DNA of 64,000 nt from Loripinus fragilis (lineage: Eukaryota; Mollusca; Bivalvia; Lucinida; Lucinidae). Below the pieces are notes generated by a model. It did no database searches, was not told the origin of the DNA, and saw only the letters and a list, made by a program, of their open reading frames with translations. Of this stretch, positions 1-64,000 are shown piece by piece. The stretch covers positions 70,229,753 to 70,293,752 of the forward strand of contig OZ026525.1 in the NCBI GenBank assembly GCA_964019695.1, written 5' to 3'. The number at the start of each line of letters is the position of its first letter. Position 1 is the stretch's first letter. Made by a program: the position numbers and the translations under genes.

Positions 1-1439
1 GTGGCTGATAAAAGCCTTTGCTCTGACGTTTTAAAACCTACGCATATTTAATGATTTTGTGTGTCATTATACATGCATAGGGATCTAACATGAGTGCTCA
101 TCATTTATTGAATTTATTAAACGAGTTGGGGAAAAGAGATAAAATGCGAGGCTTGTCGGGAATGTATATGTTTTTCGCAAAGAGTTTAATAAATTCAATA
201 ATACAGGAGTACAAATGTTAGATGCTTTTTATCATATGACATTAAATTATTTTGAACTCCATTTTTTGGCGTAAAACATTAGGGTTTTGTCATATGTGTG
301 ACGTGAAAAGCGTCATTTCTTTACGTGTCCCGAAAATCTGTAAACAACCACTAGTGGTTTATCGATTTTTATGCATGGCGTTATTTCATTTCCACAGGCG
401 ACGTCTTATGATAAAGTTAGTTAGTACAAAAATAAAATTTTCTTAACAACAAAAAAGCGACCTAACATATTTTTTCTAAAACAGTAACATTTTCCAGGTC
501 AACCAGGGGTTGTTGAAGCCCTCGCTTTTTAGGCTCAGTCAGAAGTCAATGCTTAGAAAATCTGCATTTAGTCATTAGGAGACTGAAGGGTTTTACTCTT
601 TCTACTGCACAGGTTTATATAAACAAAAATGCTCAGCGCAAAATTGTAAATATTTTCTTATCTATATGTTTTAGCATATGTTTTGGGTGCTCAAAGGAAA
701 CGTCTCATTGAGACGGTTCTTTTGAGTACCTACAACATATGTTTTGGTTGAGAAATAAGATAATCTTTATTCTGTTACGCACTCTAAACTAAAGGCCTGT
801 TTATAGTAAGTGATAATTAGATTCAAGTATGGGTCCCTAACAGTCTGATAAGCCATTTTGATGTACTTGATTTGGCTACAGACACTACAGACAGTCTATT
901 ATCAGTTTGATCTAAATAGCCACCTATTAACACATATATAGGTCTTTAAGAGCAGTTGTGTCTCTGTCGAGATCCAATCGGGAAAGTCCAGCACAATTCA
1001 AGAATCGAGTCAAGCCTCGGGTGTAAGTAAGGCGCATTACGCGTAGTACTATGTACGAAAATGCTCCATTTTGTTAGTCGAAACCGGCGTAAGGAAAATT
1101 AGTTCTGTAGTATGTGGGTTCAGCCCTATTAAAATTACTTATTCTGATACCCGAAAAGTTTAATCAGCAGAATAAATGAAGTTTATGTATTTTCAATAAA
1201 ATATCGCTATTTTATTGTAAAGTATAAACTTCATTTATAACCGTTTATTTTGTTGTAATCACACTTGTTGTTGGGTTGGCATGGTTTCTGTGACGTCAGC
1301 GTAGATCTTCGATGTACATCCGAAGGATGATTCCACGGAATTGGCCGAGGCAGTTCCGATTGTGTTGAGACCGTGCATTTGCAGAGGTTATTCGATAAAA
1401 ACAGACGTCTCATGATCCTGTCTGTTTAACTGTTTTCAG
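1..1439. other. Noncoding sequence upstream of the visible ZP exons
   Basis: No convincing coding exon is visible. Two hairpin-forming stretches are present. At about 672-742 the arms GGGTGCTCAAAGG and CCTTTTGAGTACCC-like pair around a CTCATTGAG centre. At about 1171-1238 an AATGAAGTTTATG arm pairs with its complement. Related GAGCACCCAAAAGCT words recur near 39640 and 40360, so the first hairpin belongs to a dispersed repeat family. Earlier exons of the ZP gene probably lie beyond the left edge or are unrecognised here. Confidence 0.5.
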
Positions 1440-4400
1440 ATGCGCAGTGGACACAGATTTGTTTCCCCACTTTACCCGTACCAGCCAGGGAGTTCTGACT
1501 GCCACCTTTGGAGCCTTCAGAACAACAGATCTTAATGGGGGCTCAGTGGCTATGCCTTTCTCTTGCACCATGGAAGTTTGTCTTGGATCATGTTCTGCGG
1601 TAGGTCATTATGTAGAATTAGACCAGCAAAAACAAAATTGAACCGTGACATGTGATTTCCAACAATGTGGCATTTTGACTAGTGTAGACACAGACGAGCA
1701 TTTGCAGCCTCATTGTAAGTTTAGAAACTCCAAACAATGTTGAATCAGTAGCTTAACACTCACGGATTATTCAAGCGTCTAGCAAAGCCTCTGATCAGAC
1801 TGCGCGTATGCACAGGCTGATCTGAGGATTTTCTAGTCGCACATACCACATAGTTGGAAATCCCATGCCAGGGCTCAAATTTGGTATTTGTCTCATAAGC
1901 AACCAGCAAAGACTCAACTTCTGGCACCGAATACTAATTAACATCATCATGGGTCATGCATGTGACTGCCAGTTGCAAACTCCCCAACAGTGGCAACTTC
2001 CTTTCAGTTGGTCTCTGAACCGGAAGTATAACACTGTGGGGAGTTTGTGCCAGTTGGTATTTCTTATTATTCTGCAAAAGATCGTGTAAAACAAATGCAA
2101 TAAACTTTATATGAACATGTCCTATTTGGTGTAAATATCATACATGCGGTTTTTGACTTATATCTAGAAAAAATGCAAAATCCCCGTAAAACCTATTATG
2201 GAGTTTTGACAATAATATTATGAATGTCAAAATAATTAATCATAGCTAGAACATTATCAGTACTGAAATAATTTGGCAGCCATCTTGAATAAATGAAAAC
2301 GCTCTAGGACTGCATTCCTTCAGTTTGGTTCTTCTTAGACTGGCTCCAGTCCTTAAAACAATTTTTCATCAATGTGTCATATCATATACTTGTAGCTAGT
2401 CTAACTCTGATGGCTCTCTTTTAATAAAACAGAGCCATCAGAGTTAGACTGGCTACAAGCATATGATATGACACATTGATAAAAAAATGTTTAGGACTGG
2501 AGCCAGTCTAGGTTCTTCTTTAAAGGTAAATAAAAGAATCAAAAAAATGACACATAAGTTCCATTTATTGTATGTGCCCAAATTTTATGTTGGATTATTT
2601 TATAATTGTGTTTAAACATGCACTTACAGAGATTATGATATATGTACAAACATGATAAAGAAAAAATAACCCTTTACTCACAAGGCCATTTTTAGATCAT
2701 GACATCATTTTCTACTTTTAGACAGCATTGAAAAAAACAAGAAAAATTCAGATAGGTTTAAAGTACATTTGAAAATATTATGGAAAATGATAATTTCCAT
2801 GGTATTTACAAATACATGCTATTTCAAAGGCGTCAAAAGGCGTTATTATGTAGTATAGGGTTACATGGCTAGTATTTGTTGTACAATACATGATATTTCA
2901 AATGCGACAAAATGCGTCATTATGGAGTGTAGGGTTACATGGCTAATATTTGTTGTAAAATACATGATATTTCAAAGGCGTCAAAAGGCGTTATTATGAA
3001 GTAAATGGTTAAATGGCTAGTGTTTGTTGTACAATACATGATATTCCAAGGCGTCAAAGGCGTTATTATGGAGTAAAGGGTTAAATGGCTTGTATACGTT
3101 GTACAATACATGATATTTCAAAGGCGCCAAAAGGCGTTATTATGGAGTAAATGGTTAAATGGCTGTTATTTGTTGTACAATACATGATATTTCAAAGGCC
3201 TAAAACGGCGTTATTATTGACTAAATGGTTAAATGACTAGTATTTGTTGCACGAAACATGATATTTCAAAGGTGCCAAAATGCGTTATTATGGAGTCTAG
3301 GGTTACATGGCTAGTATTTGTCATACAATACATGATATTTCAAAGGCGTCAAACGGCGTTATTATGGAGTATAGGGTTACATGGCTAGTATTTGTTGTAC
3401 AATACATGATATTTCAAAGGCGCTAAAAGTTTTGGCGCCTTTGAAATATAATGCATAGTACAACGAAAAAGGCGTTATTATGGAGTAAAGGGTTAAATGG
3501 CTAGTATTTGTTCTACAATATATGATATTTCAAAGGCGTCAAAAGGCGTTATTATGGAGTTTAGGGTTACATGGCTAGCATTTGTTTTACAATACATGAT
3601 ATTTCAAAGGCGTCAAAAGGCATTATTATGGAGTAAAGAGTTAAATGGCTGTTATTTGTTGTACAATACATGATATATTAAAGGCACGAGAAGGCATTAT
3701 TATGGAGTAAATGATTGATTGGCTAGTATTTGTTGTACAATACATGATATTTCAAAGGCATCAAAAGGCGTTATTATGGAGTAAAGTGTTACATGACTAG
3801 TATTTGTTACCCAATACATGATATTGTAAAGGCGCCAAAAGGCGTTATTATGGAGTATAGGGATACATGGCTAGTATTTCTTGTACAATATATGCTATTT
3901 CAAATGCACCAAACGGCGTTATTATTGAGTATAGGGTTACATGGCTAATATTTGTTGTACAATATATGGCATTTCAAAGGCACCAAAATGCAATATTATG
4001 GAGTTGACGGTTACATGGCTAGTATTTGCTGTGCAATACATGGTATTACAAAGGCGCCAAAAGGCATTGTTATGGAGTATAAGGTTACATGGCTAGTATT
4101 TGTTGTGCAATACATGATATTTCAAAGGCACGAGAAGGCGTTATTATGGAGTAAATGATTGATTGGCTAGTATTTGTTGTACAAGACTTGATATTTCAAA
4201 GGCGTCAAAAGGCGTTATTACGTTGTGTAAATGGTAAAAAGGCTAGTATTTGTTGTACAATACATGAGCCGTGACATGAGATTTCCAACCATGTGGTATG
4301 TGCGACCAGCAAAGCCTCAGATCAGCCTGCGCATACGCGCAGTCTGATCAGAGCCTTTGCTTGTCGCTTGAATAATCTATGACTGTAAATCTACTGACTG

Positions 4401-6263
4401 AACACCATTTGGAATGTCTTACCTTAAAAGAAGGCTGCACGGATCGCCTGAGTCTACACTTGTCAAAATGTCACATTGTTGGAAATCACATGACGCGGCT
4501 CAGTTATGATATTCCAAAGGCGTCAAAAGGCGTTATTATGGAGTAAAGGGTTAAACGCCTCGTATTTGTTGTACAATACATGATATTTCAAAGGCATCAA
4601 AAGGCGTTAAATATTATAGAGTAAATTATTTGTTGTACAGACGACCTGCAGTGATAGTAATGATGGCTGGGGCAGAAAGAGAAGACAGGCTGATGGGAAA
4701 GGGAGTGGAGTTGAAGATATAGCTGCTGGATCTACCATCTCTATCAGTACAGAGGAAGTTGTCATTGAAAGTAAGTTACATCATAATAAAATCAATTGTT
4801 TATCTGCTACTGTCGTCTGCTGATTGCATTTCAACAGTTTGCACCCAGATCAGGCCTGACAATATGTCAGGCCTGATCTGGTTCCAAATTGTTTGAAGCG
4901 CTGATCAATGACATTCATGAAAATAAAAAAAAGTTCATTTTGAAAATAAAATCAACAGACGACAAAAAATATGAAAGAGAAGTGCAGCAGACGAGAAACG
5001 AAGTGGAATAGAGGATATAGCTGCTGCATCTTCTATATAATCTCAGTCACTACAGAGGAAGTTGTCATTGAAAGTAAGCTACAATAGCATAGCTAGTGTC
5101 GTCTGCTGAAAACATTTGAAAGCAGTTTTGACGCAGATCAGGCCTGACATTTTGTCAGACCTGATCTGGTTCCAAACTGTTTGAAACACTAACCAATGGG
5201 ACTCATGAAAGAGTTTTTCCAAAAAAGGTTCATTTTGAAAATAAAATCAGCAGACAATAAAACGTATGAAAGAGAAAAGCAGCAGACGAGAAAGAGAGTT
5301 GTCATTGAAAGTAAGTTACATCGTTAAATTAATAAAACATGTAATTGTGAACAAGAAAAGCCAGAATCATACTTCTAAAGTAAAGAAGAAGGCAAAGATC
5401 AGGAATCAATACAATCAAGTTGCACCTGACCCGAGACACCAAATTATGGGAAAGTGACATAACACAAGAAAATATCACACACACGAGAGCCAAGAGGTCA
5501 GCTCTTTCCCAGCAGGTGATCATAAGGCTGTAAACAATAAACTAGACAGTAAGCTAATAAAGGCAAACATGAAATGTAAATAACAAAAAAGATCCTAAAA
5601 AGAAGCACCGCCTTTGAACCGTCAATAAAAAATTACTGGAGGTCTTAAACATGTTTAACAGTACCAACCTCACCTAAATTCTGACGTGAGTCAAGGCACA
5701 TAGATGTTTGGTTCGCATGAAAAGTCCCTAACTTATCGATGCAACATCGAAGCCCACTTATGACATCAAGAAGAAGAACAACTCTACCATGAGTGTGAGG
5801 GTGGGATAGAAATTCGATGACGAAGATCACCGTAAGGCGTTTGGCATCATGATGTTTGCTCTGTGTGTGCGTGCGTGCGAGCGTGTGTGCGTGCGCGTGT
5901 GTGTGTAAAAATACCTAATGATATTATTTCTCAGAAGCACTTTATGGATTAATCATCAGCAGTTTTAGTTTTTAAATTATTCCATGAACAGACCAAAAAT
6001 TGAACTTATTTCTAAAATGAATGTAAGATAAAAACGTTTTCATAAGAATGAAATTTTTATTTCGTTTAGGTCCAGAAGACAAGGGCGACATGTGCATGAA
6101 CCAGGGAGCTTTCGTTGCCATAGTGATTATGATGGTTTCCGGTTTGATAGTGACATCAATATTATCAGTAGTGATGTTCAAGAAGCTCCAAGAGAAAACA
6201 GACATCTTGAAGAAACTGGGACCCGGTAACCAAATGACATCTGTATCTATACCAATTGCGTAA
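1440..6263 (+). CDS. ZP-domain type I membrane protein, last three exons (5' partial)
   Basis: Three exons join in phase. Exon 1440-1599 follows acceptor TTTTCAG, ends at GCG/GTAGGT, and encodes the end of a ZP-C subdomain (CAVDTDLFPHF, ATFGAFRTTD, then FSCTMEVCLGSCSA). Exon 4641-4770 follows acceptor TTGTTGTACAG and ends at GAAA/GTAAGT. It supplies TTCSDSNDGWG, a furin-type RKRRQ site and STEEVVIE. Exon 6070-6263 follows TTTCGTTTAG and encodes a short juxtamembrane piece, a hydrophobic segment (AFVAIVIMMVSGLIVTSILS), a basic stop-transfer region and a tail ending SIPIA. Junction phases are 0 and 1, and the split Ser codon is completed correctly. ZP proteins are secreted or membrane proteins that polymerise after cleavage at the furin site. 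Upstream exons are missing. The first intron is filled by MITEs and a minisatellite. The family call is strong; the specific gene is unknown. Confidence 0.85.
1640..1876 (-). mobile_element. GAGCCGTGACATG-family MITE, copy 1
   Basis: A 237 bp unit begins GAACCGTGACATGTGATTTCC and ends in its approximate inverse, GGAAATCCCATGCCAGGGCTC. Inside are the family's CAGACTGCGC / GCACAGGCTGATC words. It has no coding capacity. It is inverted relative to the copies at 4266 and 7344, and lies in a ZP-gene intron. Confidence 0.75.
2336..2510. repeat. Near-perfect 175 bp palindrome (hairpin MITE)
   Basis: The arms start TAGACTGGCTCCAGTCC and end GGACTGGAGCCAGTCTA. They run inwards through a long CATATGATATGACACATTGAT-type match to a short AT-rich loop near 2417-2432. 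A foldback element in the ZP intron; no TSD was defined. Confidence 0.75.
2813..4640. repeat. 74 bp minisatellite array
   Basis: About 20 diverged head-to-tail units, each with the words TACATGATATTTCAAAGGCG, GGCGTTATTATGGAGT and GGCTAGTATTTGTTGTACAA. Two successive anchors at 2887 and 2961 give a 74 bp period. One unit (about 3429-3465) is inverted and makes a local hairpin. A MITE interrupts the array at 4266-4501. The last unit ends in TTGTTGTACAG, which serves as the 3' splice site of the next ZP exon. Confidence 0.85.
4266..4501 (+). mobile_element. GAGCCGTGACATG-family MITE, copy 2
   Basis: A 236 bp element from GAGCCGTGACATGAG to CATGACGCGGCTC, inserted inside a unit of the 74 bp minisatellite. 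The array sequence TACATGATATT resumes after it. It must postdate the array unit it splits. A clear TSD was not identified. Confidence 0.8.
4641..5312 (+). repeat. Tandem duplication of a ZP exon and its intron flank
   Basis: The segment with the furin-site exon is present three times. The good copy is 4641-4770. A degraded copy lies at about 4958-5080, with in-frame stops but the same GAGGAAGTTGTCATTGAAA/GTAAG donor. A short copy at about 5250-5312 again ends GTTGTCATTGAAAGTAAGTT. Between them a palindrome around GATCAGGCCTGACA is also repeated (about 4849-4885 and 5132-5170). Only the first copy keeps an open frame. Confidence 0.75.
5862..5907. repeat. GT/GC-rich microsatellite
   Basis: Alternating purine-pyrimidine tract (GTGTGTGCGTGCGTGCGAGC and similar) in the last visible ZP intron. 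Such tracts are typically length-polymorphic. Confidence 0.8.
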
Positions 6264-7061
6264 AAGGAGAACAAAAAGCCAAAGTCTGAGATTGAAACTA
6301 TTTGACTGACATTTTACTGTAAAACACTTTATTTTCGTGGCATCAAAATTTGGCGATTTTAAAAGATATATTTATTGGCGTAGTTTTATTTTGCCTTTTC
6401 TTTATTTAACGACCTTTTAAGTACATGTAATTTCTTTTTCTCATTGGGGCCACTATTAAAGGTAAAACTATGCTCGCAACATATTCTTCTACCTTTCAGT
6501 ACATGTACGAGTAATTCGTTTTTTCATAAGGACTACTATTAAAGGCAAAAATATGCTACCTGTGGTAGCATATTCTCTCGGTTCCAGTATATTTATACTG
6601 GGTCCGAGAATTGTTTTCCTTTCAGAGTAGCCCCTTTAAAGTAAGGGTTTTGTCCCTGCGTGAACAGACACTTACTGTTATTCTAAAGGTGTTATATTAA
6701 TACAGATCCCAACATACTATAGCTGAGTGCCCATTCATTACATATTGTGTATCTGAATTGAAAATGGTTTTCGCGTTCTTCTATTTTGGAGATTTTCGTT
6801 AATATCACCAATATCGCCAAATTTAAATTTTCACCCAAAGAAGTGTTTTACAGCATTTGGGCCTCGTCGTGAGAAAACCTGATTTTCTCGCATGGGAACC
6901 ACCAAGAAGCTGATCAGAATACGCATTTGCGGAGTCTGATCAGCATCTTTGGTATTCCTTTTATAGAAGATAGATAAGCTACATTTGCTAAACGATTACT
7001 TTGAAACATGATAGCTCGTTTCTGTAGCTGAACAGGAAGGAAATACTTGGTTGCGAACCGG

Positions 7062-7240
7062 GAATGCGGCAATCGAAAATGCCAATACTATCGAGGAACG
7101 TAGGTCAAAATCGTTAGAAACAGAGTTTTTGATTGCCATTTGTCGCCACACTGGCGACAAATGGCAATCGAAAACACCGTTTCTATCTAATTTTGATCCG
7201 CGTTCGTCTGTTGTTTACGTTTATGATTGCGGCTTACCCC
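7062..7240. repeat. Palindromic repeat with perfect inner hairpin
   Basis: The inner arms GATTGCCATTTGTCGCCA and TGGCGACAAATGGCAATC are perfect complements around CAC (about 7131-7169). Outer arms continue imperfectly: GTCAAAATCGTTAGAAAC pairs with GTTTCTATCTAATTTTGATC. A foldback MITE. Confidence 0.75.
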
Positions 7241-7343
7241 GTGTGTAGACATATTTCCTCGCGACTAGGCCCATTTTTGTCTTTGCATCGAATCATGATC
7301 AAATAAACTATAAGCTTACAATAACTTGTTTATTTCTTAATAT

Positions 7344-7580
7344 GAGCCGTGACATGAGATTTCCAACAATGTGGTATGTGCGACCAGCAAAGCCTCAGAT
7401 TAGCCTGCGCATATGTGCAGTCTGATCAGAGCCTTTGCTAATCCCTTGAGTATTCTATGAGTGTTAAGCTACTGACTGAACACAATTTGGTGTTTCTAAG
7501 CTTAAAAGGAGGCTGCACAGGTTCCTCTGAGTCTACACTTGTCAAAATGCCACATTGTTGGAAATCACATGTCACGGCTC
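7344..7580 (+). mobile_element. GAGCCGTGACATG-family MITE, copy 3
   Basis: A 237 bp copy with the best preserved ends, GAGCCGTGACATGAGATTTC and GAAATCACATGTCACGGCTC. It has the same orientation and internal words as the copy at 4266. No coding capacity. Confidence 0.85.
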
Positions 7581-8442
7581 AATTATTATTATATACTTTA
7601 TGGGACCAGCTTTTTCTGCTGAGATATCTGTCCTTTAATTCAACTGAAGTTCAACTGTAATGAATATGTGCCAAACAAAACGTTTTGGGCCATATTTTGC
7701 CAGATTCACAAACTATTTGTATGGCAAATGTTTTCAAGCTTTGGTGCTCGAAATTATTAGCCACACAAACTTTCCTATGCCACGTGTTACCAAGCAACCG
7801 AATAAAATGATAATTGCAGTAATCATTGGCATGGCGTTATCTCACTCCCAGACGCGACGTCATGTGATACTTTTAGCGATACCATTTTGTCACACGACAC
7901 GAAGCTCAGTCATCGCTTGGACCCAATATATTCTCGATTTCCATATATTTGAACGACACTCACTCCGACAATATAGCAAAAATGGCGATGTTTTGGTGCC
8001 GCAGACCATATGTTTACTAAGCATACGAGGAATATGAGCTGACCAAGCTTTATAAGAAACTAGCTCTAAAAGTGGGGGTTATAAAAAGTTTCCATTTTAT
8101 AAAAAGCATTTTAGTGCCGTTAAATAACCAATTGAGCCTGTCCTAAATGGTTACCTGTAGGTGCAAGGAGAAAAACAAAAATGGAAAAAAAGAAAATAGG
8201 GCGAAATTGGCAAAGAAAAAATTGTTTTAATGTACGTGTGCAGGGTTCAAAATTTCCCCTGCAGTTGATCATCATTTTTTATACCAAACAACGTTCACTA
8301 TATCTGGAAAACACGTTATGTGCGTATTTGTTTTCATGCTAAACTTTAATTGTGAGTGATAGGCGACTTAAAAATCACACCGTTTTGACAACTCTGGACG
8401 TCCTAATGTGTTTTAACTCATTGCTCTTGAGACAAGGCCTTA

Positions 8443-9735
8443 AGGCCCTGTCACACTACGACGTATAGCACCAACGTATGCCGACGTATGAAAAATTCAG
8501 CAAGTACGTTGGTATACGCTGAGTACGTTAGAAATAAGTTTTAAACACGTTACTAATACGCTATAGTACGGTGGTATACGTTGACATACGGCCAAGAGGT
8601 CCAACATTTTGTGCATCCATAAAAAAATGACAGCGTATGCGAACGTACTGTTTCTATACGTTAGGCATACGCTAGATGTACGCAGCAGGTAAGTTATGCA
8701 TACGTTCAGGTACGTTAGCACCAACGTATCAAAATTTCGCCAAAAACGTTGGTGTACGCTGAATAAGTTAGAGATACGTTATCAATACGTTACGAACACG
8801 CTACAGTACGTTGGTATACGTTGCCATATGACAAAATGGTCCCAAAATTTTGTACTGTTTTATACGTTTGACATAAGTTAGAAGTACGCTACATGTAAGT
8901 TATGCATACGTTAACGTACGTTATTATAGGGATCACACATGTTTTTTCATGCATTAACATTTGCCGGGTCCCGAGGATGCTGTTTGAACACGAGGCCGAT
9001 AGGCCGAGTTTTCAACATCATCCGAGGGACCCGGCAAGTGTTAATGCAGTGAAACAAACATGTGTGATCGTTATTCTTGCATAATAAACCTTATTCCAGC
9101 TCAATTCGCACTGAGAACGCTGCTAAAACATTAAATTGTCCATTTTCTTGCACTGGATTTCTCTAAACAAAATGGCGTCGGCTGTGTACTTTCGAACGTC
9201 ATAACGTCATAACCGTACGCAACGTTTTCGCGAACAAAAACATCGGCGAAATGATCAGTTTGGTCCGCAATGCGTTCCGTATATAACGTCATGCAAATAA
9301 TGCAGGGCTCATTTTAAGTATTTTCAAGTTCAGACCTATGTTCAAACAGCACGCGAATCTCCTGATTTGAACATGGATTTTCGTTCATTTGACAATGGGT
9401 GTAAACAGCTATACGAATAGATATCTATGCAAGAAATGTACAATTCAGCATACGTTAGACGTTCGTTGTGCATAAGTTTCAAGAACGCTAGTGATACGCT
9501 GGGCATACGCTTTTATACGCTGATACAAGTATAAGTTATCATGGTTATGTTACGTCGGGAATAAGTTACTCATAAGTAAGACGTACGTTCTATGCTCGTT
9601 TCGCGTACGCTTTGCATAAGTTCAGAGAGAGGCTTCCTCTGATTTTTTTATTAGATTTCAGCGTATGCCAGCGTACTAGATATATATTTCATACGTCGGC
9701 ATACGTTGGCTAAACGTTATAGTGTGACAGGGCCT
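8443..9735. mobile_element. Harbinger-like non-autonomous element, TTA duplication
   Basis: Ends AGGCCCTGTCACACTA and TAGTGTGACAGGGCCT form inverted repeats flanked by TTA at 8440-8442 and 9736-9738. A 3 bp TWA duplication is typical of PIF/Harbinger transposons, so that class is inferred. The body is packed with degenerate words such as ACGTTGGTATACGCT and TACGTTA on both strands, giving a diffuse inverted structure. Nested inside is a further palindrome at about 8935-9074 (GATCACACATG arms, then GGGTCCCGAGGATG / CATCCGAGGGACCC). There is no transposase frame. Confidence 0.7.
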
Positions 9736-10013
9736 TTAGCCCGAGAGCCGCAATAGGTTTAATCAAGTGGTTGAGGCCACCAGGTTTGAAGGTGTGTTCT
9801 TATGTATAAAAAGTATGCTAAATTCAAAAATCAAAACTCTTAAAAAAATCGGCTGGTACACAAAAGTGCTATGCGCAACGGAATACCCTGGGGTATGCAA
9901 TATCTCAAAATAGCGCTAAAATGGGGGTATCCTTGTAGGTTTATAATTTAAACCATGTAATATTAGTAGTAAAATGGAAATCTTGGCAGCAAACAATATA
10001 TAATGATCAGTGT
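9736..10013. other. Unassigned spacer
   Basis: Nothing recognisable is seen between the Harbinger-like element and the pseudogene fragment. Confidence 0.3.
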
Positions 10014-10640
10014 TCAATATGAAGAAGAAAAAGACATACCAGTTAAGCTTTCTAACACTAATATATAGCAAATTATTAATGAGGATCTGGATGGGGTATA
10101 ATGATTAATGAATAATTGCCCTTTTTTATAATGAATAGTGAATAATAAGCAAAAAATATTATGAATAGGTTTGCCAGGATTAATGTCAGGTGCGGATTTC
10201 CAAATGATGTATTGATACTGCGCACGTTCGACACCTTCGAGAGACGCAGCTCTTGAAGTTGGTAGCCTTTTGCAATTCAGTTTTTTTTTCTCCAAAACAT
10301 CCACGACCTTTACTCAGTGAGTCGAACAATATCGGCGTCTGGCTGATACAATTTACAAACGTATTCACCTAGTGCATCCGTCACACTGCTTTCCAGGGGC
10401 ACTAGGCGGAGGTTACAGAATGCTTCTTGCATAGAGTCTCTAGCATTGCTGAATGCCTGTCAACATGATATCTTGCCGTTTCTTGACAATGGACCAGTTC
10501 ATATCAGCACCCGAAAGTGCATGGAATCCGATCAGAACCCTGATTATGCCATCATTAATGAATTTATTACGCTCAAAAACACCCTCGGTACCTGATGACT
10601 GCTCCGGTCTCGAGATTATAAAACTACTGATGCTCAACGT
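10014..10640 (-). pseudogene. Decayed fragment of a FEN/XPG-like nuclease gene family
   Basis: Two minus-strand reading frames preserve pieces of one protein. Around 10440-10637 it reads RVLIGFHALSGADMN, matching in position and character the FTGCDTVSAF helix-hairpin region of the larger copy at 25.2-29.8 kb. Around 10150-10304 it reads KKLNCKRLPTSRAAS followed by VERAQYQYIIWK, a typical downstream part of this family by my recollection. The pieces are in different frames and catalytic parts are absent, so the copy is dead. The family assignment is by eye. Confidence 0.5.
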
Positions 10641-10680
10641 AACTGAGCACGAAATTTATCCTGCCGATAAATTAAAACAC

Positions 10681-10715
10681 GCAAGCACGCACGCACGCAC
10701 ACACACACACACACC
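10681..10715. repeat. GCAC/CA microsatellite
   Basis: A short run of GCAC units grades into CA dinucleotides. Confidence 0.8.
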
Positions 10716-11339
10716 AAAATTAACTTGCATTATTCCTGGTAATAACAGTAAGATTGAAAACGGTCTAGAATCTAATCAGCTGGCTTACAATTCAGCTGAT
10801 CATGTAACTATAAGCCATTTGATCAGGATCTCCACTGTTTTCAAAACAAGATTTAATATGATGGCGTTGTGTTGATATGGCGTCGTTTTTTTTTTCTTTT
10901 CTTTTTTCCCCCCCTTTTTTGTTTGTTAACTCATCAGCGTAATTTTTGTGGGAAGACGCGGCGTCTGATCAGGGTCTCCACTATTTGTTTACAGAAAGTT
11001 ATATTAAAATTTGAATAAAAATGAAAAATACCACTCAGAAACCATTAAAACGGAAATGGACTGGTTCAATGGATAAGAGTGAGAAATTCCATTTATCTAT
11101 ACAATTTATTTATTTATTTATTATTCGGCTTAAATGGGTTAACGTATACAAGTGTTAGTAATTATGATCCCATTATTTATGGCTGCTCCCATTATGTGTG
11201 GAGTGTTTGTGCTTGGTCCGTGCAATGACCTGCAATATACGTCACTGGTCCGTGTTATGTGATACAGATCATTGCGTAGACTTTTTTACTGTAATTATAT
11301 TCTTGCTTTTTGTGCGCGTCTTTGTTTGTCTGTGTGCTG
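10716..11339. other. Unassigned spacer
   Basis: AT-rich sequence with a T-rich tract near 10885-10920. No gene or element was recognised. Confidence 0.3.
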
Positions 11340-11582
11340 CCCCCGAGTTTATAAACCTTTTTCACTCTCAACTCAACTGAGCATGAAATTTATCATGCTC
11401 ATAGCTGTTAAAATGCCAACAATGGTTAACATTTTAACAGCTATTAGCATGATAAATGCAACATCTGCATGAGAGTTCTAAAGCAAGACACATAATCATT
11501 TTCCAGCATTTTGGTTATTTTGAGCAGTTGAAATTTCATGCTCACTTGAGGTGAGCATAAAAATGTTTTTTATAACCCCGGG
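11340..11582. mobile_element. Short TIR element (MITE)
   Basis: The ends CCCCGAGTTTATAAACCTTTTT and TTTTTTATAACCCCGGGG are imperfect inverted repeats. Inside, TGAGCATGAAATTTATCATGC and its inverse form nested hairpins, as do TAGCTGTTAAAATG / CATTTTAACAGCTA. No coding frame. Confidence 0.6.
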
Positions 11583-11712
11583 GTCTGGTGTCTCTTCTCC
11601 ATGGTATCATGAATTGGCCTGGGATCTGTGGTTGTGCCATCTCCTGTTCATACTCACTCTTTTTTTAATGTTTTATATAGTTTGTGTGTGGGGTAGTGGG
11701 GGGGGGGCATGA

Positions 11713-13272
11713 AAGCACAGGAGCTTAAAGTTCGATCATTATATCACTTCTATGGCCTCAAAACCGAAAGCTCATAATGTCATTACGTATTTTCTGTTTT
11801 GAGGCTATACACTGTAAATTCCAGGGAACACGTTATGCATTTTGAATGTGTTGCATACCAAAACACCAGCATTTTCAAACAAAACATTGGTGATTTGTAG
11901 ATGTTTTAATGTTTTAGTTTGCGTGTTTTGCACTAAAACACCCAAAGTTTTGCGCAAAACACCCAGCTGAAACTAGGTATTTTACACCTTATATGCTTCC
12001 ATTCTATGGTAGTGAAGCATAACTGAATTGTGTTAATTTGGCGGGATTTATATTCATTTCTTGAGAGGAAAGTTAAATGATCATAACGAATGTGGTTGAT
12101 GGGCTTTGGTGCCCTGGTCAGTCTTGTAGCTCAGCGTCTGGGTTTGGGCTTGCGAATCGTTGTGATTCGAATCATTGTGATTCGCATATTAGAATGCTCT
12201 GGGACGGGGTGTGATGAGGACTTTTACGAAACGACAATTTGGACACTATTTATATATATAGTTTTTTGTTCTAAGTTTTCAAAACGGTGCCTGTTTTCAT
12301 GGTGTTGCGCATGAAAACACGTTACGTCACAATGAAGTCACGTGGTCGGAGATATTTTTTATATTTTAGTTTGATTTTCCCCCGAGAATTTTAGACTGTT
12401 ACATTTCAACAGAGAGAAAATCCATTTATTTCTAAAATATCTAATAAAGTTTGTAAAAAAATATTATTTTTTAAAAAACCTGTTAATCGTTTCAATCCAG
12501 ACGCTTGATTTATATATTTCGAATACAATGTCAAGCGTCTCAACTGTGAGCGCGTTCTTTCATAGGCCGCCTTCGGGAGCCTTTACAAAGAGTTTGCATG
12601 TATGTATTTTGTTTTCAAACGTGTTTTGCTGCATATAGGCACACACGTATTAGCGCCAAGGCACAGCTTTTCCTACACCTTCCAAAAGGTTTTCTTAAAG
12701 GACGAACTGTTCAGTGTAAATATGTTGCATTATTTTTATTATTTTTCATTTTTAAAATGAAAAATAGGAGCCGGGGCACAGCATTTACAAGCACCAAGCA
12801 TACATTGATCAGTATTTTCTGGTTGCAGGAAGCCCAGGAACCTTGTCTATCTATTGAGTCTCCAGCTAAGACTGTTCAGATGCTGATCCATGTCTTTACT
12901 GGGTATACGGGAAAGTGTAGGGAAAGTTGTGCCTTGGCGTTTTACGTGCGTGTTTATGCAGCAAAACACGTTTGAAAACAAAATACATACATGTTATGAA
13001 ATAAAACAACTTAATGTGAAAACGTGTTTTTGTGTTTTCAAAGTGTAACAGGGTCCAAAACGCGTGTTAGCGTTTTCAAACAAAACACGTTACACACGTG
13101 TTTTGTCAAAACACAGGTGTTTAAGATTAAAACACCAGTGTTTTGTCAAAACACTAACACGTGTTTTCAAAGTGTAACAAGAAGGTGTTTTCTAACGTGT
13201 TTGGATTCAAAACACCCACTTTTTACAGTGTAGAAGTGATATAAGGATCAAACTTAAAGCTCCTGTGATGAA
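11713..13272. mobile_element. 1.56 kb long-inverted-repeat element
   Basis: Outer arms CACAGGAGCTTAAAGTT and AACTTAAAGCTCCTGTG continue inwards to ATATCACTTCTA and TACACTGTAAA-type sequence. The left arm carries an extra ~52 bp hairpin (TGGCCTCAAAAC...GTTTTGAGGCTA, 11755-11806). A second inverted pair lies inside (about 12593-12680 and 12905-12995, words GTATGTATTTTGTTTTCAAACG and GTTTGAAAACAAAATACATAC). Reiterated AAAACAC/GTGTTTT words fill the rest. No transposase is visible and the class is not assigned. Confidence 0.6.
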
Positions 13273-14541
13273 AGTACAAACACATATGGCGTATTTAAAT
13301 GAACATCCAAAGACTAAATGCATTTCATCTTAAATGTGTTTCAAACAATAATTTAATACAACGATAATTTCAAGTAAATAATTCATTTTAATATTTCAAA
13401 ATACTGTTTTTTACAATAGTGAATACAATGACTATTCAATACAATGATTGTTCAAATAATGAAATACCTACAATGATTCAATATACCAATATTTATTCAG
13501 CATAAAACATTACATACAATGTTTTTAGCCCTAGTACATATAAACTGTGAAAGACAATGTTAACTTACAGAAGAGCATGTTGCCCAGTAGACTAGTGGAG
13601 CTAAGCTGGTGTCGTTGAATGACGTCACCAATGAGGGCAGATTTGTCTCAATTCGGCACCTAGGGATATCGCATAGAAACGAATTTAACAATGATTCAAT
13701 ATAACGATGGTTTAAATAATGGAATTCATGATCTAATGTTTCATAGTTTCAATAATGGTTTTTAAATTAAATACATGTCAAATGGTTAAAAGTTCCCATA
13801 ATGAAACTCATATTAAATATAATTCACTACAAATATATGGACAATAAAGAAATACACAAGGTATTCACATCTGCTGCCGTCATATACCCTTTGTATACTA
13901 ATAAATTCTTCCATATCGTTTGATACAGTGAGCCTTGGATGATTCAATGTACATACAAGGGGGTCACAGTTTAGAACTTCCAAATTAAGATGTACTTTAA
14001 TCCCTGGTGATTGTTTTATGTTCCTTAATCCCTGATGATTGTTTTTTATCAAGCAAACAGTGCAAACCCCTGATGAAATGCCGCATTATGCGGCATTTCA
14101 TCTGGGGTTTCACTGTGTGCCAAAGTATCAGCTTAGCGATTGTATAAGTCTGAAGACTTTCTTCTGAATCCCATTTGCATATTGTATATTATTGTATGTA
14201 TTTATATGTTGTTCTATGTACAAAGTATACAAATAAAATGTCTAAACCAAAGGTTAAGCCAGCTCGTGAGAGCTTGGCACATATTGCACAGACAAAACAA
14301 AGAATACTCAGACGAGAAAATACACGAGCACAGTCTCGAGAGAGCATGTTTTCACACTACAGATAAATTGTTATGACCCACTCACTGACCTATTATTAGT
14401 ATAGCACTAAGTTCGTAAGTAAACGAAGCTGGGAATAGCTGCGCATGACCGTCCAAGTAACGACTTGTGTATCACAATCTGGTGAGTGACCCATCAATAA
14501 TCTCTGAATTACAATTCATATTCTGCCATAATTGTTGTACC
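13273..14541. other. Spacer downstream of the vWA gene
   Basis: AT-rich with TTCAATA-type short reiterations (13320-13760) and a small perfect hairpin around GATGAAATGCCGC / GCGGCATTTCATC (about 14071-14102). A 42-codon open frame at 14239-14367 is basic and unrecognised. No RNA gene was found. Confidence 0.4.
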
Positions 14542-15933
14542 TTACAAACTGAATGAATTGTCTGAAATTTCGACTGACATTTTTTCAACATATCTGTGAC
14601 ATGTTCTGTCTAAGACTGCGCACTTCCATGCATAGTCGTATCGCTTCATGGCCGCCCCCACTTTGTCATGTAATTTTCCACGGTTCAAAACTGCCCTTCT
14701 GATGTAAACCTGACACCCTTGTTTCACAACAGCGTCTAATTGTCCTCTTAAATGTTTCTTGCCCAAAAGTGTTTTCTCCCAATTTGATTTGCTCGTGAAA
14801 CCCTTGCAGATTTTGGAGAAAACAACAAGTTTATTAACTCTATGCTTGGGTACAACAGCAACTTCGTACAGAGCAGGAATCTTTGTTTTGCCACTGAAGA
14901 TGACTGGTACCCGATAGCCACATCCGTCTCCACTCCGCTTTCGCCAAGTTGCACTGATTGGGCTGTGAGGTCCAATCGCATACATCCATGGGGACCACGT
15001 GAGATGTTTTAGCATGAAGTTTGTCTGAGGGACATCTTCTCTCTTAAGTCGACGGAGGTTGTTTTCAGAGTATGCCTTAAGATGCTTTGATAAGTTTGTC
15101 TTATCCAACCCCTTAGCTCCCAATGCCTTCCTTTTCAAACCTTTCAAAGATTTTGATTTAGATGTAACTGTAGACGATGGTTTGGGTGTTACTGTCTTCA
15201 CAGCTTTAGTTGTAGCAAGCTTGGTGGATGTAGTGGGGTCAGTGTCCCTTAAGTCTCCGAACAGTTGATGAAGGTCATTATGTACCGGTCCACAGCGAGC
15301 TCGTACTTCTTTCTCATAGCTATCTAAAAAGTCTGCCCCCTTTTCTCTGTAACACACTGCCATTATAAAGTCAAATACGTTCTGAAACTGGTTAAGTTTT
15401 AAATGTTTGCCAGCCGTTCTGTCAGCTATACTCTTATAAAATTCCGTTGATCCACTATAACCTCCACACTGTACTGAATATATTCGAACGCCCATTTTAC
15501 CAAGTTCATCTGCTTCATCACGCCAGTTCAGCTTTAGTTTGTTTTGAGGATAGTCTGGTTCATGTGGATTGCAATCGCCAATCATTACAAGAGCTCTCTG
15601 TGAGCCTGGGGTCCAGGACAACTCGGTTCGTACCTCGTGTAGGACAAGCTCATAACACTCGTCCCAAGCTCCTCCTCCCGTTGATTCTACATTTTTTGCA
15701 AAGTTACAAAGTTTTGCAACATCGTCTGTGAAGTCCTCATATTTGGTAATGTATCTTGACGCGTCACAGTAATCGCCGTGAGCGAAAATAGCAATTCTGA
15801 TTCCAGGAATGTCAGACTGTAGACGCTGTACCATATCTTGTACTCGACCTCTGACCTCATCGAGACAGCTACACATACTGCCGGTAGTGTCAAATGAGAA
15901 CACAATTTCCATTGGACCGTTTGGTAAAGCCAT
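14542..15933 (-). CDS. von Willebrand factor A domain protein
   Basis: A 463-residue protein from one coding exon. The first ATG (15931-15933) lies six bases past a splice acceptor (TATTTGCAG, intron end at 15940). A matching donor ACCG/GTAAGT at 16527/16526 implies a noncoding first exon and a 587 bp intron. Residues about 8-210 form a vWA domain: beta strand EIVFSFDTTGSM with MIDAS D15-T-T-G-S19, then FAHGDYCDASRY, the GGGAWDE loop and VMIGDCNPHEP. Residues about 240-300 are Ser/Thr/Lys-rich. The C-terminal part (HLTWSPWMYAIGPHSP onwards) is conserved-looking but unrecognised. No signal peptide or membrane segment is visible, so it is probably intracellular. The MIDAS style resembles the vWA of VwkA-type proteins, but no kinase domain is present. 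It may bind divalent-metal-dependent partners; the specific role is unknown. Confidence 0.85.
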   Translation of the reverse strand: MALPNGPMEIVFSFDTTGSMCSCLDEVRGRVQDMVQRLQSDIPGIRIAIFAHGDYCDASRYITKYEDFTDDVAKLCNFAKNVESTGGGAWDECYELVLHEVRTELSWTPGSQRALVMIGDCNPHEPDYPQNKLKLNWRDEADELGKMGVRIYSVQCGGYSGSTEFYKSIADRTAGKHLKLNQFQNVFDFIMAVCYREKGADFLDSYEKEVRARCGPVHNDLHQLFGDLRDTDPTTSTKLATTKAVKTVTPKPSSTVTSKSKSLKGLKRKALGAKGLDKTNLSKHLKAYSENNLRRLKREDVPQTNFMLKHLTWSPWMYAIGPHSPISATWRKRSGDGCGYRVPVIFSGKTKIPALYEVAVVPKHRVNKLVVFSKICKGFTSKSNWEKTLLGKKHLRGQLDAVVKQGCQVYIRRAVLNRGKLHDKVGAAMKRYDYAWKCAVLDRTCHRYVEKMSVEISDNSFSL

Positions 15934-17061
15934 TTCTCTCTGCAAATATAAGAAGTAAACATTTTGTTTAAAAAATCTAATTAGAACTTAACATGGTTTT
16001 GACTATTTATTTAAAGCTAAAATGCTTAAAAGGGATCTTTAAGTATCAAGAAATACTTTGTTGGAGAAAGCAAACAAGCAATATAATTTTGTTCGGACAC
16101 TAAAATAGTTAAGCAACAGTACTTTTGATTACTTTGAAACGACAAAGCATGATAATTGTATAATCACAAGCAAGCTATACTGATCCTTATAAAGAGTAAT
16201 GTGAATAGTTTTTATGGTAGTTATGATTGTTTGAAGCGTCTCCATGAGAATATGTATAAATAAATTTGCGAAATACCATTGAAAATGATACCATTGAAAA
16301 ATGTACAACCGCAAGATTCTACAAATTGTGAAACGTGTGCATCTTGCAATTTTTATTTTTGAATATTTTCTGCATATTATATTAACCCTTTTTTTCATTG
16401 CATGTTTTCATTGCATATTTATATATTAAAAAATACAAACGGACTGCGTAAGATGCGGGCTAGTTGTACCTACAAGGTTTGTCAGCACAACAATGGTATA
16501 ACTATTAGCAAGCATGATAAACTTACCGGTCTAAGAGGAAGAACTGCGTAGAAACCTAGAGCGTTTTCTGTACTGAATTATTGTCCGTATTATTAGTTTG
16601 CGTTTGTTTCGCTTATGCTGTGTTACAGTGCGTCGTCTGCTTTATATATACCTGTTAGGCCTATCTATTCCCATACATGTCTATCTTTGTTCAAACATGT
16701 TTGTGCTGACGTCGCGTAATAAACTATTTATAAAACCTGGTTCTTTCTAAGCTGTATTTGATATTGAAGACGAGTCGAGAGCCAGGCACATTGTGATCAC
16801 CTAGTGCGCATGTCGGCTGGGTTGAACGGTCAAATTTGCTGTTAAAAATAACTGGTCATTCCTGTGTTATATCTAATTTTAGTAGTAGTAGTATATTTGC
16901 TAAGACGAGCCTGCGCATCCGCGCAGTCGCACTCGAACGTTCGTTGCTCTCAAATGCAATGAAGAAAGAAGGCTCAGACAATATAATCGTGCACGTCTCG
17001 CGGCATAAAAATCCAGGGATATAGATGAATGTTCAGGCCAAAACGCATGCACATTACGTAT

Positions 17062-17064
<3 letters not shown>
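15934..17064. other. 5' region of the vWA gene
   Basis: Contains the predicted intron (15940-16526) and the presumed untranslated first exon upstream of the donor at 16527 on the minus strand. No TATA box could be singled out. The 16810-17060 part carries GCGCATCCGCGCAG words shared with dispersed repeats. No other gene seen. Confidence 0.45.

Positions 17065-17119
<55 letters not shown>
17065..17119. repeat. (TA)n microsatellite
   Basis: About 27 TA dinucleotides in an uninterrupted run. Probably length-variable and extruding as cruciform DNA. Confidence 0.95.
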
Positions 17120-17121
<2 letters not shown>

Positions 17122-17515
17122 AAGATCTCATGTGCTTGATCGTGCGTTTTCTACTCTATTCAAAAGTCCTCATCATCTTAAAATTGCAGACCACCTGTAT
17201 TCGAAAAAATAATCTTTTAATATGTCAGCATTCACTCAGAATCCGCTTTTTTCAAAGAATCTTTATACTTTCGCAACCTTTCAAACCTCGTAGACAACAT
17301 GCTGACGCGAATAATTCACTTCAAACAGCAATAAACGTGTAGCTGTGATTGACGGCGAGCCACACCTGGTTAGCGCATGCACTCCAATTAAACAAAAAAA
17401 AGTTTAGCAGTATTATAGTTGCTCTTTATCGAGTTTTGGAATCAAATCGCTAATCAAGGCAAGGGAAGTTAAAGCGCATTTATTTTGCATTTAAGTGCAA
17501 CCCCCCCCCCCCAAT

Positions 17516-18012
17516 CCGCTCAGTCTGATCCGAGAGTCGCTCAATGCAAATGGGAAATGACTCAACCTTTCTTCATGCGTAGACCGATCTGAGTCTTCTC
17601 ATGACGCATGTTTAGCCACATTAATATTGTAGGTTTTCTCATGTTGCGGCTCAAATGAGCCACGACACATAATTTCCGACAATGTAGCATTTTGTCAAGT
17701 GTAGACTCAGACAAGCCTGTGCAGCCTCCTTTTAAGCTTAGAAACTCCAATAGTTGTTCAGTCAGTAGCTTAACTCTCAAAGAATATTCAAGCGACTAGC
17801 AAATGTACAGGAACTAGTCACAAACCCTTAGAATTAAAAAAAAATAGGCCTATATATACTATTTTTAGAGATACACGTCTTCATTTTTTTCTAAAAGTTT
17901 GTGACTAGTTCCTGTGAGCAAATGCTCTGATCAGACTGCGCATATGCACAGGCTGGTCTGAGCCTTTGCTGGTCGCACATACCACATTGTTGGAAATCTC
18001 ATGTCGCGGCTC
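17516..18012 (-). mobile_element. GAGCCGTGACATG-family MITE, copy 4 with partial neighbour
   Basis: A full copy runs 17657-18012 (GAGCCACGACACATAATTTCC to CATGTCGCGGCTC), enlarged by a nested insertion at 17806-17916. A partial copy ends directly before it (CATGTTGCGGCTC at 17641-17653). The orientation is the inverse of the copies at 4266 and 7344. Confidence 0.75.
17806..17916. mobile_element. hAT-like 111 bp MITE with perfect 8 bp TSD
   Basis: The ends TACAGGAACTAGTCACAAAC and GTTTGTGACTAGTTCCTGTG match over 20 bp except one base. They are bounded by AGCAAATG on both sides (17798-17805 and 17917-17924). CAGG...CCTG ends with an 8 bp duplication are characteristic of hAT transposons. It is nested in the GAGCCGTGACATG MITE. 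Confidence 0.85.
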
Positions 18013-19066
18013 AAATGACTCTGGAAGTTCCAGTACAGGTAACAGATTGTGACCTGATAATATCATAATTATATACGTAGGTTTGGCCCATTTTTGGGGG
18101 GTTATAAATTTCGAATTTTAATATTGAGTATTTTGGGGGTATGAAGAGTTTGTGGATATTTTGGGGTCTTCTCAAAATTGAATTATTTTTGGCGGTTCTA
18201 TGCATTTTAGGTCTTTTCTTAGGTTCAATGTACAGAATGGGAATAATTGGTTTTTTAATGATTTTGGGGGTATACCATTTATTCTTTACAAACGTATCAA
18301 GAAAAAAATGAGAATACCCGCCCCCTCCCCCGTTACATTTAATGTAGATAGTTTAGGACTGTCGTGTGATATGCCTTCTAATTAAAATGATCATCCATAA
18401 TCTGTAGCCTACAACAAAGCAAAGAAGTGGCCGGTGCGGGCGTTTCCGTTTTTATGGACAATTTATGTCCGATGCGTTTATCCAGGAAGTAAATAAAGAA
18501 CAAAAAGGTTTGAAAAATTCATTTTTCGACTTTAAGACGGTATTGATTTAATGGCCTTGCATTATGCAAATATATCTAATCCCAGCTATACAATGACGGA
18601 TGTTTAAAAAGGTTTATTTTATTAATTTATTCTTGATTTCGCCCTTCTACACGTTATCAAAAACCAAACAAGTATTGACTTCTACAAAACATTTTCGCTA
18701 TTTTAGAGTTGTAGCTTTTAAGTGGGCATATTCACGCATTATCCACATTGTCACTTCATTATATACATGAAATGGCTGGTGTCAATGGAATATTGGTTGA
18801 CCTAAAAATAAAAGGCTTAAAGCCAGAATAAAAGTGGCATGCTCACTATGCAGAAAACACAAAACATCGTGTCTACGTCGAATCATTTTTAACAACGTGT
18901 GTCTACTGGGTATCAGCACAATATGACCAAGGAGCTTATTTCACACGTCATGTTTCTACACCTAGGATTTGATATTGTGACTGCTTTCATTCGACAGTTG
19001 GGCAACAGTAAGTTGTCAAGTGACAACTTTTCAATATAAATATCTAGTGTGTCAAAACAGCGGGTG
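18013..19066. other. Unassigned AT-rich spacer
   Basis: Contains several TTTTGGGGG(G/T) words between 18080 and 18280 that look like remnants of a dispersed repeat. No gene seen. Confidence 0.3.
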
Positions 19067-19067
19067 C

Positions 19068-21158
19068 CTAGACTTACCGAAACGAAACCGAAATACCGGA
19101 ACGAAACATTGAAATAATAGAGAAACATATACAGGTGCCTAAATGGCTTATGGATAATAAAAATGCTTCTTCTTATCTGAGTTTTGTTTCGCAATAATGT
19201 ATATCTGGTGAGTATTTTTCAATTTATGGTTAATACTAATAACAGAAAGAAAATATATCACTATTTCGGAAAGCTTTAAATTAATGTGCGTCAATTAAGT
19301 ATGGATTGTTTAACTTTTTGAAAAAAATAAATAAGATAATTGAGTATAGATATATTTGTTTTAAGAAGAAGCTGTTTATATCTGTACTTATTAAACACCC
19401 ATTCTCACGTAGAATTGCCAAATCGACTTTTCAAATGACGATTTTTCAACTTCAACCTTTGCTAAAATAGTCATCACCATCAATTAATAGTGGGCCTGTC
19501 TGGTTCTAATCCAAAACAGAAAAAGTTTAACTTCACTGGAAATTTGGTATGTATGTATCCGAATGGTTGGTGGTATATGCGAAAAATGTAAGAATTTTAA
19601 AGGAGGGTGTCATTGCCTAAGACACAAAGAATGCTCAGCAATAGTCTGTATAAATAAAAACTTGGTGGCCAGTTTTTGCCCTGACATTAAACATTATGAA
19701 TCAATATGTTTTGCAAGTATACCTGCAAATTGACTCCGAAAATGGTAACACTAAAAAGAACAATCATTTTAAGAAAATACTTATTTTCAGAACAATTTCT
19801 TAACATTAGTCAAACTAAACAGATACACGAGAACAAAGCACACACGACACAATAAACACATGCCTTGCGTTTATAGTAAACATAACTTAAACGAAATTTA
19901 ATTTAAAATATCAAGGAATGTTTCTACTTTGCAAACGAAAAAAGACTTGTTTATTAGAATAGAAAGTCCTGTAGGTTATGCCCTCATTGCAGATTGATTT
20001 AAACCTGCACTAAACGTGGTAATAATGTAGAAGGGTTTTTACATGCAATCAAACATGGACTGTTTCTAGTTTGCATACAAAACACGCATCAACGTAAATT
20101 GAAATGTCTTTTTAGATGACACATTAATAGTGCGTTCAGGTTGCTGCCATTTCAGCAAAGATCAACCATAAACTTACAACTGTTCTACATAGGCGTTGTA
20201 TTTAGATGGCAAAACACATATATTTAAATTTCCTATTTTCTGAGTGTACAAAGAAGTAATTGTTCTCAATCCTAAAGCAAAACATTAAAACAAAACACAA
20301 TGAAAGCATGTTGCCTCGTAAATTAGGAAATAACACATGTTTGACCACTGGTCATAAACTCATTTCTTATTTCTATAAAATAAAATCGTCATTGTGTACA
20401 ATAAAGATCCTCCGACGTTTCCAAATTACACTAATATCTCTGATACGTCAGTCCTGGTCCGGATGTTATAAACTATTTGGTAGTCTTTTCTATAGGTCAC
20501 CACCTAATATTTCAAAATTATGAGTTTCATTTTTTTTCATGCACAAGCCGAATGTGTATTAAAATGTGCAGTTAAGATGGAATTAACGGCTGGCGACATG
20601 CAATTTTCGGACCCCCCTTGGCTATTATTCGTGTCATATATTTTGTTGAAACATTGCTGAGCGTTCTGGAAACATCAATTATTTATCAGAAATGGCCAGT
20701 CTATCGAATAGTATCACAAATTACTTGTAAATATATGTAATTGACAAGTTATTGATCGTGAAAGCTTGCGACATCAATTGGCAATTCTATGTGAGAATGG
20801 GTCTAAAGAAAGGAGATATAGGTGATCAGTTGAAAGCTGTTGAATTACCAAACGCACTTTGAGTAAATTACCAAAACGCACTTTGAGATTCATTGTATGT
20901 AGTTGAATTACCGAAACACACTTTGTATTAACGTTTTCTTGCGGTTTGAGACTGGTTTGTTTGTATCTTATACTTTTTTTTCAATTCATCCAATCCCAAT
21001 CCCCAATTATTTATTATTCAAAAAGGTTATTATTATGAAGAGGCCGTTTCGGTAAATCAACATCGTATCTGTATATGTTTCCCTAATAGTTTCATGTTTC
21101 ATTCCGGTATTTCGGTTTCGTTCCGGTATTTCGGTTTCATATCGGTAAGTCTAGGTAC
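19068..21158. mobile_element. Nested TIR elements
   Basis: Outer inverted repeats are GCCTAGACTTACCGAAACG / GGTTTCATATCGGTAAGTC with reiterated CGGTATTTCGGTTTC words (19068-19140 and 21070-21158). A second pair lies inside: ACCCATTCTCACGTAGAATT and AATTCTATGTGAGAATGGGT bound about 19397-20806. Neither shell encodes a recognisable transposase. The inner element probably inserted into the outer one. Confidence 0.6.
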
Positions 21159-23326
21159 CGAAAACAGCCATCATAAATGTAGCATTAATCTCGCGAATTT
21201 GAAACTGTATATAATTTATAAAGGCGTGCTACAATTTAGATCTTATGCACCCAATGTTTACTTCAACTTAAGCTCGTAGTTTGAGAAATCCACATCCAAG
21301 TTATTGCGAATCAACCGTAAATATTAGATGTATGGGACAGCTCATGAAAATGTGTACACATGGGCGTAGACACGAGTGCGGCAGCCGCACCAATAATTTC
21401 GGCCGGTGCGACATGCCGCACCATTTAAATTTGCTGATGCGATACGCTGCCGCACCAATAAATGCTACTTATCAAGGCAGAAAAAGTAAACAACATGTGT
21501 AAGTGGAAAAAACCCAAATAAACACAACAAAACAAGAAAGATTATAGTACTTATCATCCACCATACGCAGCCGACAGTCATTAATCCAAGCTTCCAAGCG
21601 TTTGCATGATGATTTCCTTTTTTTTTTACTTTCGTTTCTCCTTTATTTCTATAATTACATGATTAGTATTAGTACGAGATAGGAATGGTTAAGTTTCTAA
21701 GTTACTTTTTTTCAATTAGTTCTTACATTTTAAGAAACATTATCTTCTCAGGATCTGACTCTGTAAAATTGTCGATGCTTTTTTTGAAATATAATGTTTC
21801 TGATTGATGGGCATTAGCCTACATGAGGCTGAGAGAGCTAACAATAATTATATCTCAAGTCATTAACTAGAATAATTTCGTTGATGCTTAATTAAATCTG
21901 GTATCGGTATACTATTTAGAACGCACCACACCCCACACACCTAAAGAAAGAAGAAGAAGGAAAAAAAACACAAAAAAAAAAAAAAAAAAAAAAAACAGAA
22001 AAAAACACGCGGTCTAGGAAAAAATTTATGGAAGCACATAGGTGCCATCACAAAGTTTTCTTCTTTCCATTACAATGTTTTCTTGCCAAATCAAAGGATA
22101 AAATACCTAAAAAATTACTGCTTAAAATCATCCCAAAATGCACGAAATCGCACCGTTTGTTTAAAAATTTTCCAGGAGGGGATGGCCCCGGACCCCCCTC
22201 CCCTACGATCGCTTCGCGCCTACGGCGCTCGCATTCGCGCATTCGGCGATAAATTTCTGCCGCACCAATCAAGAATAGATGGCTACGTCTCTGGTACAGT
22301 GTAATATATAGATGGGACTAGTAGGGCGTACTGAATTCTAGTACTGGTACTGTCCTAAACTGGCCATATACAAGGGGCAGACAGTCATATGGGAGGCAAT
22401 TGTGACTTCGCGTTGTATTTAGAGACTATAAGCATTCATAAAATCCCATTGACTGTCTACTCCAGAAAGATTCCGATTCGTACCACTGGATTTGAGGCGA
22501 GATGGTGATTGGGGAAATTTACAGCAAATGCATTTCTTTTTGATACAGTTTATTTACAAATACATGTGAACAAAGTACATTCTGGTCTATATATTTACCA
22601 GTTTCACCCTAATATAGGTAGTTTAAATTTAACTATGAAAACTTTTCCTGAGTATACGAGGTATTTTAAATTTGACTTTGAATACTTTTTCTGAGTATCC
22701 TAGGTATTTGATCAGCTACCCATGCTATCAAGAATAATAGAGCAATCGGTCTTTTTTCATCCTGACAGTCATATGATTTGTAGCAATATAGAGATACAGC
22801 TTTTAAATATTAACTGTTTAATTTTTCATGATTGGTTCATAATTAGAGCCAAAGTAAATACAGCAGTGTAAAGGTTAGTAACATAATTAGCACTATGTTC
22901 TACACTGCTGGGGTAAAAGTTCACCAATATTCCTCAATCATAGTTGAGTATTTGTATTTGACTAAATATTAATTACAACATGGCTGTAGCAAACCACAAT
23001 GACAACAGCAATATTAATTTCTAAACGCATGTTTAAGAATGCTTTAGATATACAAATAAATAATAAACAATCTCTTTTTACCGAGAAATAATCTATGAGA
23101 GACTCTTTGAAACAAGTAAGAGCTTTCACAATACACATACGTTTCTACTACAACAGTAAAACCTATTTAAATTGGTCACTCAAAAATAGACAAAACAAAG
23201 ATCTTAATGACAAGTGGTAGCTTAATGGAGGTCAAAAATTTTGCAGAATGCTCCCTGCAATACATTTGACCTGCATTAAACAATAATCGATCTTAAAACC
23301 AATTTTTGGTCCTTTTAGTGGCTGCT
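21159..23326. other. Repeat-rich spacer
   Basis: Holds an A-rich tract (about 21957-22012) followed by a GC-rich block, CGCTTCGCGCCTACGGCGCT (about 22210-22229), of the sort seen in dispersed retroelement remnants. GCCGCACCAATAA words recur at 21380-21460 and 22256-22270. No intact frame. Confidence 0.4.
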
Positions 23327-23840
23327 TAAAGGGGACGGCAACCTTGATAATAACTGTGTATAATATGAAAGCTCTGAATAAACTATGAATTTTGATATGA
23401 GTTTCATCTAAATCGGATGAAAAATGTGGAAGTTATGGGCGTTTGAATATTTGCAAATGGACTGTAATGGAAGCGGCCATATTGTAGGCTTAGTGACGTC
23501 ACTCAGCCTAATTAAATATGCGTAATCAAAATAAAAGACAAACCAATGGATTATTTGCATTAATATTTAATGAAACATTTTCCTTATGTATAAAGCTGCA
23601 TATCTGCTGAAACACAGATGATGTGATAGTAGTGATAACTAAAAAATAAGCAGCTGAAAAAATTCTGAAAACTAATTAAATATTCAAAATGGCGGCTCAA
23701 TGTTGGCCATATTGAATTCTTTAAATGCCCATAACTTGCCCACTTTTCAACCAATTTTGATGATACTTGTATCAAAATTCATGGTTCATAGAACTCTTTC
23801 TGATAAAACATACTTATTATTAGGGTTTCTGTCCTCTTTA
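23327..23840. mobile_element. 514 bp palindromic MITE
   Basis: The ends TTAAAGGGGACGGCAACC and GGGTTTCTGTCCTCTTTAA are imperfect inverted repeats. Internally AACTATGAATTTTGATA pairs with its inverse AAAATTCATGGTTCAT. No coding frame. It abuts the left end of the nuclease-bearing element. Confidence 0.7.
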
Positions 23841-25188
23841 AGACTGGTTTTACTGACCTATCACATATAGACGGATGACTGAGAATGGGTTTGCTCCCCC
23901 CCTAGGGAATTTTGCAGACATATCCTATCTTGTAGAGAATTGAAAGCCGCGTCTTTTAAGAGATGTTTGCACTCTGTGCGTTGGGGCGTTAGTCTGTAAG
24001 AGCCTGTAACATACGTTACTTTATCAAATTTAGAAAAAATAAGTCAAAAGTTTGAGCTACCAACAGAAGACTTTAAAATATTTATTTTTTTAAAAATATT
24101 CATATAATCTGCATACTGGGTGTCTGACCTACGTATGACAGGATTTTGAACAAAATCGCGTCTCAATAAGGTGTCACCAGATTAGCCCTTAAATTTGCAA
24201 GTGTGGCTAACATCATTTATATTCACAACATCTCAGTGTAATTTGAAAAATGTTTCTGGCCATTTCTGATAAGCTTATGCAATTGGCTGATAGAAAAAAC
24301 AAAGTGTGCTTCTCTATCTTAAAGTTTTTGTCTGTAGTGAGCAATTTAACAACCCTACCCTTACCCCAGTTTTAAAGAGAAAAGTTTGGTATCAAAATTC
24401 AAGTAAAAATATTTTAAAATATTTGCAGCTGATGAAAATCTTACATAGTTTTGGATTTTATTGCATATATGATAGGAATCATAAATCTTCAAGTTTGTCG
24501 TAAAATTTCTAAAATCAGAGGCTGTAACATCTGTTACCTGACATAATAATTGGACGGGTAGGTCATTGTCTTTACGCAAGATATGTCTAAAATGTTTTGA
24601 TTTCCTCGAGGGAACTTTGCAGACATATTCCTTTTTAAAGAACTACTAAAGCCGCATCGAATAAGAAATGTTTGCACTCTCTACGTTGGGGCGTTAGTCT
24701 GAAATGCTTGTTACATGCGTTACTATATCATATAAAGAAAACGTAATTCGAAAGAATTGAGCTAAAATTGTGAAAATATTTGCAACTACTGGATATCTTA
24801 CATTGTTTAGGGGTTTCAGCTGGGTCATATGAAAAAGACTCATAGGTCTGCAAGTTGTCACCAAGTTTTAAAGATCAGTGAGTGTTACATATGTTACATG
24901 CTATAATGACCGTTGTCTTTAGGTAAGAGATAGTGTTTAAAAAAATGAATATATATTACACGTTTCCCTATAATACTATTATCATTGGTGCCTAAACCAT
25001 AGAAATTATATTCAGCACATGCTATCAAACCAAAATATATTTGTTACACATGTTATAAAAACATACTTTCACATATTATGTATTGATATGTAAAAAGCTG
25101 AAACATATAAGGACACAAATAGAGATGACCGTTTCACATTTGAACAGGGCAGTTTATAAATAAGCCCATAGAATGTAAATATTCAAAA

Positions 25189-28100
25189 TTAATCATCATC
25201 TGAGTCTTCTTCATACACAACGTCCATCATTGTGTCTGCTTCTGTGGCATCGTCATCATCGTAATCATCTTCTTCTTCCTCACAAACAATAGAATTATTG
25301 CAAAGTATATCAATTAGCTCCTGTGGCACGATTTTACCATCAGTCCACTCGAAATCAAATGAGCCATCTTCATCAACTTTCCAACCATGTCCTTCAGGGC
25401 TTGGCACATTTGGAAACTGTTCATGGGAATGACACCATATGAATGACTGATAATTGGCTCTTTTAGAATGCATTTCCAGTGATGCTCTGCAAGGAGGAAG
25501 AAGACTAAGATCAATGCCATCAAAAGCACTGAGAACCTGACCTGATGTACCTTGGTATTTTTGTGCAAATGAATCATATCTTAGCTTGTTTACACTAGTA
25601 TAGCTAAGTTTTCCATACATGCGACAAACAAATTCTTCAAGGTCATCTAACAATGTATCAGAACATTGTTCATCTTTTCCCAAGCATTCAAAGACTTCAA
25701 TGAAGTCTGAATACTTCTGAAGTGCTTTAAGTTGGGTAACTTTGCCCCTTCGCACGAAAGCGCTAACTGTATCACAACCAGTGAAACAATGCAGCGCAGG
25801 AAGAACAGAGCACAAATCAGATCCTATTACTTCAATGATTTCCTTGACATAAAGGAGCCTCTGTTTGTCACCTGTGCCAGTATCAAATAAAACAACTGGA
25901 TCAAAGTTCTGAGCATATTTCAAAAGCAGAACCAGTACATCAGTGTCAGGTGATCGAACAATAATATGGGTTGTGTCTGGTGTTGTTTCGCAAATATGAT
26001 TACAATGAAGTATAATTTAGGTATCAGCCTCTTCCTGGGAAGTGGCAAGAGCATCAACTGTATTGACATCAACTGTCTCAGCATCAATGCATCAATGCTA
26101 GATAAATGATAACACTGCTCCGATATGGCGAAGTATATGCTTCTACCATGTAGCCTCTTTACATATGATGCCTTCTGCCATTCATCAAACAAAAGTTTAC
26201 TAAGCTGTATTTTGTTTTCATCATTTGCCATGAACCCCTTCCAGTCCTTTGGTGCTTTGGTCTTTGGGCCTGATATCAAAAATGACTTAATTGAGTTTTG
26301 TTTGTATGTATCAGTGACAAAGTCTACTCTTGATGATTTTGGCAGACGGTCTAATACCATTTCTGCTACACCTTGAAAGTTATCTGGTATAGGAGAAAGG
26401 ACATAAAGTGAGGCATTACCGTCAATCACATATGCTACTGGTTCATTTGCTGGTGTAGTCATTAGCTCAACGCCAGCTTCAAGATGATGTAAAAGTTTTG
26501 CTTTCTCAGTTTTTACAGGCAAACCATCAGCTGTTGCAAGCGAAAAAGGAACTGGAGCAAGGGGGTAGGACAGGGTAACCTGTAGGTCTATATTGTGCTC
26601 AACAGAAAGCAGAACTAGTTGGCCGAAAATGTTGCGTTCAGCTTTAATTTGCATCATTTTATTTTGTGTACTTTTTACCTTTTTGACAACAGCAACAGAG
26701 GCAAATGTTTTCAATTTCAACCGTTTCAAAGGATCATGAAATGGGACAGCATTATCAACTAGTCTACTCTTTATAAAATTTTCCATTGCAGTTTGCCCTC
26801 TTTTTTGTGCCTCCAGTAAGTCTGTCTGGACATCTAGCGGTGCTGGTTTGCCAGATGCGAGACAAAACAGTTCATCTTTATTTTCAACTTCAAATGGATT
26901 TGTAAAATTAACTATTGCCTCTTTCATTTGACTTGTGGCTGTTTCGCTGCTTTTAATTTGTGCAGGCTGAAACTCTTTGTGTACACTGAGCTCATATGGG
27001 AATATATCTGCTAAGAACAGAGTCGCTTCTACAAGTTTTGCTCGGTAGTGTCGGGTTAGGCACCAACGATAGTAAGCTGCATAGTTTCTACTAAAGCCAA
27101 TGATGCTACCTTGTGATTTGGCGTGTCTATTAATTGTCTGTTCTATTGTAATGTCAACAGCATTTCTTGATAATGGAACAGACGATCGACGGACACTGAA
27201 ACCATTATCTCTCAACAAATTTTCAGCTCCAGGATGTGTTACATTTAAATTCATCATAGTCATAAGGTAGACTGGCAGATATCGTGCATAGTTTGTGTGG
27301 TCATAAGCAAATAAAACGGGACAGAGGCTGTACAATGATGCTAAATGCAGCTGAAAGTCATTCATCTTGGTAGCTTTGATGAGGTTCAATATAAACCATA
27401 CCAAATCCATATAACCTATCCAGAATTGTGCAGTTTTCCCAAGATGGCCGTCTCGCAAAGACTGTTTAAATCCCTTATAACGTGCGTAGAAGGAGCAAAA
27501 AGCTTCATTTTCCTTCATATTTTGGAGTGTGTCATGAGAGGGCTTCTTTGACAAAGTGAGCAGCAATTCATGTGCTTCCTGTGAAATTTGTTCATCTTGC
27601 GGAAGTGACTGCTCAAACTTTTCAATAAGCAATCTTTCTAATGCCTCTAGCGTTACCTTGTGTACACGCAATGCTCTATTAAAATGCTTCCCAGACATTA
27701 CCTTGTCTAATGACCCACTTGCACATACTCCTGCCTCAATCACAATCTCAGATAGACCACTCCCTTTCATCTTTTTCCCCAATGCACCAAATATTGAACA
27801 TATTGTATGAAACACACCCATCCTAACAATGACATTTTTGAAGTCTGGCTGTTGCCATACAAGGGAATATGCTTTTTTGGCTACAGCCAAATCAAATGTC
27901 ACTATGCAATATTGTTGGCCAACCTGAAGACTAGCGGCTTGCGATTACTCAATAATGTGTTGAACTGTAGCATTTTCATTAATAGAGAAATTAATAGGGG
28001 CCATATATTCAACACGTGAACACACTTCATCAGAGCTTTGAGCTGTTTGTGAAACCCACCCTGCCCAAGATGGAACAGTTTGACATTCGAAGGTAGAACC

Positions 28101-29837
28101 TGTATTTCTTGAAAGGAACCAGATAAAATTTTTGCGCTCTGTTTCGCTGAAATCAATTTCTGTTTTTGTACTTTCAATATCAAAGTTCGGTCCAACTTTT
28201 GGCTTAATGAAGCATGGTTTCAGGTCTGTGGTGTCAGGTTGGATAGTTCTCTTTCTGTCTCTGGTAACAGGTGTGATTTCTGTAGTTATAGACCCAGCAT
28301 CATTAGCTACATCTTGTATTACAATTCCATGCGTGGAATGAGTTGTGCCAGTGCCAGACGGTGTCTCTTCATTCAAATCAAAATTGTCCCAGCAAAAATG
28401 TATCAATGAGTTATTATGCAGAGATATATTGGGGGGGGGGGAGAACTGAATCATTTGCTGAAATTGAGCTGCACATTGCTGTTTCAAGTTCCAGAGTTCT
28501 TGTGTATGATTGACAATGGCCAAACCCGTTAAGAATTGTTATAAGCTCTGCACTACCTGTCAAATGACGTACAGTCATAGACAATAGTAAATGCTTTGGC
28601 ATAACCCACTGGCCATGTGTCGCAGCAGAACAAATATCCTGCGCTAATGAGTCTACAAGACGTGCCGTTTTACAAGAGTTGTGCTGCTGACTTTTACCAG
28701 AGATGACAAATGACAGAAAATCTTTAAGAATTGGTGGTGGCTTGCGTTCAGCTGACAAAAGCCAGTGTTGTGAAGGAGGCCATGGCATTTCAGATGAAAG
28801 ATGCTTACTTGTGTTGATGTGACGTTTTGTTATCAAAGCAGCTTCTTCCAAAAATTTCTCATCAGACGAGGCTAGTTCAAAAGCAAGTGCTATTGCTTGA
28901 CCTTCATCTATTTCAGCACTATATACAAGTTCCCTTTTTGTTGTGGGTTGCCAGAAACGGAGCCTGTCACCAAAATGCTTAATTAATTTATCTTTGAGCT
29001 TGTACGTCTTGCAGTTCTCATTGTATGCTTCAGGATGGTTTTGTAACAAAAACTGCAAATACCTTTCTCGGATCATTGTAAGTCTTTCGACCATTTGAGC
29101 AGCCAATATAGTATTTTCAATATATGCAGCAATGTATGAAAATGCATGAGTATGAGCATCTAAAATTTGAGATGCTTCAGACGTTTAAACGTTGGGTTTC
29201 TACTTGTCATTCTGGTGTAGTTGCGCCTACAATGATTATGGTAATGAGCTTCTCTTGCTACAAGATCCAGGCCACGAATTTTTCTCAGCATCACTTCATC
29301 CCTCTTACTCTCAGCAGCAGCCTGTATTGAATTTGCGGCAGTCGTAGTTTCACATTTAACTAGATGGTGTTTAAATTGTTTTATTTTGATAGTATTTCTG
29401 TCACAGATCAGACATCTGTCTTTTGGGAAAAGTGGGCCACTTGAAGGTGTAAATGAAGCAGATAGCCGTGTCTGTTTGGATGTGCTAGGCTGTGGCTCTG
29501 AATCTAAAGTACATTCTAAAGAGCGTTTTCTACTTAAGAAATAGGTATTTGTGAATCTTTGGTAGCAGCGTCTGTGCGTACCATGAACAGCTTCATCAAA
29601 TACATCAGGGATATTTTGTGAAATACATGTTAGCCTATGTTTTGGATCTGACTGATCAAGCCTAAGTTTTGCAGCTTCCTTGATCTTAACAAATCCCTGT
29701 TCTGTAAAACTGTTTATAGTCTGGCCATGAGTATCATCATAATGTATGACACATGTTTTACTGTCAGAACTTGGCTGCTTACCTCCTCGCTTCTGCGACT
29801 TGCTTTTTTGCACTTGCAGCGCAACAGGTTTCTCCAT
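25189..29837 (-). pseudogene. FEN/XPG-like nuclease gene, multiply disrupted
   Basis: Five minus-strand frames together read as one ~1500-residue protein family. The N-terminal part (29837 down) has CLICDRN...KHHLVKC and AREAHYHNHCRRNYT, a Cys/His-rich region. Later parts include CWDNFDLNEETPSGTGTTH and SGKHFNRALRVHKVTLEALE. The nuclease-like region has VIDGNASLYVL, then SPDTDVLVLLLKYA, then HCFTGCDTVSAFVRRGK, which I compare to FEN1 metal-binding strands and its helix-hairpin. The C-terminus is acidic. Breaks: frame change near 29160-29170; frame change at an 11-G run (28431-28441); in-frame TAA at 27945-27947; frame change near 26.05-26.1 kb; in-frame TAA at 26017-26019. The nuclease assignment is inference. 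The gene lies within long inverted repeats. Confidence 0.65.
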
Positions 29838-29846
29838 ACTTAACAA

Positions 29847-30102
29847 ACAAGAGGTACCATAAACAAGTTTAATCTCTTACTTAAACATTAATGAAAACAA
29901 CATTAATTAGTAGAATGGAAAGAAAAAAAAGGAAAAATATGATGGTAGATATGGCGAATATTCAATGAATGCAAATACTGGAGTTAAAACTTTACTATGA
30001 CAACAATTTTTTAAGCTGGTTTCATCATTTGAAGAGTCGCAAAAATATACGTCCTCTCACTCTGATGGTCATAGAAATTATGACAAAGATAATTGGCTTA
30101 AA
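29847..30102. other. 5' side of the nuclease-like pseudogene
   Basis: AT-rich; no promoter motif was identified. Confidence 0.3.
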
Positions 30103-30324
30103 TCACTGAGGCATACAAAATGGAAAGTCACAGCGCACCAGCTGAATATACTTTAAGGTTGCGTCATACCAGGAATCTTGATCATATACGCCCCATGATG
30201 TGTTTCGGTCGCGCCAATAGGTATTCTTGGTAAATACACCTGCCTGATGAGATGGATCAGTGAATGTGTACAGTCTGATCACACCAGTTTTTATTTTGCG
30301 CTTAGTGGTCAGCAATAGATTCAC
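30103..30324 (-). CDS. Unidentified possible terminal exon
   Basis: A minus-strand frame encodes aromatic-rich sequence (IRLYTFTDPSHQAGVF, NTYWRDRNTSWGVYD, DSWYDATLKYIQL) ending CDFPFCMPQ and a stop. The amino-acid composition looks coding-like. The part upstream of about 30290 is uncertain, and a 3' splice site near CCACTAAG is possible. No family is recognised. It lies inside the inverted-repeat element, upstream of the nuclease-like gene on the same strand. It may be an exon of the element or of a host gene. Confidence 0.25.
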   Translation of the reverse strand: MNLLLTTKRKIKTGVIRLYTFTDPSHQAGVFTKNTYWRDRNTSWGVYDQDSWYDATLKYIQLVRCDFPFCMPQ

Positions 30325-31129
30325 TCCTTCAAATAATCAAGAAAGACACAGGCAAGTTTTTCGGTGGTAACTTAATAAATACCATTTCCATTTGATATAA
30401 GTGACATATGCGATATCTATGAGTAAGAATATTTTGTACCCTGGTTATGAATGAAAAACAAAACAAAAACAAAAACTTAAACAGATATTTGTCTTTGATT
30501 AAAATAGCATGGTGCCTGCGCCATTTTGGTCGATAGAACCTATACCTTGGTCTTCAAATGTCAATTTACATGTTAATGTTATATACGTTACATAATTTGA
30601 AATCAAAACAATATTGAGTCGATAAAATTATGTCTCTGATAACTTCTACTTAAAACATCTGGCAGATAAATGATAAAAGTATGGCTAATCAATCTCTGTT
30701 TCGTTCATAACAAGAAAATACAAGAAATGTATAGAGTTACGTAAAATTGAAACAGTGAGTGTATTGGCATGACTGTCACAAACTTTATCCCCAGTGTACA
30801 AAGTGCAAATGTCTCCAATTCATAGCAAATAGGACTGTTCTTTACGATAGACTGTCTGCCCAATTCCCTAGTATTGAAAGTTGGACTTTTTTCGGCTTGC
30901 TGTGACAAACATAATTTTTGTTAGGGTTTTTTTTTATTTATGTAACGTAAGTAACATTGGAGGAAGATGATTTTCCCCAAAAAGGCTTTTATATGTAGTA
31001 AATGCACCAAGCATGCAGACTATATGATTAATAACAAAACTTAGGTGGTTTAAAATATTCTTTCTATAGAACACACTTTTATTCAGCTTTCTTCATAATT
31101 TAATATAGACTAGTAACATATTTAACAAG
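30325..31129. other. Interior spacer of the inverted-repeat element
   Basis: AT-rich. From about 30930 it contains TATGTAACGTAAGTAACATTGG-type subterminal sequence, which is repeated at 31296-31320. Confidence 0.35.
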
Positions 31130-31602
31130 CTGTTTTGAGCTAACGCCCAAACCTACTGAGTGCAGACATCTCTTATTTAAAGCAGCTTGGATGGCTCGTT
31201 CAGACAGGATATGTCTGCGAAGCTCACCAGGGAGAAGAGCAGGAATATATTTTAACTTGAAGTGACAATTACAATTTTGAAAGTGTAATTTAAATTATGT
31301 AACGCAAATAACATTGTTGGAAGTCATATTTTTTCCTCAAAAATATTTTACTAATAGTAAATGTACCCAAGATGCAGGCTATATGAATGATTTAAAAAAA
31401 GTATATATTTGCATGCCTTTTTGTAAAGCTTAAACCTAAAATTTTCTTTTTTCCTAATTTGATATAGTAACATATGTAACAGGCTGTTACGGACAAACGC
31501 CCCGACGTACAGAGTGCAAACATCTCTTATTCGACGCAGCTTAAATTTCTCTTTATGATAGGGTATGTCTGCAAAATTCCCTAGGGGGGGGGGGGGGAGC
31601 AG

Positions 31603-32093
31603 GACCTTTTTTAGCTTGAAGTCTAATATGCAAGAAGGCACTCTTTCTACATGCATGCGCAGCTTTCTAGTTGGGAGGCTTGTAAAGGGGTTTTAGGGAT
31701 ACAGGATATTTGCCATTTTACTTCCAGGGATATAAGATACTATCCATTTTACCTCCAGGGATATGGGATACTGTGTTCAATATTTTGGTTACTTTCAGAG
31801 ATATTGAATATTTAGGAAAATTAATTATGAGGATATTTGCCAGTTTATAAGGGATATTTGCCTGCTTACTTCACGGGATATGGGATATTTGGTACCGCCT
31901 ATACAAGCCTCGGTTGGGATAGAGACAAAATTTTAGTATGAGTCTGTTTCTATGTCCCTACTATGTGTATATGTGCGAGAAGCTAAAGCTCTAGTGTGAG
32001 AGCAATTTTGCGCAGGCTCGTCAGAGGCTTTGCTGCTCACATATGCGATAGGTTGCAAAATCTTATCTATCTTTGGAGTATTGATAGCATTTT
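31603..32093. other. GGGATATTTG-type degenerate repeats
   Basis: Between about 31690 and 31890 words such as GGGATATGGGATA and CCAGGGATATAAGATA recur irregularly. No gene. Confidence 0.5.
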
Positions 32094-33012
32094 CATGTGC
32101 GGATCCAGAAAGTTTTGTCAGGGGGTCCAACATTGACAAACATTAACAATTTTTTTGTTTTTTTATAAGTTGACGAGGGGAGAGAGGACCCAAATAACGC
32201 TATAAGCGGGCCATTATTGGCCCGCCAGCGAAACGCCATTTCAATGGCGTTTCGCTGGCGTGTCGGTGATGGTCCAACATTGAATGCTGGCTTTGTAGCT
32301 TTGCGATTTTTCAAGGGATCCGGACCAGTATTGCTAAGAAACTCTTAGGGGTCCAACATTTACAAACATTAACAATTTTTTTTTTGTTTTTTTTATAAGT
32401 TGACGAGGGGAGAGAGGACCCAAATAACACTATAAGCGGGCCATTATTGGCCCGCCAGCGAAACGCAATTTAAGTGGCGTTTCGCTTGCATGCTGATGAT
32501 GGCCCATCATTGAATGCTGGCTTTGTAGTTCTGTGATTTTTCAAGGGATCCGGACCAGTATTGCTAAGAAACCCTATATTTTTGTGATTTTTCAGGGAGT
32601 CCGGACCCCAGGGGGGGGAGGGTACTCTAATTTTTTCCTCATACGTAGGCTTGGGCCCAGCATCTACCGTTCACCCCAAAAAAATATCAGGAATTTCAAG
32701 CATCCCAAAATAATATCTAAAATTTCAGCAACCCCAAAAAATATCCCAATTCTGTACATTGACCTTAAAAAAGACCCTAAAATGCATAGAAATGACCCTC
32801 AAATTAGTCCAATTTTGTGATGACCAAAAAATTAACCACAAAATCTTCACACCCCAAGAAAATTTTCATTTTTCTGAAAACACAAAAAAATATTGAATTT
32901 CAGAATTTTGAACCCAAAAAAATAGCCCAAGCCTACGTATACATGAAAATATCAGAGTACCCCCATGGGGTCCGGACCCCATGCCCCCCCCCCCCCCTCT
33001 GGATCCGCCTAT
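32094..33012. repeat. Dispersed GGATCCGGACC repeat cluster
   Basis: Two head-to-tail ~240 bp units (about 32098-32335 and 32340-32575) share GTTGACGAGGGGAGAGAGGA and a strong hairpin GCGAAACGCCATT / AATGGCGTTTCGC. A third part (about 32597-33007) has inverted ends GTCCGGACCCCAGG / GGGGTCCGGACCCC and GCTTGGGCCC / AGCCCAAGCCTACG. Related units recur at 61190-61480 and 61680-61985. The cluster ends just before the SLX1 exon's splice acceptor. Confidence 0.7.
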
Positions 33013-33067
33013 GATTCTGCATGAAATAAATTGCTGTTTCTCTTCAAGGTAGAGTACGTTGATTGCA

Positions 33068-33240
33068 ATGGTTCAAGAAATTGAGAATTTCTACGGTGTA
33101 TACCTGCTCTATAATGTGAATCCAAAATACAAGGGACGTACGTATATCGGCTACACAGTAGACCCCAATAGAAGGATCAAACAGCATAACCTTGGCAGGC
33201 ACAAAGGTGGGGCATTCAGGACAGACGGAAAAGGACCATG
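33068..33240 (+). CDS. SLX1: SLX1 GIY-YIG endonuclease, first coding exon (3' partial)
   Basis: From the ATG at 33068 the frame reads MVQEIENF then the GIY-YIG core: [11 protein letters not shown] (the GVY strand), [11 protein letters not shown] (YIG strand), [10 protein letters not shown] (catalytic Arg helix) and [16 protein letters not shown]. This is the diagnostic start of SLX1, the catalytic subunit of SLX1-SLX4, which cuts branched DNA such as Holliday junctions. A 3' splice site (TGCTGTTTCTCTTCAAG) precedes the exon at 33048. A donor follows as CCATG/GTAGGT after 33240, splitting the Trp codon. The remaining exons (rest of the nuclease domain and the RING-like C-terminus) are not seen up to 64000, so they may lie beyond the Maverick insertion. 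Confidence 0.9.
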
Positions 33241-34616
33241 GTAGGTTTTGTTTGTTCATCTTGCATGTTAGGCCGAAATGAAATATGGATATGGTTTCAA
33301 TAACTTAGGTTTAATTTGTATGTTAATTATGAGGAATGTCTTCCTCTGTAGGAGGGGTAAATTACGTGCAATCACCAATCCGTCACGCTCACAAGAGTCA
33401 TTATTTCGAATATTTTAAAAGAGTGTATGATTTGTTTAACATATGACCTTTTAAATGGGACTTTATTGTCTTAAATGTGGACATTATTTCTAGAAGAATT
33501 ATATTGTCGTCACGAACGCTGTCCTCACGTTGTAGTTCCACGAAAGTATTATTGGAATGGAACGAACTTCAGTGCAACTCATATGTTTTTCTTGTACAGC
33601 TCAAATGTTTTCATGCAGTCATTAAATCACATGACGTCGCGTCTAGGAGTGATATAGCGCCATGTATCACTAGTGGTTTTAATAATTTGTATAGATTTTA
33701 TATGAAATGGCGTTCGTCAACGTTTGCTACAAAATGACATAAGCTTAACATTTTGACCCTAAATTGCGATATCAAAGGGTTTTTTCAGCGGGAGCTGTCT
33801 ATAATCGACTTTACTCTAAATTATCCACCAATCAGAAACAATCTTACATCTGCAAGTCTGCTATCTATGCTCATTGAAACGGACTATCTAAATTATCCAC
33901 CAATCCGAAACAATCTTACATCTGCAAGTCTGCTAACTATGAACATTGAAATGGACTATAATTTGTAAGGTATGAAAGCCGGTACCGTGCCGCGGTGCCG
34001 CGCCGAAATCTGCCGCGCTCGAAATATATTTTTCCTTTCCCGAAGCACTAAGAGGTGTAATTCCGTATTTTTTTCCCTCTGTCATCTGCAAATAGTATTA
34101 TTAACAATTGCCAATACAAAAATACATTATTTTTTTACCGAAATAATGATTTTAATGGCGATTTGACATGTGTCAGGGGTAGGAAAGCCCCTGCCGTGCC
34201 TTGCCACTTGCGTTAGTGGCAGTTTGCCATATTTTTTAACAGTCGATTACTGGAACATTTGTCCTGGCTGCATTTTTACTAGAATCCATGGCTCAGATGA
34301 TTCTTAGTGGGTGTTTTAGGCATGCAATGGAATATATTAATAATAATAACGCATACACTCAATTGGCCCTTTTTCCTGCGTTGTTACAGCTGGACAAATA
34401 ACTGGTCAGTTAAACTTGTTTATGGTCCGCTTGCATCATAATATAATCAAGGGACCATCATTTAATGAATAATATTTTTGACTTTGATCAATAATAGAAC
34501 CGAACAAGCTCATTAAAGAATCTAATCTGGTCAATTAGTGCCGAAAGAATTTGGAACAAGAAGTTTGTGAACTTCAATGAGCTCAACATTCATTTGTGTT
34601 ACTCAGAATCTAGTAT

Positions 34617-34659
<43 letters not shown>

Positions 34660-34898
34660 TTTGAGCATAGCTAATGCGCCGATGCGTCGGCTGGTCTGCG
34701 CCTTTGTTTTTTGCAAACACCCACAACATTAGCAACGGTTTTTCGTCATATGTTTCACAGTGTCGGCCGAGACGAGTCTGCGCATATGCACAGTCTCGCC
34801 ATAGCCTCTACTGCTGGTTTATACAAGATGATAATCTTTATATACATTAACCACGTCGCTCATCTAATGAAACTAGAATATGGTTATATTACAAGATA
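33241..34898. other. SLX1 intron sequence up to the Maverick
   Basis: Contains a 72 bp tandem duplication at about 33815-33958 (word AATTATCCACCAATC) and an ATTT microsatellite. The last ~160 bp (CGAGACGAGTCTGCGCATAT, TAGCCTCTACTGCTG, GTCGCTCATCTAATG) is a dispersed repeat that resumes, inverted, near 61.97-62.93 kb. No second SLX1 exon was found. Confidence 0.5.
34614..34662. repeat. (ATTT)n microsatellite
   Basis: About twelve uninterrupted TTTA units. Confidence 0.95.
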
Positions 34899-34906
34899 GA
34901 TAACAT
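34899..34906 (+). repeat. Left target site duplication of the Maverick
   Basis: GATAACAT lies directly before the left terminus AGTAGTTATATTTG. The right flank is GATAACGT (60512-60519). Seven of eight bases match, and the one difference is a CpG-to-CpA change. Six-base duplications are usual for Polintons, so the length is notable. Confidence 0.75.
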
Positions 34907-35159
34907 AGTAGTTATATTTGAGGGATGACATCATGAGGGTGCTGCTGAGTCAGCAAAAACACAAGAGGGATAACATCCTGATGGTGCTGCTGAGTCAGCA
35001 AAAAGTACAAGAGGGATAACGTCCTGAGGCTGTCATTTTGCTAACGCCAGCAGGAATCCTGAGGCTGTCATTATGTTAACGTCAGCAGGAATAACATCTT
35101 GAGTGAATATGCTGACATAGGTATATACAGATATAGGACTAGACATCCCGACGTATATC
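34907..35159 (+). repeat. Left terminal inverted repeat, 253 bp
   Basis: I compared it base by base with the inverse of 60259-60511 and saw no difference. Within it, GAGGGATAACATCCTGA and TGCTGCTGAGTCAGCAAAAA are tandemly repeated, as is CCTGAGGCTGTCATT followed by a TAACG.CAGCAGGAAT word. Confidence 0.95.
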
Positions 35160-36302
35160 CTAAGAATCGAGAAAAAAAATCTACTTCGAACTACTGAGTT
35201 GGTGGCTCTGCATTTACATTACGAGTTGAATATACGTAATGCTCACCTGGCTTGCCACAGGCTTTGGCTGCATTACCCAACCAATGTAGAGCATTATAGA
35301 AAACTCGTTTTCTAATAATGTTCTACCCCTGCATTTGTTCAGATTCTGAACAAAATCCCTTCGAGGATACAGTTAATAGCTGTAAGTTTTGTTTAAAAAA
35401 ACATATTAAAAAAATAAAACAAATAAGTAGCATCGTTCTGCATTTTAAACAAGATCGTAGTACAAAATAATTAAGTATAATTGTGTGTGACAATTCAAAC
35501 ACGTGCTGCCAAACGTTCCCAACATCTCCATACGAGGCGAAGAAGAACCTTGGCAAATGTGATCAAACGTACACCACACGTGTTGGAACCAATTACTGGA
35601 ACCTCCACGAACAATTACCACTCAACAGAGTGCAGAGTTCTCAATAACTCCGAGTATTTTTACTCCAACTTTCTGTCACAGACGACTCTTACTATTTGGA
35701 AAGTCTCAACAGAAAAGTAATCCCAAGTTTTTCGTCAGGTAGCATATTTACTCCAGTTTTCAACACCTGAAGGTTAAAAAAAGATCTTAAATTACGGGGT
35801 ATGCAGTGATGATTTGTTCTTCTTCCAGAAAATCATCACCGCAGTCTACATACAGGACCAACACCATATTGCAGGTCTTGCCGTCTCGAGTTCCCACTGG
35901 AAAGTTAAGTACAGCTCTTGCTAAGCACCATGCAAATGGCGATACATCCATGGTTACAGAAATTGTAAATTTGTGTCCTATCATGTAGTACTTGTCACCA
36001 AACACAGACTGGTACAATATTTCTTAGATTGGAAGCTCGTTGCCATGGCAACCAAAAATTTTCAATTTTACCTCATTTTCCAGTGTAAATGCTACAAAAA
36101 AGCTGATTTTTGGTTATTTTGATTTACCAAGAGTTTGTGCCGTGGTAGTAAAATAGTTAATTTGGTATATCAGTTCTGTAGATTGATCTTGGCTTTAATA
36201 AATGATATACTAACAATTGTATTATGATAACTCGTACACGAAAATCAAACTAGTATTGGGAGGTGGGGTACTTATAATCTGGATTTTAGCAAAATTATGA
36301 AA
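35160..36302. other. Left arm of the Maverick, no recognised intact gene
   Basis: Apart from the relic at 35787-36017, only short frames are present. The 35520-35720 stretch has a brief open frame on + without recognisable motifs. Confidence 0.4.
35787..36017 (-). pseudogene. Unidentified coding relic (DVSPFAWCLARAVL)
   Basis: A 76-codon minus-strand frame includes MIGHKFTISVTMDVSPFAW, LARAVLNFPVGTRDGK and LVLYVDCGDDFLEEEQ. A degraded second copy of its middle part occurs on the plus strand at about 42540-42630 (GATGTATCACCTTTTGCA, then CTTAGCAAGAGCTGTACTTAA). The two copies are inverted relative to each other within the left arm. I do not recognise the family. Confidence 0.35.
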
Positions 36303-38178
36303 AATCAGCAAATTTCAAGATAATTTTTCTCCCATGACCATCCTAATGTAAGACAATGATGTATTTAAATCAATAAAGTGATATATGTTCTCAAACAAAA
36401 ATGGAAGAAACCCGTGTGTTTTTTCTTCTCTTACATGCAATTGTGTTAAGGTAGCAGCAACCCTTTTCAAAATCTTAGAAATCGACCAAAAAGGCACATT
36501 TAAACATATTTTTTCTCCCATGACTATCCTAATGTAAGACAATGATGTATTTAAACATATAAAGTAACGTATGTTCTTAAGCAAAAATGCAAGAAACCCA
36601 TGTGTTTTTTCTTCTCTTGCGTGCAATTGTGTTAAGGTAGCAGCAACCGTGTTCAAAATCTAAGAAATCTGCCAAAATGGCACATTTTAACATAATTTTT
36701 CTCCCATAACCATCCTAATGTAAGACAATGATGTATTTAAATCAATAAAGTGATATATGCTCTCAAACAAAAATGGAAGAAACCCGTGTGTTTTTTCTTC
36801 TCTAACATGCAATTGTGTTAAGGTAGCAGCAACCCTTTTCAAAATCTTAGAAATCGACCAAAAAGGCACATTTAAACATAATTTTTCTCCCATGACCATC
36901 CTAATGTAAGACAATGATGTATTTAAACCAATAAAGTAATGTATGTTCGTAAGCAAAAATGTAAGAAACCCATGTGTTTTTTCTTCTCTTGCGTGCAATT
37001 GTGTTGAGGTAGCAGCAACCGTTTTCAAAATCTAAGAAATCTGCCAAAATGGCACATTTTAACATAATTTTTCTCCCATGACCATCCTAATGTAAGATAA
37101 TGATGTATTTAAATCAATAAAGTGATATATGTTCTCATACAAAAATGGAAGAAACCCGTGTGATTTTTCTTCTCTAACATGCAATTGTGTTAAGGTAGCA
37201 GCAACCCTTTTCAAAATCTTAGAAATCGACCAAAAAGGCACATTTAAACATAATTTTTCTCCCATGACCATCCTAATGTAGGACAATGATGTATTTAAAC
37301 CAATAAAGTAATGTATGTTCGTGAGCAAAAATGCAAGAAACCCATGTGTTTTTTCTTCTCTTGCGTGCAATTGTGTTAAGGTAGCAGCAACCGTTTTCAA
37401 AATCTAAGAAATCTGCCAAAATGGCACATTTTAACATAATTTTTCTCCCATGACCATTCTAATGTAAGACTATGATGTATTTAAACCAATAAAGTAATGT
37501 ATAACCTTAAGCAAAAATGCAAGAAAAAAAATGTGTTTTTCCTCTCTTGCGTGCAATTGTGTTAAGGTAGCAGCAAACGTTTTCAAAATCTAAGAAATCG
37601 GCAAAAATTGGCACATTTTAACATAATTTTTCTCCCATGACCACCCTAATGTAAGACAGTGATGTTTTAGAACCAATAAAGTAATGTCTGTTCTTAAGCA
37701 AAAATGCCAGAAACCCGTGTGTTTTTTCCTCTCTTGCGTGCAATTGTGTTAAGGTAGCAGCAACCGTTTTCAAAATCTAAGAAATCTGCCAAAATGGCAC
37801 ATTTTAACATAATTTTTCTCCCATGACCATCCTAATGTAAAACAATGATATATTTAAACCAATAAAGTAATGTACGACTTAAGCAAAAATGCAAGAAACC
37901 CATGTGTTCTTTCTTCTCTTGCGTGCAATTGTGTTAAGGTAGCAGCAACCGTTTTCAAAATCTAAGAAATCGGCAAAAATGGCACATTTTAACATAATTT
38001 TTCTCCCATGACCATACTAATGTAAGACAATGATGTTTTAAAACCAATAAAGTAATGTATGTTCTTAAACAAAAATGCAAGAAACCCATGATTTTTTTCT
38101 TCTCTTGCGTGCAATTGTGTTAAGGTAACAGCAACCGTTTTCAAAATAGAAGAAATCAGCAAAATGACACATTTTAAC
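36303..38178. repeat. ~186 bp satellite, 372 bp higher-order period
   Basis: About ten head-to-tail units, each with TTTTTCTCCCATGACCATCC, AATGATGTATTTAAA, and GCAATTGTGTTAAGGTAGCA. In the left six, two unit types alternate: one has CAACCCTTTTCAAAATCTTAGAAATCGACC, the other CAACCGTTTTCAAAATCTAAGAAATCTGCC. This gives open 113-codon minus-strand frames every 372 bp (36315, 36687, 37059). Later units are mostly of the second type. 186 is divisible by three, which keeps the frames open; I do not treat them as genes. Confidence 0.9.
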
Positions 38179-39717
38179 ATAAAATTTCTATGATGTGTGA
38201 AATGTTAAAGTACAAGTGTAAACAAAATGAATAGTTTGACCACGATGAGGGGCGGGGGAGCACTTCAGTATTTTTTTTTATATTTTCTATATGTTGAATA
38301 TGTGTAGCAAAAACAGAGTTTTTACCCATATCTTTAAATTGTTATTTGTCCAATGAGAAAAACACTTTTGTGGAAAATTCGAGAGTTGAACCTACTATCT
38401 TTTTCATGGAAAAAAATAATTTTCTTTGAAACTTTTATCCGGCCATTTTATGGGCAATCCTTCATTAAGACTGTCCGATGTCCTTTAAAAGCATGCATGC
38501 ATTTTGTGTGCAATTGTATTAAATTTAAGGAATATGTATTAAACCACTTTCAAAATCTAAGAAATGGAGGAAAAGGCACATTTCAAGATATTTTTTCTCC
38601 TATAGTGGATAAACCACTCGGTTATAAACCAGGGGTTGTTGGTTTGATTCTTGGCTTCTCTCGTCTTTCCATGACCGTTATTGCTTAACTGTTGGTTGAA
38701 CGTTGAACAGAATCACACTGTTTCATATTGGCGATCGATAACACTATAATTGCATTCTACTATACTACCGTTATGACAATCGAAAACCCTATTTTCGGCG
38801 ATCGAAAATGTAGTTTTGATAAATCCGTGTCTTGGAGGTCGCCCTAACCCGTTGTGGTAAGTCTTGACATAGCTGGAAAAAGCCATGAAGAACGGAATTT
38901 TTGTGTTTAATGAGTTGTGCATGTGTTTTTTGGCAGGCCTGTTAGGGAGTATGTTAGGGGGGCTACATCTAGAATATTGAAGTTTGACGCAAAAGATAAA
39001 TAAAATAAATAAATAATACTCAGTGTCTCTGGGTCTGGTACCGGGCATTCTTTGAGATCAGTATCGGACACCTAGACACAGAGTCTCAGAGTCAGATGCC
39101 AGGCCCTGAGCCCCACCTATAAGGAGTGACCCAGGGTCTGGTAGTATGTGCATTGTCCAGCACATTGTTGAATAACTGGCTCAACCCACGGACTTGTCGT
39201 ATTTTTTTTGTCTTTGCCACATTGCACTTTCAATAGTTAGCAAAAAGCGATTGCAGGCACATTGTTTAATTGCTATCGTACCCGACAAAGATAATCCTAA
39301 CGCTGTGATACGATTTTCGCGAACAGTACAATTATACACAATTAACGACCAATCATCCTTGAAGCTGTGTAATTTTTCGAGTGAAACGCGCAGTCTTTGA
39401 AAGCTGCAAAGGGCAGAGTTTCTAACAAGACAAGCTCTACGATATCATGAAGTATCTTAACACTGTACTAGCGGCGGCATGAACATGAAATCCAGATGGA
39501 TATGAAAAGAAAAAACCAGGTATATTTGATCGTCCGTCTGTCTGCCACTCCGTCCGTCCGTCTGCCAGGAACCTAGATTAGATTGCGTGATTGAAATATT
39601 TTTCTTTATTCCCAACCAATGAAATTGTTCTTCTGAGCACCCAAAAGCTGGATAAGAATTTATTCACAGCATACCGAACAGCATGATTACAGTAATGCTT
39701 CAGTTGTTGCATATATA
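38179..39717. other. Left-arm spacer with satellite remnants
   Basis: A diverged single satellite unit lies near 38500-38600 (CACTTTCAAAATCTAAGAAATGG). TCCGTCCGTCTGCC-type simple sequence lies at 39530-39570. No gene seen. Confidence 0.4.
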
Positions 39718-40301
39718 CTGACGGACTTTAAAAACGCAACACTTGGATAACAGCTTTAATTTATGTCTCGAAAAAGAAGGCAGAACAATAATTTTGATTG
39801 TATGTTAAAGAGCATTCATTTGTAAGTAAAACACGGAAAACTTGTCCAACTAAGATGAACTTATTGCATTAAAATGTAAACTTTTTGAGATAGGGGTCAA
39901 CTGTTTCATGTGACCAAATTTTATGAATGAAAGATTCCCTACTTCTTTAAATCAAGAAACACTAGAAGCATCAAATTTGTATCACGGACTTTGTTAGTCA
40001 TCGAGGAATCACTCTCATATTGATTTGCAGGTCTGCGATACAGCATATTTGCGTATATGGCGTTTATCTGGGTGTACCCTTTCATTCAATAGCTTAAAAT
40101 CTCCTCTACTTAAGAAATGTTTAAATGCCTAAATTCATACGGAGCAAATAACGTCGTCCACTTTAGTTATACATTTAAAACTAAAGTGTTTGCTGAAGGA
40201 CCCAAGTCATGATGACATTATCGACGCAAAGGAAGTTTACATTCAACAGTCTTTTGGAAGATATAAGGGGAAGTTAGTGTTGCGTAATTAAAGTCCGTCA
40301 G
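39718..40301. mobile_element. TA-flanked 584 bp MITE (mariner/Tc1-like)
   Basis: The ends CTGACGGACTTTAAAAACGC and GCGTAATTAAAGTCCGTCAG are inverted repeats flanked by TA on both sides (39716-39717, 40302-40303). A related element is at 62065-62882. No transposase frame. It inserted into the Maverick's left arm. Confidence 0.8.
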
Positions 40302-43117
40302 TATACCTAAATCATTGTACTTTTAATAATATGTTCCGCCCGTCAATGAGACAGTTCTTTCGAGCACCCAAAAGCTATGTCAAAGCTACATACATTATTC
40401 CGTTATTGTGGCGGTGTGCCGCGGTCCCTGCGCACGAGGCATAGGCTATATAGCACACACGGCACACCCAGTTTTATGCACCCACTTTGGCTTCAAAAAA
40501 GGAATTCGGGCTGTATCCTGCCCTTATCCTACGCCTATCTGCGTTAAGTAAAGGTGTGGGGCATTAATTAGTTTGAATTTTTGAAATGCTCTAAAACAGG
40601 TTTCAATCTTGTGGGGATTGACGTGACAATTTGTCTGCACAGTGTCACCCCCACTGTTCCTGAAAGTGTAAGTTTTTTATTCCGCATGGAAGGGCAAGGA
40701 GTTTTGTTATCGTTTGTTTAAGTTTGCCGCTCCCCTTAATGGTGAGCTATGCCAAGGCTAAGCATAAGACTCAAGAGTTGCTACTGTCGACCCGCCAGAG
40801 GAATGCCGTACTGGTGGGATGGGCCGATTTTTAGACAATACATAAACTTGTATTTGCCAAAATTAACTATTGACTTAGCAGACCCATATAACAATATGCT
40901 AGCGATCGAGTCTTGCAACCATTATAGATCCAGTTTTAGTGTCTCTGTAGCACACATTGTGGATCCTTTTCAGAGCAGTTTGATCTTGGTCAAGACTGTT
41001 TGCATGTATGCAAAGTAAGTCATTTCTGTTTCCGCCTTATAATTTGTTAGTTACCTGAAAATTGGTAAAATATCTTAATAAACAGTGCAGACACTAATGA
41101 AATGCCACTGTTTGGGTCTTCACTGTTTGCCTAAGTACCTGTTTCCAGTACCCAGAATGAAAAGGTCAAGTATCCCTTTAGTAGATATGTGTGTTTATCA
41201 CTGTATTTTTGCACATGAATGATGATGTGGTCAATGTTCAAACAGAGCTCATATTGTTCAGGCTTCCGTTTATTTTGGTTGGATCCATTTAATGGTCCAG
41301 TTTGAGAGATAGTCAACCTTACCCATGTGTGGAACACCTCCATTCAGTATAAATCGCCTGAACGTGAGAAGGTAATTATTTTAGCTCTATTATTTTAGAT
41401 CTATTTTTATAATGCATAAATATGACACCAATTTAAAATATTATGTTTTTTTTTACTTCTTATATTTTATTATTGTTTTTAGTGATTAAAGGCTTGCAGT
41501 CAATGGCATCTTTGGTAGAATATAAAATTATAAAATATTTAAAATAAAATTATTGTATTTGTAATTTGGAATAAATATATATATTAAAACAAGCAAATAA
41601 TCACCTTGGAATTACAAAACTTGCTAAATTAATTTCAACAAGGGAGCTAATTCAAAAACGGCAAGGGAGGGCAATTGCATAAATTTTTACCGATATTTTT
41701 CTTACTTGAGTTCTTACTTGAAAGTATGTGCATGAATTACTGGTTAACCGCTTTTGCCTCATAATTATTTGTAATGGATGATTTGCAGTATTAGGGAAGA
41801 ATTTTTAAATCATTTGTTATGTATTTGAAAAGAGGGAAGATCACCCTCTATAAAATAATAAAATATATATATAGATATGATAGATGTAGTAAATGATTTC
41901 TAAATTGGGCATTTTCAGAACCAGCCTGGACATAGAACCACAAAAAGCATAAACCCACCCGGCCAGTACTGGTGCACCACAAAAATACTCTTTTAAAAAA
42001 GCTACCATACTTGTTAGGGATCCCTCATTAAATAAATCAGGAGTAATATAAAATAATTTAATTTTTGGATAATTAAGGAGTTAAAACCTATATTACAGTG
42101 TTACAAATAATTAGAAAAATAAACTGTTGTTTTTAGCATAGATCAAAGAAATTATTTTAAAATAGTTATAGAAATTATAATGTTTTCGTTTCAAATTGAC
42201 GATTTCTCCCGAATATTAAGGGAGGTATCTCCATGACAACTGCATTTTAGCCTTTTTACCATAGATAACCTAAAAAACACACGGGTTTGAATTTTGAAAT
42301 AAGAAAACAAAGGCTGTTGCCATATAATAGACCCAGTTTCATAATAATAACAGGACCATCATGAGAGAAAATTTAGCTTCAACTTTCATAATGGAACCCT
42401 ATGGGAATTTCATCTCAAATGATGATTTTTAATCCATCGATAGCATTCTTCTACAAAATCGTTTATCAGTAGAAGGGGTCATTTGACTTATTTTAGGACA
42501 TAATCAATTTGGAAAAACAAAAAATGTTCATTTTTGTAACATGCGATGTATCACCTTTTGCAGGTTTTGCATGGTTCTTAGCAAGAGCTGTACTTAAACC
42601 TTTTTTTAACTTTAACAATGGGAACCCGACGGGGTCCCGTTTTCTTTATTCCAAATGATAAGACATTCCCGCAAAATAGTGTCTGCAACACTACCGCACG
42701 TGCTTGTCTTTCATTATAAAAATAACTGATTCCTCTTACTTTATTTTGACTTACGTGTTTTTTAATGTAATGAGGCTTTCTAACAACGTAAGTCATTTTG
42801 AATTAAACTTGCTGTGAAAATTTTAGTCGTTTTTATACTATCATTTTCTTTTCAAAACCAAAATTCCAGAACTACACCGGGCGGGGGTCCTGTTTCAATT
42901 CTATATTTTTTAAATCTTTAATTAATTGTGTCATGTCAAAACTCATTGAGCGAGGACACTTAAACTTTGACTGTAATGCTTTAAAAATGAGTGCTGAATT
43001 TGCTGTTTCTTTCAAAAAATTATACCTCACCAGGTTATAATTTTAAAATATGGCCTAGAAGTCAACACCTTTTCGTACAAGTTACGAAATAATTCTTAAG
43101 AGTTCATTCGAACTTTT
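40302..43117. other. Left-arm spacer, AT-rich
   Basis: No gene recognised. At about 42150-42660 it carries a diverged plus-strand copy of the sequence at 35.8-36.1 kb and words shared with the satellite (ACACACGGGTTT). The remainder is plain AT-rich DNA. Confidence 0.4.
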
Positions 43118-43495
43118 CAGTGTCAGCAAAAAAAAAATCTAATGAGTACCCACAACCTATGTCTCGGAGCAAAAATAAGAAAAATAATCCATACCCCTGC
43201 AAACCCCACCTTTTTTACAAAAAATAATCTAATGAGTACCCACAACCTATGTCTCGGAGCAAAAATAAAAAAATAATCCATACCCCCTGCGAACCCCACC
43301 TTTTTTACAAAAAAATAATCTAATGAGTACCCACAACCTATGTCTCGGAGCAAAAATAAGAAAAATAATCCATCCCCCCTGCAAACCCCACCTTTTTTAC
43401 AAAAAAATAATCTAATGTGTACCCACAACCTATGTCTAGGAGCAAAAATAAGAAAAATAATCCATTCCCCTGCAAACCCCCCACTTTTTACATTA
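43118..43495. repeat. ~91 bp tandem repeat, four copies
   Basis: The words AATCTAATGAGTACCCACAA, TATGTCTCGGAGCAAAAATA and CTGCAAACCCCACC recur at about 43136, 43227, 43318 and 43409. The open minus-strand frame across it is an artefact of the repeat. Confidence 0.9.
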
Positions 43496-43598
43496 TAAGG
43501 TGGGGTTTTGTGGGATGCTTATTGCATGGGAGTGTTAACGTAATGATTATTTGTATGATACACTAAGTAAAAGGTAGACCCTCTCAAAATACTTTATT

Positions 43599-43781
43599 TC
43601 AGGACACCTCAACTTTAACACCAGTGAAGCAAATAGTTTGATTTATGAGTTTTTCTGCAATCAGCCTCAAAAATAAACCATTCAAATATTGGGTAACATA
43701 CTGAGTTGAGTGTGGTGCAATAATTTCTTTTGCTTGTGAAATTTTTATTAATAAAAATAAAGTTGCTGTTGTTTTTTCCAT
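43599..43781 (-). CDS. Small hypothetical ORF, Maverick
   Basis: A 60-codon minus-strand frame reads KISQAKEIIAPHSTQYVTQY then LNGLFLRLIAEKLINQT and ends KVEVS. The helix-like middle vaguely recalls a histone fold (long amphipathic helix, then a short basic/beta segment), but this is weak. It diverges from the gene starting at 43823 with about 40 bp between them. It may be spurious. Confidence 0.25.
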   Translation of the reverse strand: MEKTTATLFLLIKISQAKEIIAPHSTQYVTQYLNGLFLRLIAEKLINQTICFTGVKVEVS

Positions 43782-43822
43782 CTTATATCACTTTTGATTT
43801 CGAAGGAGTCCAGTGGGGTAAA

Positions 43823-44281
43823 ATGGAGTCTTTCCTTTACACAGATTGTCTGTTGTTTAGCTTAGAATTTCTGGAAGAGCTCGGAAGAAATATGCCTGAT
43901 GACTGTGATGTCAAGAAACAACTGTCGCAGAAAATTACATTATACGAATCACATTACACCAAAAATTTAATCGAACCCTGTGAATACACTGATCAGTGGT
44001 TCGAAATTTTTAAAGAACCCTTACTGGCTGGGTATGAGAATGTGCTAAATACCATTATCATAACCATTAAAAATGAGTATCAATGGAAACGCCAACTGAT
44101 CACAAGGAATGGCTCTTTAAGACATCTTGACGTACGTTCATGGAGACTGTCCATTGTGAAAAGGTATTTATATTCGCAATTTTTGCGATATGCTAATGCA
44201 ATACACGACCACTTCCTTGATAGAGCCTCCGAACTAGTAACAGAGGCTACAATCTACCTAGAGATGTTGTTTTATTTTTAA
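43823..44281 (+). CDS. Hypothetical Maverick protein, helical
   Basis: A 152-residue frame from ATG 43823. The upstream in-frame stretch to 43730 has no ATG-supported context. The sequence starts MESFLYTDCLLFSLEFLEEL and ends with a hydrophobic helix (TEATIYLEMLFYF). It contains WRLSIVKRYLYSQFLRYAN. The alternating pattern suggests an all-helical fold. I do not recognise it. It is the first open gene after the satellite-rich arm and codirectional with the virion block. Confidence 0.5.
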   Translation: MESFLYTDCLLFSLEFLEELGRNMPDDCDVKKQLSQKITLYESHYTKNLIEPCEYTDQWFEIFKEPLLAGYENVLNTIIITIKNEYQWKRQLITRNGSLRHLDVRSWRLSIVKRYLYSQFLRYANAIHDHFLDRASELVTEATIYLEMLFYF

Positions 44282-45287
44282 GTGATATTTATTTTGATCG
44301 TCCCTCATTTTGCAATGTTAACTTTCTTGACCTAGTACATAGACAGACATGCTGACCTAGATTTTCATCAGTGAAAGAGTGGAAAGAAAAGATGGCTTAG
44401 CATGCAGAAAAGGTGCCTTATTAACTGAAGATTTCTCTCACTGTCTTATTAACCGAAGATTTCTCTCGTTTGTTTCTAAAGATGCAAGAACATATGAATA
44501 TCTATAATATTTTACTGTAAAATTCCTCTGGACAGCCTAATCTGGACCTGCACTGTTTGTTCCAGTCATAGACATTAGATCAATACATCAGTCATGGCTG
44601 GAAATTTAGCGAATATCATATATGCACCTGAGGAAACTGACTGTACTCATTTTAAACTGGGGCAATATATGCGAACTAGTTTTTATACTGCTGAAACAAC
44701 ATTTTGCAAACAAATAACTTAGTGTACACTTTGTACTCTAGATTGTATTAATATATTCAGCTTCAAAAATTATTTGAAGAAGGAATGTAGACTTTACTAT
44801 GGTAAATCTATACCAATCGATAAATCTTGAATTATTGTTTTGAGATGACCCCACTGCCAAAACTTAATTTAGTAAGCCCATAAAGAAAAGGGCACTTTAT
44901 TGTCTAGGCAAACAGCAATGGTTCAGACAAACCTGCGTTTAGACTATTATAGAACCATTTAAAACCTTTCTTCCTGTAATTTCCGACAGCTGGTAACTTC
45001 GGACAGCGGGTAAATTCGGACGGCGACATTGTTTCCTTAACATGTCAGTTGTTTTGGAATTTTAAACAAAATTAACTGGGCAAACAGTGGAAATCCTGAT
45101 GAGACGGCACATTATGAGGTCTGTTGTTTGGAATGGGCAGAGTGAAAATTGTGATGAAATAGCGCTGTCTCATCTGGATTTTCACTGTTTGCAACAGGAA
45201 AAGGATTAAAAGGTCAATAAAGCAGAGCACAGGTACAACAAATGTGATTAATAGTATTACATATGATGGATGATGTTGGTTTTTTGT
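44282..45287. other. Spacer in the Maverick
   Basis: No open frame of note. A host-type repeat word (GATGAGACGGCACATTATGAGG with an inverse downstream) is present at about 45098-45180, so some of this is insertional. Confidence 0.35.
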
Positions 45288-45496
45288 CTAGACAAAAACT
45301 TCTTTTGTAATAGAAGGTTGGGTGCTTTTGTCATTTAACGGCTTTGAAAACAAAACTAATTCTTGTTCATCTTGTTCACTGTTGTTGTCATCCCTGTTGT
45401 AAGTTCTATGTAATAGTTTTTGTCTAAACAAAAAGCCTAACACTATTAATATATGGAAAAAAAGACAAACTCCTACAACACACCATTCCCAATATA
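45288..45496 (-). CDS. Putative terminal exon: membrane segment and cytoplasmic tail
   Basis: Not bounded by an ATG. A strong 3' splice site, CCTCTCTTTTGCAG (intron end at 45497), is followed by a frame encoding WEWCVVGVCLFFHILIVLGF (a membrane span), a basic RQKLLHR stop-transfer, and an acidic tail NSEQDEQELVLF ending KEVFV at a TAG. It reads as the C-terminus of a type I membrane protein. The upstream exon is not identified; a possible donor is at about 45682 (CTAT/GTAAGT). Could be a membrane protein of the element or a captured host gene. Confidence 0.4.
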
Positions 45497-45510
45497 CTGC
45501 AAAAGAGAGG

Positions 45511-46504
45511 TTTTATACATGTATGTACTCATGCATGAGTTAAATCAGCCAGAAAAGAAATATTAAAAAGCACTAGTAGCACAAATTAGGAATCCCACAC
45601 ACCAAAAAATCATGAGAATGAAGACTAAAACATGAGAATACATTTGAATGTGTCATAAAATCAAATATTACCAACTTACATAGTTTTACCAAAAGAGCAT
45701 GTTAATAATGCATATTCGTACGTCTTGGGGTGTCCTAGGGTGTCCTGGGGTATTAAGACTGACCGCACAATAACTGCGTCAAACTCGCGCAGAACGGTCT
45801 AAGGGAAGCGACTCTTTAGAGTATACAGCCGTGTCGGTTCATAGAATTACCGAACTTGTTAAAAACCGAATCGCACTTGTTTGGTCTGCTGCCAAATATG
45901 ATTGTTAAAACCGAATCGCACTTGTTTTATCTGCTACGAATATTACTGTTGCAATCATATTTAATTGTTCGCCTGTTTCGATCTCTTTAAAAAGAAAAAA
46001 GGCTTGCCACAATGGGACTTGTAAATACAACAAAAACAACATTTCAAACAATGAAGGTACTGATCCCACTATGCAAAATAATACGATGCAACCATGATCA
46101 CACCTAAAACAGTGCAGACCCTGATTAGGCTGCACAGGACATAATATCAGTGGTAGTGCATCCCACTAGTGTAGGGAGGGGCCCCGCCACTTATTTCCCC
46201 AAATATATATAATATAGTGTGGACCTATATCAGTTGCTGTTTTAAGAAACTCAGAAAGAAAAGACAACTGATTGAACAACTGGCCAGACGTTTATTTGGT
46301 GCTAGATCTAAAGTAATCAATTTATATATTTACATGTATTAGGAAATATACACAAAATGACGAAGAATTTACACAGATCAAGTATTATGTTCACAGATTA
46401 AGAAAGTATGTATTTATTTACATGTAAACCATTCATGTTATATTATGACATTCTACACAGATTAGAGAAAACATTTATACTACATTAATTGTCATTATAT
46501 ATGT
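45511..46504. other. Spacer in the Maverick
   Basis: Contains a duplicated word AAAACCGAATCGCACTTGTTT (45862 and 45906) and AT-rich DNA. No gene recognised. Confidence 0.35.
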
Positions 46505-47068
46505 TTAGTCCGACAGTACATCTGTGTCACTACTTTCTGTGGCTTTCTGAGATTTTGTACGTTTTTTTGTTTCCGTTAATGGCTTGTTATATGGATGTGT
46601 GCGCTTTTTCTTTAGTTGCTTCTGTTTTCTGTGTGGAAAAGCACTTTCTGTCTCTGAATCACTATCCTGATGGGTAGCTGTCTTTTTGACTCCCTGCTTA
46701 ACGCCAGTTTTTCTTTTTTTCGATTTTTTATCATCGTCTGTTGAGGCGTCACTGTCTGCCGAGGAAACTGGCTCCTTCTTTCGCTCATGTACGGGGGAAG
46801 CAAGAACCTTCCTCATTACAGATGGGAGTTTCTCTGTCATTTTTATGAATTCGTTGATTTCCTCTGTATTCAGAGTGACAGATTTGGCCTTTTTCAAATC
46901 AAAGCCACCACCCCTTTTAAAGCATTTACTGACGTCGGATAAATGCACGTAGCATTTATCGTTGAACGTATTAACAGTTACATCTTTGTAGTTAGATATA
47001 GATGCTTTCATTTTAATAAGGTCTCCCGCTTCATCTCGTACTGCCTTAAAAGTATGCTCGCCCGACAT
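46505..47068 (-). CDS. PC4-like ssDNA-binding protein
   Basis: 187 residues. Residues about 15-90 show the PC4 (p15 transcriptional coactivator) pattern of four beta strands then a helix: VTVNTFNDKCYVHLSD, a FKRGGGFDLKKAKSVTLN turn, then EEINEFIKMTEKLPSVMRKV. The C-terminal half is low-complexity and highly charged, with alternating Ser/Asp patches (SSADSDASTDDD) and basic stretches (KKSKKRK), resembling CK2 sites and nuclear localisation signals. PC4 domains bind single-stranded DNA and occur in some DNA viruses; a role in replication or late transcription of the element is inferred. A TATA-like TATATAAAG lies about 58 bp upstream. It is divergent from the gene at 47458. Confidence 0.65.
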   Translation of the reverse strand: MSGEHTFKAVRDEAGDLIKMKASISNYKDVTVNTFNDKCYVHLSDVSKCFKRGGGFDLKKAKSVTLNTEEINEFIKMTEKLPSVMRKVLASPVHERKKEPVSSADSDASTDDDKKSKKRKTGVKQGVKKTATHQDSDSETESAFPHRKQKQLKKKRTHPYNKPLTETKKRTKSQKATESSDTDVLSD

Positions 47069-47457
47069 AGTTAAAAAGATCTGCGACTACTTATGCTAGA
47101 ATGACGTTGTGTCTTATATCTTGCTCTTTATATACACAAGTCAAGAGCGTAAGCGACAGAGGAGTTATGCAACATTCGAAAAAATGCTGATTCAAATAAA
47201 CGTTGGAATATGCTGACATTACAAAAAAATTACTGGCTTAAACTGGGACACAAAGGAGGAGTTACACAATCGTCTGAAAAAAATGCTGATTTAAATAAAC
47301 GTTGGAATATGTTGACATTACATCAAAAAAGTTGACTGAGAAAGTGCTGATTCAGATATATTCTGCTGATTTGATATTTTTTTGTGCTTTCTTGCAGTTA
47401 TGCAATAATAGTATAATATAAAGAGAGGATGCAAAATGCTCAAAGAAAGCTTCAGCA
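47069..47457. promoter_or_regulatory. Bidirectional promoter region
   Basis: For the minus-strand PC4-like gene there is TATATAAAG (47126-47134 in inverse). For the plus-strand gene there is TATAATATAAAG (47412-47423), 35 bp before its ATG. In between, TGCTGATT(C/T)AAATAAACGTTGGAATATG is present twice (about 47187 and 47285), which could be a regulatory duplication. Confidence 0.5.
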
Positions 47458-48126
47458 ATGGCAGAACAGATGTTAAGTACGACAAAAAGGATTACTGGCT
47501 TAAACTGGGACATTAGTAAAAATACGATTACTATTAAAACTTTCAATTCGATTAATTTAAAAAAGGAAAATAGTGAGATAAAAATCGAGTTTTTAGATGA
47601 AAATCGCAGAAGATGTCAGTTAAGTATGGCCACTTTCAATAACTTATGCGATTTAAGAGACAGTATTGTACAAATGTCATCATTAGTTAAAGAAACAAAT
47701 AAATGGAAATGCGAAACTATTCAAGCTGAGCATTATGCAGCATCCTACCCTACACTTTTGCTGGAATCTATTTCAAAATTCGAATTTGCCAAAGCATTGA
47801 TCGCAAACTTGCCAGCAGTGCAAAGATTTAACTGTATAGGTTGTCAGCTCAAATCAACAGAACATCAATGTCTTTTGTTATCAACTGAAGAAAAACTTCA
47901 GCTCTGGTTCGATAATTTACTAGCTATGGTTGATGAACGTCATGTAACTCAAGAAATTGAAAAACATTGTAGTGTTTTTGACTTTATCGAGAAAAAATCC
48001 CCTGAACAGTTTATAGGCAAAATCTCTGACAATGACTTGTGTATAGAAATGAAAACAGACAAATGGAAAACTTCTCTCTTAGAAACAGCAATTCGTCTCA
48101 CGCATCTTGAATCTAGATTTCAGTGA
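47458..48126 (+). CDS. Hypothetical Maverick protein with CxxC...HxC motif
   Basis: 222 residues from an ATG that follows a TATA-like element. Residues about 15-75 have a beta-rich then helical pattern (NTITIKTFNSI, EIKIEFLDENRRR, then CDLRDSIVQMSSLV) that could be a diverged PC4-type domain. Residues about 122-136 hold CIGCQLKSTEHQC, a probable zinc-binding CCHC arrangement. The rest is helical. The role is unknown. With the neighbouring PC4-like gene it suggests a pair of DNA-binding accessory proteins. Confidence 0.6.
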   Translation: MAEQMLSTTKRITGLNWDISKNTITIKTFNSINLKKENSEIKIEFLDENRRRCQLSMATFNNLCDLRDSIVQMSSLVKETNKWKCETIQAEHYAASYPTLLLESISKFEFAKALIANLPAVQRFNCIGCQLKSTEHQCLLLSTEEKLQLWFDNLLAMVDERHVTQEIEKHCSVFDFIEKKSPEQFIGKISDNDLCIEMKTDKWKTSLLETAIRLTHLESRFQ

Positions 48127-48772
48127 GTGATAAAAGAGAATTAGTTCAAACTATATATTTACTAGTTGATGTTGTGTGTACTCGCATATTGATAAAAATA
48201 TTTCTCTTAGTGCTTGAGGTGTAAGCTGCCTGATTACACATGGTGTACCACTCTTAGGGCGAAACACTTAGAGTTACAACTGAATAAGACTTGTTTGAAG
48301 GTGTTTGTCCCCGCGATAGAGTGGGAATATTATTCAGACCAATTGTTTATTATAGTCTATATTTTGCATGGGCGTGTTAACGTAATAGTGTATTATACTG
48401 TAGTTTTATTGTATTAATTGAGAGAATGAAATAAAATAAAAAAAAACATCAACTTGTATGTATGATATATCCTAAATTTTGTTTTTATTGAAGTTTTACG
48501 GCCCTGTCAACAATCGGGTCGAATAGTTTACCTACTGACACTTCTTGGACAGGCTTATACATAAGTGGTTAACCAGTACAGTCTTTTCTCATAAACTGAT
48601 AACTGCCCTTCTTGAACCAATGTCCTAAAATAACTTTAAGCTGGGGTTATAAATCAATTTTTTCCCTTTCAGATTACCTAGTAACATTATGCATGGAGGA
48701 TCTAACTGAATTCTCCACATTATTGGAGTTATATAAACATACAAAGGTGGCTTTTATATTTGTAGTAAAAAT
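48127..48772. promoter_or_regulatory. Spacer with TATA box before the integrase region
   Basis: TATATAAA at 48730-48737 lies ~36 bp before the ATG at 48773. The rest of the interval shows no coding pattern. Confidence 0.45.
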
Positions 48773-48967
48773 ATGATTCTGACATTATTGTATTTATTTC
48801 ACGAGTATGTGGCTAAGTCATTTATTCCCTATTACAAATTGAGAAGCGAAGCGTTTGAAGCATCAAACCGACTGATTGAATGTTGGGAAGAGCAATTCGC
48901 TAGAAAGAAAAGAAAATTGAAGAAAACACAGATATATCTTGAAAATGACAAAGAAACTGTCATATAG
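48773..48967 (+). CDS. Small hypothetical ORF overlapping the integrase start
   Basis: 64 residues: a hydrophobic start (ILTLLYLFHEYVAKSFIPYY) and a basic C-terminus (RKKRKLKKTQ). The ATG is well placed downstream of a TATA box. It overlaps the integrase start (48945) by 23 bp in another frame. No family recognised. Confidence 0.4.
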   Translation: MILTLLYLFHEYVAKSFIPYYKLRSEAFEASNRLIECWEEQFARKKRKLKKTQIYLENDKETVI

Positions 48968-50069
48968 GCAAAAAAAGATCTTGAACGACTATTATTTTAA
49001 CGTTTCTAATCCCGCTGCTTATGCTGGTTCCGAAAAGCTATTAAGAGTGCTAAACAAAAAATATCCAAAGGTATTTACGAAATCGGCGATCGATGCCTGG
49101 TTAACGGGTGTGGATGCATATTCTGTTTCTAAAACACCCAGAAGGAGATTCAAGACACCGAAAATAGTCGTGACACATATACATGAACAGTTAGAAATAG
49201 ATTTAGCTGCAGTTGAAAATTTGAGCAAATATAACGATGGTGTACGTTTTTTATTATTCATCCTTGACGTTTTCTCGCGTTATCTTTGGGTGAAACCACT
49301 GAAAGACAAACGAGGGCAGAGCATATTGAATGCGCTGTGACCAATTATTACACAGCTGAAGGTCAAGAAGATCCGCAGTGACCACGGGAGTGAATTTGTG
49401 AATAAAGTCGTGCAAAACTATTTGAAGAAACGGGATATCTATTTTTTTACGACAAATTCACCAGTCCATGCAGCCATGGTAGAAAGAGTTCAGGCCACAT
49501 TTAAAAAGAAACTATACCGTTATTTACGTCACAAGAGAAATAACCGCTACATCGACGACCTCCAAAAACTTGTGGATAGTTATAACGCCACACCCCACAG
49601 AAGTTTGAATTACGTAGCACCCAATGACGTCAACAAAGAAAATGAAGCTTATATTTGGGCTTATATGTATTTAAAGAAGACGGGAAGCAAGAAGACAAGG
49701 AAAATCACTCCATTTCGTTTCAGAGTGGGTGACTACGTTCGTATTTCTTACCTCAGACACCCATTTAGAAAATCTTATGAACAACAATTTACAACGGAAT
49801 TATTCAAGATTAAAAAACGTTGGCGTATTCAAGGATATCCATTTTACAAGTTATCGTCTTGGGATGGTAAAGAAACTATACAGGGTAATTTTTATGAGAC
49901 AGACTTAACACCCGTTGATGCGTCAGACACAGACAAATTGTTCTTCATTGAGAAACTCATCAGAAAGAAAATAATAAATGGACAACTCCATTATCTTGTC
50001 AGGTGGGAAGGGTATCCCACGAGAATGAACTCTTACGTGTTAGCCAGCGAAATTAAGACATTAGCATAA
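48945..50069 (+). pseudogene. Maverick integrase, lineage A, with in-frame TGA
   Basis: A retroviral-type (rve, DDE) integrase that would insert the element. The N-terminal domain begins MTKKLSYRQKKILNDYYFN with the family's NPAAYAGSEKL and WLTGVDAYS signatures. The first catalytic Asp is in LEIDLAAV, the second in RSDHGSEF, and the Glu in MVERVQATF. The C-terminus has a basic VGDYVRISYLRHPF segment and a chromodomain (YLVRWEGYPTRMNSYV). An in-frame TGA at 49338-49340 splits it between the first and second catalytic residues; the frame is otherwise continuous. The stop is followed by C (TGA-C), a context that can be leaky, so readthrough cannot be excluded. Start chosen at ATG 48945 because upstream codons include only TTG. 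Confidence 0.9.
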
Positions 50070-50171
50070 AAAATCAAAGAAACCTGATTCAAGCTTGCTC
50101 TTGATGACCACCAGTGTGGGAAAACAGCTGTTCACAAGTCTGTAATACTTCTGGAGAATCAGCATATCAGA

Positions 50172-50306
50172 ATGGATCACTATGTTTACATTCGAAGTGA
50201 TGACAGTGATGAATATTTCAAAGATAACGAAGCGTATAGCTTTAAAATTCACTTGAACTCCCCGCTTGTGCTTACAGGAGCCTGGAAAGTTGGACTGACA
50301 ATATAA
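50172..50306 (+). pseudogene. Minor capsid protein 5' fragment, lineage A
   Basis: A 44-codon frame reading MDHYVYIRSDDSDEYFKDNE then FKIHLNSPLVLTGAWKVGLT. This matches the start of the complete minor capsid protein at 51242 (FRVHLSRPMRLTGNWSVSLL) in spacing and key residues. It breaks off where the lineage B integrase sequence begins. It lies 102 bp after the lineage A integrase, the same order as in the second set. Confidence 0.8.
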
Positions 50307-51186
50307 TCAGGGTTATCAGTATGTACTCGTACTTCAGGATGTGTTTTCACGATACATCTTTACAGTCCCAATAAGAAATAAAAAGGCTAGCGTAGTTGTA
50401 ACTGCTTTGAAATCTGTGCTTGAAAAAAGCAGCCGTAAGCCTGAGATTTTACGCACTGATAAAGGAAGTGAATTCAAAAACAAGCAAATGGCCAGTTTTC
50501 TGAATGAGCAAGGTATTCATCAAATATTTACGCAAAATGAAACCAAAAGTAATTTTGCTGAGAGAGCTATTCAGAACCTTCGAGCCAAAATGTCACGCAT
50601 GTTTTCACAGAAAAACTCATTTAAATATTTAAAAGAATTACAGGATATAACAAATGGTATCAACAATACTCCAAACCGATCACTTGGTAATATTGAACCT
50701 TCAAGTGTTAATAAGTCAAATGAAGATGAAGTTCGTCTAAATGCGTATCTTGTAAGATCAAACACAAAATTAAAATCTGTCAAAAACACAAGGAAAAAAC
50801 CACATTCAACCACTCGTAAAATGTATAAGAGGCCAGTTTATAAGTTTAAAATCAATGATCGAGTTAGGATAAGTCGCTTAAAAACCCCTTTTCTTAGAGA
50901 AGCAAGTGAAAAATGGACTGGTGAAATTTTTATTATCTCACACAGATATTTGAGAGATAACATCCCAGTATACAAGTTAAAAGAATTTGATCAAATTCCT
51001 CTTTTAGGAACGTATTATACCCAAGAATTGCAGAAAGTAAATATATCTTCTTCAAAAGTTTTTAAAGTGTCTAGCATTTTGAGAAAAAGAAAAGTTAATG
51101 GAAAAACTGAGGTGCTCGTTTCTTGGGAAAACTGGCCTCAGAAATATAATAGTTGGGTACCAGAGCATGACATAGAAAATATTTAA
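50299..51186 (+). pseudogene. Maverick integrase, lineage B, 5' truncated
   Basis: The open frame starts at 50299 with YNQGYQYVLVLQDVFSRY, a few residues past where the first catalytic Asp should be. It continues with RTDKGSEFKN (second Asp), NFAERAIQNLRAKM (Glu), a basic NDRVRISRLKTPF region and an intact chromodomain (VLVSWENWPQKYNSWVPEHD). It is only distantly similar to the integrase 1 kb upstream, so it is not a recent duplicate. The N-terminal zinc-binding-like region and the first Asp are missing; catalytically dead. Confidence 0.88.
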
Positions 51187-51198
51187 ATTATCCACGAG

Positions 51199-51206
51199 TA
51201 TAAAAG
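51199..51206 (+). promoter_or_regulatory. TATA box of the capsid block
   Basis: TATAAAAG followed by a G-run lies 36 bp before the minor capsid ATG. Similar TATA words precede most genes of the element. Confidence 0.6.
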
Positions 51207-51241
51207 GGGGACCCCCTCAACATTTCATCATCACAAGTAAA

Positions 51242-51667
51242 ATGATGACCTTACGGATGGTGTTATCATCTTCTGACAGTACTGAGGTATATAGTGATAA
51301 CAAGCCACACGACTTTAGAGTTCATCTGTCCAGGCCTATGAGACTGACTGGAAATTGGAGTGTGTCTCTTCTCGAATTTTCCATGCCAGTTGTACAAAGC
51401 AAACTACCAACTCATGAATTATTCATATTCGCCAGTATCTGCGGTGATACCATTCTTTCTGGAAAAGAACTCCCTCTACTTAGACGCGTATACTTGACTA
51501 AAGATGACAATATCATCTACCAGTTTCCTTTTGAGGTACCCTTGAGAGTAGGTCAATTTCAAGATATACACATCTATATAAAAGATGCGAATGGTCACCC
51601 TGCATCATTTTTAAATCAGAAAGTGACTGTGACACTTCAGTTAAAAAAACACATATTCATTACTTAG
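51242..51667 (+). CDS. Minor capsid (penton-like) protein
   Basis: 141 residues from the first of two adjacent ATGs. The N-terminal signature of Polinton minor capsid proteins is clear: LSSSDSTEVYSDNKPHDF, VHLSRPMRLTGNWSVSL, LEFSMP. The rest (VYLTKDDNIIYQFPFEVPLR, VTVTLQLKKH) is beta-rich and fits a single jelly roll forming capsid vertices. Transcribed from its own TATA box and followed by core and major capsid genes. It is short relative to many family members, which may carry extra domains. Confidence 0.8.
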   Translation: MMTLRMVLSSSDSTEVYSDNKPHDFRVHLSRPMRLTGNWSVSLLEFSMPVVQSKLPTHELFIFASICGDTILSGKELPLLRRVYLTKDDNIIYQFPFEVPLRVGQFQDIHIYIKDANGHPASFLNQKVTVTLQLKKHIFIT

Positions 51668-51709
51668 TATTGTAGAGGAGACAGATTGAGAAGGTAAACG
51701 TTTTCAAAT

Positions 51710-51886
51710 ATGGCAGGATCTACTTACATTTCAGACCCTCGTATTTGGAAATCATTTTATAAAAACATGATTCATGGAAAATTCAAACCTACTCAATACA
51801 AAGGACGTCAAACTGGAAGAGGTATTGGTAATATGTATGCAAAGAAGCCATACATGATTCCTGTAAATCGTCACGTATCAAAATAA
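51710..51886 (+). pseudogene. Core protein, N-terminal piece ending at an in-frame TAA
   Basis: 58 codons (MAGSTYISDPRIWKSFYKN, then GRGIGNMYAKKPYMIPVNRH) ending VSK-TAA at 51884-51886. The same frame stays open after the stop and enters the basic region described next, so the stop looks like a point mutation in one gene. By position and composition this is the DNA-condensing core protein of Mavericks, comparable to basic adenovirus core proteins. Confidence 0.65.
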
Positions 51887-51961
51887 CCAGAAATAGAGCA
51901 AGTTATCGTAGGAAAACAAATTACACCCGTAACTGCTGTAGAAGAACGAGCAAAAACAGAA

Positions 51962-53545
51962 ATGAAAGAAGCAATTCAAGAAGATATGCCACATGTTCCC
52001 GCGAGTATAAAACGACCAACAAGAAGAAAATCTGTCAGTATGAAAAGCAGATTGAAGAAGAAAGGATCTAAGAAAAAGAAAATCCGAAGGTGGCAGTCCC
52101 GGAAATCATTTCAAAAGTCGCTTAAAGCTCATCATAAGAAAAGAAAAACAACTGGCCGAAGAAGTGGACAGAAGAAGAAAACCAAACCAGTCAAATCTAG
52201 AAAGCGAAAACATTCAGATTTTGGGGGAGACAGTAACGATATATTTTCAAAAAAAATGGCGTATCTCAACGACAAACTAACAGAAATTGGGCAGCCAGCA
52301 GAATTGTCAGTGTTTACTGTCCCCCCAAATCAGGTGGCCATTGAAAAAACATACTTTACTGAATGTAGACCTGTATCCTCTTACAACACTGAAGACACAC
52401 CTATTGAAATCTCAATACCAGGAGGCTCAAATGAATACCTCGATCTTAGGAGAAGTCGCCTGTATGTAAAATGCAAAATACTGAAATCAGATGGTACATC
52501 CCTAGCTTCCAATGAAGAAACCGGAATAATCAATTTACCTCTTCAAAGTTTGTGGTCTCAAATTGATACATATATGAATGGAAAACTTGTAAGCGTTAAT
52601 AGTTCTTATTACCCATGGAAAAGTTATATGAAAGTATTGCTTTCAAATGGAAAAGACATAGCCATGTCACAAATGCAGTCACAGCTTTTCTTTCTGGATG
52701 ATTACGATGTTGATGATGCCAGTGCATCCACTGGCTCGAATGGCGGTTTGGCTGGTCGATACCAATTTACTAAAGAGAGTCAAGTTTTTGACATGGAAGG
52801 ACCACTTTATGAAGATATATTTCTCATTGATAAGTATCTTGTGAATGGAGTGGACATACATCTAAAACTTTTCAGAAACAGAGCAACCTTCTGTATAATG
52901 AGCTCAGAAACTACACCTAACTACAAAATTGAGTTACTTGATGTAGTTTTCAAAGCATGCATGATTCGTGTTGACAGCGGAGTTTTGTTGAATCATGCAG
53001 AAATTCTTAAAGACACAACAGCCAAGTATCCTCTGTCAAGAACAGAACTGAATACATGTCCAAGTGGATCTGGATCATTCATTTGGCAGCATGTGTGGGC
53101 AAATAACTTACCTACCAAAGTGTTCTTTGCTTTTGTAAAACAGGCTGCAGTGAATGGGTCTTGGAAGCATAACCCATTCAATTTCTTGAATGTTGCAGAA
53201 GAAATAGCTTTGTACATAAATGGAGAAAGTGTACCAGCTAGGCCCATGAAGATAGATGTTGGAACAAACAAAAACTATGTGACACGTTTTGTGAACCTGT
53301 TTGAAGTTGCTGAAAAATGGAACAAAGATGCTGGTCTTCAGATTAACAGAAAAATGTTTGATGAAGGTTATGCCATATACGCTTTTAATCTGGCTCCTAG
53401 TGACCTCGGTGAAGAATATATAAATCTGGTACGACAAGGAAGTGTCAGACTTGAGGTGAAGTTTGCCTCAAACACAACAGAAACTTTGAACTGTCTAGCA
53501 TATGCACAGTTCCCAGCATTGTTGGAAATTGCCCATTCACGATAA
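51962..53545 (+). CDS. Basic core-protein tail in one frame with the major capsid protein
   Basis: A 527-residue frame. Residues 1-98 are extremely basic (SRLKKKGSKKKKIRRW, GRRSGQKKKTKP) and end HSDFGGDSNDIF. From Met99 (52256) begins the Polinton major capsid protein, a double jelly-roll hexon-like shell protein: MAYLNDKLTEIGQPAELSVF, then ISIPGGSNEYLDLRRSRLYV, VNGVDIHLKLFRN, FNLAPSDLGEEYI. Capsid proper is ~429 residues, the expected size. Usually these are two genes. Here no stop separates them; TTT-TCA before the AAAAATGG start may be a lost TAA. Internal initiation at 52256 would still give a normal capsid protein. The first ATG is an internal one, as the core gene proper starts at 51710. 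Confidence 0.85.
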   Translation: MKEAIQEDMPHVPASIKRPTRRKSVSMKSRLKKKGSKKKKIRRWQSRKSFQKSLKAHHKKRKTTGRRSGQKKKTKPVKSRKRKHSDFGGDSNDIFSKKMAYLNDKLTEIGQPAELSVFTVPPNQVAIEKTYFTECRPVSSYNTEDTPIEISIPGGSNEYLDLRRSRLYVKCKILKSDGTSLASNEETGIINLPLQSLWSQIDTYMNGKLVSVNSSYYPWKSYMKVLLSNGKDIAMSQMQSQLFFLDDYDVDDASASTGSNGGLAGRYQFTKESQVFDMEGPLYEDIFLIDKYLVNGVDIHLKLFRNRATFCIMSSETTPNYKIELLDVVFKACMIRVDSGVLLNHAEILKDTTAKYPLSRTELNTCPSGSGSFIWQHVWANNLPTKVFFAFVKQAAVNGSWKHNPFNFLNVAEEIALYINGESVPARPMKIDVGTNKNYVTRFVNLFEVAEKWNKDAGLQINRKMFDEGYAIYAFNLAPSDLGEEYINLVRQGSVRLEVKFASNTTETLNCLAYAQFPALLEIAHSR

Positions 53546-53562
53546 GTCAAGTATACACAAGT

Positions 53563-54024
53563 ATGAACTTAGATCAATTGATGTGCGTTATCAAGGAACG
53601 ATTTTGCTTATCTATGATTGCAAGAAAGATCTATTCGCCAGACACATTACCTCAGTATATTAGTTTCTTTCCTTGCGCATATATAGTCAATACGGATCCT
53701 TCGAACCTTCCAGGGGAACACTGGATTGTGTTTTGGTTAGAAGATGCAGTTACATCCGAATATTTTGATAGCTTTGTAAATCTACCAGAGACTTACAGTT
53801 CTAGTTTTGCTGGATTTTTGGAAAGAAATACAGAAACATGTACATATAATAACATTCAATTCCAAAAGAGAGACAGGACAACGTGTGGATATTATGTATT
53901 GTTCTATTTGTTAATGAAATGTGAGAGAAAAAGTATATTAGACATATGCAATATTTTAGATAGTCTTAAATCACCTGATGACTTTGTGTACAGCTATATT
54001 TTGAATCGTTCTAACTGTTTTTAA
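53563..54024 (+). CDS. Adenain-like cysteine maturation protease
   Basis: 153 residues, 17 bp after the capsid stop. The active site is readable: His53 in GEHWIVFW, Asp69 in YFDSF, a Gln near 101 in FQKRDRTTCG, and Cys108 in TCGYYVLFYL. Family members (peptidase C5 / Ulp1-like fold) trim virion proteins during maturation. Appears intact. AATAAA signals follow at 54051-54063, so the capsid-protease transcript may end here. Confidence 0.9.
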   Translation: MNLDQLMCVIKERFCLSMIARKIYSPDTLPQYISFFPCAYIVNTDPSNLPGEHWIVFWLEDAVTSEYFDSFVNLPETYSSSFAGFLERNTETCTYNNIQFQKRDRTTCGYYVLFYLLMKCERKSILDICNILDSLKSPDDFVYSYILNRSNCF

Positions 54025-54050
54025 TGTATGTAGTATTATGATGTCTTGGT

Positions 54051-54063
54051 AATAAAAAAATAA
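54051..54063 (+). terminator. Polyadenylation signals after the protease gene
   Basis: Overlapping AATAAA words 27 bp after the protease stop. Confidence 0.55.
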
Positions 54064-54157
54064 ATACAAAATGAAATGTTGTTTTAATGTAGTATCCTAT
54101 AAAATCAACCTTTTGAAGATAGTTTGTAATTAAGTTACTAGCACCTACACGCTAAAC

Positions 54158-54394
54158 ATGGAAGAACATATAGATGAAGAAAAATGGTGGCAAAAGAATT
54201 CTCTTTTACCATTTCACTCCAGTACAACTATCTTGGTATCCAGTTCAACTATGACAGGAAAGTCAGAGCTTATACGTAAAATGTTGAAGAAGTCATCAGG
54301 CATGTTTGAGGTTTCGCCCAAACGTATTATATATGCCTTTTGCGAGTATCAAAATTCACTTCTTGACTCAAAATGCTCACAAATATCAATTTAA
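54158..54394 (+). pseudogene. Packaging ATPase 5' fragment, lineage B
   Basis: Starts MEEHIDEEKWWQKN and contains a P-loop STMTGKSELIRKML, then VSPKRIIYAFCEYQNSLL. It matches the beginning of the complete ATPase at 54739 (IIVVASTGCGKTHLVYQLL, APKSVIYCFNVYQKPLF) at roughly a third of positions. It stops after ~70 residues, with no Walker B. The genuine match ends about 54365, where protease-like sequence begins. Confidence 0.75.
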
Positions 54395-54527
54395 TGACAA
54401 AAAACTACAAAACGATCGTTCGAAAGTTTGTGGTGAATATTCGGTTCTCTATTTACTTTGTAAAGCGCGAGGATATACTATGGGGGAGATAGTTGATAGA
54501 CTTTCATTTGATCACAGTGACCAATAA
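54371..54527 (+). pseudogene. Adenain-like protease 3' fragment, lineage A
   Basis: In a second frame, QFNDKKLQNDRSKVCGEYSV then LYLLCKARGYTMGEIVDRL gives the Gln and the nucleophile Cys region and C-terminus of an adenain-like protease. The catalytic His and Asp part is absent. It differs strongly from the intact protease at 53563. It is fused behind the ATPase 5' fragment. Confidence 0.75.
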
Positions 54528-54689
54528 GTATATGATTTGAGAAAAATGTTTTTTACATGTGCTTTTCATCTCCTCAGACCATTTGTACAAATAATCAGAA
54601 TTTTAAGCCACTGATAAAAAATATTGGACTTTAAAATTGAGTTATTAAAATATTTTTATTCATACTTGGGCTTCTCTTTTTTCAATTCC

Positions 54690-54698
54690 TATAAAAAG
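54690..54698 (+). promoter_or_regulatory. TATA box of the ATPase gene
   Basis: TATAAAAAG, 40 bp before the ATPase ATG. Confidence 0.6.
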
Positions 54699-54738
54699 AC
54701 TCTGCAACTCATAGTACACGTCAGATTGACTTAACACA

Positions 54739-55404
54739 ATGTCTCGAACAGCAATTATACCGTTTCAAACACCTTCAAATATTATAGTGGTTGCAAGCAC
54801 GGGCTGTGGTAAAACACATCTAGTCTACCAACTTTTGCAAAATGCCTCTGTAATGTTTGAATCTGCACCTAAATCTGTAATTTATTGCTTTAATGTCTAT
54901 CAAAAACCTTTGTTCGACCAGATGAAGACTGAAATTAAAAACATAGAATTCTTCGAAGGGTTGCCAGGTAGAGAAAACTTACATGAAAGGAATAAAATCA
55001 ACAGTGGTCATAAAATAATTGTATTAGATGACCTTTTACAAAAGGCAAGCACAAGTAATGATATTGTTGACTTGTTTTGTGTACTGTCTAGCCATATGAC
55101 CTATACGGTGTTTTTTTTAGTTCAAAACGTCTTCGGTGATTCGAAAAAGCTGAGAACGATATCACTGAATGCACATTATTTCGTCATCTTTAAAAATCAA
55201 CGTCATCAAGGACAAGTCCAGACGTTAGGATCTCAAATTTTTCCTGGGCAAACGGCGTTTTTCATGGATGCATATAAAAAGGCCGTTTCACGACCATATG
55301 GCTATTTATTAATAGACATTCACCCGAGAGGAAACCCATCTTATGCTTTACGAAGCAATATTTTACCGAATGAAACCACGCTAGTGTACAAACCACTAAA
55401 ATGA
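54739..55404 (+). CDS. FtsK/HerA-type genome packaging ATPase, lineage A
   Basis: 221 residues. Walker A ASTGCGKT (19-26), Walker B KIIVLDD (92-98) and the family's FLVQNVFG sensor segment, then FVIFKNQRHQGQ and an arginine-bearing SRPYGYLLIDIHPR. Such ATPases pump DNA into the capsid. The frame is intact with its own TATA box. The stop overlaps the next start (ATGA), implying coupled expression. It follows the lineage A protease remnant and is therefore assigned to the resident lineage. Confidence 0.9.
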   Translation: MSRTAIIPFQTPSNIIVVASTGCGKTHLVYQLLQNASVMFESAPKSVIYCFNVYQKPLFDQMKTEIKNIEFFEGLPGRENLHERNKINSGHKIIVLDDLLQKASTSNDIVDLFCVLSSHMTYTVFFLVQNVFGDSKKLRTISLNAHYFVIFKNQRHQGQVQTLGSQIFPGQTAFFMDAYKKAVSRPYGYLLIDIHPRGNPSYALRSNILPNETTLVYKPLK

Positions 55405-55754
55405 AAGCCGTAGAAGACCAAATACATTTTCTATACCTTTATACAACATCTTCTCGACAACAACATCATGCACTGATTAAAACGATGTCAAAGCCACAGT
55501 TGCATGCTCTTCTAGAAGTGGATTTCAATGTACTGAAAGGAACAGTTGATCTTAGCAAGAGCAATAAAACTCTGCTTGGTCGTTATAAAAAGATCATTCG
55601 ACAAGTTGTTGATCGACGTGCAAGTGTGAAAGAGAAAAGATATTTGCTACAAAAATATTCAAACATATTCAGATTAATTATACAGTTGGGTTTGAAGCGA
55701 ATTGAAGATAGACATGGCTCAAGAGCTAGTCTTAATACCAAAAGAAGAGTATGA
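55401..55754 (+). CDS. Small conserved Maverick protein (putative virion component)
   Basis: 117 residues, starting in an ATGA overlap with the ATPase stop. The pattern HALIKTMSKPQLHALLEVDF, NVLKGTVDLS, KKIIRQVVDRRASVKEKRYLL is one I recognise from small ORFs next to the ATPase in animal Mavericks. The usual hydrophobic C-terminus is only partly present (FRLIIQLGL). The function is unproven. It overlaps the next gene by 41 bp. Confidence 0.6.
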   Translation: MKAVEDQIHFLYLYTTSSRQQHHALIKTMSKPQLHALLEVDFNVLKGTVDLSKSNKTLLGRYKKIIRQVVDRRASVKEKRYLLQKYSNIFRLIIQLGLKRIEDRHGSRASLNTKRRV

Positions 55755-56151
55755 GTTATTATTGTCAAAACAGAAACGAACAGCAGACTATATAATTAAT
55801 CAAGATGAAGGAGCGTCAGTTAATCAATCGGTAAACAACAAACAGAACTCAACTTTAATGGAATCAAATAAAGAGGACTTGAGCCAAGATCAAGAAGCAC
55901 CTGTTAAGGAATCGTTAAACAACGTACAGAAATTAAATGAGTCAAAAAAGGAGGAGAATGCGAAATTCATGAAAGCTGTTCAAGAGTCTAGATCTGCGAT
56001 GAAAGGAGCAGGTAAAAAATATGTGAGACAATCCATCGAACAGTTTTTAACACTTGCAGGATCAAAATACCAGAGAAAGAATTCCAAGTCAAAGGGAAAG
56101 AATTCCAAGACAAAGAGAAATTCGATCCAACAGAGATGGATTCATTATTGA
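55714..56151 (+). CDS. Small Maverick protein MAQELVLIPK-type
   Basis: 145 residues from ATG 55714 (MAQELVLIPKEEYELLL); an in-frame ATG 12 bp upstream is less like the family. The N-terminal motif is typical of a small putative virion protein of Polintons. The middle is acidic/Asn-rich with two similar segments (SVNQSVNNKQN, VKESLNNVQKLN). The C-terminus is basic (YQRKNSKSKGKNSKTKRN). The terminal residues may be altered by a frame change near 56110, since another frame stays open to about 56207. Confidence 0.6.
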   Translation: MAQELVLIPKEEYELLLSKQKRTADYIINQDEGASVNQSVNNKQNSTLMESNKEDLSQDQEAPVKESLNNVQKLNESKKEENAKFMKAVQESRSAMKGAGKKYVRQSIEQFLTLAGSKYQRKNSKSKGKNSKTKRNSIQQRWIHY

Positions 56152-56177
56152 ATATGCAACATTTTTGGACTGTCACG

Positions 56178-56414
56178 GAGGAGATGATGTACTTATCAAA
56201 TTGCTGAGTGAAACAAAATTTTGATATTACTCAAAATGCTGAGACAAGCAAAACATTTGCCATCACGTGACATATTAGACTATATATAATGGATGAGGAG
56301 ATGATGTACTTATCAAATTGCTGAGTGAAACAAAATTTTGATATTACTCAAACTGCTGAAACAAGCAAAACATTTGCGGTCACGTGACATATTAGACTAT
56401 ATATAATGGATGAG
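56178..56414 (+). promoter_or_regulatory. Tandemly duplicated polymerase promoter region
   Basis: A 117 bp unit occurs twice. Each copy contains CTTATCAAATTGCTGAGTG, a CACGTGAC E-box-like site, and ACTATATATAATGGATGAG, a TATA box (56279-56290 and 56396-56407). The second TATA lies ~80 bp before the polymerase ATG at 56489. A 25-codon ORF (56406-56483) precedes the polymerase start in another frame. Confidence 0.7.
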
Positions 56415-56488
56415 AGAACTACATTTGATACTTTTGATTTATCAATCATTACAGATACGAGACATTTAGTTATAGTATCGTGAGAACA

Positions 56489-59400
56489 ATGCATACTAAT
56501 GATAAGAAGAAGGAGATTCATTGCCCTGTATGTGGAAAACAATTCAAGTTGGCTAAAAATCGAAACTTACATAAGGCGACTCATTCCACATTGTATGAAT
56601 GTAGAATTTGTGGTCGCAACTATACTAGATTAGTGAATTTACGAAGACACATGAAGATACTCCACATGAACAATCAACGAGGGGGACAATCCACACCAGC
56701 ACCACCAGCGAGAATTGTAACAGACCACGCAACTCAAACGGCGATAAATTACAAGGTGCAAATTAAAACACTCTGGCCACGTAATCATGATCGCTATGAC
56801 TTATTGTCGTTTTTGGCAAGCGCCAAAGAGAAGGTGAAGGGAACAATCAGGCTGCGAGCCAGACATACTGCAGTAAAATGGTACGTAGTTGCAAGAGTTC
56901 AACTTTATCGAGAGGACAACGAAGGAAACGTTGTTACAATTGAACCATACTTCAGAAGTGTTACATACAGAACACTAACACCGACAGAGTTGACAGATCA
57001 TCACTTAAACGAAGCCTTTCAGAAAGTCATGGCTGGATTAGAAAAATTCATTCACGAGAGTTCCGGATGGATTGTAAAATCAGTCAAATATCTCCAAGTA
57101 CACACAATTGACTATACACCATTAGCTGCCTCTAGCTTCATCGAGCTACCTACAACATTAAAAAGATCAAAGTCTATACTGAACATTAAAAATGAAGATA
57201 ACAGGTGTTTCATATACTGTATTCTAGCAAAGCTATTCCCACATGTTTCGAACCCACATCATGCATCTAGTTACATTACGCATGAAAATGAATTAAAACT
57301 CAATGGACTTACATTTCCAATGACTTTGTCACAGATAAATAAATTTGAAAGGCTAAACAAAACGATATCAGTTAACGTGTTTGGGTTCGAAAACTCTGAA
57401 ATAATTCCTCTTAGGATAACAAAAAACACCCAAAGGCAACATCATATAAACTTGTTGCACATGAAAACAGATCAAACGTCACATTACTGCCTCATCAGAG
57501 AGTTTGACACATTCTTAGGGAGGACCAAATCCAGGAAATGCAAACACTTTTTTTGCTACTTTTGCCTCAATGGTTTTACAAATAAGAAAATGCTTATCAA
57601 ACACATTCCGCTCTGTAGAAGTCATGGAGCTCAAAAGGTGGTCATGCCTATTCAAGGACATAATGACACGGTGTCATTTAAAGATTATTTAAAGCAAATG
57701 CGTTTACCATTTGTAATTTGCTGTGATTTTATGACATTAAATAGACGGATTGACACGTGTGAAAATGCTCCAAACAAGTCTCAGACTGTACCAAAAAAAC
57801 CACTAGATGTATCGAGTTTTGGCTATAAAGTTGTTTGCAGCGTGGATTTGAACTACACGAAGTCAGTTCGAATATACCGTGGCAAAGATGCATCGAGTAA
57901 ATTCCTCGAATGTTTACTAGAGGAGCAAAGTGAAATCCAAGAGCTCCTGAAGAGAAATGAACCTATAAAAATGACATGCAAAGACATAAAACAATATCAA
58001 AAAGCCACTCACTGCTACATATGTGGTGGAGGTTTTGAAGAGCCACAAGACAAATGTCGCGATCACTGTCATTTATCAGGGAAGTACAGGGGTGCTTCTC
58101 ACATGACTTGTAATCTGGTTTATAAGACTCTGTCTTTCATTCCAGTGGTGATTCATAACCTTCGTGGCTTTGACGGTCATTTGATTGCACAAAGTCTAGG
58201 TCAATTTGATGGAAAAATCAGCTGTATACCTCAAAATCTTGAAAAATACCTCAGTTTCAGTTTTCAAAATTTAAGGTTTATAGATTCCCTCCAGTTTCTG
58301 AGTGCGTCATTAGATGCACTGGTAGTGGACCTCAAAATGGACACTAAAAACCTAGACTATAATTTCAGACATTTTTTCTCAGAATTTAACAATAGAGAGG
58401 ACACAAAAGGTTTACTTCAAAAGAATGCATATCCTTACGATTACATGGACTGCGAGACAAAGTTTGAAGAAACTCGTCTGCCGCCGATTGATTGTTTTTA
58501 TTCGTCAATAAAGAACCAAGGGATAAGTCAAGACGAATACGATCGAGCCTGTCAGCTATTTGATTACATGAGTCTGCGTAATCTTGGAGAATGGTCAGAT
58601 CTGTATTTGAAGATGGACGTCCTACTGTTATGTTCGGTCTTCGAAAATTTCAGAGATGTGACAATGGACGAGTTTCAGCTAGACCCAGTGCATTTTTACA
58701 GCTCCCCTGGTCTCAGCTGGGCGGCCATGTTGAAGATGACAAAAGTAGAACTGCAACTTCTCACTGACATAGACATGTTGCATTTTGTAAGGAGAGGCCA
58801 GCGTGGTGGATTAAGCTTCATCGGTCACAGACACGTGGTGGCCAATAATTCACTAGTACCAAATTACGACCTTTCGAAACCCCTTTCGTACATTCAACTT
58901 TTGGATGCAAACAACTTGTATGGTTGGGCTATGAGTCAACCATTGCCCAAAGGAGGTTTCAGATTTTTAAAAGAGCGAGAATTAGAACATCTTGACATTC
59001 TGAACATTCCCGATGATAATCAAAAGGGCTACCTTGTCGAGGTTAGCCTTCGCTATCCGAAAAAAATTCATGACCTACACAACGGCTTCCCTCTTGCACC
59101 TGAAAAGAAATGCATTGCTAACGATCAATTGTCTCCCTATGCTAAGACTTTATGGCTACAACTTCATCCTAGTAAATCTGGGAAAATTGTAGGACGACCG
59201 AAACAAGAGAAACTCATCACCGATCTACACGATAAAGATCATTACGTTGTTCACTACAGGAATCTAAAACTGTACGTGCAACTTGGCATGGAAATTAAAT
59301 CAATTCATAAGGCACTAGAGTTCAACCAAGATACTTGGCTTAAGCGCTACATCGATTTCAACACACAAAAAAGGAAAGACGCCAAAACACAATTCAAAAA

Positions 59401-60197
59401 GAAATTTTACAAGATACTTAACTGTAGTGTGTTCGGCAAAATGATGGAAGACCAACTCAAGTATAAAAACATTTCCCTGGTTTCAAATCCTAAAGCACTG
59501 AAAAAAAATAACTTCAAAACCTACTTTCGAGACGTGTAAAATATTCCATGAAAAGCTCGTGGCTGCACAGTGTAGAAATGCAAGCGTTGCCATCACAAAA
59601 CCAGTCTATGTCGGACAAGCTGTCTTAGACTTGAGCAAAGTCCTTATGTATGATTTCTACTATAACTATCTCAAAAGCAGGTATGGAGCCAAGTGCAATT
59701 TGTTGATGACGGACACGGATTCCTTCCTGTATGAGATTCGTGACACCAAGTCAGATTTATACATGGACATGAGAGACTACATATATTTGTTTGACACATC
59801 AGATTATCCCCCAGATCATTTTCTTCATTCAGACGGAAACAAAAAAGTTTTGGGGAAATTTAAAGACGAAACGAACGGAACCACAATTGAAAGATTTTGT
59901 GGTCTTCGATCAAAACTCTACGTTTATAAGGTGGTTAATAATGAAAGAGAGGTTAAAAAAGCAAAAGGTGTTTGTAAAGCCGCCATTAAGAAGAAGTTAT
60001 ATTTCACGTTATACGAAGAGGCATTATTCAAAAACAAAGAAACCGTGTTGTCGATGGACTTAATTCGAAGCCATTCACATGTACTAAAAGTTGAAACTCT
60101 GTATAAAAAATGTCTATCAAGTTTTGATGATAAACGATACTTAAAAGAGGATGGAGTCAGTAGTTATGCATATGGACATTATAAAATAAAAGAATAA
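56489..60197 (+). pseudogene. Protein-primed-type DNA polymerase B, frameshifted
   Basis: Replicates the element. Start at ATG 56489. Two C2H2 fingers open the protein (CPVCGKQFKLAKNRNLH, CRICGRNYTRLVNLRRH). A further Cys-rich finger is at about 355-380. An endonuclease VII-like zinc motif CYICGG...CRDHCHLSGKYRG lies near 510-545. Exo II HNLRGFDGHLI and Exo III LYLKMDVLLL are present, but Exo I reads CCDFMTLN where a DxE is expected. Polymerase motif A is LLDANNLYGWAM, motif B KILNCSVFGKMM (Cys where Asn is usual), motif C LMTDTDSF. A one-base offset at about 59537 creates a TAA (59537-59539). The reading continues in the next frame to 60197, separating motif C from A and B. The stop is 61 bp from the right terminal repeat. 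Confidence 0.93.
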
Positions 60198-60258
60198 CTT
60201 TTATTGTTGCTATTGTCGTTTCCTAAAATACATTAGATTTTTGTAAACTCAGCAATTT

Positions 60259-60511
60259 GATATACGTCGGGATGTCTAGTCCTATATCTGTATATACCTA
60301 TGTCAGCATATTCACTCAAGATGTTATTCCTGCTGACGTTAACATAATGACAGCCTCAGGATTCCTGCTGGCGTTAGCAAAATGACAGCCTCAGGACGTT
60401 ATCCCTCTTGTACTTTTTGCTGACTCAGCAGCACCATCAGGATGTTATCCCTCTTGTGTTTTTGCTGACTCAGCAGCACCCTCATGATGTCATCCCTCAA
60501 ATATAACTACT
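60259..60511 (-). repeat. Right terminal inverted repeat, 253 bp
   Basis: Inverse of 34907-35159 with no difference seen. It ends ...AACTACT followed by the GATAACGT duplication. Confidence 0.95.
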
Positions 60512-62064
60512 GATAACGTTCGTTTATCATAAATTTGTTCACAGTGAAGGCTCAAACGAGCTTGCGCATGCGCACAGTCTCACCAGGGCCTTTACTGCTT
60601 GTTTACTGAATGCGAGAGCATTTAATCAATGGAAATGACGCCTTTCCCGAAATTTAGAACAAAACTAAAACTTTGAAAACAAATTTATTTTCTGATTTGA
60701 GGGTGCGTCATCCATAGTGCAGTGGGATTCCCACAGCCTATAACATGCTTTGGGAAATATTACTGTGTTTATAGTCCATCCATGTATGATGTCATTGATG
60801 CCAGCAAACAAGACGATTACCTGCACTAATACAGGATTTTTTTATTATTTAACTGAACTCTATTTTTTCTGAGTCCTATGTACCCTTCATGTCTTGTGAT
60901 GTGATAGAAACCCTGTTATATTGTATACAAACAATATACTGTAAAGGCTCTAGCGAGACTGCGCATATGTGCAAGCTCGTCTGAGTCTTAACTGTGAACT
61001 GACTAATGATGTACATGTATGACCATTGAACAGAACTGAGTTTTATTCGAAATCCTGTAGGCTATAGAGCTCGCAAGGAATACAATCTACATCTTTCGGA
61101 GAAGGCGTGCTTAATTTTCTATCTTGCATATCCACTACCTTCAGTAAACAAGCAGTAAAGGCTCTGGCGAGACTGTGCGTATGCGCATGGGCGGATGAGG
61201 GTGGACATGGGGTCTGGACCCAGACTGTGCGTATGCGCATGGGCGGATTCAGAGGGGGGACATGGGGTGTGGACCCCCCTGAAAAATCACAAAACTATAG
61301 GGTTTTCTAGCAATACTGGTATGGATCTCCAGAAAAAATCACAAGGTTACCAAGCCAGCATTAAATGTTGGGCCATCATTGGTACGACAGTCTCTCCCTT
61401 CATCAACTAAGAAAAAAACAAACAAACAAAAAACGTTGCCAAAGTCGGACCCCCTCTGGCAAAACTTTCTGGATCCGCGCAAAATGTGCAAACTCGTCTG
61501 AGCCTTCACTGAGATCTGACTTATGATGTACATGCATGATCATTGAACAGAACTGAGTTTTATTCGAACTCCTGTAGGCTATATAGCTCGCGAGGATACA
61601 ATCTACATCTTTCGAGGAAGGTGTGCTTAATTTTCTAACTCTTCAATAAACAAGCAGTAAAGGCTCTGGCGAGACTGTGCATAATCGCATGGGTGGATCC
61701 AGAGGGGGGAAAGGGGGTTCGGACCCCCCCCCCCCTGAAAAATCACAACTCTATAGGGTTATAGCAATACTGGCCCGGATCCCCTGAAAAATCACAAGGT
61801 TACAAAGTCAGCATTCAATGTTGGGCCATCAACGGTACGACAGTGAAACTCCATTTTAATGGCGTTTGCTGGCGGGCCGATGTTGGTCCGCTTATGGTGG
61901 TATTTGGATCGTCTCTCCCCTCGTCAACTAAGAAAAAAACGTTGTCAAAGTCGGACCCCCTCTGGCAAAACTTTCTGGATTCGTGTAAGATGCGAGAACT
62001 CGTCTGAGGAGCCTTCACTGTGAACAAATTTATGATGTACGAACGTTATCTATCTTGTAATATA
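60512..62064. repeat. Right flank: dispersed GAGACTGCGCATATGCGC repeats
   Basis: GATAACGT (60512-60519) is the right target duplication. The flank consists of repeated modules: AAGGCTC(T)GGCGAGACTGTG at 60546, 60945, 61157 and 61660, and GCGAGGATACAATCTACATC at 61070 and 61590. GGATCCAGAGGGGGG-type TIR units related to 32.1-33.0 kb lie at about 61190-61480 and 61680-61985. At 61972-62062 is a paralogue of the Maverick target. No gene. Confidence 0.6.
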
Positions 62065-62882
62065 CTGAAAGATTTTAAAAACGCACCACCTGCTTAAATG
62101 CTAATTTATGTCGAATATTTGATATTTTCATTATGTGAAAAATAAAACTGACAAGTTCCGTCATTTGGCTTGCATTCAATGAGAAAATCGAAACGCTGTG
62201 ACCTATGATTGCTGTGACGTCGCAATAATTCTGAGACAACTTAAATTCAAAAAGTCACAGAGTCCCCATACCTTCCATTAGGAACGAAAAAAAGTTTTCG
62301 AACCGATGTTTGTTCTTGAAAGCAAAAGGAAAGACAAAATCAAATCATGAAGTTTTAGGCCTCTGGCAACGTTCATTACGTCCACATGACGTCAGTGATT
62401 TTTGGCGTAATTGGCCGTTTATATCCTAAGGATCACGAAAAATCAAAATATTTTTGTTGCCAACAAATACTCCTAATTCAGTTGCATAAAAGACAAAAGT
62501 ATTGCGACATGCGCGGACGTCACCCGTCTAGTATTGATGTTTGAAAATTTAAGACTGACGTTAGCAAAGAAACGCTGCGTGTGGGAGTGTAATAAAACGA
62601 TTATTTCTGAAAACTTTTGTGTTTTTCCATTTGTTAAGACATCTGGCTACCACCTTAAAGTGTTTGTTTTCAAATTGAATCAAATTCAAATTTGTCAGAC
62701 GACAATTGTTGAAAAACACTTACGTCGATATTACGTCAGAATGAACAGCATGAGCAAATCGAAATAATGGCAAATCATGGTCCATTTTGCGAGAGTATAA
62801 AATATGATAAAGAAAACACCATCAAATTAATCATGTGGAAGAGACAGGGAATGTAAAATGGTGCGTTTTTAAAGTCCCTCAG
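62065..62882. mobile_element. TA-flanked 818 bp MITE (mariner/Tc1-like)
   Basis: The ends CTGAAAGATTTTAAAAACGC and GCGTTTTTAAAGTCCCTCAG are inverted, with TA on both sides (62063-62064, 62883-62884). The inverse of the Maverick's left flank shows the same surrounding sequence without this element. No transposase. Related to the element at 39718. Confidence 0.85.
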
Positions 62883-62884
62883 TA

Positions 62885-64000
62885 TATAACAATATTCTAG
62901 CTAGTTTCATTAGATGAGCGACGTATTTCGTATTTTTGCGGCGGCTTTGCCGACGCTCTATTATCATTTTGAACCTAAATTTTATGTAAATTTTCGCCAA
63001 TCATAAGTACTCTAAAATTGTAATATTCATCACACCAGCTAGAAAACAATGCCCTCATTGGTTAATACTCAGACTGACCACGCGATCTTATTATAGATGC
63101 AATTTAACTTGAAAATTTCCATGTAAATGGCCGAGAACCAGTCTGTGCACTAGTCCTAACAATGAACATTGATCTTGAATATAGGTCAACTCCCGCTGTA
63201 CAGCATTTCTAATTTGCTTTACTACCATTCTTTGCATGCCTTGCTTCATTGCACATAGTAAATAAGTGCAATATAAGATAACTCACTAAATCCTAAAGGA
63301 CTTTAACAGCATTATATAAAGCAAATCTTTGTATTTTTTTATTCAAGCCATTATGATTTCCCTTATCAAATGCGTTACACGATTATAGTCTGTTTCATAA
63401 ATTTCGACAATATGCAGTGATTTTTTTTTACCTGCGTGTCCTGGCTCTCAGACGCATGCTTCTCACAAATGGACGCATGATTTTAAACCATGAGAGTCCC
63501 GCAGGATGCATTAAAATTGTGGCGAAAAGTCTGCATTTAGTATTTGCAACTTTCGTTTTGAGTGTTTTTTTTTAACTTGCGCACCGTGTCTTGAATAATA
63601 TTGTAAAAAACCGGTACTGAAAAAACTCCCCAACAGTATAGCGATCATTACTTCCCTTGGGAAACACGTGTTTTCAGATATGAACCGCTGTAGGGGAGTT
63701 TACTGGTAAAAGCCAGTACCGGACTACTGGTAAAAACCAGTGCCGATAAACCAGTACTGATCCAATACTACCAACCCGAAATGAAACATTTGTATAATGC
63801 GTTTTACCCGCAAGTTTAAACACCCTGCTTCGAGCAAATACCAATAGAATGGTTAAAGTATTACTGCAGGCTCATGAAGTACGGAGACTGTACTGTGCAT
63901 AGATGATAAAAGAAAAATTAATATGGTATGTCCAAAGGCTCAAATGCAGTAACTTCCAGCACTACACTTGTAGGCATGCAGAGTTAGATGAACACGGGCT
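62885..64000. other. Unassigned right end of the window
   Basis: The first ~50 bp continue the Maverick-target paralogue (CTAGTTTCATTAGATGAGCGAC). Near 63609-63760, GGTACTGAAAAAACTCCCC / GGGGAGTTTACTGG and several CCAGTACCG / CCAGTGCCG words form hairpins. No gene or SLX1 exon recognised. Confidence 0.4.

What the first reader, a model, noticed from the sequence alone, without database searches (positions are those of the whole stretch)
50160..54530. Capsid cassette swap between two Maverick lineages
Seen: at ~50.30 kb the 5' part of a minor capsid gene is followed at once by an integrase lacking its first catalytic Asp. At ~54.37 kb the 5' part of an ATPase gene is followed at once by the 3' part of a protease. 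Each broken gene also exists as a second, strongly different copy nearby, in the same gene order (integrase-minor capsid; protease-ATPase). One event explains both junctions: a ~4.07 kb block from lineage B (integrase 3' end, minor capsid, core, major capsid, protease, ATPase 5' end) replaced the resident lineage A capsid genes, leaving lineage A remnants on both sides. This would be a natural exchange of the virion module while integrase, packaging ATPase and polymerase remain resident. Two independent old tandem duplications are the alternative, but they would need the same geometry twice.
Basis: partly seen in the sequence, partly recalled or inferred. Interest (0 to 1): 0.95.

Follow-up and report, generated by a model that had tools for sequence, protein, structure and literature searches.

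The report
Capsid block swapped between two Mavericks
In this probably bivalve DNA, a virus-like mobile element (a Maverick) holds a 4-kb block of predicted capsid genes that belongs to a second, distantly related Maverick, with torn gene ends of both elements at the two seams, so it likely records a swap of the virus shell between them.

Summary
The element spans 34907-60511, with 253-nt terminal repeats that are 100% identical. Inside it, 50299 to about 54360 is a block of a second lineage. At junction 1 a lineage-A minor-capsid gene stops after 43-44 codons and runs into a lineage-B integrase lacking its first 91 residues. At junction 2 a lineage-B ATPase stops after 67-70 residues and runs into the 3' part of a lineage-A protease. 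Relatives at 94-96% identity (P0069, P0138) carry the missing parts and place both breakpoints to within a few codons. Trees put the two integrases and the two ATPases in separate clades; forcing A and B together is rejected (p-AU 9e-30 and 8e-5), so tandem duplication is out. Replacement of minor capsid, core, major capsid and protease is the best reading. One event, and its mechanism (template switching or end joining), are inferred. This copy is broken: in-frame stops in integrase A and core, and a split polymerase. The whole-genome search tool did not complete, so no other copy was read; a protein pair on one contig hints at a second chimera. Exchange of capsid modules in this virus group is known from trees; here both seams are visible in one animal element.

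The parts
34907..35159 (+). left terminal inverted repeat, begins AGTAGT
   Evidence: 100% complementary to 60259-60511 over 253 nt; ends read
60259..60511 (-). right terminal inverted repeat, ends ACTACT; followed at once by GATAAC (60512-60517). GATAAC also stands 2 nt outside the left end: likely 6-bp target-site duplication
48948..50066 (+). lineage-A integrase with chromodomain, in-frame stop at 49338
   Evidence: 99% to P0009 and 96% to P0018 over 197 aa, 75-80% to P0001; Chromo E 1.6e-5; stop; tree
50172..50303 (+). lineage-A minor capsid, first 44 codons only (remnant)
   Evidence: 41-43% identical to minor capsid B over the overlap
50295..50303 (.). junction 1 (A minor capsid to B integrase)
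   Evidence: P0069 continues upstream of this point, the window does not
50299..51183 (+). lineage-B integrase without its first 91 residues, chromodomain present
   Evidence: rve E 1.2e-13 and Chromo E 3.1e-8; 96% to P0069, 95% to P0007; tree
51242..51664 (+). lineage-B minor capsid, full length
   Evidence: 47% to L002 and 28% to L001 minor capsids in the same gene order; 46% to the end of P0090
51704..52255 (+). lineage-B basic core protein, in-frame stop at 51884, then open into the capsid frame
   Evidence: 41% over 56 aa to L002 core; stop
52256..53542 (+). major capsid protein, predicted double jelly-roll
   Evidence: 62% to L002, 33% to L001; Foldseek PDB top hit mavirus major capsid, model weak
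53563..54021 (+). lineage-B cysteine protease, full length
   Evidence: profile A9 matches ASFV S273R (E 1.3e-8) and, weakly, adenain; 43% to L002
54158..54367 (+). lineage-B packaging ATPase, first 67-70 residues only
   Evidence: 94% to P0138 residues 1-70, then divergence
54355..54370 (.). junction 2 (B ATPase to A protease)
   Evidence: end of P0138 match; start of protease homology in another frame
54357..54524 (+). lineage-A protease, 3' part only (remnant; keeps the conserved CG motif, lacks the 5' half)
   Evidence: aligned to three proteases
54739..55401 (+). lineage-A packaging ATPase, intact
   Evidence: 92-94% to P0121, P0122 and P0124, 91% to P0123; Adeno_IVa2 just above cut-off
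56489..60194 (+). predicted polymerase, split in two frames near 59505
   Evidence: ORFs and 8-A run; polymerase motifs recalled, not hit by Pfam or PDB

Best explanation
A 4.07-kb block of predicted capsid genes from one Maverick lineage (integrase 3' end, minor capsid, core, major capsid, protease, ATPase 5' end) sits inside a Maverick of a second, deeply separate lineage, where it likely replaced the resident capsid genes in one recombination event that did not use matching genes at the joins. Shown: the block's edges, the lineage of its two end genes, the A remnants on both sides, and the terminal repeats around the whole. Inferred: while both elements were being copied in one cell, synthesis left A in the minor-capsid gene, resumed on B inside the integrase gene, ran through the B capsid genes to the ATPase, and returned to A inside the protease gene; or a broken A molecule was patched with a B fragment by end joining. 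Both joins step backwards in the shared gene order, so that (ignoring later mutations) every gene is present once in full: integrase and ATPase from A, minor capsid to protease from B. That gene set is what selection for a working composite would keep; this is inferred, and the present copy is mutated.
For: Integrase tree: A and B sit on opposite sides of a 100/99 split, A with P0009, P0018 and P0001, B with P0007 and P0069 (101 of 120 listed hits plus the 2 window rows). ATPase tree: A with P0121-P0124, B piece with P0138 at 100/100 (101 of 120 listed plus 2). Forcing A and B into one clade: p-AU 8.7e-30 for integrases, 8.1e-5 for ATPases. P0069 and P0138 carry the parts missing at each join. 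The joined sites lie in different genes, so no gene-length homology could guide them. Five contigs shared by lineage-A-side integrase and ATPase hits show that these two genes travel together in the A family (P0011/P0132, P0018/P0124, P0033/P0136, P0110/P0135, P0114/P0131, pairs noticed by eye). Identical terminal repeats bound one element. In a rough simulation 7.9% of random two-breakpoint replacements keep all six genes in full, 1.5% with three or more A genes replaced.
Against: No intact B donor, no A element with its own capsid genes and no second copy of either junction was read at DNA level: the genome search failed in 18 of 18 tries. The search for the 78-aa truncated ATPase B found no protein at all, not even the window's own, so it tells nothing either way. 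Integrase A and core have in-frame stops and the polymerase is split, so this copy gives no sign of present function. The simulation is post hoc and uses uniform breakpoints.
Confidence: 0.8

Rival explanations
1. Stepwise origin: a B fragment (or a whole B element) first landed inside A, and later separate deletions removed the A capsid genes and the rest of B.
For: Mavericks integrate, and broken copies are common in vertebrates (PMC8097293, passage seen). Nothing here dates the two junctions relative to each other.
Against: No B terminal repeat was found inside the element (one search lists only the 34907/60259 pair as a long perfect one; the 25 longest of 37 pairs were shown). It needs at least three breaks, and deletions that happen to spare a complete gene set.
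Confidence: 0.13
2. Two independent old tandem duplications of integrase-minor capsid and protease-ATPase in one lineage.
For: Same gene order on both sides of each junction.
Against: A and B copies are not sisters: p-AU 8.7e-30 and 8.1e-5; each has 94-99% identical relatives elsewhere.
Confidence: 0.02
3. Assembly chimera: reads of two repeated Mavericks were joined in silico at both seams.
For: Both lineages have near-identical kin proteins in public data, the setting in which assemblers err. Reads were not available.
Against: Two misjoins within 4.1 kb would be needed. I cannot exclude that this contig is the window's own, although both proteins differ from the window.
Confidence: 0.05

Closest known systems
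Mavericks/Polintons of animals (vertebrate set of PMC8097293, passages seen)
   Same: Terminal inverted repeats with (AGT)2//(ACT)2 ends, 6-bp target repeat, chromodomain integrase, adenain-like protease, ATPase, capsid genes
   Different: The vertebrate elements are described as having a conserved architecture; this one is a mosaic of two lineages with two partial extra genes. 'recombin' occurs there twice; the passages shown concern ectopic recombination only.
Rumen virophages, virophage-Polinton hybrids (PMC4409740, abstract and passages seen)
   Same: Capsid module of one lineage with replication genes of another, attributed to recombination
   Different: Inferred from gene content and trees over a deep distance; in the passages seen no breakpoints or remnant genes are described. 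Here both breakpoints and remnants are in the sequence.
Polinton-like viruses and module exchange with virophages (PMC4642659, PMC11071308, passages seen)
   Same: Exchange of structural and replication modules within a shared gene pool
   Different: Comparative inference across genomes, mostly of protist and metagenome elements; not a single animal element with both seams visible.

Membership tests
Maverick/Polinton | Terminal inverted repeats | tested here: met
   253 nt, 100%, ends AGTAGT/ACTACT
Maverick/Polinton | 6-bp target-site duplication | tested here: inconclusive
   GATAAC on both sides, flush at the right end, 2 nt away from the left end
Maverick/Polinton | Retrovirus-type integrase with chromodomain | tested here: met
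   rve and Chromo above curated cut-offs in the B piece; Chromo just above cut-off in the A piece
Maverick/Polinton | Adenain-like cysteine protease | tested here: met
   Profile A9: S273R E 1.3e-8; adenain chains E 0.012-0.026
Maverick/Polinton | Packaging ATPase | tested here: met
   Adeno_IVa2 21.1 bits against a cut-off of 21; several of its 120 listed homologues carry PF04665 or PF02456
Maverick/Polinton | Double jelly-roll major capsid protein | tested here: inconclusive
   The 50 PDB rows shown (of 575 matches with E <= 10) are capsid or D13-type scaffold structures, top E 5e-6, but the model has pLDDT 43 and TM-scores of about 0.3 or less; no sequence hit
[quoted passage not shown]
   No polymerase hit in Pfam or PDB; motifs such as TDTDSF are recognised from recall only
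Intact, potentially active Maverick | All conserved genes open | tested here: not met
   Stops at 49338 and 51884, split polymerase

The most novel reading that the evidence does not exclude
Animal Mavericks change coats by homology-independent cassette capture: a resident element keeps its integrase, ATPase, polymerase and terminal repeats and takes up a whole foreign minor capsid-core-major capsid-protease cassette in one step. The composite then spread as a new element, with the torn remnants carried along as a mark of the event. The Solemya-symbiont scaffold L002, whose major capsid is 62% like this one while its integrase is only 38% like it, would be a second, older case.
Probability: 0.35. 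Interest if true: 0.8.

Novelty: new variant of a known kind. Interest (0 to 1): 0.62.

Why it matters
Whether Mavericks are or were real viruses that exchange coats is usually argued from conflicting trees. An element with both breakpoints and remnants of the replaced genes turns this into something that can be dated, counted across copies and checked with long reads. It also suggests which genes tolerate mixing: the packaging ATPase and integrase stay with the resident, while minor capsid to protease move together.

Tried and rejected
Tandem duplication: rejected by trees and AU tests. Other copies of the junction: the genome search failed 18 of 18 times. The third and last protein search, with the 78-aa truncated ATPase B, found no candidate. 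Four viral-contig scans (major capsid alone, integrase alignment, ATPase alignment, major-capsid alignment) found no relative. The one genome-contig scan gave 6 loci, of which L001 and L002 were useful; L003-L006 were not followed.

Older capsid/integrase discordance in L002: grouping its integrase with integrase B is rejected (p-AU 6e-6), while its major capsid is 62% identical to the window's against 33% for L001. I do not claim it, because with only three capsids a difference in rates could explain it, and the L002 integrase is a long branch.

Structure of the major capsid: one AlphaFold job on three sequences, weak. Polymerase identity: not confirmed by Pfam or PDB. Searches failed on my wrong frames; one search was repeated correctly, and the family scan was not repeated as such (its two major capsids went into, against another library).

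Literature: 8 searches, listings only, plus passages of five papers. None of the listings or passages seen describes an animal Maverick with both recombination seams; that is a statement about these searches only.

Full report
What is there. The finding lies inside one element bounded by inverted repeats 34907-35159 and 60259-60511, 253 nt and 100% complementary. The ends read AGTAGT and ACTACT, and GATAAC stands directly after the right end and two bases outside the left end. These are the (AGT)2//(ACT)2 ends and 6-bp target repeats reported for vertebrate Mavericks (PMC8097293, passage), with a 2-nt offset on the left. No difference in 253 bases suggests a recent insertion, or repair of one repeat from the other.

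Gene order. Integrase A (48948-50066), minor capsid A 5' end (50172-50303), integrase B 3' part (50299-51183), minor capsid B (51242-51664), core (from 51704), major capsid (52256-53542), protease B (53563-54021), ATPase B 5' end (54158 to about 54367), protease A 3' end (about 54357-54524), ATPase A (54739-55401), predicted polymerase (56489-60194).

Lineages. The integrase search listed the best 120 of 176 hits at E <= 1e-10. Integrase A is 99% and 96% identical to P0009 and P0018 over 197 residues, and 75-80% to P0001. Integrase B is 95-96% identical to P0007 and P0069. In a tree of 101 of the 120 listed hits plus the two window rows (19 short hits left out) A and B lie on opposite sides of a 100/99 split. 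The ATPase search listed 120 of 255 hits at E <= 1e-8. ATPase A groups with P0121-P0124; the ATPase B piece groups with P0138 at 100/100 (101 of 120 plus 2; the bootstrap had not fully settled and the B row fills only 28% of columns). Constrained trees with A and B kin together are rejected for the integrases (p-AU 8.7e-30; 42 of 120 hits, four other rows) and for the ATPases (8.1e-5; 31 of 120 hits plus 2). So each side of each junction belongs to a different lineage.

Breakpoints. P0069 continues upstream (WDGDLMDTKNIAKYNQGYQ) where the window changes at QYNQGYQ, so junction 1 lies at about 50295-50303. P0138 reads EYQNSFSDMEQDIPG where the window reads EYQNSLLDSKCSQISI, so junction 2 lies at about 54358-54367. 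The protease A reading (HFLTQNAHKYQFND...) begins at the same place in another frame. The joined points lie in different genes, so gene-length homology did not guide the joins; matches of a few bases cannot be excluded without the parental DNA.

Other copies. P0007 starts at the GTG at 50341 (its first residue is M where the window has V), where a gene caller would start a truncated copy like this one; P0009 starts at the ATG that follows the window's stop. Both list a longest contig of 1,076,709 bases. Before its frame-shifted end P0007 differs from the window at 4 residues besides the start, P0009 at 2. This hints at a second copy or allele of junction 1, but adjacency was not seen, and I cannot tell whether that contig is the window's own. 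P0018, starting at the same codon as P0009, lists a contig length shared with P0124, an ATPase A, so A copies with the integrase broken in the same way may be several; their integrase would then act in trans (inference).

State of this copy. Integrase A has an in-frame stop at 49338, the core gene one at 51884, and the polymerase is split near an 8-A run at about 59505, which could be a sequencing slip. The element as read is not functional.

Gene identities. The protease profile matches ASFV S273R (E 1.3e-8) and weakly adenain. The integrases carry rve and/or Chromo domains. The major capsid gives a weak model (pLDDT 43); still, the 50 PDB rows shown are capsid or D13-type scaffold structures, headed by mavirus major capsid at E 5e-6, and the best viral match is a Cotesia bracovirus protein at E 8e-16 and 25% identity. 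TM-scores are low (about 0.3), so this is support, not proof. The polymerase rests on recalled motifs; Pfam and PDB gave no polymerase hit.

Related loci. Two scaffolds filed under the Solemya velum gill symbiont hold integrase-minor capsid-major capsid-protease in the same order (L001, L002), likely host Maverick DNA. L002's major capsid is 62% identical to the window's, its integrase 38%; for L001 the values are 33% and 43%. The L002 integrase does not group with integrase B (p-AU 6e-6). This fits an older capsid/integrase exchange, but unequal rates are not excluded with three capsids.

Mechanism. Both joins step back in the shared gene order: from minor capsid A to integrase B, from ATPase B to protease A. 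The result holds each of six genes in full once, later mutations apart. In a rough simulation with uniform breakpoints over a 4.9-kb six-gene segment, 7.9% of 400,000 random replacements do so, 1.5% with at least three A genes replaced. This is post hoc and shows only that the layout is uncommon by chance and is what selection for a working composite would retain. I favour template switching, or patching of a broken A molecule with a B fragment, in a cell holding both elements; stepwise insertion and deletion is the main rival.

Comparison. Exchange of capsid and replication modules among Polintons, Polinton-like viruses and virophages is published, inferred from gene content and trees (PMC4642659, PMC4409740, PMC11071308; passages). 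What this window adds is the seams themselves, with remnants of the replaced genes, in an element with identical terminal repeats. In 8 literature searches I saw no such case in an animal Maverick (listings, plus passages of five papers).

Host. Not named to me. Named integrase hits include bivalves (Saccostrea, Mercenaria, Mya, Ostrea, Tegillarca, Pinctada, Pecten) and bivalve-symbiont assemblies, so a bivalve is likely.

Noticed in passing
L001:1-3989 and L002:1-3577: Two scaffolds of the Solemya velum gill symbiont genome (NZ_JRAA01000003, end of scaffold; NZ_JRAA01000006) hold Maverick integrase, minor capsid, major capsid and protease genes, likely host DNA filed in a bacterial genome. 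Some integrase hits also bear bacterial names (Sedimenticola MAG, Solemya elarraichensis gill symbiont).
   Followed up: partly
window 36308-38189: Tandem array of a 186-bp unit, 10 copies, inside the left arm of the element.
   Followed up: no
window 43127-43492 and 56178-56414: Short tandem arrays (92 bp x 4; 117 bp x 2) inside the element; the second lies just before the polymerase.
   Followed up: no
window 32096-32610 and 61263-61983: Inverted, diverged repeats (about 79-83%) flank the element on both sides outside its terminal repeats; it may have landed in a pre-existing repeat.
   Followed up: no
window 49338: P0009 and P0018 both start at the first ATG after the place of this stop in integrase A, so the stop may be shared by several copies that then would need an integrase in trans.
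   Followed up: partly
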